Assembly (NCBI GenBank): GCA_031284645.1
Contig: JAITXS010000195.1
Location: 1 to 34,251, forward strand
Direction of reading: 5' to 3'
Source of the DNA: Spirochaetaceae bacterium
Lineage (GTDB): Bacteria; Spirochaetota; Spirochaetia; Treponematales; Breznakiellaceae
DNA: 34,251 nucleotides
Shown here: positions 1 to 34,251 of the stretch, piece by piece
How the letters are laid out: each line of letters begins with the position of its first letter
Numbering within the stretch: the stretch's first letter is position 1
The notes under the pieces: model-generated
Seen by the model: only the letters and a program-made list of their open reading frames with translations
What the model was told of the DNA's origin: nothing
The model's database searches: none
Program-made: the position numbers and the translations under genes

Positions 1-967
1 CTCGCCAGTATTTTGATTTCAGACCCGTGATTGATTGCCGGATAATTTCCAACATGGACTTTTTATCCTGCCCCATGATTTTTATTATTTCAGGCGGCAG
101 TTTCCCAATGGATTTAAAAGCTGCTCCGAGGTTTCCCTTTTCGGTATCATAGTCATCAACAAGCTGGTCGATAGGGGTTTTCTTCAACGCAACGGATTCT
201 TCTCGTTCTTCTTCCCACCCTCTATCCGGTTTGTCTTTGAAGTCCGCGATTTGATCTTTTACCCAGCGTTCAAATGCGCCCTCCAAAGTCTGCTGGTATT
301 TTACGCGCTCGCCGGTGTGCTTCTCCGTTACCCACGGGGCATTGACCCGAACAAGATTAACCCTTCCCCGCGCCTCCCGGTCTGCTTCGGAAAAATCAAA
401 CTCTCCAACCACGGTTACTTCATAGCGTTCTAATTCCTTTGTTATTTCTTTTTGATTTTTCCATCGAATCGGCATAACCAAATAAAGAAGACGGAAATTA
501 CATTCGGTAAGCAGTTTATTAACCCATTTCTCAAAAATAGAATACGGCGGGTTACTATAAATTAGACTGAATTGCTGTTCAATTAAGGAAACATCCCAAT
601 AATTCCTGCCGATGAGGAATATCCCTTTTGGGATAAGATCATCAGCCTGTACCCTTGCTATCTCTATGCCGTATTTCTTTCGGGCTTCAAAGAAATTAAG
701 AACGCGGCCATCACCAGCGCCAATGTCGAGGAATGTATCAATATGAAGTCTTTCTTTTTTATTTTTGTTTTCCCATTCTTCATCAATTTTTAATTCCGTC
801 TTTCCTCCACGCCAGCCGGATTCATAATCGTTTTCATGTATGCGCAGATAATTCCAGATGTCTTTTTTCATGGCGTCCATGATTTCCGCAGTAGTGGGAT
901 ACCATTCAAAATCCTCATTCGAGGTTTGCAATGCGCGTATTTTGGAAGCGGTACTATTGGTACTCAT
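1..967 (-). CDS. DNA adenine-type methyltransferase, C-terminus cut by window edge
   Basis: This gene is absent from the ORF track because it runs off the left edge; I translated it by hand. The start ATG overlaps the stop of the 34-aa ORF upstream (ATGA), and 322 codons are visible. A class I SAM-binding motif (FLDIGAGDGRVLNFF, near residue 80) is followed by the catalytic NPPY motif in LIYSNPPYSIFEKW, so it probably methylates the N6 of adenine. Motif I before NPPY fits the gamma or alpha order. The lysine- and glutamate-rich C-terminal part resembles the DUF4942-type extension seen on some phage methyltransferases, but that is a guess. It is last in the leftward prophage operon. A role in protecting phage DNA is likely; the target site cannot be read from sequence. 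Confidence 0.8.
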   Translation of the reverse strand, partial: MSTNSTASKIRALQTSNEDFEWYPTTAEIMDAMKKDIWNYLRIHENDYESGWRGGKTELKIDEEWENKNKKERLHIDTFLDIGAGDGRVLNFFEARKKYGIEIARVQADDLIPKGIFLIGRNYWDVSLIEQQFSLIYSNPPYSIFEKWVNKLLTECNFRLLYLVMPIRWKNQKEITKELERYEVTVVGEFDFSEADREARGRVNLVRVNAPWVTEKHTGERVKYQQTLEGAFERWVKDQIADFKDKPDRGWEEEREESVALKKTPIDQLVDDYDTEKGNLGAAFKSIGKLPPEIIKIMGQDKKSMLEIIRQSITGLKSKYWR

Positions 968-1068
968 GGCAGTTTCCCGTTTTCCTTTGCGTCTGAAAGC
1001 TCAATTTTCTGCAATTCGCTTTTTTGAAAGTCTAAAAGGGCTTTTTCCGCCCATTCCTTACCAGTCAT
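964..1068 (-). CDS. Small prophage protein, 34 aa, translationally coupled to the methyltransferase
   Basis: This short ORF is below the track cutoff. It begins with MTGKEWAEKALLDFQ and ends in GKLP. The start is supported by a strong AAAGGAG ribosome site seven bases upstream. Its stop codon overlaps the methyltransferase ATG as ATGA. It is charged and probably helical, with no domain I recognise. It may be a real peptide, or it may mainly drive coupled translation of the methyltransferase. Confidence 0.55.
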   Translation of the reverse strand: MTGKEWAEKALLDFQKSELQKIELSDAKENGKLP

Positions 1069-1112
1069 TTTTTCTCCTTTAATAACGTCCGGGTTTCCCC
1101 GGACTGTTTGGT

Positions 1113-2177
1113 TTACGCCGCGTTAAGTTTTGTCCACTCGTTTCGTTCCATGTTCATCATTGCCCACGCCGTCATTTCCAATTCAGTTGAACGGTCATAA
1201 CTGGCCACATCCTGAGCATGGCGCGTGACTGCATTCGCCAAACCATAGAGGGATAATTCTTCGCCGCGAATAAGATGATCAAGAATGCTTTCCGATTCCT
1301 TTTCAAAAAGGCCGTAAGACTTCGCCGCCAATTGCACCACTGCGGGGACATTAGAGCTTGTGATTTTTGCATCTTTGGAAATTTTCATTGCAGAAACAAC
1401 GCGCTCAAATTGCACCATATCGGCGGTAGCGCGAACAATGTCCTGAAGTTTCATCACAAATGCTTTGTCATCGGCAACAATGGTCTCGCTGCGGTAAATT
1501 TCAAAATTATCTTCACCCTCGTTTGACCGGCCGACATGGCGGTTTCTTTTCCCTGCTGTATTGGCAATCATTCCATTTTTGCAAACAAGCCGATAAACCA
1601 ATGGCATAACGCTTACCGCACCAAGGCCGGTTTCACTGTTTGATATGAGAATCCCGCTCTGAACAATATCGCCCTTTGAAATTTCCGTTTGTATCCGGGG
1701 GTTTACTACTTTGAGATACATTCGCTTATCTGTGAGTTCACAACTTTCAACGGAGGCCCCTTCCATGTTGGAAATAATTGGAAGAACAGCCATTGCTATC
1801 TCGTGATTATCAATCCTGCGGTATCTGTCCGAAAGGAAAGCCCTGGCCTTGCCATCCAAGGTGCGTATCATCCGGTTATCCGGTTCTTTCTGAAACCATG
1901 TATTCACATTGGTTGCCAAAAGCTCCGGTTCATGCTCAAGCATTCTGTTATAATACCGGGAAGGTATTCCGAGCTTCGCGCCAATTTGATCATGGGCTAC
2001 GCTGTTAATAGTAAAGTTCGGAATATCAGGAAGGCTCAACACCGGACCCGCCGTTTCCTCATCATATACCGGCACCATCATCTGCATTTTGTTGGTGTTT
2101 GCGATATAGTCCCGCTTGACCTCGTTTTGGCGTTCAAGTTCGATTGCCAAATCCTGTAAAGTTTTTCCTGTTTTCAT
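1113..2177 (-). CDS. DUF932 family phage/plasmid protein
   Basis: The 354-aa protein has the hallmark DUF932 region KARAFLSDRYRRIDNHEI at about residues 110-126, followed by the usual alternating strand/helix core (LTDKRMYLKVVNPR, then VYRLVCKNGMI). DUF932 proteins are common on phages and plasmids of many bacteria; their biochemical role is not established as far as I know. The ATG at 2177 is preceded by AAAGGAG at good spacing. It lies between a 109-aa unknown gene and the 34-aa ORF/methyltransferase pair, in the same leftward operon. The length is normal for the family. Confidence 0.8.
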   Translation of the reverse strand: MKTGKTLQDLAIELERQNEVKRDYIANTNKMQMMVPVYDEETAGPVLSLPDIPNFTINSVAHDQIGAKLGIPSRYYNRMLEHEPELLATNVNTWFQKEPDNRMIRTLDGKARAFLSDRYRRIDNHEIAMAVLPIISNMEGASVESCELTDKRMYLKVVNPRIQTEISKGDIVQSGILISNSETGLGAVSVMPLVYRLVCKNGMIANTAGKRNRHVGRSNEGEDNFEIYRSETIVADDKAFVMKLQDIVRATADMVQFERVVSAMKISKDAKITSSNVPAVVQLAAKSYGLFEKESESILDHLIRGEELSLYGLANAVTRHAQDVASYDRSTELEMTAWAMMNMERNEWTKLNAA

Positions 2178-2189
2178 GGTTTTTCTCCT

Positions 2190-2519
2190 TTACCATCTTT
2201 TAAGTGACTGAGCGGCATACCGAAGTTCCGGAAGTAATTCCGGATGCGTAACGGTAAGATTTATAAATCGGGTCAGCACATTACTGATTTCCGATGCCTT
2301 ATCTTTTGAAATTTTTTCTGTGACATATTCAATTCTGACGGTCAGTTCCTGAATAGAAGCCTCAGCTTCTTCTCTGGTTTTCCGTCCAGCATCGGGTCCG
2401 CTTATAGGCCATTCATGATTGAGTACAAGAGTATCGAAAATATCCTGTCCTGCTTTATCTGCCTTTGCCCGATAATCTTCCAAAAGTGCTTGCTTATTTG
2501 GATCACCGTAAATAATCAT
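2190..2519 (-). CDS. Hypothetical prophage protein, 109 aa
   Basis: I do not recognise this protein. It is charged and largely helical by composition, with the central stretch KTREEAEASIQELTVRIEYV looking like a short coiled coil. The start ATG overlaps the stop of the upstream 71-aa gene by ATGA, which supports both calls and indicates translational coupling. A purine-rich GGTGGAGGG lies just before the ATG. Ten bases separate its stop from the DUF932 start codon region. There is no signal peptide or membrane segment. Confidence 0.65.
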   Translation of the reverse strand: MIIYGDPNKQALLEDYRAKADKAGQDIFDTLVLNHEWPISGPDAGRKTREEAEASIQELTVRIEYVTEKISKDKASEISNVLTRFINLTVTHPELLPELRYAAQSLKRW

Positions 2520-2731
2520 CCCTCCACCTCCTCTTCGTCGTCTTCGTCTTCGATTGCTTCATCAAGGTTGTCTAAACCTAAAAAGCCGCTTGGGGTTTGG
2601 AGAACATAACTGTGATGTCGAGTGAAATAAGTGTTGCCTTCCAGTCTGAGTTTTTTGTCTTCTCCGTAGTCTTCCAGAGTTTCTAGGATCTCGCTAAGAA
2701 GATTTTTGAGCTTGCCTACCTTCATTGTCAT
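2516..2731 (-). CDS. Hypothetical prophage protein, 71 aa, acidic tail
   Basis: This is a small unknown protein ending in a very acidic tail (EDEDDEEEVEG). The first half (KVGKLKNLLSEILETLEDYGEDKK) is probably helical. Two ATG codons lie close together at the start (MTM); AAAGGGGC sits upstream of the first. The stop overlaps the next gene's ATG. Phage proteins with such acidic tails sometimes mimic DNA or bind basic host proteins, but nothing here demonstrates that. Confidence 0.6.
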   Translation of the reverse strand: MTMKVGKLKNLLSEILETLEDYGEDKKLRLEGNTYFTRHHSYVLQTPSGFLGLDNLDEAIEDEDDEEEVEG

Positions 2732-2990
2732 AAAATGCCCCTTTGGCCTCTATTGAGTGCCGTTCGGTTACCGGTTTTCCCGGTTGCCGTATATTTGTCC
2801 GATTGGACATACTGAAATAATCACGTCTAAAATATTGAAGGGATAGGGATTTTGCAAAAATATCTTGAGAAAATCGGAAAAAATTTACGTTTTTCACTAT
2901 CCGCTTGGAAAGTGTTTCCGGTGTTTTTGTGGTGTTATACGATATAATGCTCAAGGAAATTAAAAAAATAAGTAAATTTGTAGATTTCAT
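2694..2990 (-). CDS. Doubtful small ORF, 98 aa
   Basis: This ORF fills a gap in the operon but is weakly supported. The N-terminus is hydrophobic (LLIFLISLSIISY), the rest is basic, no family is recognised, and the only ribosome site (GAAGG) is too close to the ATG. It also overlaps the well-supported 71-aa gene by 38 bases in another frame. It could be a small membrane peptide or simply leader sequence of the downstream genes. Confidence 0.25.
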   Translation of the reverse strand: MKSTNLLIFLISLSIISYNTTKTPETLSKRIVKNVNFFRFSQDIFAKSLSLQYFRRDYFSMSNRTNIRQPGKPVTERHSIEAKGAFYDNEGRQAQKSS

Positions 2991-2995
2991 ATCCT

Positions 2996-3313
2996 TCAGT
3001 TGTCCCTTCCAAAATGTTTTAATAAATCACCAATAGCAAAGACTATTTCGCGCCTCTGCCATTGGTTACCGCTACACCCACCCCGGACAAACCGCGTACC
3101 GTTTGTAACCCGTTGGAGCAGTTTTCTAACTGCCCAAAATATCCGGTTAACGTATCTCCCCTCCGTACACACCGGCAACAAACAGAAGAGATAGACTGCC
3201 TCAAGTACAGCCATGAAAATTATGGGATTTGGAGCGTTGAGGGTTTGGGCCTCAATAAGTGGAAAATGAGTTTTGGAAACCACTTGCTCTACTGAGCCGC
3301 CCCGATTTTTCAT
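2996..3313 (-). CDS. Doubtful small ORF, 105 aa
   Basis: The track starts this ORF at 3571, which would overlap the 212-aa gene deeply. The ATG at 3313, eleven bases after GGAGG, is the plausible start and leaves a 34-base gap after the upstream gene. The product (MKNRGGSVEQVVSKTHF to HFGRDN) has one hydrophobic stretch (PIIFMAVLEAVYLFCLLPVC) and an arginine-rich C-terminus. I recognise no family. Strand, spacing and ribosome site argue for it; composition is ambiguous. Confidence 0.35.
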   Translation of the reverse strand: MKNRGGSVEQVVSKTHFPLIEAQTLNAPNPIIFMAVLEAVYLFCLLPVCTEGRYVNRIFWAVRKLLQRVTNGTRFVRGGCSGNQWQRREIVFAIGDLLKHFGRDN

Positions 3314-3347
3314 TAGTCTTTTTCCCTCCATGCTTTTTTTATTTTTT

Positions 3348-3986
3348 TTACCTTCGGGTTTTTTTGGCATCTTCCCCGGTATCCGTTTCATCTTCCGGAA
3401 TATCCAATGCGTCCTCCTCTTTCGCTTCTTGGCATGAGGATTTGAAAATTTCCACACAATTTGAAGACAGAAGAATACAATCTGTCGGGACAGTAATATC
3501 TCCGCTGCACTTTGATTTGCGAAGAAGTATTTCATCATATTTTTCATTCTTCGAATTTGCCTGTACCGCATGGCAATTGATAATTGTTCCGCGGTTTATT
3601 TCTTTCCCTATTGATGAAAGAAGGGAATCGGCAATAGCCGTCGTTTTTTCCCTGACAAGGCCGTAAACCAGTTTGGTACGCTCATCACTGTTAAGACTCG
3701 CCTGGTAATTCCTGACAGTTTCCGTTCCCTTGTCTTTGACAGCCTTGCGAAGCTGTTCTTTCTGGTCATCAGAAAGTTCAAGGGTGTAATCCAAAAGAGA
3801 ATTGGCAGCAAGGTCATCAATAAGACGGTTTGCCAAATCTTTAAAAAGATCATCTAAAGGATTCAGTTCAATGACGGATTCAAAAATACCATGAACCGTT
3901 TCCACAATCTGATCATCAATAGCCGGCTGAATGTCCTCAAAATCCGGCCTCTGGTTTTGAACAACTACATCTTTACTTATACTCAT
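3348..3986 (-). CDS. Hypothetical prophage protein, 212 aa
   Basis: I do not recognise this protein. It is acidic and mostly helical, with a mid-section (DDQKEQLRKAVKDKG) followed by a region with several cysteines (NCHAVQAN, RKSKCSGD, SSNCVEIFKSSCQEA), and a charged tail ending KKTRR. The spaced cysteines could bind a metal, but they do not form a clear CxxC pattern. The ATG at 3986 has AAAGGAG upstream and overlaps the stop of the 59-aa gene by one base (TAATG), a typical coupled arrangement. Confidence 0.65.
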   Translation of the reverse strand: MSISKDVVVQNQRPDFEDIQPAIDDQIVETVHGIFESVIELNPLDDLFKDLANRLIDDLAANSLLDYTLELSDDQKEQLRKAVKDKGTETVRNYQASLNSDERTKLVYGLVREKTTAIADSLLSSIGKEINRGTIINCHAVQANSKNEKYDEILLRKSKCSGDITVPTDCILLSSNCVEIFKSSCQEAKEEDALDIPEDETDTGEDAKKTRR

Positions 3987-4165
3987 TACTTGGTCTCCTT
4001 TACAAATTTTTCAAGAAAATCCGGCTCCTGTATCAATGCTTGAAGCAGGAGATTTGCTTTTCCTAATCCAAAGGAAAACGGATAACGGTCTTGTTTTTCC
4101 GTGTCCTTTCGAATACTTACTGTTGGATTACCTTTGTATTCTCCACTGTCAATGACAACTTTCAT
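3986..4165 (-). CDS. Small prophage protein, 59 aa, missed by the ORF track
   Basis: The ORF starts MKVVIDSGEYKGNPTVSIRK and ends in FVKETK. It is just below the 60-aa cutoff of the track. The ribosome site is AGGGAG seven bases before the ATG; the stop shares a base with the start of the 212-aa gene. It sits 16 bases after the RusA stop. The sequence is a plausible small alpha/beta protein with a KQDRYPFSFGLGKANLLLQAL segment; no family is recognised. Tight packing on both sides supports it. Confidence 0.7.
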   Translation of the reverse strand: MKVVIDSGEYKGNPTVSIRKDTEKQDRYPFSFGLGKANLLLQALIQEPDFLEKFVKETK

Positions 4166-4181
4166 TTTTTGCTCCCTAAAA

Positions 4182-4583
4182 TCAGGATTCGATAATTATC
4201 TGCGCGCCAACCTTATCCCGCCCATACCATTTACTGGCTTCAATATAAAACACAAGCGAATCATCGGACCAGATTTTTAATTCCGTTATTGCGTCCATGG
4301 TGCTTTTCAGCAAATTATCAAGGTCAGGTTTTTTTGTATGAGGAATGCTTGATATTCCGCCTGTATCTTTTAAGCTCTTAGGCCTAGGCAAAAAGAAAAT
4401 CACTCGTAAATATACCGGCGCCGTGATGGTTGTTTTTTGACATGGGCAGAAACAAGCCTTGATCTCTTCCTTCCATGAATCCGCAGTGTGCGGATTATAA
4501 ACATGACCATTAGCAGCCATTCGCGGCCTCGGCTGCGGCTTTGGTATGCCATTCACAAACAGGTGGTATAAAACTTTCATCAT
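4182..4583 (-). CDS. rusA: RusA-family Holliday junction resolvase
   Basis: The 133-aa length is typical of RusA. The N-terminus has the family motif NGIPKPQPRPRM (residues 11-22). The catalytic block KKPDLDNLLKSTMDAI with WSDDSL supplies the three aspartates expected for metal binding (about D87, D89 and D107 or D108). RusA cuts four-way DNA junctions and is a common phage or prophage recombination enzyme. The start is one of two adjacent ATGs after AAGGAAACC. It follows a small membrane-protein gene in the leftward early operon, consistent with a role in phage replication or recombination. Confidence 0.88.
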   Translation of the reverse strand: MMKVLYHLFVNGIPKPQPRPRMAANGHVYNPHTADSWKEEIKACFCPCQKTTITAPVYLRVIFFLPRPKSLKDTGGISSIPHTKKPDLDNLLKSTMDAITELKIWSDDSLVFYIEASKWYGRDKVGAQIIIES

Positions 4584-4590
4584 GGTTTCC

Positions 4591-4773
4591 TTAAATCGAG
4601 TTGATGGGCATATTTCGGGCTAAGTCCCGGATTTTATATCCCAGGCAGATTACCAAGCCGCAGCACCAGAACAGTACCGGAATGCCTAATATTCGTACGG
4701 CAGCCATCCGATCCCCAAAATTCTTAATCTTCTGGCCCTGTTGCCAGAAAAAACCTCCATTTAAAATCATCAT
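4591..4773 (-). CDS. Small prophage membrane protein, 60 aa
   Basis: The start (MMILNGGFFWQQG) is preceded by AGGAGG at ideal spacing. Residues 27-46 (VRILGIPVLFWCCGLVICLG) form one probable membrane helix with two adjacent cysteines; basic residues lie on both sides. It ends eight bases before the RusA ATG. Function is unknown. It overlaps the end of the frame-split ORF upstream by about 50 bases in another frame. Confidence 0.55.
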   Translation of the reverse strand: MMILNGGFFWQQGQKIKNFGDRMAAVRILGIPVLFWCCGLVICLGYKIRDLARNMPINSI

Positions 4774-4866
4774 TCGCCTCCTGTAATTTTTTTTTGGCGG
4801 CGGGGCCCAGATTCGTAGCCAAGATACCCCGCCTGTTTTGCATTTCGTTTGTCAGCTTTTTTTCAT
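4724..4866 (-). pseudogene. Small phage gene split from its start by an A7 tract
   Basis: The ATG at 4866 overlaps the stop of the HTH gene (ATGA) and follows AAGGAGG, so it looks like a genuine coupled start. In the given sequence it reads only MKKS then stop. With one more A in the A7 run (4857-4863) it would read MKKKLTNEMQNRRG and continue for 47 codons to the stop at 4724, in the frame the ORF track shows as open. The body also contains an A9 run (three lysines). Either the gene is broken, the sequence has a one-base homopolymer error, or transcriptional slippage restores the frame. Confidence 0.5.
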
Positions 4867-5114
4867 GTGACCTCCTTTTTCCTTCCTGCTTTATCCACCA
4901 CGGTGCCGGCCGGAATTTCACTCTTATCCAGCCAGGCATCGAGATCATCAATATAAAAAAGTCTCGGCCCTACCGGCTGCGGAAAGCTGCGAATTTTACA
5001 TTTAGTTGAGCAATCGTAAAGCGTTGATTTTCCCATGCGGAGATATGCAGCCGCTTCTGCGAGAGTAAGCATTTTATCTTGGTATTTTCCCTGTACTGTC
5101 TTTTTTTCCTTCAT
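4863..5114 (-). CDS. HTH_17 (AlpA/excisionase-type) DNA-binding protein
   Basis: I chose the ATG at 5114 because GGAGAAAATT precedes it; the track's longer start adds 25 unlikely residues that overlap a hairpin leader. The 83-aa product contains MLTLAEAAAYLRMGKSTLYD, a winged-helix HTH like AlpA regulators and excisionases, then the wing with RLFYIDDLDAWLDK. Proteins of this type activate early phage genes or direct excision with the integrase. It is the first gene of the leftward operon and is preceded by a structured leader and a palindrome, so it is probably the regulated entry point of the lytic programme. Confidence is high in the domain, lower in the exact role. Confidence 0.8.
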   Translation of the reverse strand: MKEKKTVQGKYQDKMLTLAEAAAYLRMGKSTLYDCSTKCKIRSFPQPVGPRLFYIDDLDAWLDKSEIPAGTVVDKAGRKKEVT

Positions 5115-5124
5115 AATTTTCTCC

Positions 5125-5219
5125 AAAAAAAAGAAGCTGAACTTATCCGGCCTTGCGGCAGGAAGTGGTAGCTTCCAGCCAGCCGTCAAAATTCAGCCTC
5201 TTTTCTACTCTGCTACCAC
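5125..5219 (-). promoter_or_regulatory. Structured leader with interleaved inverted repeats (attenuator candidate)
   Basis: On the minus strand, GTGGTAGC (5219-5212) and GCTACCAC (5172-5165) can pair. GAGGCTGAA (5200-5192) and TTCAGCTTC (5141-5133) can also pair, with one G-U, and the second is followed at once by T8 (5132-5125). The order is A-B-A'-B', so the two pairings interleave: they are either alternative structures or a pseudoknot. The second pairing looks like a terminator, although its loop is about 50 nt and contains its own small hairpin. The HTH gene's ribosome site lies just after the T run. Confidence 0.45.
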
Positions 5220-5245
5220 AAAGTAATTTTCTTATAAATTACTTT
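5220..5245. promoter_or_regulatory. Operator-like palindrome between divergent phage genes
   Basis: AAAGTAATTT and AAATTACTTT form perfect 10-bp arms around a 6-bp spacer, and another ATTACTT half-site follows at 5249-5255. It lies between the leftward HTH operon and the rightward 85-aa gene. Position and symmetry fit a binding site for a dimeric regulator such as the nearby repressor, although the arms differ from the palindrome at the repressor's own start. Confidence 0.5.
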
Positions 5246-5357
5246 AACATTACTTCTGGGACTTGTCAAGAGAATTTGAAAAAAATAGAAAGATTTTACC
5301 CTAAAAAAAATGACAAAATGACTTCCCTATATCGTAAAATTCGCCGATAATAAGGCC

Positions 5358-5615
5358 ATGGGTAGCAAACAAATATCGATCAGATGGGAACCTTGGATTG
5401 AAAACGCTATAAAAGCCCTTGCGGATGAGAAGGGTAAGACGTTTTCATGGATGGCTAATTTTCTGGTTGGAATGAAGCTAAATGATTTAGACATTGTGCG
5501 GGAAGATTTTGAACCAAATATGGAAGATATTGCTTTGAAAGTTAAAAATAAGAAGAATACTGAAGCCAAAAAAGCGGAAGCGGTACTCCCGGATGGGCAG
5601 GCTTCTACCGGATAG
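5358..5615 (+). CDS. Small DNA-binding-like prophage protein, 85 aa
   Basis: The product begins MGSKQISIRWEPWIENAIKALADEK. One strand followed by two helices in the first 40 residues is reminiscent of ribbon-helix-helix proteins, and the tail is lysine-rich. The ribosome site is weak (AAGG two bases before the ATG), so the start is not firm. It is transcribed away from the HTH operon, and inverted repeats at 5621-5639 and 5646-5675 close it. A regulatory role is suggested only by position and fold impression. Confidence 0.5.
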   Translation: MGSKQISIRWEPWIENAIKALADEKGKTFSWMANFLVGMKLNDLDIVREDFEPNMEDIALKVKNKKNTEAKKAEAVLPDGQASTG

Positions 5616-5620
5616 TAGAT

Positions 5621-5675
5621 TTTGCCTATTTTAGGCAAATATCAGAAAAGAGATTTCCGGGCTGTAATCCCTTTT
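5621..5675 (+). terminator. Tandem hairpins between convergent phage genes
   Basis: TTTGCCTA-TTT-TAGGCAAA (5621-5639) is a perfect 8-bp stem. It is followed by AAAAGAGATT / AATCCCTTTT (5646-5675), ten pairs with one mismatch and ending in a T run. They lie between the stop of the rightward 85-aa gene and the stop of the leftward repressor, so they probably end transcription, the first possibly in both directions. Confidence 0.5.
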
Positions 5676-5697
5676 TCAGCAAAAAATTAGATTCCTT

Positions 5698-6015
5698 TCA
5701 GTGTTTTTGGTTGCGGTACTGGTCAATTACAGCCTGAAAATCATCAAGCATATTTTTTATCCTGTTTTCTGGTTCTATTCCCATTAAAAGATATTCAACA
5801 GTGGTACCCAAGGCCTGAGCTATTACCAAGGCTTCATCAGCCCGGGGAAGGTTCCCGTCCCGCTGAAGCGAGTAATATGAAGCATGGTTCAGACCAACCG
5901 AATATATAAATTCCTGCAGAGAAAGGTTCTTCGTTTTTTTGGCTAATTCCTTAACCCGCGCATAAAAATCCATACAAGTAATTTTCGCCATTATTGGCAT
6001 TTTTATATTTTCCAT
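5698..6015 (-). CDS. Cro/CI-type phage repressor
   Basis: The 105-aa product has an HTH_3/XRE-like domain: DFYARVKELAKKTKNLSLQEF, then SVGLNHASYYSLQRDG as the recognition region, then LPRADEALVIAQALGTTVEYL, the classic end of the fold, with a short C-terminal helix for dimerisation. The start is unsure: M1, M6, M9 and M15 are all possible and none has a good ribosome site. M1 falls inside a 13-bp inverted repeat. It probably represses the element's early operon and its own gene. There is no peptidase domain, so induction by RecA-driven self-cleavage is unlikely. Confidence 0.78.
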   Translation of the reverse strand: MENIKMPIMAKITCMDFYARVKELAKKTKNLSLQEFIYSVGLNHASYYSLQRDGNLPRADEALVIAQALGTTVEYLLMGIEPENRIKNMLDDFQAVIDQYRNQKH

Positions 6016-6049
6016 ACAGATAAAAATGACTTGTTTTTTTTATCTGTAT
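6014..6049. promoter_or_regulatory. 13-bp inverted repeat at the repressor start (operator candidate)
   Basis: ATACAGATAAAAA (6014-6026) and TTTTTATCTGTAT (6037-6049) are perfect complements around a 10-bp spacer. The left arm touches the first possible start codon of the repressor. This placement suits autoregulation, by blocking RNA polymerase or through an RNA hairpin that limits translation. Confidence 0.5.
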
Positions 6050-6203
6050 AGATTATTATTATATTCATATTGCCGTCCTTGGATCATTGTTCTTACACAA
6101 ACAAGAGCAATGTGTGCTTATGGTTCTCCCTTAAAGACCAAAAGCAAAGGACGGCTGTTTTTTTTTTTTGAAAATCGTGTAAAATACAGGAAAGAGGTAT
6201 AAG

Positions 6204-6674
6204 ATGAAAATATTCCTGCGGATTGCTGGTATCATCATCGCTGTTTTGAGCCTTTTGTTGCTTTTTGCCGTTCCTGTTGCCGGGGTTATTTTCCTCATAA
6301 TTGGGGCCTTTTTTATTATCCTGTCAATCAAACTCCCCCAAAAACCAGATAAAAAACCCAGCCAAGAAAAAGAAGATGAAACACCTTTCTCCGGACGCAG
6401 AACAAGAGAACCGTATTACCATAAAGAGGACGGTGAGGTAAAAGATATTGCAAAATTATGTAGCGACAAGCCCGATAATGGCTCCGAAACCATATATATA
6501 ATTGATGCCTGGTTAAAATCAGATGGAGAACTCGATGTTCAAAAACGCGAAATATGTGAGACGGTCGAAGAAGCAAAGGAACAGCTAAAGGATATGGGGT
6601 ACAAGCCTATTAAGAATGATGCTCACATGGAAGAATTGAGGCTAGTAGCTTATAAAGAGTGGTTTTATAAGTAA
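6204..6674 (+). CDS. Small membrane protein with cytoplasmic tail, 156 aa
   Basis: Two adjacent hydrophobic segments (about residues 4-27 and 28-46: FLRIAGIIIAVLSLLLLFAV, then GVIFLIIGAFFIILSI) make a helical hairpin. They are followed by a charged, lysine-rich linker and a small soluble C-terminal domain (ETIYIIDAWLKSDGEL, then EEAKEQLKDMGYKPI). The ribosome site is AAGAGG. It is the only rightward gene between the repressor and the convergent integrase, a place where prophages often carry lysogeny-expressed accessory (moron) genes. A role such as superinfection exclusion is possible but unproven. Confidence 0.6.
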   Translation: MKIFLRIAGIIIAVLSLLLLFAVPVAGVIFLIIGAFFIILSIKLPQKPDKKPSQEKEDETPFSGRRTREPYYHKEDGEVKDIAKLCSDKPDNGSETIYIIDAWLKSDGELDVQKREICETVEEAKEQLKDMGYKPIKNDAHMEELRLVAYKEWFYK

Positions 6675-6685
6675 CCAGTTTTACT

Positions 6686-6721
6686 CGACAAAATATTCCT
6701 CTTTTTCACGACAGAATATTC
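6686..6721. repeat. Pair of 13-bp direct repeats at the end of the integrase gene
   Basis: CGACAAAATATTC (6686-6698) and CGACAGAATATTC (6709-6721) differ at one base and are 23 bp apart, about two helical turns. They lie between convergent genes and overlap the integrase stop codon. They could be protein-binding sites; AATATTC/GAATATT can also pair as a short hairpin for termination. Confidence 0.4.
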
Positions 6722-7988
6722 ACGATATCTTAAATTCAGCTACTTTTTCCGTTTCCACTTTATGTTCTCTGGCTTCCGTAATTTTTTGTCCGATTTTACG
6801 AATAGTCCCCCCGGCCGTGTGAAGATAGCCTATCGTGGTTTTGAGATCGTAGTGCCCCAGCAACTCCTGTATGTGCCTGAGCGGGATGCCCTTTTCTTCC
6901 AATATCGAGGCAAGCGAGTGCCGGGAGCTATGAGGCACAATATTCCTGCCCCCCAGCTCAATCCCGGCCTGCCCGATCCAGAGCCGTAGATTGCGGCTTA
7001 TCCATGAAGAACTGGGCAGCTTTCCGGACTTTCGGCAGAAAATGAATTCCTGTTTGCCGTTAATTTCCCAAAGTTTTTTTATTGCTTCCTGAAGAATGGG
7101 ATCAAAAGGCGCGTCCCTATCCCGTTTACTCTTTGTGGGGCCCAATATCATCTTCTTTTTCTTGCTATAACACTGCCATGCGTTCTTCACTCTGATTTTT
7201 GGAGTATGCCAATCCAGACACTCGGGCCTGAGAGCGAAAATTTCCGCCATGCGAAGCCCGGAGAGGAACATGGCCGCGCATACCGCCAGATCGAAGGTAG
7301 TTTTTAGAACCCCGGGACCGAATAGCTTGACAACTTCATCTTCCGTCAGGGCATCCCTGGTTTTGCTTGTATAGCTTGGCGGATCTATGCACTGAAAAGG
7401 ATTTATCCATCCGCGGTTATTCCGATGGTAATTTTTGAAAGCCATCCGTACAAAAACAAGTACCCCAAAAAAAGCCCGTGTTCCGCCCATCTGCCGGCCG
7501 TCTGCCAGCTTTTTCACGGATATCCGGGAAGTAAATTCCAGAACATCTTCTTCTTCCACCTCGGCCATTTTCAATTCCGTAAAAGGATCTCCCTTGATAT
7601 GCAAATCGAAAAAACACCGGTAGTTTTCAATTGTACCGATGGAATAGGGCCTGTTTCTGGAGACGTTAATCCCGGTCCGGGGGCTGGTATCCATAACGGT
7701 GAATTTTTCCAGCCATCCGCCCACGGTAATATCCTCTGTTTTGATGCGCCGGGCACCGCCTTCGGCCAGTTTCTTTTTAAGGAAGGCAATCAAGGCCTGG
7801 GCGTTAGCCTTGGCCTCGGACTTTGACTGGGGATTTCGGTAGTTGAAAAGCTCATCGGGTAAGGTTGTGAAGCTTCGCCGCCGCCACTCAGCACAAACGC
7901 GCTGCGGGAGGCCGCAAGTGGAATTGAGGGTAAACTGGAAATTCTTTCCACGTTTATGGACAATGATCGGTTCGGCAATTCTAGCCAT
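6720..7988 (-). CDS. int: Tyrosine recombinase (phage integrase)
   Basis: The ATG at 7988 is preferred over the track start because AGGAG lies eight bases upstream, giving 422 aa. The catalytic set is complete (numbering from 7988): Arg246 in LSGLRMAEIF, a lysine in GPTKSKRD, His353 and Arg356 in PHSSRHSLA, His379 in LLGHYDLKTT and the nucleophile Tyr388 in TIGYLHT. The N-terminal half carries the SAM-like core-binding domain (SIGTIENYRCFFDLHIK). It integrates and excises the element by strand exchange between att sites. It is oriented away from tRNA-Tyr with its upstream region next to the tRNA 3' end, the usual arrangement. Confidence 0.95.
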   Translation of the reverse strand: MARIAEPIIVHKRGKNFQFTLNSTCGLPQRVCAEWRRRSFTTLPDELFNYRNPQSKSEAKANAQALIAFLKKKLAEGGARRIKTEDITVGGWLEKFTVMDTSPRTGINVSRNRPYSIGTIENYRCFFDLHIKGDPFTELKMAEVEEEDVLEFTSRISVKKLADGRQMGGTRAFFGVLVFVRMAFKNYHRNNRGWINPFQCIDPPSYTSKTRDALTEDEVVKLFGPGVLKTTFDLAVCAAMFLSGLRMAEIFALRPECLDWHTPKIRVKNAWQCYSKKKKMILGPTKSKRDRDAPFDPILQEAIKKLWEINGKQEFIFCRKSGKLPSSSWISRNLRLWIGQAGIELGGRNIVPHSSRHSLASILEEKGIPLRHIQELLGHYDLKTTIGYLHTAGGTIRKIGQKITEAREHKVETEKVAEFKIS

Positions 7989-8016
7989 AGCGTTATCTCC
8001 TTGAGGAAATAATTCC

Positions 8017-8099
8017 TGCACAATTCATGCACAGTCGCTACGAATCTAGAAATACCAAAAAAACACCTGTTCATTCAATTCCTTGCAACGCAAGGAATT
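8017..8099. repeat. Repeats between integrase and tRNA-Tyr (att-arm candidate)
   Basis: Two copies of TGCACA (8017-8022 and 8028-8033) lie 11 bp apart, about one helical turn. A perfect inverted repeat AATTCCTTGC-AAC-GCAAGGAATT lies at 8077-8099, ten bases from the tRNA 3' end. They may be integrase or host-factor arm sites. The palindrome could equally be a tRNA terminator, though it lacks a T run. Confidence 0.4.
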
Positions 8100-8108
8100 A
8101 ACTCACTT

Positions 8109-8190
8109 TGGGGAGTGAAGGATTCGAACCTACGAAGGCGTAGCCAGCAGATTTACAGTCTGTCCCCTTTGACCGCTCGGGAAACTCCCC
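8109..8190 (-). tRNA. tRNA-Tyr (GTA)
   Basis: The minus strand folds as a class II tRNA: acceptor GGGGAGT pairs with ACTCCCC, the anticodon stem-loop ACTGTAAAT carries GTA at 8156-8154, there is a long variable arm (GGCTACGCCTTCGTAG) and a T-loop GTTCGAATC. CCA is not encoded beyond the discriminator A. Its 3' end faces the integrase, so it is the likely integration target. It appears intact, as expected when the element's att core rebuilds the 3' end. Confidence 0.95.
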
Positions 8191-8223
8191 TCGAATTAAA
8201 AAAGCTTCGCAACGCTTCCCTTA

Positions 8224-8296
8224 AGCCGCCTCCCGGAATCGAACCGGAGACCTCATGATTACAAGTCAAGTGCTCTACCAGCTGAGCTAAGGCGGC
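8224..8296 (-). tRNA. tRNA-Thr (TGT)
   Basis: The minus strand gives a standard 73-nt cloverleaf: acceptor GCCGCCT pairs with AGGCGGC, D-arm AGCTCAGCTGGTAGAGC, anticodon loop CTTGTAA with TGT at 8263-8261, and T-loop GGTTCGATTCC. It is just upstream of tRNA-Tyr on the same strand and probably co-transcribed. Confidence 0.96.
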
Positions 8297-8312
8297 GCGT
8301 CCGCTTTTTGAT

Positions 8313-8342
8313 ATTCTAGGATGGTTCACTCATTTTTGTCAA
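8313..8342 (-). promoter_or_regulatory. Sigma-70-type promoter for the tRNA-Thr/tRNA-Tyr unit
   Basis: On the minus strand TTGACA (8342-8337) is followed after 18 bp by TAGAAT (8318-8313), which ends 16 bases before the tRNA-Thr 5' end. Confidence 0.65.
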
Positions 8343-8385
8343 GCGGCCCAAAAGTTACATTTTAAAATGAGGCACTGCGGGCGCC

Positions 8386-8414
8386 TTGTCAAGATTTAAA
8401 AAAAAGTTTATATT
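8386..8414 (+). promoter_or_regulatory. Promoter of groEL
   Basis: TTGTCA (8386-8391), a 17-bp spacer and TATATT (8409-8414) give a strong sigma-70-type promoter with an untranslated leader of about 100 nt. The leader contains a short hairpin (CCTGCG-TGGG-CGCAGG, 8482-8497) ahead of the ribosome site. I see no CIRCE element, so HrcA control is not supported. Confidence 0.65.
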
Positions 8415-8457
8415 GTATTCAAATCGCCATGCAGGCGAATAATTAAAAATTATTTAA

Positions 8458-10161
<1,704 letters not shown>

Positions 10162-10172
10162 AAGGTAAAGAT

Positions 10173-10234
10173 AAGGAGTTTGTTTTGGAGGGGGGTCCTC
10201 CCACCCCCTCCAAGAAGCAACAAACTCCTTTTTT
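10173..10234 (+). terminator. Strong two-part terminator after groEL
   Basis: AAGGAGTTTGTT (10173-10184) pairs with AACAAACTCCTT (10219-10230), followed by four more T. Inside it GGAGGGGG pairs with CCCCCTCC, so the stem is long and GC-rich. Confidence 0.85.
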
Positions 10235-10289
10235 ACTGCCCCTTGCGGGGCAATATAGTCGAAACCAATCGATCATATCCTGAAAATAG

Positions 10290-10841
10290 GTGAAAAAGGT
10301 ATCTGTAGTGCGCCTTGATGAGTCAGTTCAGCGAATACTGGGTATTGATCCCGGATTGGCGGCGTCAGGCTGGGGTGTGGTGGAACAAAAAGAAAGCCGT
10401 GTGTCTTATGTCGCGCACGGTTGTATTGAAACCACTTCCGGACAAAATCATGCCGAGCGATTGCTTGCTATTTACAAAGAAATAAAATCAGTTATCAAAA
10501 AATGGAAGCCTGAAACAGGAGCGATCGAGTCGCTTTACTTTGCACGTAATGCAAAAAGCGCAATGCCTGTTGCCGAAGCAAGCGGTGTCCTCCGCATGGC
10601 GATAGCGGAAGCGGGCATTCCCGTTTATGAATACAATCCAAATGAAATTAAAAAGGCAATAACCGGAGTCGCACGGGCGGAAAAATCTCAAGTGCAGGAA
10701 ATGACGCGCCTTATCCTTGGTTTGGAAAAAATCCCTTGTCCTGATCACAGTGCCGATGCACTTGGGGCGGCAATCTGCTGTGCACATAGCAATTTGTACC
10801 AGGAAGGCAAGGTGAATGTAAAACGTAAAACAAAGAAATAG
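10290..10841 (+). CDS. ruvC: Crossover junction endodeoxyribonuclease RuvC
   Basis: RuvC resolves Holliday junctions with RuvAB by symmetrical cuts. The RNase H-like fold is evident: RILGIDPGLAASGWG supplies the first catalytic Asp, GAIESLYFARNAKSAM the Glu, and CPDHSADALGAAICC the C-terminal His/Asp cluster. The track start is GTG at 10290 (183 aa). A second in-frame GTG at 10308, about seven bases after AAAAAGG, would give 177 aa beginning just before the conserved core and is at least as likely. It lies between the groEL terminator and clpB; ruvA and ruvB are not in the window. Confidence 0.95.
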   Translation: MKKVSVVRLDESVQRILGIDPGLAASGWGVVEQKESRVSYVAHGCIETTSGQNHAERLLAIYKEIKSVIKKWKPETGAIESLYFARNAKSAMPVAEASGVLRMAIAEAGIPVYEYNPNEIKKAITGVARAEKSQVQEMTRLILGLEKIPCPDHSADALGAAICCAHSNLYQEGKVNVKRKTKK

Positions 10842-10914
10842 AAATATGATTCAATATATGATTTAATGTTTCGTATGATGATATCTAAAATGTATTAGAG
10901 GAGGAGATTTAAAA

Positions 10915-13521
10915 ATGAATTTGGAGAAATTGACGATAAAGGCCCAGGAGGCGCTGAACGAAGCGCAGTCCCTGGCACAAAAAAACGACAATCCGCAGAT
11001 AGAAAACGAGCATATGCTGCTTGCCCTCTTGCAGCAAAAAGACGGGCTTATTTCCCCGATCATTACGCGTGTCGGGGTAAGCCCCTCGTTGATCGAAAAA
11101 GAATGTGCCGATATTCTGTCTGCTGCGGTGAAAGTCCACGGAGAAGCGGCGCAGATTTCCGTTTCAAGTGCTCTTTCAAAAACAATCGCCAAAGCAGAGG
11201 CTGAAGCGGGGGCTTTAAAAGATGATTTTGTGTCAACAGAACATCTGCTTCTCGCCCTTGCCGAAAGTGAGGGGAAAACCGGAGAACTTTTACGAAAAGC
11301 GGGACTTGCTAAAAGTGCGATTCTTGCCGCTCTCAAAGCCATACGGGGTAATGTCCGGGTAAGCGATCAGAATCCTGAGGCAAAGTATCAGGTGCTTGAT
11401 AAATACTGCCGTGATTTAACATCGCTTGCCAGACAGGAAAAGATTGATCCGGTAATTGGGCGGGATGAGGAAATCCGCCGTGTCATGCAGGTTCTTTCCC
11501 GCAGGACAAAAAACAATCCGGTTATTATAGGAGAACCCGGTGTTGGGAAAACAGCCATTGTCGAAGGGCTTGCCCGCCGTATTGTTTCCGGCGATGTGCC
11601 GGAAGGTCTTAAAGGAAAGATTCTCCTTGCCCTTGATCTTGGCGCTTTGGTTGCCGGCGCAAAATTTCGGGGAGAATTCGAGGAACGATTAAAAGCAGTA
11701 ATCCACGAAGTACAGGCGGCGGATGGTAATATTATTCTTTTTATTGATGAGCTTCACACCCTGGTCGGTGCCGGAGCCGCGGAAGGCGCGACAGACGCAT
11801 CCAATCTTTTAAAACCCGCTCTTGCCCGCGGCGAGCTTCGCTGTATCGGCGCAACGACTCTTGACGAGTACCGGAAGTATATAGAAAAGGACGCCGCTTT
11901 GGAACGGCGTTTCCAGCAGGTCTACGCATCCGAGCCTTCTGTTGAGGATACCATCGCAATTTTACGCGGCCTTAAGGAGCGTTACGAAGTTCATCACGGA
12001 GTGCGTATTAAAGACGAAGCTTTGGTTGCCGCTGCTATGCTCTCCAACCGCTACATTACCAGCCGCTTTCTGCCGGACAAAGCGATTGATCTTGTTGATG
12101 AGGCGGCAAGTCAGCTCAAAATGGAACTTGACAGCCGTCCGACCGAGCTTGATAAGCTTGAACGGCGACTATTGCAGCTTTCAATTGAAAGGCAGGCACT
12201 CTCCAAAGAAGATGATAAAGTCTCAAAAGAGCGTTTGGAGAAACTCGAAGAAGAAATTGCCAATATCGGTGCCAAGCGTGATGCGATGAAAGCACGTTGG
12301 GAAAATGAAAAGGCGGAAATTGCCCAAATCCGTGCGATCAAACAGAAAATCGAAGAGTTGAACATTGAGCAAAACCGCTGGGAACGGGAGGGTAATCTTT
12401 CAAAAGCAGCGGAACTCCGCTACGGGCTTATTCCTGAAGCGCAAAAAAAACTTGAGGAACTAAGCCAAATAATCGATGCAAAACACGCGGCGACAACACA
12501 CACAGGCGGCGGGCAGATATCTCTGCTCCGCGAAGAGGTTAGCGAGGAAGATATAGCTAAAGTCGTCTCTGTGTGGACAGGCATTCCTGTTGCAAAGATG
12601 TTAAGCGGTGAATCACGGAAATACCTGGACTTGGAAAAAGCGCTGGAAAAGCGTGTTATCGGTCAGGAAGCGGCTTTGCTTGCTGTCTCCGATGCGATCA
12701 GGCGGAACAGGGCAGGACTTTCAGACTCAGCCCGGCCGCTGGGATCTTTTCTCTTTCTCGGGCCGACCGGCGTGGGGAAAACAGAGCTTGCCCGTACGCT
12801 CGCGGACTTTCTTTTTAACGATGAAAAAGCGCTTACCCGTATTGATATGAGTGAATACGGTGAAAAACATTCGGTAAGCCGTCTTATCGGCGCGCCTCCG
12901 GGCTATGTCGGCTATGAGCAGGGCGGGCAACTTACCGAAGCGGTTCGCCGCAGACCCTACAGCGTACTCCTTTTTGATGAAATTGAGAAAGCGCACAGCG
13001 AAGTCTTTAACGTCTTCCTTCAGATTTTGGATGACGGACGACTGACAGACGGGCAGGGAAGGATTGTTGACTTTAAAAATACTATCATCATTTTAACAAG
13101 CAATCTTGGTTCTGATATTATTCTTGAGGCAAAGAAGGATGATGAGATCAAGCAGACAATACAAGAAATGTTAAAACAGTACTTTCGTCCTGAATTCCTT
13201 AACAGGATTGACGAGATCATTATTTTTAATCGTCTTGGCAAAAATGAAATCGGGAAGATCGTACTGGTTCAGCTTGAACGCTTAAAAAGGCGCCTTGCGG
13301 ATAGAAAAATCAAGCTTGATCTTTCGCAGAATGTCATTGATTTTCTCGCAGAACGCGGCTATGATCCCCTTTTCGGGGCTCGCCCTTTAAAGAGAACGAT
13401 TCAAAGCGAACTTGAAAATCCCTTGGCCAAGGCCATTATCGCCGGAGATATTCTCGAAGGCAATACGGTCCGTGTGGATATTGACCACGATAAACTCAAT
13501 TTCAAAGTAGAGCGTATCTAG
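10915..13521 (+). CDS. clpB: ATP-dependent disaggregase ClpB
   Basis: The 868-aa AAA+ protein rescues aggregated proteins together with DnaK. It has a Clp N-domain (1-145), a first ATPase domain with Walker A GEPGVGKT (206-213) and the Walker B region [12 protein letters not shown], a coiled-coil middle domain (about 400-525, rich in Glu/Lys/Arg, as in ClpB rather than ClpA or ClpC), and a second ATPase domain with GPTGVGKT (616-623) and [10 protein letters not shown]. No ClpP-binding IGL/F tripeptide is evident. The start follows GAGGAGG. Upstream lie about 70 AT-rich bases with no clear promoter, so ruvC-clpB read-through is possible. The stop codon runs directly into a G-rich repeat tract. 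Confidence 0.97.
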
Positions 13522-13551
13522 GGTTTGGGGTAAAGGGTATTGGGTATGGGG
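13521..13551 (+). repeat. Telomere-like G-rich tract with G-quadruplex potential
   Basis: Starting with the last base of the clpB stop codon, five G-runs of three or four are separated by 3-4 bases (GGGTTTGGGGTAAAGGG, then TATTGGGTATGGGG). This meets the usual G-quadruplex pattern on the coding strand. Related C-rich sequence follows at 13,571-13,610 and recurs near 16,445-16,515. Confidence 0.7.
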
Positions 13552-13578
13552 TAGAGTAATATCAGACATACTCTACCC
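13549..13578 (+). terminator. Hairpin after clpB
   Basis: GGGTAGAGTA and TACTCTACCC form a perfect 10-bp stem with a 10-nt loop. The flanks (GGTAAAGGGTATTGGGTAT on the left, CCCATAACCCTATTACCC on the right) extend it imperfectly into a long inverted repeat. There is no T run, so termination is likely but not classical. Confidence 0.45.
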
Positions 13579-13619
13579 TAAACCCATAACCCTATTACCC
13601 TTTCCCTTGGGTTATAGGG

Positions 13620-13671
13620 ATAGATTTTACCAGAAAGTTACTACCCAATACCCAAGCCCCTACTACCCTTC
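13620..13671. repeat. 52-bp direct repeat, copy 1
   Basis: The sequence from ATAGATTTTACCAGAAAG to CTACTACCCTTC is identical, base for base, to 16466-16517. The next bases differ between copies, but each can close a small TACCC...GGGTA hairpin. Copy 1 lies after clpB; copy 2 lies before the TetR gene. Confidence 0.9.
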
Positions 13672-14001
13672 CTCGAGGGTATGGAGTAGAGGAATCGCGG
13701 GAGTGGCCCATACCCTACGGGTCTGCAATTTCTCCTTGTTGACCACAAGATGATATTCGTAATAAGCTAAACATAGGGGAAACAGGTGAAAGAGATGGTG
13801 TTGAATTTAGAACGAGATCAATCTCCAACATATTATTCAAACAAGAAAATTTTTGTAAATAAACATACCCCCCCCATGCAAATAACAAATTAAACAACAA
13901 AAATTCTGCTTTAAATCCAAGTAATACTGCCAAAGGTCAAATATCTTATGCAAGACTTGTTTCAAAAAACACTATTTTAGATAAATTCAAAGGAGTATTT
14001 T
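13672..14001 (+). other. AT-rich intergenic stretch with a decayed coding trace
   Basis: No intact gene lies here. In one frame 13743-13859 reads 39 codons including GETGERDGVEFRTRSISN and ends at TAA. The same frame resumes at 13902 with NSALNPSNTAKGQISYARL and runs into the lipoprotein gene. A C8 run (13869-13876) lies between the two pieces. This looks like the remains of a gene broken by a stop and frame changes; I cannot identify the parent family. GAGGGT hairpins at the left edge belong to the repeat region. Confidence 0.35.
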
Positions 14002-14433
14002 ATGAAAAAATTATCTTTCGCGCTTATCGTGTATTTGTCAGTGCTTGCAGCTTGTTCTACTCCGTCAAGCAGTCCGGCGTTAAAAGTCGATTCTACTTTA
14101 GTGGGGAACTGGTATACATGGCCTGCCGGAGCAGAGCCTTCAACCACGATCAGCTTCAGTTTTACCGATGAGACTATGTGGATAAACGGATTAACATCAA
14201 GGGTATATACGGCAAACAATGAAGTAAAATTCGAAGCAAATAATCAAACACTTTTCAAATACAGGATATTACAGCCTTCTGAATGGCAAGCGACATTGGA
14301 CGCCTATACAGCTGCAAATAATGAAGTCGGGATATATTATACCGTTTCAAAGCAGAACTGGTGTCGTGATCACGGCGCTATAGAATTGACCGATAATGTA
14401 ACACAAGTAAAAGTCCAGTTATTCAGACGATAA
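14002..14433 (+). CDS. Small lipoprotein of unknown function, 143 aa
   Basis: The signal peptide ends in a lipobox LAAC with the lipidated cysteine at residue 18, so the mature protein is probably anchored in the outer or inner membrane. The mature part (LVGNWYTWPAGAEPSTTISFSF, then DETMWINGL) looks like a beta-rich lipocalin- or META-like small barrel, but I recognise no family. AAGGAG lies nine bases before the ATG. It lies between the 52-bp repeats together with the restriction-modification pair and is transcribed in the same direction; a role in that system is not suggested by its sequence. Confidence 0.7.
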   Translation: MKKLSFALIVYLSVLAACSTPSSSPALKVDSTLVGNWYTWPAGAEPSTTISFSFTDETMWINGLTSRVYTANNEVKFEANNQTLFKYRILQPSEWQATLDAYTAANNEVGIYYTVSKQNWCRDHGAIELTDNVTQVKVQLFRR

Positions 14434-14691
14434 AAACGTTGTTTCACCGTGATCTTGGGTAGTTCTTCATGGCTGCCCTCTTCATTTTGTCTGGGCTTGC
14501 GGGTTGCTGTGAATCCTCTTCATACGGGGAAGAAAAAGAAACCGGCCCTAAACGGCGTTTTACTGCCGCCTTTAACCGGACTATATGTTTACCATCCTCT
14601 TCGGAAAGTAAATGCAGGAGCTCTGAAGAAAAATATCACCGTGCCTTGTTATTTATTAAATTATATGATACTTTTACTGGAAAGAGTTGTT
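14434..14691 (+). other. Gap with an orphan lipobox-like fragment
   Basis: Nothing intact is seen. One 76-aa ORF (14469-14699) begins MAALFILSGLAGCCESSSYG, resembling the end of a lipoprotein signal peptide with LAGC, but it has no basic N-terminus, no ribosome site and a stop codon two codons upstream. The rest of it is not convincing protein. It may be the remnant of a second lipoprotein. Confidence 0.3.
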
Positions 14692-15621
14692 ATGGGTAGA
14701 ATCTTAGATAAGTATTCCGAAAATGCAGAGGCAATTATTAATAATGGTTCGTGTTATGATTTTGTAAAAACTATACCGGATAAATCGGTAAAATTGGTTA
14801 TAACTTCACCACCATATAATCTTGGAAAAAAATATGAGAAAAAATCAAGCCTTAAGGAATATTATAATAAACAAGAGGAAATAATAGACGAGTGTATTAG
14901 AACGCTCTCTGATGATGGGAGCATATGTTGGCAAATTGGAAATTTTGTAGAAAATTCAGAAATAGTCCCCTTGGATATTTTTTTATATCCCATATTTCAA
15001 AAACATAATTTAAAATTACGGAATAGAATAGTATGGGAATTTGGCCACGGCCTACATGCGTCAAAACGTTTTTCCGGGCGATATGAGACTATTTTATGGT
15101 TTACGAAAAATGGTAAGTATACATTTAATTTAGATTCTGTCAGGATACCTCAAAAGTATCCCAATAAAAAATATTTTAAGGGGCCTCGAATTGGGAAACT
15201 TTCCTGTAATCCTTTGGGGAAAAATCCAAGTGATATATGGGACATTCCCAATGTAAAAAATAACCATGTTGAAAAAACCATTCATCCGTGTCAATTTCCA
15301 ATAGAATTAGTTGAAAGGCTAATTCTTGCATTAACAAATGAAAGCGATCTCGTTTTTGATCCTTTTTTGGGAGTTGGTTCAACAATAGCAGCTGCGGTTA
15401 AAAACAAACGCAGAGGAATGGGTTGTGAAATATTTGAAGAATATTGTGACATCGCTAAAGAAAGGACAAAGTTAGCTATGAACGGAAAATTAAAAACTCG
15501 CCCTATGAATAAGCCAATTTATGATCCTAAGAATCCAAAAATTAATCTGGAATATGAAGAAAATAAAGAGCGCCAATTAATTCTTCTCAATAAAGCTCCA
15601 GCTTATGGAATAGCAAAATGA
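14692..15621 (+). CDS. Type II DNA methyltransferase of a BstYI/BglII-like system
   Basis: The ATG at 14692, after GGAAAG, gives 309 aa; the track's start at 14449 adds 81 residues of non-coding character. TSPPYNLG (catalytic SPPY at 39-42) precedes the SAM-binding DPFLGVGST (FLGVG at 225-229), the beta-class order. SPPY is most frequent in N4-cytosine enzymes, though some N6-adenine enzymes also use it. The stop overlaps the endonuclease ATG (ATGA). It should methylate the site cut by that endonuclease, by inference RGATCY. The gene is visibly AT-rich compared with clpB and the efflux genes, suggesting transfer. Confidence 0.9.
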   Translation: MGRILDKYSENAEAIINNGSCYDFVKTIPDKSVKLVITSPPYNLGKKYEKKSSLKEYYNKQEEIIDECIRTLSDDGSICWQIGNFVENSEIVPLDIFLYPIFQKHNLKLRNRIVWEFGHGLHASKRFSGRYETILWFTKNGKYTFNLDSVRIPQKYPNKKYFKGPRIGKLSCNPLGKNPSDIWDIPNVKNNHVEKTIHPCQFPIELVERLILALTNESDLVFDPFLGVGSTIAAAVKNKRRGMGCEIFEEYCDIAKERTKLAMNGKLKTRPMNKPIYDPKNPKINLEYEENKERQLILLNKAPAYGIAK

Positions 15622-16229
15622 AAATAGTTGAAAAGTATTCGCATTTAAATGGCCTTGAATTCCTATTGGTTCATAAACCGGAATTATGGGCAGAAATTGA
15701 AAAAGTAATAAAAACTGTTGACGGCGAAAAATGTAAAACTAAAATCTCCAAAGAGCAAAGAATGAAAGGGAAATTATTGTATAGTCCTGATGATATGAAT
15801 AAGGCGTTTAAAGCAGAGTTATCAAAATATCATTGGGAAGAAAGTAGAGTTAATTATTGGGTTACAAAGAATGAAAAATTGATTAGAAAAACATTAGCAA
15901 TGCCGCCTGATATTCAAAAACAAGAAATTGAATCTCAAGGAGAAATAGCCATAAGAAGTTATAATCAAACTGACTTTGTGAAAAATCGTGTTGCGATTGA
16001 AGTTCAATTCGGTAAATATTCTTTTGTTGCATATGATCTTTTTGTAAAGCACTTAGCGTTTTATATTGGTGATCATATTGATGTAGGAATTGAAATATTA
16101 CCAATGAAAACATTGCAATCACAAATGAGTTCAGGGCCATCATACTATGAAGGGGAATTATATAATGTCGTCCGGCAGGGTAGGGGCGTTCCTGCTGTTC
16201 CTCTTGTAATTATTGGAATTGAACCATAG
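15618..16229 (+). CDS. Type II restriction endonuclease, BstYI/BglII family
   Basis: This 203-aa protein matches, from memory, the length and sequence style of BstYI (R^GATCY) along its whole length: it opens with SHLNGLEF, contains NQTDFVKNRVAIEVQFGKYS and ends with GRGVPAVPLVIIGI. The catalytic D-x8-E-x-Q pattern of the BglII/BstYI fold is present as D119, E128 and Q130. I predict cleavage at RGATCY as a homodimer; the specificity needs testing. The start overlaps the methyltransferase stop by ATGA, so translation is coupled and the endonuclease is made after the protective enzyme. No controller (C) protein gene is visible. It is AT-rich like its partner. Confidence 0.88.
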   Translation: MKIVEKYSHLNGLEFLLVHKPELWAEIEKVIKTVDGEKCKTKISKEQRMKGKLLYSPDDMNKAFKAELSKYHWEESRVNYWVTKNEKLIRKTLAMPPDIQKQEIESQGEIAIRSYNQTDFVKNRVAIEVQFGKYSFVAYDLFVKHLAFYIGDHIDVGIEILPMKTLQSQMSSGPSYYEGELYNVVRQGRGVPAVPLVIIGIEP

Positions 16230-16465
16230 ATTACGTAACAATTTTTTTATAAATATATTGCCCGTAAAATAGTTTATTAGCATATGAAATCTTTAATTCG
16301 TTGCACGCCACCACCCTTGGGTACCGGTGGGCGCATTGTGATCCAATTTATAGCCTAACATGACTGTACGCGCTTCGGCGCTTTGCTCTCCGTGATTTTC
16401 CGCAGGACTGGGTCGGGTTTTATCAGCCACTCCACACCCCAAAGTAGGGTAATTGGGTAAAGGGT
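16230..16465. other. Non-coding stretch with folded elements after the endonuclease
   Basis: No ORF is supported. A GC-rich patch (about 16304-16440) contrasts with the AT-rich genes before it. It includes an imperfect hairpin (GCCACC to GGTGGGC) and GCGC-TTCG-GCGC (16370-16381), a stable tetraloop form. It ends in the CCCCAAAGTAGGG sequence that begins the repeat region. Confidence 0.4.
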
Positions 16466-16517
16466 ATAGATTTTACCAGAAAGTTACTACCCAATACCCA
16501 AGCCCCTACTACCCTTC
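16466..16517. repeat. 52-bp direct repeat, copy 2
   Basis: It is identical to 13620-13671 and in the same orientation. It is followed by further GGGTA/TACCC-type sequence to about 16,605, including GACC...GGGTC. Together the two copies bracket the lipoprotein and restriction-modification genes. Confidence 0.9.
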
Positions 16518-16634
16518 TTTTGGGTACAGTTCTTATCAGTAATCCTGTACCATACCCAATTCCCCTGACCTTTTGCTTCGGGTCTCTTACCCTAAATATC
16601 TTACTTTTTTCAGCTCTTTTTCTCCATAATCCGC

Positions 16635-16663
16635 TTGACTGTTTTTAAAAGATTGATTATTAT
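16635..16663 (+). promoter_or_regulatory. Promoter of the efflux operon
   Basis: TTGACT (16635-16640), a 17-bp spacer and TATTAT (16658-16663) form a near-consensus promoter. Transcription should begin near 16670, leaving a leader of only about 14 bases and no recognisable ribosome site before the TetR ATG. Confidence 0.65.
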
Positions 16664-16683
16664 GTTAACGAACGGTCGGAAAC
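16664..16683 (+). promoter_or_regulatory. TetR-type operator candidate
   Basis: GTTAACGAACGGTCGGAAAC is an imperfect palindrome (14 of 20 positions symmetrical). Its ACGAACGGTCG core resembles operators of TetR-family regulators. It overlaps the predicted transcription start and abuts the ATG, so the regulator probably represses its own operon. Confidence 0.55.
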
Positions 16684-17898
16684 ATGACAAACGATGAAAT
16701 TATAAAAACAACTTTTCGGGTTTGGGGAGAATCCCTGTATCAATCCACAAGTTTAAGCGATGTGGCGTCGGCGCTTGGAGTTACCAAGCCCGCGCTTTAT
16801 CGTCATTTTAAAAATAAAGACCTGCTTCTCGGGGCAATGTACAGCTCGTTTTATGATCGTTTTGCCGAATTTATACGTGCCGATTATGAATTTTGTCTTA
16901 AATGCAATGATGAAATCGAAAAAGAACTGCGGATTGCGCGGGTTATCGCAGAATATTTGGCGCGTAACAGGGAGGATTTCCTTTTCGGTGTGATACTGGT
17001 TCACGGCAATCAGGAAACCGGGTTTAATTTCTTAAAACAGTTGCAAAAACGGGGAGTGGATATGCTTAAAGTGTTTCCCCAAAGTTCTGAATCAGCTATT
17101 CATCCCCCGGATTTTCAGCTTGTTTTGACAACGGTCTACTTTATGCTTGCTGCTTTTCATAAAAATAGAGCGAAAAACAACGTAACGTCTCTTGGGGATG
17201 AGATTCTTTCTGTCTTTGTCGATCAGGTTGAAGAACGGATTTGCACAGGACTTGCCCTTCCGGCGGAAAAAATTAACGCCCTTGACTATGAGTCCCTTGA
17301 AAAAGCAGTCGTTTTTTCGCCGTGTACTTGTACGGGTAATGAAACCAATAAAATCATAGAAGCGGTTATCGGCGCACTTGCCGAGGCGGGCCCCTGGAAA
17401 TTTTCAATGGAGATGGTGGCAAAACGTTCGGGGCTTTCAAAAAGCAGTCTCTACTCTCATTTTGAAAGTAAAGAGGAAATGTTAAAGGAAGCGCTCTATG
17501 GCGAAATCGGGAGGGTCACTTCTTACGCGGAACATTGTTCTCTTTTGTCAAAACAGCCTGAAGAACAGCTCTACCTGACGCTTATTGGTATTGTCGCGTA
17601 TCTTCGAAAAAAAAGTGAAGTCCTGTTAATCTTTGACCGTTTTCGAACACGCCGTCCGGTGTTCAAAACGGATAAATGCGGGAAGGGAAAGTTTACTGCG
17701 CAAATCCACCGGACTTTTTCGCAGATTAAAAACGCGGACGGAACTTTGATGATAAGCGAGCGCAATACTGAGTGGATTTTATTTTTAATTGTAAATCTCT
17801 TGCAGCGCCGTCAAGCGGGGATGAGTTACGCGGATATTCCGAATGAAAGTTTCAGAATGCTTTTCCGGTTTATAGCGCGCGGACTCAAGAATATGTAA
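16684..17898 (+). CDS. Tandem TetR-family regulator with two DNA-binding domains
   Basis: The 404-aa protein contains two TetR N-domains. The first HTH spans about 22-45 (TSLSDVASALGVTKPALYRH) and the second about 239-262 (FSMEMVAKRSGLSKSSLYSH). Each is followed by a roughly 150-residue helical section that could be a ligand and dimer domain. Ordinary TetR proteins are about 200 aa, so this is a head-to-tail fusion, perhaps working as a single-chain pseudo-dimer or able to read two ligands. A CTCTG-type cysteine pair lies in the linker (PCTCTG). It opens the efflux operon, 32 bases before the TolC gene, and very likely represses it until a pump substrate binds. Confidence 0.88.
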   Translation: MTNDEIIKTTFRVWGESLYQSTSLSDVASALGVTKPALYRHFKNKDLLLGAMYSSFYDRFAEFIRADYEFCLKCNDEIEKELRIARVIAEYLARNREDFLFGVILVHGNQETGFNFLKQLQKRGVDMLKVFPQSSESAIHPPDFQLVLTTVYFMLAAFHKNRAKNNVTSLGDEILSVFVDQVEERICTGLALPAEKINALDYESLEKAVVFSPCTCTGNETNKIIEAVIGALAEAGPWKFSMEMVAKRSGLSKSSLYSHFESKEEMLKEALYGEIGRVTSYAEHCSLLSKQPEEQLYLTLIGIVAYLRKKSEVLLIFDRFRTRRPVFKTDKCGKGKFTAQIHRTFSQIKNADGTLMISERNTEWILFLIVNLLQRRQAGMSYADIPNESFRMLFRFIARGLKNM

Positions 17899-17930
17899 CT
17901 AATGTAACAAAATAGAGGTTAATTATAGGT

Positions 17931-19340
17931 ATGAAAAAAAATCTTTTTTTTAGCGTATTGTTTTTTGCCGCAGCTTCCCTTTTCGCACAAAATGACGAAC
18001 AGGCCGACCTTGCGCAAGCGGCAGAGACCGGAGGAGACAGCCCTAAAACCGCAGTGCCCGTAAAAACGCTTACTATTGACGAAGCGGTTTCACTGGCTAT
18101 CGTACAGAATCTGAATCTTGAAGCCGTCGGAATCGGAACTGAAACAAAAAAACGGGCTGCCGACTTTGCGTGGAATAATTTTTTGCCGACCGTAGGGTTT
18201 TCAGGGGGCTTGAGCGCGGCAAACACGGCACCTAAAGCGCTTGCCTTAACTCCTTCGGGGCCGACAATGGCGGAAGGCTCCCGTTGGACAATGAACGGAG
18301 CCCTTCAGATTCAATGGCAGGGCCTAAATATCGCGATGATCGAAGGCATCAAGAAAATTCGTGAGGATTATACGGTCGGTGCCCTGAGTTTTCAAAAAGC
18401 TAAAATTCAGCTTGAAAGGGAAATCAGGAAACTCTATTTGCAAATTTTGCTGCTTGAAGAGAATCTGAAAGTCCAGGAACAGAACCTTCAGCTAGCCGAG
18501 CAAAACTTTAAGATGTCAGATTCCCGTTACCGGGCCGGTCTTTCCAGCGAATTGACGCTCCTTCAGGCGCGGGTGGACCGTGATCGTCTTATTCCCGCTG
18601 TTAATCAGGTTAACGACAATATAAAAATTGCCCGGGCGAACCTTGCCGTACAGCTTGGCCTTCCGTATGACACGGAGTTTAAATTGATGTCCGTTGACTT
18701 GGGTAATTTTGATGTTTCGCTTGACGTTCAGGAATTGATTGCAAAAGCCGCCGGAAACAAGCCTGATATTATGGAATTGCAGGCAAATATTACGGCAACA
18801 AAAAGCGCCCGCACGGCACTTGCCTTGCAAACATGGACGCCGAACCTGAATATCGGCTGGAATGTGACACCGACAAACAGCGATCCGTTTGGCTCTACCA
18901 GCACGTGGACGGACAGGGGAAGCTTGAGCCTTTCGCTTAACTGGGCGCTTAACGGCTTGCTCCCGTTTACTAAAGAAGGAAACGCGATAAAAAACATGGA
19001 TGATACGCTCAAAACCCTTGATATCAACCTTGCCCAGATGATTCGCGGTGCGGAAGTTGAGGTCTACAACACGGTGTTTACCATCAATCAGGCGCGATCT
19101 TCGGCAGAGACTCAACAGAAAACCGTGGATTTGGCGCAGAGGACATACGAATTGACATCTCAGGCATTTCAGGCGGGCTTAACGGAATTACTACAGCTGA
19201 GCAATGCACAAAATCAGTTAAGTCAGGCTCAGGTGGGTGTTTTGCAGCAGCGCTTTAACTTTTTAATAGGAATTATTGACTTGGAATACGCTATAGGGGC
19301 ACCGTTTGGAACTCTGATGAAAAAACAATCGGCGAATTAA
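17931..19340 (+). CDS. TolC-like outer membrane efflux protein
   Basis: The protein starts with a clear signal peptide (KKNLFFSVLFFAAASLFA). The 469 aa contain the duplicated OEP helix-strand pattern: LTIDEAVSLAIVQNLNLEA, then a long helical stretch with LLEENLKVQEQNLQLAEQNFKM, and a matching second half ending QAGLTELLQLSNAQNQLSQAQ. It forms the trimeric channel that carries pump substrates across the outer membrane. It lies between its probable repressor and the adaptor, 26 bases before the latter. The adjacent RND pump makes it a dedicated exit duct. Confidence 0.92.
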   Translation: MKKNLFFSVLFFAAASLFAQNDEQADLAQAAETGGDSPKTAVPVKTLTIDEAVSLAIVQNLNLEAVGIGTETKKRAADFAWNNFLPTVGFSGGLSAANTAPKALALTPSGPTMAEGSRWTMNGALQIQWQGLNIAMIEGIKKIREDYTVGALSFQKAKIQLEREIRKLYLQILLLEENLKVQEQNLQLAEQNFKMSDSRYRAGLSSELTLLQARVDRDRLIPAVNQVNDNIKIARANLAVQLGLPYDTEFKLMSVDLGNFDVSLDVQELIAKAAGNKPDIMELQANITATKSARTALALQTWTPNLNIGWNVTPTNSDPFGSTSTWTDRGSLSLSLNWALNGLLPFTKEGNAIKNMDDTLKTLDINLAQMIRGAEVEVYNTVFTINQARSSAETQQKTVDLAQRTYELTSQAFQAGLTELLQLSNAQNQLSQAQVGVLQQRFNFLIGIIDLEYAIGAPFGTLMKKQSAN

Positions 19341-19366
19341 GACGCGCAAATAGAGAGAGGTAAAAA

Positions 19367-20338
19367 ATGAAAAGATTAAAAAAAACATTATTGACTGTGG
19401 TCACTGTATTTACGTTTGTGCTTGCCGGATGCTCCGGACAGAACAGTAAAGCAGGAGGAACAGGAGGCAAAGGCGCTGCGGGGGATATTCCGGTCTTTGC
19501 GGTTAATACCACGCTTGCCATGCAAGGGTCTATCAGTGATTATATTGAATTGGCAGGAGATTTAATCGCAAGCTCAACAGTAGATACTTTTTCGGATGCA
19601 GCGGGGAAAATTACCCGACTTTTTGTTTCCGTGGGAAGCCGGATTTCAAAAGGAGATCCTATCGCCACGGTTGACCCGTCCAAACCCGGTATGAGTTATG
19701 TCCTCCATACTGCGCGTTCCCCGATATCAGGTACGGTTGTCGGATTACCTGCGGAAGTCGGCATGACGATTCAGTCGTCAACTCCGCTTGCCAAGATAGC
19801 AGGCGGCGGCGGGCTGGAAGTTCAGCTCTATATTCCGGAGCGTTTTATTTCAAAAATCAGACGCGGGCTTCCCTGCCAAATCAGCCTTGACGCCTATCCG
19901 GGAGAGCTTTTCCGCGGAAGCGTCAGCGAGGTAAGTCCCACTGTGGATATCGCCTCGCGTACTGAAATGATCAAGGTGAATGTCGATAATTCGAGTTCCC
20001 GTTTAAAGGTCGGAATGTTTGCCAAAGTAAAGATTATCACGGAAAGCAAGGCGGATATAGTCAAAATACCTGCCGCATCGGTTATTCAGCGGGGAGGGGA
20101 AAATATTGTGTTCGTTATTACACCTGACCCTACGGATTCAAATTACCATATTGCCCGACAAATTAACGTTACACCGGGTATCCTGATTGATAATGTTGTT
20201 GAAATACAGTCGGGTCTTGAGGCCGGGGACGAAGTTGTGAGTAAGGGAATGAGCCTTTTAAACGAAGGCGTACGTGTTAATGTTATTCAGAAGGAAGGCG
20301 GCGCCAGTTCTTCAGCCGGTGAGGGAGAACGGAAATGA
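19367..20338 (+). CDS. RND efflux periplasmic adaptor (membrane fusion lipoprotein)
   Basis: A signal peptide with lipobox LAGC (Cys22) anchors this 323-aa adaptor. It shows the beta-barrel and lipoyl parts of HlyD/AcrA proteins: AGKITRLFVSVGSRISKGDP for the first lipoyl half, RSPISGTVVGLPAEVGMTI for the second, and ILIDNVVEIQSGLEAGDEVV for the membrane-proximal domain. The helical hairpin between the lipoyl halves is very short, since the two motifs are about 30 residues apart, as in some metal and spirochaete adaptors. AGAGAGG precedes the ATG. The stop overlaps the RND start by ATGA. Confidence 0.92.
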   Translation: MKRLKKTLLTVVTVFTFVLAGCSGQNSKAGGTGGKGAAGDIPVFAVNTTLAMQGSISDYIELAGDLIASSTVDTFSDAAGKITRLFVSVGSRISKGDPIATVDPSKPGMSYVLHTARSPISGTVVGLPAEVGMTIQSSTPLAKIAGGGGLEVQLYIPERFISKIRRGLPCQISLDAYPGELFRGSVSEVSPTVDIASRTEMIKVNVDNSSSRLKVGMFAKVKIITESKADIVKIPAASVIQRGGENIVFVITPDPTDSNYHIARQINVTPGILIDNVVEIQSGLEAGDEVVSKGMSLLNEGVRVNVIQKEGGASSSAGEGERK

Positions 20339-23300
20339 GCATAGCTAAATCAGTTATTTCAAGGCCGGTAACTTTTTTTATCATTTTTGTGCTTTTTGTT
20401 GGTTTGGGTATATTCGCGCTTTTCCACCTGCCCATTGATCTTCTTCCCGAAATAAACCCTCCGTATATTATGGTTATGACCACCTATGCCGGCGCAGGCC
20501 CCGAAGAAGTCGAGCGTTCGGTAACGCGGCCCCTGGAACAGGCGCTCTCCAGTGTTTCAAGTTTGGAAAAAATCACCTCTTCCTCGTCAAAAGGTTCAAG
20601 CCAGATTGTACTGCAATTTACTTTTGGCACGAATCTTATAGACTCAACGAATATGGTTCGGGACGCTATAGAACGGATAAAACGCCTCTTGCCCGATACA
20701 TCGGACGCTCCCCTCATTATCAGAATTGACCCGTCGATGATGCCGGTCGCCAGCTATATGGTTTCTTCGGAGATACGAAGTCCCGAAGACCTCTATCAAA
20801 TCGCGACCGATACGATATCAACCCGTATGGAACAGAGCCCTGGCGTGGCCTCGGCTACGGTGAACGGCGGACGAAAAAAAATCATCCGCGTTGATTTTCC
20901 TGAATCCCGCCTTGAGGCGTATAATCTTACCATAACACAGATACAACAGATGATTGCCGCTCAAAACACCCAGATCGGCGCGGGTACTGTTACCGAAAAT
21001 AATATTTCTTATATTTTAACAACTATGGGAGAGTATACATCCCTTGAGGATATCAGAAAGACGGTTATCTCTTATGTCCCCAGCGGTAAAGGCGATTCTA
21101 TCGGGATTTTTCTTGGCGACATCGCCAATGTTTACGAAGGATATCAAGACGCGACAAGCGCGATCTTTGTAAACGGACAGCCGGCTATCGGAATTTCAAT
21201 TCAGAAACAGAGCGGTACAAACTCGGTTAGTGTTGTTGACGATCTTCGTGCACGTATCCCCGGAATTCAGAAAGCACTCCCCGGTGATATAAAAATAAGC
21301 GAGACCTATAGTACAACCGACATGATAAAAAGAACCATTGGGGCGGTTATCTCAAGCGTTATTTCGGGCGTTATCCTTGCCGTTCTTGTGCTTTTTGTTT
21401 TCTTCCGCCAGATCAAACCAACCCTTGTTATCGCGATTAGTATGCCGGTTTCAATGATAGTTACAATTATGCTGATGTACTTTGCCGGTCTTACCTTAAA
21501 CCTGATGACACTTGCCGGTCTCTACCTTGGCTTGGGTATGCTCGTTGATAACTCTATCGTTGTTTTGGAGAATATCTATCATTATCGGGAAAAGGGCGCG
21601 AAACTCCGTCCGGCGGCAATTTTGGGAACAACGGAAATGATCGTGGCAATCAGCGCATCTACGCTGACGACTATCGTTATTTTTGCCCCGCTGATTATGT
21701 TTCAGAGTATGCTGGAAGTACAGGGCGAAATGTTTGCGGGCCTTGCGTTCACTATTGTTATTTCGCTTGCCATTTCTCTGTTAACCGCTATCTTTCTTGT
21801 ACCTATCCTCTGCTCACACTTTTTCCCGCTGGTAACAAGAAAACAAAAACCGCTTACCGGCCCCTTGTCGGGCATAGATCGGGTCATCGCGCGCTTTCTT
21901 ATCAACCTTGAGAATAATTACCGAAAAATCGTTGATAAAATACTACGGCATAAACTTAGGACTATCATCATTATCTTTATCCTTTTTGCCGGAGCCATCG
22001 CGCTGGTACCTGTTACCGGCTATGTCTTTATGCCGCAGCAGGAACAAGATTCGGTTAACGTTCGGGTAACCCTGCCCCTGGGTACCCCGATTGAGGAGAC
22101 AAGCGATTGGCTTGCACGACTTGAGGAGATTGCCAAGAGAGAAGTTATTTATAACGGGGAAATCGCCTATAAAAGAATCATGATTAATGTCGGCGGCGGC
22201 AGGTTGGGAAGCGCCGGTTCCTCGAATTCGGGAACCTTGCAAGTTATCCTGCCGGATTACAAGGATAGAAAGCTCCACGAGGATGATGTAAAAACGATAC
22301 TGCGGCGCCATTTTAACGACTTTCCGGGCGCAATCTTCCAGTTCCAGTCCGGCTGGGGCGGCGGCGGCATGGGCGGTAATCCCGTGGATATTATGATAAA
22401 AACAGACGATTTAAAGCATGGTAAAGAAATTGCCGATCAGATCGTTGCGCTGCTCAAAGAACGGATACCGGAAGCCACCGAGCCGCAGATCGATATGCAG
22501 GACGGTCTGCCTCAGCTTGAAATTGAGCTTGACAGGCAAAGAATGTACGCGCTTGGCCTGAACGCCTACAATGTGGGTAACGAGATAAAAGCGGCGGTAG
22601 ACGGGCTTGTTGCCTCAAAATATTCCGAGGCAGGAACCGATTACGACATAGTTCTGCGTTATGCAGAAAATGACCGGAATTCCCGGCCCGCCCTTGATCA
22701 TGTCTTTGTTAAAAATTCAGCGGGGAAACGTATTCCTGTTTCCAATTTCGCCGGATTTAAGGAAGGCATCGGCCCGGTTACGATTAAGCGTGAAGGGCAG
22801 AGCCGCGTCATCCATATTACGGCGGGCGTCCTGTCCGGCACATCGCTTAATGTTATCGAGGACAAGGTACGCAGTCTTATTGCTGCGGAGATCCCCGCCG
22901 AAGACGACCTGATTATTGAATTTGGCGGAGACAGCGCCGAAATGCAGAAGACCGTCAAGGCGTTTATGCTCATTCTTCTGGTTGCCGTTTTTCTTGTATT
23001 CGGCGTTATGGCAGCTCAGTTTGAGTCGTTTAAAGACCCCTTTATCATTCTTTTTACGATACCGCTTTCAATTATCGGTGTTGTTGCAATTTATCTGATA
23101 ACCGGTGACAAGTTTAATGTGCTTACCGCCGTGGGTATTCTTGTTTTAATCGGTGTTATCGTAAATAACGGCATCGTTCTTGTGGACTACACGAATTTAC
23201 TTCGTAAGCGCGGCTACAGTCTTCACGATGCCTGTGTTGAGGCTGCCGGAAACCGCCTGCGCCCGATTTTAATGTCAACGCTTACCACGGTACTGGGGCT

Positions 23301-23619
23301 TGCGCCGCTTGCCTTTCTTCCGGGCGAAGGAACCGAACTTGTCGCGCCGATTGGAAAAACAGTTTTCGGCGGCTTGACATTCGGTACACTGATGACCCTC
23401 TTTTTAATGCCGACCGTGTACGCGATTCTGAACAAGCATGACGACGCCCGAAAAATGAAACGCGAAGCCCGGCGGGAAGGCATAGCTCTTGGTCTTAAAG
23501 GCAAGGCTCTGCGAGAGCAGACTAAAGAAACTGAGCAACATATACTGGAAGAAGAAGCGCGCGAAGAGGAAGAATGGAAAGCAGGTGATGCTCACACAAA
23601 AACGGGAGACAAGCAATGA
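20335..23619 (+). CDS. RND-family efflux pump (AcrB-type inner membrane transporter)
   Basis: The 1,094-aa protein has 12 expected membrane helices and two large periplasmic loops. It begins with the family signature SVISRPVTFFIIFVLFVGLG and includes the TM4 segment GLGMLVDNSIVVLENIY, where D405-N406 match the AcrB D407-D408 pair. TM10 reads VIVNNGIVLVDYTN, with Asn where AcrB has Lys940. Pumps of the HAE1 type export hydrophobic compounds using protons. The C-terminus carries a long charged cytoplasmic tail (about 1040-1094, rich in Glu, Lys and Arg) not typical of AcrB. The gene is coupled by ATGA on both sides. Confidence 0.94.
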   Translation: MSIAKSVISRPVTFFIIFVLFVGLGIFALFHLPIDLLPEINPPYIMVMTTYAGAGPEEVERSVTRPLEQALSSVSSLEKITSSSSKGSSQIVLQFTFGTNLIDSTNMVRDAIERIKRLLPDTSDAPLIIRIDPSMMPVASYMVSSEIRSPEDLYQIATDTISTRMEQSPGVASATVNGGRKKIIRVDFPESRLEAYNLTITQIQQMIAAQNTQIGAGTVTENNISYILTTMGEYTSLEDIRKTVISYVPSGKGDSIGIFLGDIANVYEGYQDATSAIFVNGQPAIGISIQKQSGTNSVSVVDDLRARIPGIQKALPGDIKISETYSTTDMIKRTIGAVISSVISGVILAVLVLFVFFRQIKPTLVIAISMPVSMIVTIMLMYFAGLTLNLMTLAGLYLGLGMLVDNSIVVLENIYHYREKGAKLRPAAILGTTEMIVAISASTLTTIVIFAPLIMFQSMLEVQGEMFAGLAFTIVISLAISLLTAIFLVPILCSHFFPLVTRKQKPLTGPLSGIDRVIARFLINLENNYRKIVDKILRHKLRTIIIIFILFAGAIALVPVTGYVFMPQQEQDSVNVRVTLPLGTPIEETSDWLARLEEIAKREVIYNGEIAYKRIMINVGGGRLGSAGSSNSGTLQVILPDYKDRKLHEDDVKTILRRHFNDFPGAIFQFQSGWGGGGMGGNPVDIMIKTDDLKHGKEIADQIVALLKERIPEATEPQIDMQDGLPQLEIELDRQRMYALGLNAYNVGNEIKAAVDGLVASKYSEAGTDYDIVLRYAENDRNSRPALDHVFVKNSAGKRIPVSNFAGFKEGIGPVTIKREGQSRVIHITAGVLSGTSLNVIEDKVRSLIAAEIPAEDDLIIEFGGDSAEMQKTVKAFMLILLVAVFLVFGVMAAQFESFKDPFIILFTIPLSIIGVVAIYLITGDKFNVLTAVGILVLIGVIVNNGIVLVDYTNLLRKRGYSLHDACVEAAGNRLRPILMSTLTTVLGLAPLAFLPGEGTELVAPIGKTVFGGLTFGTLMTLFLMPTVYAILNKHDDARKMKREARREGIALGLKGKALREQTKETEQHILEEEAREEEEWKAGDAHTKTGDKQ

Positions 23620-23897
23620 TACGTGTTGAAATTATAGCAAACCGCTCAATTGAAGATAATATCCACGATGCTTTGCGCGCCGCGGATGCCGCCAAATTCT
23701 ATACGATGATTCCTGTGGTACACGGCGTTGGTATTCAAGGGCCCCGTATGGGGGACTCTGTGTGGCCCGAAGAAAATTTTATGATGATCGTGTGGTGTGA
23801 GGAAGACGAGGCGCGCCGTATCGTAAAGGCACTGGACTCGGTCAAAGCCCAATATCCCAACGAGGGAATTACAATTTTTGGTGCACCTCCGGCGTAG
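23616..23897 (+). CDS. PII-like small regulatory protein linked to the RND pump
   Basis: The 93-aa product (MIRVEIIANRSIEDNIHDAL to NEGITIFGAPPA) has the beta-alpha-beta, beta-alpha-beta pattern of the PII/GlnB-like fold: strand RVEIIANR, helix, strand with GVGIQGPRMGD, strand FMMIVWC, helix EDEARRIVKALDSV, and final strand. The PII T-loop is short. The ATG overlaps the RND stop (ATGA), so it is made with the pump. Small PII-like proteins (PG0823-like or DUF3240-type) occur beside RND pumps in other bacteria; this one may sense the pump or a nucleotide. The fold call is an inference from pattern only. Confidence 0.6.
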   Translation: MIRVEIIANRSIEDNIHDALRAADAAKFYTMIPVVHGVGIQGPRMGDSVWPEENFMMIVWCEEDEARRIVKALDSVKAQYPNEGITIFGAPPA

Positions 23898-24218
23898 GGG
23901 CCGCAGTCTGCGTTTAAGAAACACCTGTCCCTGTTCACGGTGACAGGTGCTCCGAAGCGTTCCGATACACGGTTTTGCTGTATCAGGACTATGGAGGAGA
24001 TATCCTGCCATTCTAAAACCTTTACCCCGTGCCCATCATCCGTGGTGCTTCGGGGTATGGGGCTTAGGAATGATCAGCTTGCTGCTACCCAAGACCTGCG
24101 GCTCATCTTCTTTTTTCGTATCGCCAAGATGGGATCGTGCCTTGCGATGGCTCTTGTTGCGTTTAAGAAAGCGCGTTATCATTAAACAAACATTCTTTTT
24201 ATACCAGGAAGGGATACT
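23898..24218 (+). other. Structured intergenic region after the efflux operon
   Basis: No gene is supported. CACCTGTC (23922-23929) pairs perfectly with GACAGGTG (23942-23949), a likely end for the efflux transcript although no T run follows. The 13-mer TGCGTTTAAGAAA occurs at 23909-23921 and again at 24158-24170. Between them lie a CGGGGTATGGGGCTTAGG segment like the G-rich intergenic sequence near clpB and several short stems (ACCCCGTGCC to GGTGCTTCGGGGT). The region could encode a small RNA. Confidence 0.45.
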
Positions 24219-24800
24219 ATGAAAAACACGAAAAAATTCTTTTTTCTCGGTTTGATTGTTGCAGTGATTGCTGTCGCCTGTGAAAAACCGCCGACAGAAG
24301 CAATGGACAAAGCGGCGGCGGCGGTAACAAGAGTAGAAAATGATATTGATGTGCAAGTATATGCCTCGAACAATATCGCAAAAATTCGGGATATGCTCAA
24401 GAATATGAGGACGGAAGCTAACCAGAAGCGCTATGCTCAGGCCCGTCAGTTGGCAGCGGATATCATTGACTTTGCCGATAAGGTGATTGCCGAAGGCAAG
24501 AGTGCGGCAGCCCGTTTGCACGATGATGCGGCAAACGCGCTTGACCTGATGGAAAATGCCATACGAGAGACGCAGACAACGCTCGAAGACGCCCGTAAAG
24601 CGAAACAACAGGGGCTTAAATTCGATGAGCTTGATAATGATTTTACCGGTGCACAATCCGGTGCGGAACAGGCAAGGCTCGAGAACAATGAAAAACGTTA
24701 CCGCGAGGCGATAGATACCAGTGAAGGTGTCCGTTCGGCTCTTGGTTCCATCACGGCAAAAATCGGAGAGGCAAGTCTCTCTCAGTCAAGAAAGAAGTAA
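24219..24800 (+). CDS. Helical lipoprotein, 193 aa, DUF4398-like
   Basis: The signal peptide ends VAVACEK with lipid cysteine at residue 21. The mature protein is rich in Ala, Glu, Lys and Asp, and almost entirely helical, with recurring A-x-x-L/D-A patterns (QLAADIIDFADKVIAEGKSAAARL). This resembles spirochaete DUF4398-type lipoproteins found in the envelope, but the match is by appearance. AGGAAGGG precedes the ATG. It ends 14 bases before the LivH start and could be co-transcribed with it. Confidence 0.65.
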   Translation: MKNTKKFFFLGLIVAVIAVACEKPPTEAMDKAAAAVTRVENDIDVQVYASNNIAKIRDMLKNMRTEANQKRYAQARQLAADIIDFADKVIAEGKSAAARLHDDAANALDLMENAIRETQTTLEDARKAKQQGLKFDELDNDFTGAQSGAEQARLENNEKRYREAIDTSEGVRSALGSITAKIGEASLSQSRKK

Positions 24801-24814
24801 AAAGGGGTAAACAG

Positions 24815-25717
24815 GTGTCGGAAGCGGCGGGAGTATTCGCTCAGCAGCTTATTAATGGTATCTCTCTCGGGAGTATTTATGCACTCATTGCCTTAGGCTA
24901 TACTATGGTCTACGGCATCGTGCTTTTAATAAATTTTGCACATGGTGATATTCTTATGGTGGGGGCGTATGCTGCTTATTTTATTATGAGCATCTTAGGA
25001 GTATCGCCGCCCATTTTGATTTTAGCTTTTGTGTTTTCAATGGCGGTCTGTGCTGCGCTGGGTATTGCTATTGAACGCTTTGCCTATCGTCCCCTGCGGA
25101 GCGCTCCCCGACTCAATTCACTGATAACCGCGATTGCTGTCTCGCTTATTTTGCAAAACGGCATGAGGGTCTTACCCTTTGTCGGATCAAACCCCCGTCA
25201 GTTTCCCCAGCCCCCGATAAGTACGGTCATTATCGGGCCTTTTTCGGTTTCCAGCATACAGATCATCGTGATAGTAGTCTCGTCACTCCTTATGATCGGG
25301 CTCAATTATATTGTAAACTCCACAAAACAAGGCAAGGCTATGCGCGCTGTTTCATTTGATATGTCGGCGGCAAGTTTAATGGGAATTTCCGTTAATAAGA
25401 CCATTTCGTTTACCTTTGCGCTCGGCTCAAGTTTAGCCGCTGCCGGAGGGATACTCTACTCTTTCGCGTATCCGCAAATTATGCCGACTATGGGTACTAT
25501 GCCCGGTTTAAAGGCTTTTGTTGCCGCAGTTTTTGGCGGTATCGGATCAATTCCGGGTGCCATGCTCGGCGGCATTATTTTAGGCGTGATAGAAACGCTT
25601 ACAAAAGGTTATATCACATCGCAATATGCCGATGCTATTTCTTTTGCCATTCTGATCATCATTCTTTTGGTCAAGCCTACCGGCATTATGGGCACAAAAG
25701 TCAGGATCAAGGTTTAA
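24815..25717 (+). CDS. livH: LivH-type branched-chain amino acid ABC permease
   Basis: The GTG start follows AAAGGGG. The 300-aa protein has eight or so membrane helices and the LivH hallmarks NGISLGSIYALIALGYTMVYG, LINFAHGD, the TKQGKAMRAVSFDMSAASLMGI cytoplasmic loop that docks with the ATPase, and FGGIGSIPGAMLGGIILGV near the end. LivH pairs with LivM, with LivG/LivF ATPases and a LivJ/K binding protein. None of these follow here; instead an NfeD-flotillin pair comes next. Partner genes must lie elsewhere or have been lost. A urea- or amide-type substrate is also possible for this family. Confidence 0.85.
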   Translation: MSEAAGVFAQQLINGISLGSIYALIALGYTMVYGIVLLINFAHGDILMVGAYAAYFIMSILGVSPPILILAFVFSMAVCAALGIAIERFAYRPLRSAPRLNSLITAIAVSLILQNGMRVLPFVGSNPRQFPQPPISTVIIGPFSVSSIQIIVIVVSSLLMIGLNYIVNSTKQGKAMRAVSFDMSAASLMGISVNKTISFTFALGSSLAAAGGILYSFAYPQIMPTMGTMPGLKAFVAAVFGGIGSIPGAMLGGIILGVIETLTKGYITSQYADAISFAILIIILLVKPTGIMGTKVRIKV

Positions 25718-25804
25718 GCCCCTAAGCTTCCGGCTTTGACGGCCCTTGTGTGCTAAGCCCGACAGACTCCTAGACACTGCCTGCATAGCAGGGTAAATTT
25801 GATC

Positions 25805-26404
25805 ATGATAGGTTTTTTGGAAGGGGCAAGTCTGATTTTTTGGATTGCCGCGATTTTCGGAACAGTCTTGTTTATTCTGCGGGTTGCTTTGTTTGTTTTT
25901 GGCGGTTTCGGCACGGACACCGACATGACTTCGCAGGGCGATATTTCCGACTCCGGCGCAGGGGATGTCTCGCAGGCTAGTGATGCTGCATTTAAACTGC
26001 TTTCCCTCAATTCAATTACCGGTTTTATCGCTATGTTCGGCTGGGCGGGTTTAGCGGCGTATTCACAGCATAGACTTTCCTTCCTTGTCTCGTTGGGTAT
26101 TGCTATTTTTGCCGGTTGTATCGTTATTGTTTTAACTGCTTCCCTTGTTCATTTTGCGATGAAATTAAAAAGCCCGGGCGAGGTGTTCACGCTTAAAAAT
26201 GCGGTCGGCAAGGTAGCCGAGGTCTATTTGGAAATACCCGCCGGATACCATGAGCCCGGAAGGATTATTTTTACCGTGAACGGTGCCCAACATGAGGCGG
26301 ACGCGCTGTGCGAAAACGGGCAATTGATTAAATCATTTGAAAGGGTTACTATTATTCGTGTTTTAGATCCGCGCACAGTACTTGTAGCGCCCCTTGGAGG
26401 TTAA
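25805..26404 (+). CDS. NfeD-like membrane protein
   Basis: I place the start at the ATG 25805 rather than the TTG six bases earlier (199 aa). Two or three membrane helices (FWIAAIFGTVLFILRVALFVF, then SITGFIAMFGWAGLAAYS and FLVSLGIAIFAGCIVIVL) lead to a C-terminal OB-fold domain (NAVGKVAEVYLEIPAGYHEP to RTVLVAPL), as in YuaF/NfeD proteins. It ends one base before the flotillin GTG. NfeD proteins usually work with the neighbouring flotillin in membrane microdomains. Confidence 0.75.
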   Translation: MIGFLEGASLIFWIAAIFGTVLFILRVALFVFGGFGTDTDMTSQGDISDSGAGDVSQASDAAFKLLSLNSITGFIAMFGWAGLAAYSQHRLSFLVSLGIAIFAGCIVIVLTASLVHFAMKLKSPGEVFTLKNAVGKVAEVYLEIPAGYHEPGRIIFTVNGAQHEADALCENGQLIKSFERVTIIRVLDPRTVLVAPLGG

Positions 26405-26405
26405 T

Positions 26406-27833
26406 GTGGGTTTTAATTTTACCCTGGTTGCCGTTATTTTTTTAGCGGTTTTTCTTTTTATACTGATTGTTTTTATCGCAAGCCGGTATAAACGGTGCGC
26501 ATCAAACAGGGTGTTAGTTGTTTTCGGTAAGATAAGCGGCGGACGCTCAGCGCGTTGTCTGCACGGTGGTGGTGCTTTTGTTTGGCCGCTTATTCAAGAC
26601 TATTGCTACCTTGACTTGACGCCGATGACGATCAATATTCCCCTGAAAGGGGCTCTTTCCCAGCAAAATATCCGCGTCAATGTGCCCAGCACTTTTACTG
26701 TTGCGATTGCTACGGAAGAAAGCAGCATGAATTCTGCAGCGGTACGTCTTTTAGGGCTTGAAAACAAAGACATTGAGTCGATGGCAACGGAAATTATTTT
26801 GGGTCAGCTCCGCTTAACGGTAGCTTCCCTTACCATAGAGCAAATCAATCAGGATCGCGAGCGATTCCTTGAGTCTATCCGTAAAAACATTGATATAGAG
26901 CTTGACAAAATCGGTCTCTGTCTTATCAACGTGAATGTTACCGATATTACTGATGAGTCAGGATATATCGAGAGTATCGGAAAGAAAGCAGCGCTTACAG
27001 CTATCAATCAGGCTAAGGTTGATGTCGCTGAACAGGATAAGCGGGGTGCCATAGGCGAAGCCGAGGCAAAAAAAGATCAGCAGGTGCAGGTTGCCCAGTT
27101 CGCCAAAGACCAACAAGTGCAGGTCGCTGAATTTAATAAAGAGCAGCGCATTCAAATAGCCGATTACAATGCACGGGCTGTTGAGGGCGAAAACAAATCC
27201 AAAGCGGAGATTGCCTCTTCTGCGGCAACGCTCGCCGAACGTGAGGCGGAGGCTGCCCGACGCGGAGAAGTCGCCCATCAGGAAGCGGAAGCTGATATTC
27301 AGAAGGCGAAAGCGTTCTCCGAACAGCGTCGGCTTGAGGCGGAGGAAGTTGTACCGCGTGAAATTGAAAAACGGAAAATAGAGATCGATGCCGCAGCTCA
27401 TGCCGAACAAAAGCGTCGCCTCGCACAAGGTGATGCCGATGCGATTTTACTGGTACGGTCCGCCGAGGCTGAAGGTATAAAAAAAGTGCTTGAGGCAAAA
27501 GCCTTGGGGTATCAGACCCTTATCAAAGCGGCAAACAGTGACGCGAAAAGCGCAGCAACCTTGCTTATTGTTGAAAAACTCGAAGAAATTGTCAAAATGC
27601 AAACTGAAGCAATTAAAAATATCAAGATTGATAAAATCACTGTCTGGGATAATCCCTCCGGCGATCAGAGTTCTACCGCGAATTTTATGCGTAATCTTGT
27701 TAAAACACTGCCGCCGCTGCATGATATTGCGCAGCAAGCCGGTATTGACTTACCGCACTTCCTTGGCTCGGTGGAAAAAGAGGTGCCAGAAGAACGGGAT
27801 TCCGTTCTGCGGACAGGTGAAAAGCTTTCATAG
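26406..27833 (+). CDS. floT: Flotillin-like SPFH protein
   Basis: The GTG at 26406 with GGAGG five bases upstream is the likely start (475 aa), not the TTG at 26394, which is part of the ribosome site. A single N-terminal membrane segment (FTLVAVIFLAVFLFILIVFIAS) leads to an SPFH domain (CASNRVLVVFGK, then HGGGAFVWPLIQDYCYLDLTPM) and a long coiled coil rich in Glu-Ala. Three 11-residue repeats are visible (KDQQVQVAQFA, KDQQVQVAEFN, KEQRIQIADYN). Flotillins form membrane scaffolds with NfeD partners. The C-terminal part (KTLPPLHDIAQQAGIDLPHFLG) is the usual flotillin end. Confidence 0.9.
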   Translation: MGFNFTLVAVIFLAVFLFILIVFIASRYKRCASNRVLVVFGKISGGRSARCLHGGGAFVWPLIQDYCYLDLTPMTINIPLKGALSQQNIRVNVPSTFTVAIATEESSMNSAAVRLLGLENKDIESMATEIILGQLRLTVASLTIEQINQDRERFLESIRKNIDIELDKIGLCLINVNVTDITDESGYIESIGKKAALTAINQAKVDVAEQDKRGAIGEAEAKKDQQVQVAQFAKDQQVQVAEFNKEQRIQIADYNARAVEGENKSKAEIASSAATLAEREAEAARRGEVAHQEAEADIQKAKAFSEQRRLEAEEVVPREIEKRKIEIDAAAHAEQKRRLAQGDADAILLVRSAEAEGIKKVLEAKALGYQTLIKAANSDAKSAATLLIVEKLEEIVKMQTEAIKNIKIDKITVWDNPSGDQSSTANFMRNLVKTLPPLHDIAQQAGIDLPHFLGSVEKEVPEERDSVLRTGEKLS

Positions 27834-27843
27834 CATAAGAAAG

Positions 27844-27924
27844 CACAGGGTTTTGAATGTTTTTGAAATCCTGTGTTGTAGAAACCCTGTCCTGCGGGGT
27901 AGAAATCCCGCAGGACAGGGTTTC
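27844..27924 (+). repeat. Two related hairpins after the flotillin gene
   Basis: GAAACCCTGTCCTGCGGG (27881-27898) and CCCGCAGGACAGGGTTTC (27907-27924) are perfect 18-bp arms with an 8-nt loop. Just before it CACAGG (27844-27849) pairs with CCTGTG (27870-27875), with an imperfect extension that also contains CAGGGTTT. They may end the flotillin transcript or belong to a palindromic repeat family. Confidence 0.75.
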
Positions 27925-28061
27925 AATATTTATCAATAATGCTTGCGCGATCGGCACGAGGAACCCCGCTTACCGGACGGATTCTGTTTGTAAAGGAAGC
28001 GGTCCGCATAAATTATCCGGGCTAAGGGAGCTTCCCCTACCTGAAAATTGCAAAGGTATTT
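27925..28061. other. Intergenic region upstream of the TRAP transporter
   Basis: No gene is seen. A GC-rich part (GGACGGATTCTG, GCGGTCCGC and GGGAGCTTCCCC) is followed by an AT-rich promoter region. No known riboswitch pattern was recognised. Confidence 0.3.
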
Positions 28062-28092
28062 TTGCTATACATTATAATGCATAAAATATAAT
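28062..28092 (+). promoter_or_regulatory. Possible promoter of the TRAP operon
   Basis: TATAAT occurs at 28073-28078 and 28087-28092. Each has a TTGCNA-like -35 (28048-28053 and 28062-28067), but at 19 bp, longer than ideal. CATTATAATG is a small perfect palindrome overlapping the first. Confidence 0.35.
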
Positions 28093-28119
28093 ATAAAAAA
28101 GAATTGTTTGAGGATTTTT

Positions 28120-29127
28120 ATGAAACAGAAATGCATGTTTACTGCGGCACTTTTTATCTTATTGTGTTCCGCAACGCTGGTATCCGCCGCGCCTGTTACA
28201 ATCAGGCTCGCCTCGCTGGTGCCGGAAAACACTGATTGGGGTAGGGCTCTGAATAAGATGGCCCAACAATGGTCTGAGGCAACAAACGGAGAGGTTATTG
28301 TCAAAGTTTACCACGGCGGGGTTATCAGCAGTAACGAGAGTGAGATACTGCAAAAATTGAACCAAAACCAGATTCAAGCCGCCGTGTTATCATCGGCAGG
28401 CATGAGTAAGATATCCGAAAAAATTTTAACTTTAAGCTGCCCTTTCCTTATCAGAAATGACGAGGAGCTTGATTATATTCTAGCTGATCTCAAGCCCACA
28501 CTGGAGTCACAGATTGATCGTAACGGATACAAGGTTGTCGCATGGTCAAAAGCCGGCTGGATTAAATTTTTCGGACGCCGTCCTATTTTTACCCCACCGG
28601 ATTTAAGATCCCAGAAGATTGCCTCCGGAGAAGTCCCGGCTTTGAACAACGCATTTAAGGCCTTAGGTTATACGATTACCGTAATGGCTTATAATGATGT
28701 GCGTACTGCGCTTGAGGCAAACAGAATTGACGCTTTTTTTCAAAGCCCTGTCTATGCCGCTTCCATGCAGCTTTTTAACACTGCGAGAAATATGTGCTCA
28801 TTAAATGTCGCGCCGTTCATGGGAGGCATTGTACTTAACCAAGCCGCATGGCGAAGGATTCCGGATAAATACAAAGCCAAACTGCTTGAAATTTCCGGAC
28901 AGGTTGAAATTGACAATAATAACGCGATAGCCGCACTTGAACGCTCTGCCATTGATATTATGCTCAAAAACGGGCTTGTTATCAACGAAGTAAGTCCGGC
29001 CCAGCAAAAACTATGGGAAGATGAGAGTAATGCGGCCATGTCATCCTTATCAAACGGGGGAAGCGCTGCCATTGATCCTGAAATATATCAACGCATTGAA
29101 ACATTACTCCGTCAAATCAGGAAATGA
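28120..29127 (+). CDS. dctP: TRAP transporter solute-binding protein DctP-type
   Basis: The ATG at 28120, after GAGGATTTTT, is better than the track's TTG at 28108, giving 335 aa. A signal peptide (CMFTAALFILLCSATLVSA) is followed by the DctP fold: APVTIRLASLVPENTDWGRAL at the start, QAAVLSSAGMSK, and the substrate-clamping part with YNDVRTALEANRIDAFFQSP. It binds an organic acid or similar solute in the periplasm and hands it to the permease. The arginine expected for carboxylate binding could not be placed with confidence, so the substrate is open. The stop overlaps the permease start (ATGA). Confidence 0.88.
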   Translation: MKQKCMFTAALFILLCSATLVSAAPVTIRLASLVPENTDWGRALNKMAQQWSEATNGEVIVKVYHGGVISSNESEILQKLNQNQIQAAVLSSAGMSKISEKILTLSCPFLIRNDEELDYILADLKPTLESQIDRNGYKVVAWSKAGWIKFFGRRPIFTPPDLRSQKIASGEVPALNNAFKALGYTITVMAYNDVRTALEANRIDAFFQSPVYAASMQLFNTARNMCSLNVAPFMGGIVLNQAAWRRIPDKYKAKLLEISGQVEIDNNNAIAALERSAIDIMLKNGLVINEVSPAQQKLWEDESNAAMSSLSNGGSAAIDPEIYQRIETLLRQIRK

Positions 29128-31091
29128 GGTTTCATGTGAATAAAAAAACAACGGGGACCCGGAACAGCGTACTTCCCGGCACGATAGCCGAAAAACAAAG
29201 CGTGATCTGTTCTATTGAGGATTGGATCTGCAATATCGCACTCATTCTTCTTGCCCTTGTTCCTGCACTTGATTATCTGCTGAGCATTACCATTCACCGG
29301 GGGATTCCCTCATCAAGTGAATTAGTCCCGCAGCTGCTTTTGATTGCCGGTCTTGTTTCGGGAATGATTACCACAAGAAAACAGGAACATCTTGCCATAG
29401 GGTTGATTCACTATATTAAGCATGAAAAAGTCCTGAAAGTTTTAAAAATAATAAGCGCTTCACTTTCATCGTCTATCGCGATACTTTTGAGTTTTGCTTC
29501 TCTTGCCTATATTAAAACTGCGCTCTCGCCTCCGTGGATGCTATGGTTCGGCGAAGAAGCTCAAAGCGCACAGATGATTGCTTTTCTTCCGGCTTGGGCT
29601 TTTGCGCTTTTTCTTCCTCTCGCTTTTTTTGTTATCGCTCTGCGTTTTACCCGCCTGATTCCTTTGCCTGAAAAAATCAAACCCCTGTCGTTTATACCGG
29701 TGATTTTTGGTGTTTTCTGTGCAGTACCTGTTATCCTGAAATTTATATGGGGCCTTAATTTGCCTCCTGCCGCCTTTGATATATCTGATTGGTATATAGG
29801 GATAGCCGACTTTATAAAAATACCCGCCATTATTTTTTTAGTTGTCATGGCATTTGGCGGAACGCCTCTTTTTATTGTTTTTGCGGGAGTCGCCATGCTT
29901 CTTTTTGAAGCTGAAGCTTGGGAAATTGATACGATAATAACGGACGTTAATTTTACTTTGACAAAATCTGATTTTATCGCGATTCCGCTTTTTACCCTGA
30001 CCGGATTTTTCCTTTCGGAGAGCAAGGCCGGGGAACGTCTTGTAAATGCCTTTAAAAGCTTTTTCGGGTGGTTCCCCGGTGGTGTCGTCATTGCAACGGT
30101 TGTGCTTTGCGCTTTTTTTACGACATTTACCGGTGCCTCGGGCGTCACGATACTTGCCCTTGGCGGTATTCTCTATACCGTCCTTTCTGAAAACGCGCAA
30201 TATTCCCCCGGTTTTTCAACCGGCTTAATCACATCCTCGGGAAGTATCGGACTACTCTTCCCCCCGAGCCTTCCGCTTATTCTGGTCGGCGTTACCATAC
30301 AGCAGAGCATTCTGGAGCTTTTTGCGGCGGGTTTTATTCCGGGCTTAATATTAAGCTGTGCGATGATACTGTTTGGTATTATCGTTTCAATAAAGACAAA
30401 AGTACCGCTTGAAAAATTCAATATCAGGAAAGCTCTTCGTTCATTAAAAGCCTCGTTCTTTGAAATATTACTCCCTATTATGCTGCTCTATGGCTATATT
30501 GGTTTGGGTTTATCTCTTGTTCAAATAAGTGCGATTGCACTGGTTTATATTTTTTTTATTGAAGTTTTTATCACAAGAGAAATACCGTTAAAAAATGTTC
30601 CGCGCGTTTTCATCAAGGCAATTCCGATTATAGGAGGTATACTCTCGATTATCGCCCTTTCCAAGGGCCTCTCAGACTATGTCGTATATACACAGGCCCC
30701 TGAAAATTTCGCACACTGGCTGCAAACAGCGGTAAGCTCAAAAATCGTATTTCTTTTAATTTTGAACCTTGCCCTGATCTTTGTCGGTTGTTTTATGGAT
30801 ATTTTTTCCGCTATAGTCGTGGTTCTGCCACTGATTATTCCGCTTGGTCAAGTCTATGATATAAATCCGCTCCATTTGGGCATTATATTTTTAATTAATC
30901 TGGAAGCGGGTTTTTTAACGCCCCCGGTGGGTTTAAACTTGTTCCTCGCAAGCTACCGCTTTAAAAAACCCTTTGTTGAAATATGTAAATATGTTTTTCC
31001 CTTTTTACTAATCCAGCTTGCCGTGGTCTTTTTGGTAACCTATGTGGATGATCTTTCTCTATTTCTGCCGGCCCTCTTGAATTCTAAGTAA
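29124..31091 (+). CDS. dctQM: Fused TRAP permease DctQM
   Basis: The 655-aa product joins the small (DctQ, about 1-190, with four helices including SSELVPQLLLIAGLVSGMI) and large (DctM, about 220-655) subunits. The large part shows the family's FFTTFTGASGVTILALGGIL and GSIGLLFPPSLPLILVGVT segments and ends with FLTPPVGLNLFLASYRF. TRAP pumps use a sodium gradient to import the solute delivered by DctP. The start may be ATG 29124 or GTG 29136, the latter with GAGG six bases upstream. It ends just before uvrC. Confidence 0.9.
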   Translation: MRFHVNKKTTGTRNSVLPGTIAEKQSVICSIEDWICNIALILLALVPALDYLLSITIHRGIPSSSELVPQLLLIAGLVSGMITTRKQEHLAIGLIHYIKHEKVLKVLKIISASLSSSIAILLSFASLAYIKTALSPPWMLWFGEEAQSAQMIAFLPAWAFALFLPLAFFVIALRFTRLIPLPEKIKPLSFIPVIFGVFCAVPVILKFIWGLNLPPAAFDISDWYIGIADFIKIPAIIFLVVMAFGGTPLFIVFAGVAMLLFEAEAWEIDTIITDVNFTLTKSDFIAIPLFTLTGFFLSESKAGERLVNAFKSFFGWFPGGVVIATVVLCAFFTTFTGASGVTILALGGILYTVLSENAQYSPGFSTGLITSSGSIGLLFPPSLPLILVGVTIQQSILELFAAGFIPGLILSCAMILFGIIVSIKTKVPLEKFNIRKALRSLKASFFEILLPIMLLYGYIGLGLSLVQISAIALVYIFFIEVFITREIPLKNVPRVFIKAIPIIGGILSIIALSKGLSDYVVYTQAPENFAHWLQTAVSSKIVFLLILNLALIFVGCFMDIFSAIVVVLPLIIPLGQVYDINPLHLGIIFLINLEAGFLTPPVGLNLFLASYRFKKPFVEICKYVFPFLLIQLAVVFLVTYVDDLSLFLPALLNSK

Positions 31092-31105
31092 GCAGGACAG
31101 GTGGA

Positions 31106-33040
31106 GTGGACTTTGCCGCCCTAAAAAAACAAGCCTCAGAGGCTCCCCTTGAAAGCGGATGCTATATCATGCGTGATGAAAAGGGGAAGATCATCTATGT
31201 CGGCAAAGCAAAAATCCTGCGTAAGCGGCTTCAATCATACTTTAGCGGCGCAAAAGATATAAAAACTGCGACATTGATGCGTACGGTGCGCTCAATTGAG
31301 ACCATCATTGTTTCTAATGAATATGAAGCCCTCCTTTTAGAAAATACCTTAATTAAGCAGTATACGCCAAAATACAACATCAGTTTAAAAGACGGAAAAT
31401 CATATCCGGTTATCAGGATTACGGCGGAAGACTTCCCGAAAATATTCAAAACCCGTTTTATTGTGGAGGACGGATCGCGTTATTTCGGGCCTTTCCCCAA
31501 TGTCAAGGCACTTGATAATCTTTTAAATACCCTTTTAAAAATCTTTCCCATACGGAAATGCGGCATCCTGCGTAAAAGAAAAACTCCCTGTGTGTATTTT
31601 CATATAGAGCAATGTCAAGCGCCGTGCTGCGGGAAAATAACGGCGGTGAAATACGCTCGGTATGTTGAGCATATCGCAAAACTTTTGGAGGGAGATACTA
31701 CTCCCATCACGGTTGAACTTACGCAAAAAATGCATAAGGCGGCACGGAATTTGTTTTTTGAGAAGGCGGCACGGTACCGCAATACGATAAACGCGATAAG
31801 TGAACTGTCCTCGCTTAACGCAGTGGTTGATTTTGATACGGAGTCACGTGACTATATTGCTTCGGCAAGTGAAGGAGTACTTAGCAGCTACACGGTTTTT
31901 TCTATGCGCGGCGGGAAACTGAGCAACAGGGAACTGTACCGTACAAAAAGTGCGGCGGGGAACTACGATTCTCTTGAGACATTTATCATGTCATATTATT
32001 CGCCGGACAACCCGCCTCCGGCAAAGATCTATGTTGAGGAGCATCCGATCGAAGTCGATGAGAGAGCGCCGGAAACGGATAATTCGGATTATACTGAAAA
32101 GGATACGAACAGGGATACCACTTTATTATATAATATAAAAAAATATATTCACGACCAATTTAATCTTATGCCTGAAATAACGATACCAAACGATAAACGT
32201 CACCGCGCCGCGCTTGCGATGGCAAAACAAAACGCACTTGAAGATTTACGTAAACAACTAAAAGAACGCGGTGCCGGAGCGGCTCTTGACGAGTTAAAGA
32301 GTGCACTTCATTTACAGAACCGCCCTGAGCGTATAGAAGGTTTTGATATAGCTCAGCTTGACGGAAAACACCCTGTAGCAAGTTTAATTTCATTTTATAA
32401 CGGTGTTCCGGATAAAAAAAACTACCGCTATTTTAAGCTTAGAAGCGTTATCGGTATTGTTGATGATTTTGCGAGTATGCGGGAGGCGGTGCGCCGACGT
32501 TACTCGCGCCTGCTTGCCGAGAACAAAGAATTACCCGACATGATTTTAATTGACGGCGGCATAGGACAGGTAAACGCAGCAAAAGGGGTGCTTGATGAAT
32601 TGGGCGTATACTGTGATATAGCGGGCCTTGCAAAACGTGACGAGGAAATTTGGCTGCCCTCGGAGACTATTCCGGCAAAACCGATAAAACTTCCCCGGGA
32701 TTCCGAGGCGCTAAAAATACTGCAAGCCGTGCGCGATGAAACGCACCGTTTTGCAACCGGATTTAATCAGCGCCTGCGCTCAAAAGATCTGTCCTTTGAT
32801 TCGCTTGAATCTGTTGAAGGTATCGGCCCCAAACGGGCGGCGCTTCTTATAAAAGAATTCCAGTCAATCAAAAATATTGCTGCGGCAAAGCCCGAAGAAA
32901 TACACAAGCGCTGCTTTATCAGTCTTGAATTGGCTCAAACAGCCATCGCCGCATCCCGACTTGCCCTTGAAAATCAGGCGGCCCGCAAAAAGGCACTCAT
33001 AGGGCCAAGGGTTGAGGGTATAGGGATTTCTTGTCCTTAG
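31106..33040 (+). CDS. uvrC: Excinuclease ABC subunit UvrC
   Basis: The GTG at 31106, after AGGTGG, starts a 644-aa nuclease that makes both cuts in nucleotide excision repair. Domains in order: GIY-YIG (GCYIMRDEKG to IIYVGKAKILRKRLQSYF, residues 18-46), the cysteine cluster (C152, C162, C170, C174) that would hold an Fe-S cluster, a UVR region near 208-235 for UvrB, the RNase H-like nuclease (EGFDIAQLDGKHPVAS, MILIDGGIGQV, ETHRFATGF) and a C-terminal helix-hairpin-helix (SVEGIGPKRAALLIKEF). An acidic insert near 305-335 (PETDNSDYTEKDTNRD) makes it slightly longer than usual. Confidence 0.97.
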   Translation: MDFAALKKQASEAPLESGCYIMRDEKGKIIYVGKAKILRKRLQSYFSGAKDIKTATLMRTVRSIETIIVSNEYEALLLENTLIKQYTPKYNISLKDGKSYPVIRITAEDFPKIFKTRFIVEDGSRYFGPFPNVKALDNLLNTLLKIFPIRKCGILRKRKTPCVYFHIEQCQAPCCGKITAVKYARYVEHIAKLLEGDTTPITVELTQKMHKAARNLFFEKAARYRNTINAISELSSLNAVVDFDTESRDYIASASEGVLSSYTVFSMRGGKLSNRELYRTKSAAGNYDSLETFIMSYYSPDNPPPAKIYVEEHPIEVDERAPETDNSDYTEKDTNRDTTLLYNIKKYIHDQFNLMPEITIPNDKRHRAALAMAKQNALEDLRKQLKERGAGAALDELKSALHLQNRPERIEGFDIAQLDGKHPVASLISFYNGVPDKKNYRYFKLRSVIGIVDDFASMREAVRRRYSRLLAENKELPDMILIDGGIGQVNAAKGVLDELGVYCDIAGLAKRDEEIWLPSETIPAKPIKLPRDSEALKILQAVRDETHRFATGFNQRLRSKDLSFDSLESVEGIGPKRAALLIKEFQSIKNIAAAKPEEIHKRCFISLELAQTAIAASRLALENQAARKKALIGPRVEGIGISCP

Positions 33041-33085
33041 CTAAACCCCCGGCAATATGGCTGCAACGAGAGGCAGCGGATCATC

Positions 33086-33853
33086 ATGCTTAAAGTTAGA
33101 AATATGTACAGCGGCTATGACAAAACCGATATTGTAAAAAACATCAGTCTTGACGCAGGGAAAGGGGAAGTCCTTTGTATCGTAGGTACCAACGGCTGCG
33201 GCAAGAGTACCTTGTTAAAAGCCCTGATCAACACCCTCCCCTACCGGGGCAGTATAACGATTGACGATAAAGAAGTGTCATCGTTTTCAAGAAAAACGCT
33301 CGCACAAAAGATCGCATTCATGGGGCAGTTTGAGCAGATATTTTTCCCGTACACAGTGTTTGATACGGTTGCACTTGGACGCTACGCCTACGCACATGGC
33401 TTTTTAAAGTCATATTCAAAAAAAGACAATGAAATAATTGATAATGTACTGGAGCGCATGAACTTGAGTGATGTCCGACATAGACTTATCAACGAGTTGT
33501 CCGGTGGTCAGCTGCAAAGAGTTTTCCTTGCCCGTGTTTTTGCCCAGACACCGGAAATCATCCTGCTTGATGAGCCGACGAATCATCTTGATCTCTCGTA
33601 TCAAATTGATATCTTGGCGGCTCTTCGCGCTTGGGTAAAAGAAAACGACACAATCGCGATTATTGTACTGCACGATCTAAACCTTGCTCATTATTATGCG
33701 GACAACGCCGTCATAATAAATCACGGGACTATCGTCTCGCACGGAGATCCGCGAAAAATATTCAGCGGTGCGCCGTTAAAAGAAAGCTATGGTATGGATG
33801 TAAAACAATTCATGCTGGATTCACTCTCAAAATGGAAGTGCCGGAAGCAGTAG
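33086..33853 (+). CDS. ABC transporter ATPase, iron-siderophore/haem/cobalamin type
   Basis: The 255-aa ATPase has Walker A GTNGCGKST (34-42), Q-loop MGQFEQIF, signature LSGGQLQRV, Walker B ILLDEPTNHLD and H-loop VLHDLNLA. The spacing and the LSYQIDILAALRAW segment are typical of FecE/BtuD/HmuV proteins, which power import of iron chelates, haem or vitamin B12. No permease or binding protein is in the window; uvrC precedes it and a transposase follows. AGAGGCAGCGG precedes the ATG. Confidence 0.88.
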   Translation: MLKVRNMYSGYDKTDIVKNISLDAGKGEVLCIVGTNGCGKSTLLKALINTLPYRGSITIDDKEVSSFSRKTLAQKIAFMGQFEQIFFPYTVFDTVALGRYAYAHGFLKSYSKKDNEIIDNVLERMNLSDVRHRLINELSGGQLQRVFLARVFAQTPEIILLDEPTNHLDLSYQIDILAALRAWVKENDTIAIIVLHDLNLAHYYADNAVIINHGTIVSHGDPRKIFSGAPLKESYGMDVKQFMLDSLSKWKCRKQ

Positions 33854-34138
33854 AAAAAATATACTCCGGAATACCCGGATTTTATTTGAACGGTACTCCG
33901 GTGCATTTTTCCACTTTCAATAGCCTGTTGAACGGAGGCTGTGTGCCGGTGCGAACATTGTACGTGCGGAGTAAACTTTGAAAATAATTGATTATATAAA
34001 TCCCTCCGGTTAATAGAGCGCAGTTAATAGATCGTGTCCGTGCGTGATGCTTAAAAATAAAACCTAGCCGAAAAACAGGCGACTAAAAACTAAAAATCTA
34101 GCCCAAAATATAATAGGTCTACAGAAAGGTAGATCAGA
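33854..34138. other. Intergenic region with candidate insertion-element end
   Basis: A 49-aa overlapping ORF (33832-33981) is present but lacks a ribosome site and is not claimed. At 34052-34109 an A-rich stretch contains two imperfect repeats centred on CTAGCC (34064-34069 and 34098-34103), 34 bp apart, which could be transposase-binding repeats of the element beginning here. The exact end is unknown. Confidence 0.35.
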
Positions 34139-34251
34139 ATGGGGTTAGATATGCATAGCAGACACGAGATTGTAAGATGTAATTACAAAGCGTATCAGAA
34201 GGCAGGCAAGAAAGAGAAAAAAGAGATGCTGGACAGGTTGGCGCCAACTAC
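34139..34251 (+). CDS. Transposase N-terminus, cut by window edge
   Basis: 37 codons are visible: MGLDMHSRHEIVRCNYKAYQ, then AGKKEKKEMLDRLAP. The pattern 'MHSRHE... Y..A.KKEK.E.LD' is that of the N-terminal HTH part of integrase-core (DDE) transposases seen in spirochaetes and others. AAAGG sits upstream. The methionine at 34151 is an alternative start. The catalytic domain lies outside the window, so the family cannot be fixed. Confidence 0.55.
   Translation, partial: MGLDMHSRHEIVRCNYKAYQKAGKKEKKEMLDRLAPT

Follow-up and report, generated by a model that had tools for sequence, protein, structure and literature searches.

A predicted single-chain double-TetR regulator and its quasi-palindromic operator at an RND efflux operon of Spirochaetota

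Introduction

Regulators of the TetR family are expected to carry one DNA-binding domain per chain and to act as homodimers. In a stretch of 34,251 nucleotides from a Spirochaetaceae bacterium (hereafter called the window), a single open reading frame instead encodes two TetR units and stands at the head of a set of efflux pump genes. The question raised by this locus is whether one such chain can do the work of a TetR homodimer and, if so, how two unlike DNA-binding domains share one operator.

Regulators with two TetR units in one chain are an established class, but not a common one. Mce3R of Mycobacterium tuberculosis, a proven single-chain double-TetR repressor in which units M1 and M2 pack together and share one pocket (PMC11667970), is the only solved example that we found. 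A literature search on double-TetR proteins and on the control of pumps in spirochaetes gave two relevant papers, one on Mce3R and one on a Borrelia RND system. The operator of Mce3R is not palindromic, so how the two halves share the reading is hard to learn from that system. The regulator examined here represents a second, widespread double-TetR lineage. Its quasi-palindromic operator is strongly conserved over more than 200 species-level genomes, and the natural symmetric, asymmetric and mirror-image forms of this site make the gain from fusing two repressor subunits directly testable. Moreover, spirochaetes, on whose efflux control we found little literature, gain a clear candidate for a pump repressor together with an operator predicted at base resolution.

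A double-TetR gene at the head of an RND operon

The features of the locus are listed in Table 1. The product of the regulator gene matches Pfam TetR_N twice (whole-protein E 1.9e-24, 85.6 bits against a cut-off of 24), with the best stretch at residues 6-52, and a genome search located two separate copies of the domain within one open frame, one at 16699-16839 (48.6 bits) and the other at 17353-17493 (44.5 bits). AlphaFold gives each half of the modelled chain a full TetR-type helix set, so that the two complete DNA-binding domains proposed in the initial annotation are borne out by both the domain search and the model. The protein has the TetR_N domain, in two copies above the cut-off, and the all-helical TetR fold, and it departs from the one-domain homodimer of the family in having two TetR units per chain. 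At 404 aa, with homologues mostly of about 400-440 aa, it has the size of known two-unit proteins (about 400 aa). Of the interval 16664-17898, which had been annotated as a whole, the gene accounts for 16684-17898; position 16664 is out of frame, and the noncoding nucleotides 16664-16683 form the predicted operator.

Table 1. Features of the regulator locus in the window (positions count from the first nucleotide of the window)
Feature	Position	Strand	Basis or remark
Predicted promoter, sigma-70-like, TTGACT-17 bp-TATTAT, ending at 16663	16635..16663	+	Directly upstream of the operator
Predicted operator GTTAACGAACGGTCGGAAAC, 20-bp quasi-palindrome abutting the ATG	16664..16683	+	Uniqueness in the genome, conservation
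Symmetrised forms of the predicted operator: both halves GTTAACGAAC, or both halves GTTACCGACC			
Double-TetR regulator, 404 aa	16684..17898	+	TetR_N at residues 6-52 and about 224-270; homologues; AlphaFold
N-terminal TetR half, residues 1-200	16684..17283	+	Recognition helix [ST]KxALYRHF
C-terminal TetR half, residues 213-404	17320..17895	+	Recognition helix SKSxLYxHF
TolC-type outer-membrane channel gene (OEP), operon gene 2	17931..19340	+	Pfam OEP, E 1.6e-39
RND periplasmic adaptor gene, HlyD-type (HlyD_D23), operon gene 3	19367..20338	+	Pfam; NCBIfam RND_mfp over cut-off
RND efflux permease gene (ACR_tran), operon gene 4	20335..23619	+	Pfam, E 1.9e-231

The recognition helices of the N and C halves are unlike each other, and each is nearly fixed over 101 loci of the window's family, in agreement with the earlier suggestion that the halves have diverged. 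The invariant residues (A1) are K35, A37, Y39, F42 and K45 in the N-terminal helix-turn-helix (HTH) and K253, S254, Y257, H259 and F260 in the C-terminal one, and few parts of the protein are as conserved as these two helices. This conservation, found in both halves of the operator as well, makes it very improbable that specific DNA contacts come from one HTH only and that the second TetR half persists as a structural or sensory remnant, even though domain fusions often leave one partner degenerate.

The genes are arranged in the order regulator, channel, adaptor and permease on the same strand, with the channel gene ahead of those of the adaptor and permease, and the start of the permease gene (20335) overlaps the end of the adaptor gene (20338). 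Pfam matches to OEP, an HlyD-type adaptor and ACR_tran directly downstream confirm that the regulator heads an RND operon, as initially annotated. Just upstream, at 14449-16229, an N6_N4_Mtase DNA methyltransferase gene is followed by an overlapping Endonuc-BglII gene (E 1.2e-33), apparently a BglII-like restriction-modification pair.

Distribution in Spirochaetota and origin of the two halves

With an E-value limit of 1e-3, homologues were found in 161 of 200 genomes of the window's family, and most of these span the full length and carry both domains; the named records are Treponema sp., Spirochaetaceae and Spirochaetia. In a second genome set, whose genus label (Treponema-type) is inferred, 99 of 200 genomes match at 1e-40, and in Spirochaetota as a whole a threshold of 1e-20 yields 60 of 393 genomes, among them members of other families, orders and classes. 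Further proteins of about 400 aa with two TetR_N domains, which the initial annotation had proposed to look for in spirochaetes, are therefore widespread in several families and classes. Searches for relatives on phages, plasmids or viral contigs returned none.

The linkage to the pump is equally regular. Of the 101 family loci, 93 have a TolC gene downstream of the regulator in the same orientation, and of the remaining eight, six are cut off by the end of the contig. Among 40 loci from other parts of the phylum, 38 retain TolC and the adaptor, nearly always together with the permease, and two are truncated by a contig end. Judged from sequence, the double-TetR gene, the pump and the operator recur across Spirochaetota. 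Two family members (L099:1528-2781 and L125:379-1626) are truly without pump genes; the former retains the operator, and the latter is without it as well. In one genome (G559, L248:1643-2852), the double-TetR gene upstream of the pump genes is frameshifted into overlapping ORFs of 175 and 251 aa, which reflects either a sequencing error or a natural split.

The two halves have different nearest relatives. The N-half profile is nearest to PfmR, Mce3R M1, MtrR and TtgR, and the C-half profile is nearest, among solved proteins, to FadR-type regulators. Aligned with each other, the two profiles match only over the DNA-binding region and the first helices, with 20% identity. The halves thus fall in different TetR subgroups, as those of Mce3R do, and because their nearest relatives differ, the protein looks like a fusion of two different TetR proteins. 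A recent tandem duplication was also considered as the source of the halves and was not favoured, for the same reason.

A conserved operator over the predicted transcription start

The predicted operator in the window, whose halves differ at three of ten half-site positions, is the only site with up to three mismatches in the 1.99-Mb genome. An inverted-repeat search of the leader did not report it, presumably because of its mismatches. The description of this sole candidate as an imperfect, asymmetric palindrome holds, and the site is no chance match: a 20-bp site matching GTTAMCGANNNNTCGKTAAC is found upstream in 100 of 101 family loci. With up to three mismatches, the operator is also upstream in all 38 intact loci elsewhere in Spirochaetota. 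Among the Treponema-type genes, 98 of 99 have a site with at most two mismatches to 16 fixed arm bases, compared with at least four mismatches in 495 block-shuffled controls. In 11 other genomes searched, the operator was always present at the gene, and the few further sites all had one mismatch, so the regulator is probably dedicated to its own pump operon. Like the two domains and the operon, the operator and its conservation were read from sequence, and the promoter is a prediction.

In 68 of 99 family loci, the operator begins 3-4 nt past a -10 element, with a spacer mostly of 17 bp, so a bound protein would cover the transcription start. The operator of the window likewise overlaps the predicted transcription start. 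It lies there between the -10 element and the ATG, giving a predicted transcript leader of about 14 nt with no evident ribosome-binding site; in other species of the family, the gap between operator and start codon ranges from 0 to 147 nt.

The best explanation of the whole, in which we have good confidence, is an autoregulating single-chain double-TetR repressor of its own efflux operon. One polypeptide would pack two different TetR units together, so that a single chain does the job of a TetR homodimer. We infer that one chain occupies each site, its N-terminal and C-terminal HTHs reading opposite halves of the 20-bp operator. The bound chain would cover the transcription start and block the regulator and pump genes together. 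By analogy with the TetR family, repression would be relieved (induction) when a small-molecule ligand, probably a substrate of the pump, enters a pocket between the halves and spreads the HTHs, releasing the DNA.

Predicted fold and comparison with known regulators

AlphaFold modelled the window protein with a mean pLDDT of 91.7 and a pTM of 0.90, and a member from another order, about a quarter identical, with a mean pLDDT of 89.7 and a pTM of 0.88. Structure prediction, which had been proposed as a check, thus gave a confident chain with the TetR helix set in each half. Foldseek matched the fold to TetR chains at probability 1.00. Both models find their best PDB match in Mce3R (9b7y), with alignments of 428 and 442 columns that span the full chain, whereas other, single TetR chains in the PDB align with one half only. 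TM scores to Mce3R are 0.50/0.52 and 0.56/0.59, with a Foldseek rmsd of 7.6-9.2 A. The two confident models and their best full-length match agree with the single-chain dimer suggested initially, at TM scores of only 0.50-0.59, and the modelled halves would pack as a pseudodimer through an intrachain four-helix bundle.

Both HTHs of one Mce3R chain bind one operator site, M1 and M2 come from different TetR subgroups and a fusion origin has been described, and 204 double-TetR proteins are predicted in actinomycetes (PMC11667970, the last as cited there). The spirochaete regulator is like Mce3R in its length of about 400 aa, in its two TetR units per chain, in the different subgroups of its halves, and in being autoregulated (here a prediction) and linked to an operon under its control. 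The binding sites differ: those of Mce3R are 25 bp long, non-palindromic and 53 bp apart, whereas the spirochaete site is quasi-palindromic, 20 bp long and found mostly alone or as close tandem copies. So do the targets, since Mce3R controls lipid and mce genes and the spirochaete regulator precedes an RND pump. Sequence similarity to Mce3R is confined to the N-terminal HTH region of the spirochaete protein, and Mce3R is absent from the best 60 matches of the C-half profile. The quasi-palindromic operator of 20 bp, the RND pump as predicted target and the occurrence in another phylum set the spirochaete family apart from Mce3R.

AcrR, MtrR and TtgR each have one domain and work as homodimers, their genes mostly point away from those of the pump, and toxic pump substrates are expected to act as their inducers. 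They too adjoin an RND pump, and the spirochaete N half is among their sequence relatives, but the spirochaete regulator is a two-domain chain that heads the operon. No NCBIfam model claims the spirochaete double-TetR family; the MtrR and AcrR models score 51.5 bits (cut-off 280) and 49.2 bits (cut-off 271), both far below. For the C half, FadR-type regulators such as Bacillus FadR and Mycobacterium FasR are the nearest solved relatives by sequence and among the nearest by fold. These two are homodimeric and respond to acyl-CoA, and FadR-type TetR regulators are not known to be linked to RND pumps.

Asymmetry of the operator and its reading

With two unlike reading heads, symmetry of the operator would be dispensable, and under the proposed mechanism the site would be kept slightly asymmetric and able to face either way. 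In the window's family, the two halves differ at half-site position 5, A against C, in 71 of 100 operators (18 CC, 11 AA), and this asymmetry occurs in both orientations. On the protein tree, a model in which operators flip end for end fits better than independent half-sites over all loci (LR 16.2, p=6e-5), as it does within the window's family alone (p=2e-4); many loci in the asymmetry tests are related to one another. A Pagel-type dependence test of position 5 without flips, within the window's family, was not significant (p=0.12). The phylum-wide dependence at this position (p=0.019) was discarded as evidence of asymmetry, its signal being driven toward symmetric CC.

Treponema-type operators have symmetric arms, and their central dinucleotide is TG in 44, CA in 39, TA in nine and CG in five cases (n=98). 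The dyad step is thus TG or CA in 83 of 98, divided 44:39 by orientation. A model with independent half-sites is rejected (LR 33.9, p=4e-8); one with a term for flips performs just as well (p=8e-10). When these operators are oriented by their C half, the strict side has A at position 8 in 82 of 83 and A at position 9 in 78 of 83, and the loose side has A in 62 and T in 21 at position 8, and T in 34, C in 28 and A in 21 at position 9.

The asymmetry might be unrelated to the doubling and arise from DNA flexibility at a TG/CA dyad, from overlap with the promoter or from chance inheritance, the halves being read alike. This account, which concerns the operator only and is compatible with the single-chain fold, appears possible but doubtful. 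It agrees with the dyad step of the Treponema-type sites, which is almost always pyrimidine-purine, with the independence test that was not significant within the window's family, and with the asymmetric centres that operators of ordinary TetR homodimers (AcrR) can have. It accords poorly with position 5, which lies in the outer arm, away from the dyad, with an asymmetry that survives reversal relative to the promoter, and with halves that differ in tolerance at positions 8 and 9. An asymmetry that persists and flips fits an asymmetric reader. We give even chances to the fuller reading, in which the proteins would be pseudodimers throughout the phylum, the asymmetry would be kept because different HTHs read the half-sites, and the complex could be reversed on the promoter without loss of control. 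If true, the natural flips would show that repression by occlusion works whichever way the reader faces.

Because symmetric arms prevail among the operators, a symmetric reader is conceivable. Two chains might pair N to N and C to C, giving two symmetric TetR dimers with two pockets, possibly two inducers, and an ordinary palindrome as operator. The nearly palindromic arms suit such an assembly, as do the perfect palindromes of some species (for example GTTACCGACCGGTCGGTAAC), and a larger assembly could be served by the tandem sites that many Treponema-type loci have at spacings of 20-27 bp. We nevertheless consider this pairing unlikely: it would predict two kinds of palindrome, whereas two fixed, unlike helices usually go with one operator type; the operator asymmetry is retained and flips as a unit; and an M1-M2 arrangement is seen in the nearest solved relative (PMC11667970). 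The initial annotation, too, allowed for two inducers; the Mce3R precedent has a single pocket shared by its halves (PMC11667970). At a spacing of 20 bp, Treponema-type tandem operators are in opposite orientation in 12 of the 14 pairs for which both orientations could be assigned; at 25 bp, they mostly share one orientation. Upstream of the genes at L258 and L259, two asymmetric 20-bp sites, 20 bp apart and opposed, form a perfect 40-bp palindrome.

The asymmetric operator that the initial annotation associated with two diverging halves is upheld in part. The flip and dependence tests favour it in two lineages; the arms are nearly palindromic, and a scan for covariation of half-site bases with HTH residues, in which 306 residue tests were set against a phylogenetic null, gave a best p of 0.002, not significant after correction. 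Under the single-chain reading, each half-site would belong to one HTH, and one clade of the window's family hints at such an assignment through a single event. Operators starting with CTTAACGAATGG, unique to this clade, accompany R40H or H41Y in the N-terminal HTH, and the C-terminal HTH keeps the consensus. Five loci of one clade (L091, L096, L105, L112 and L124) combine the altered operator half CTTAACGAAT with a change in the recognition helix of the N half, either R40H or H41Y.
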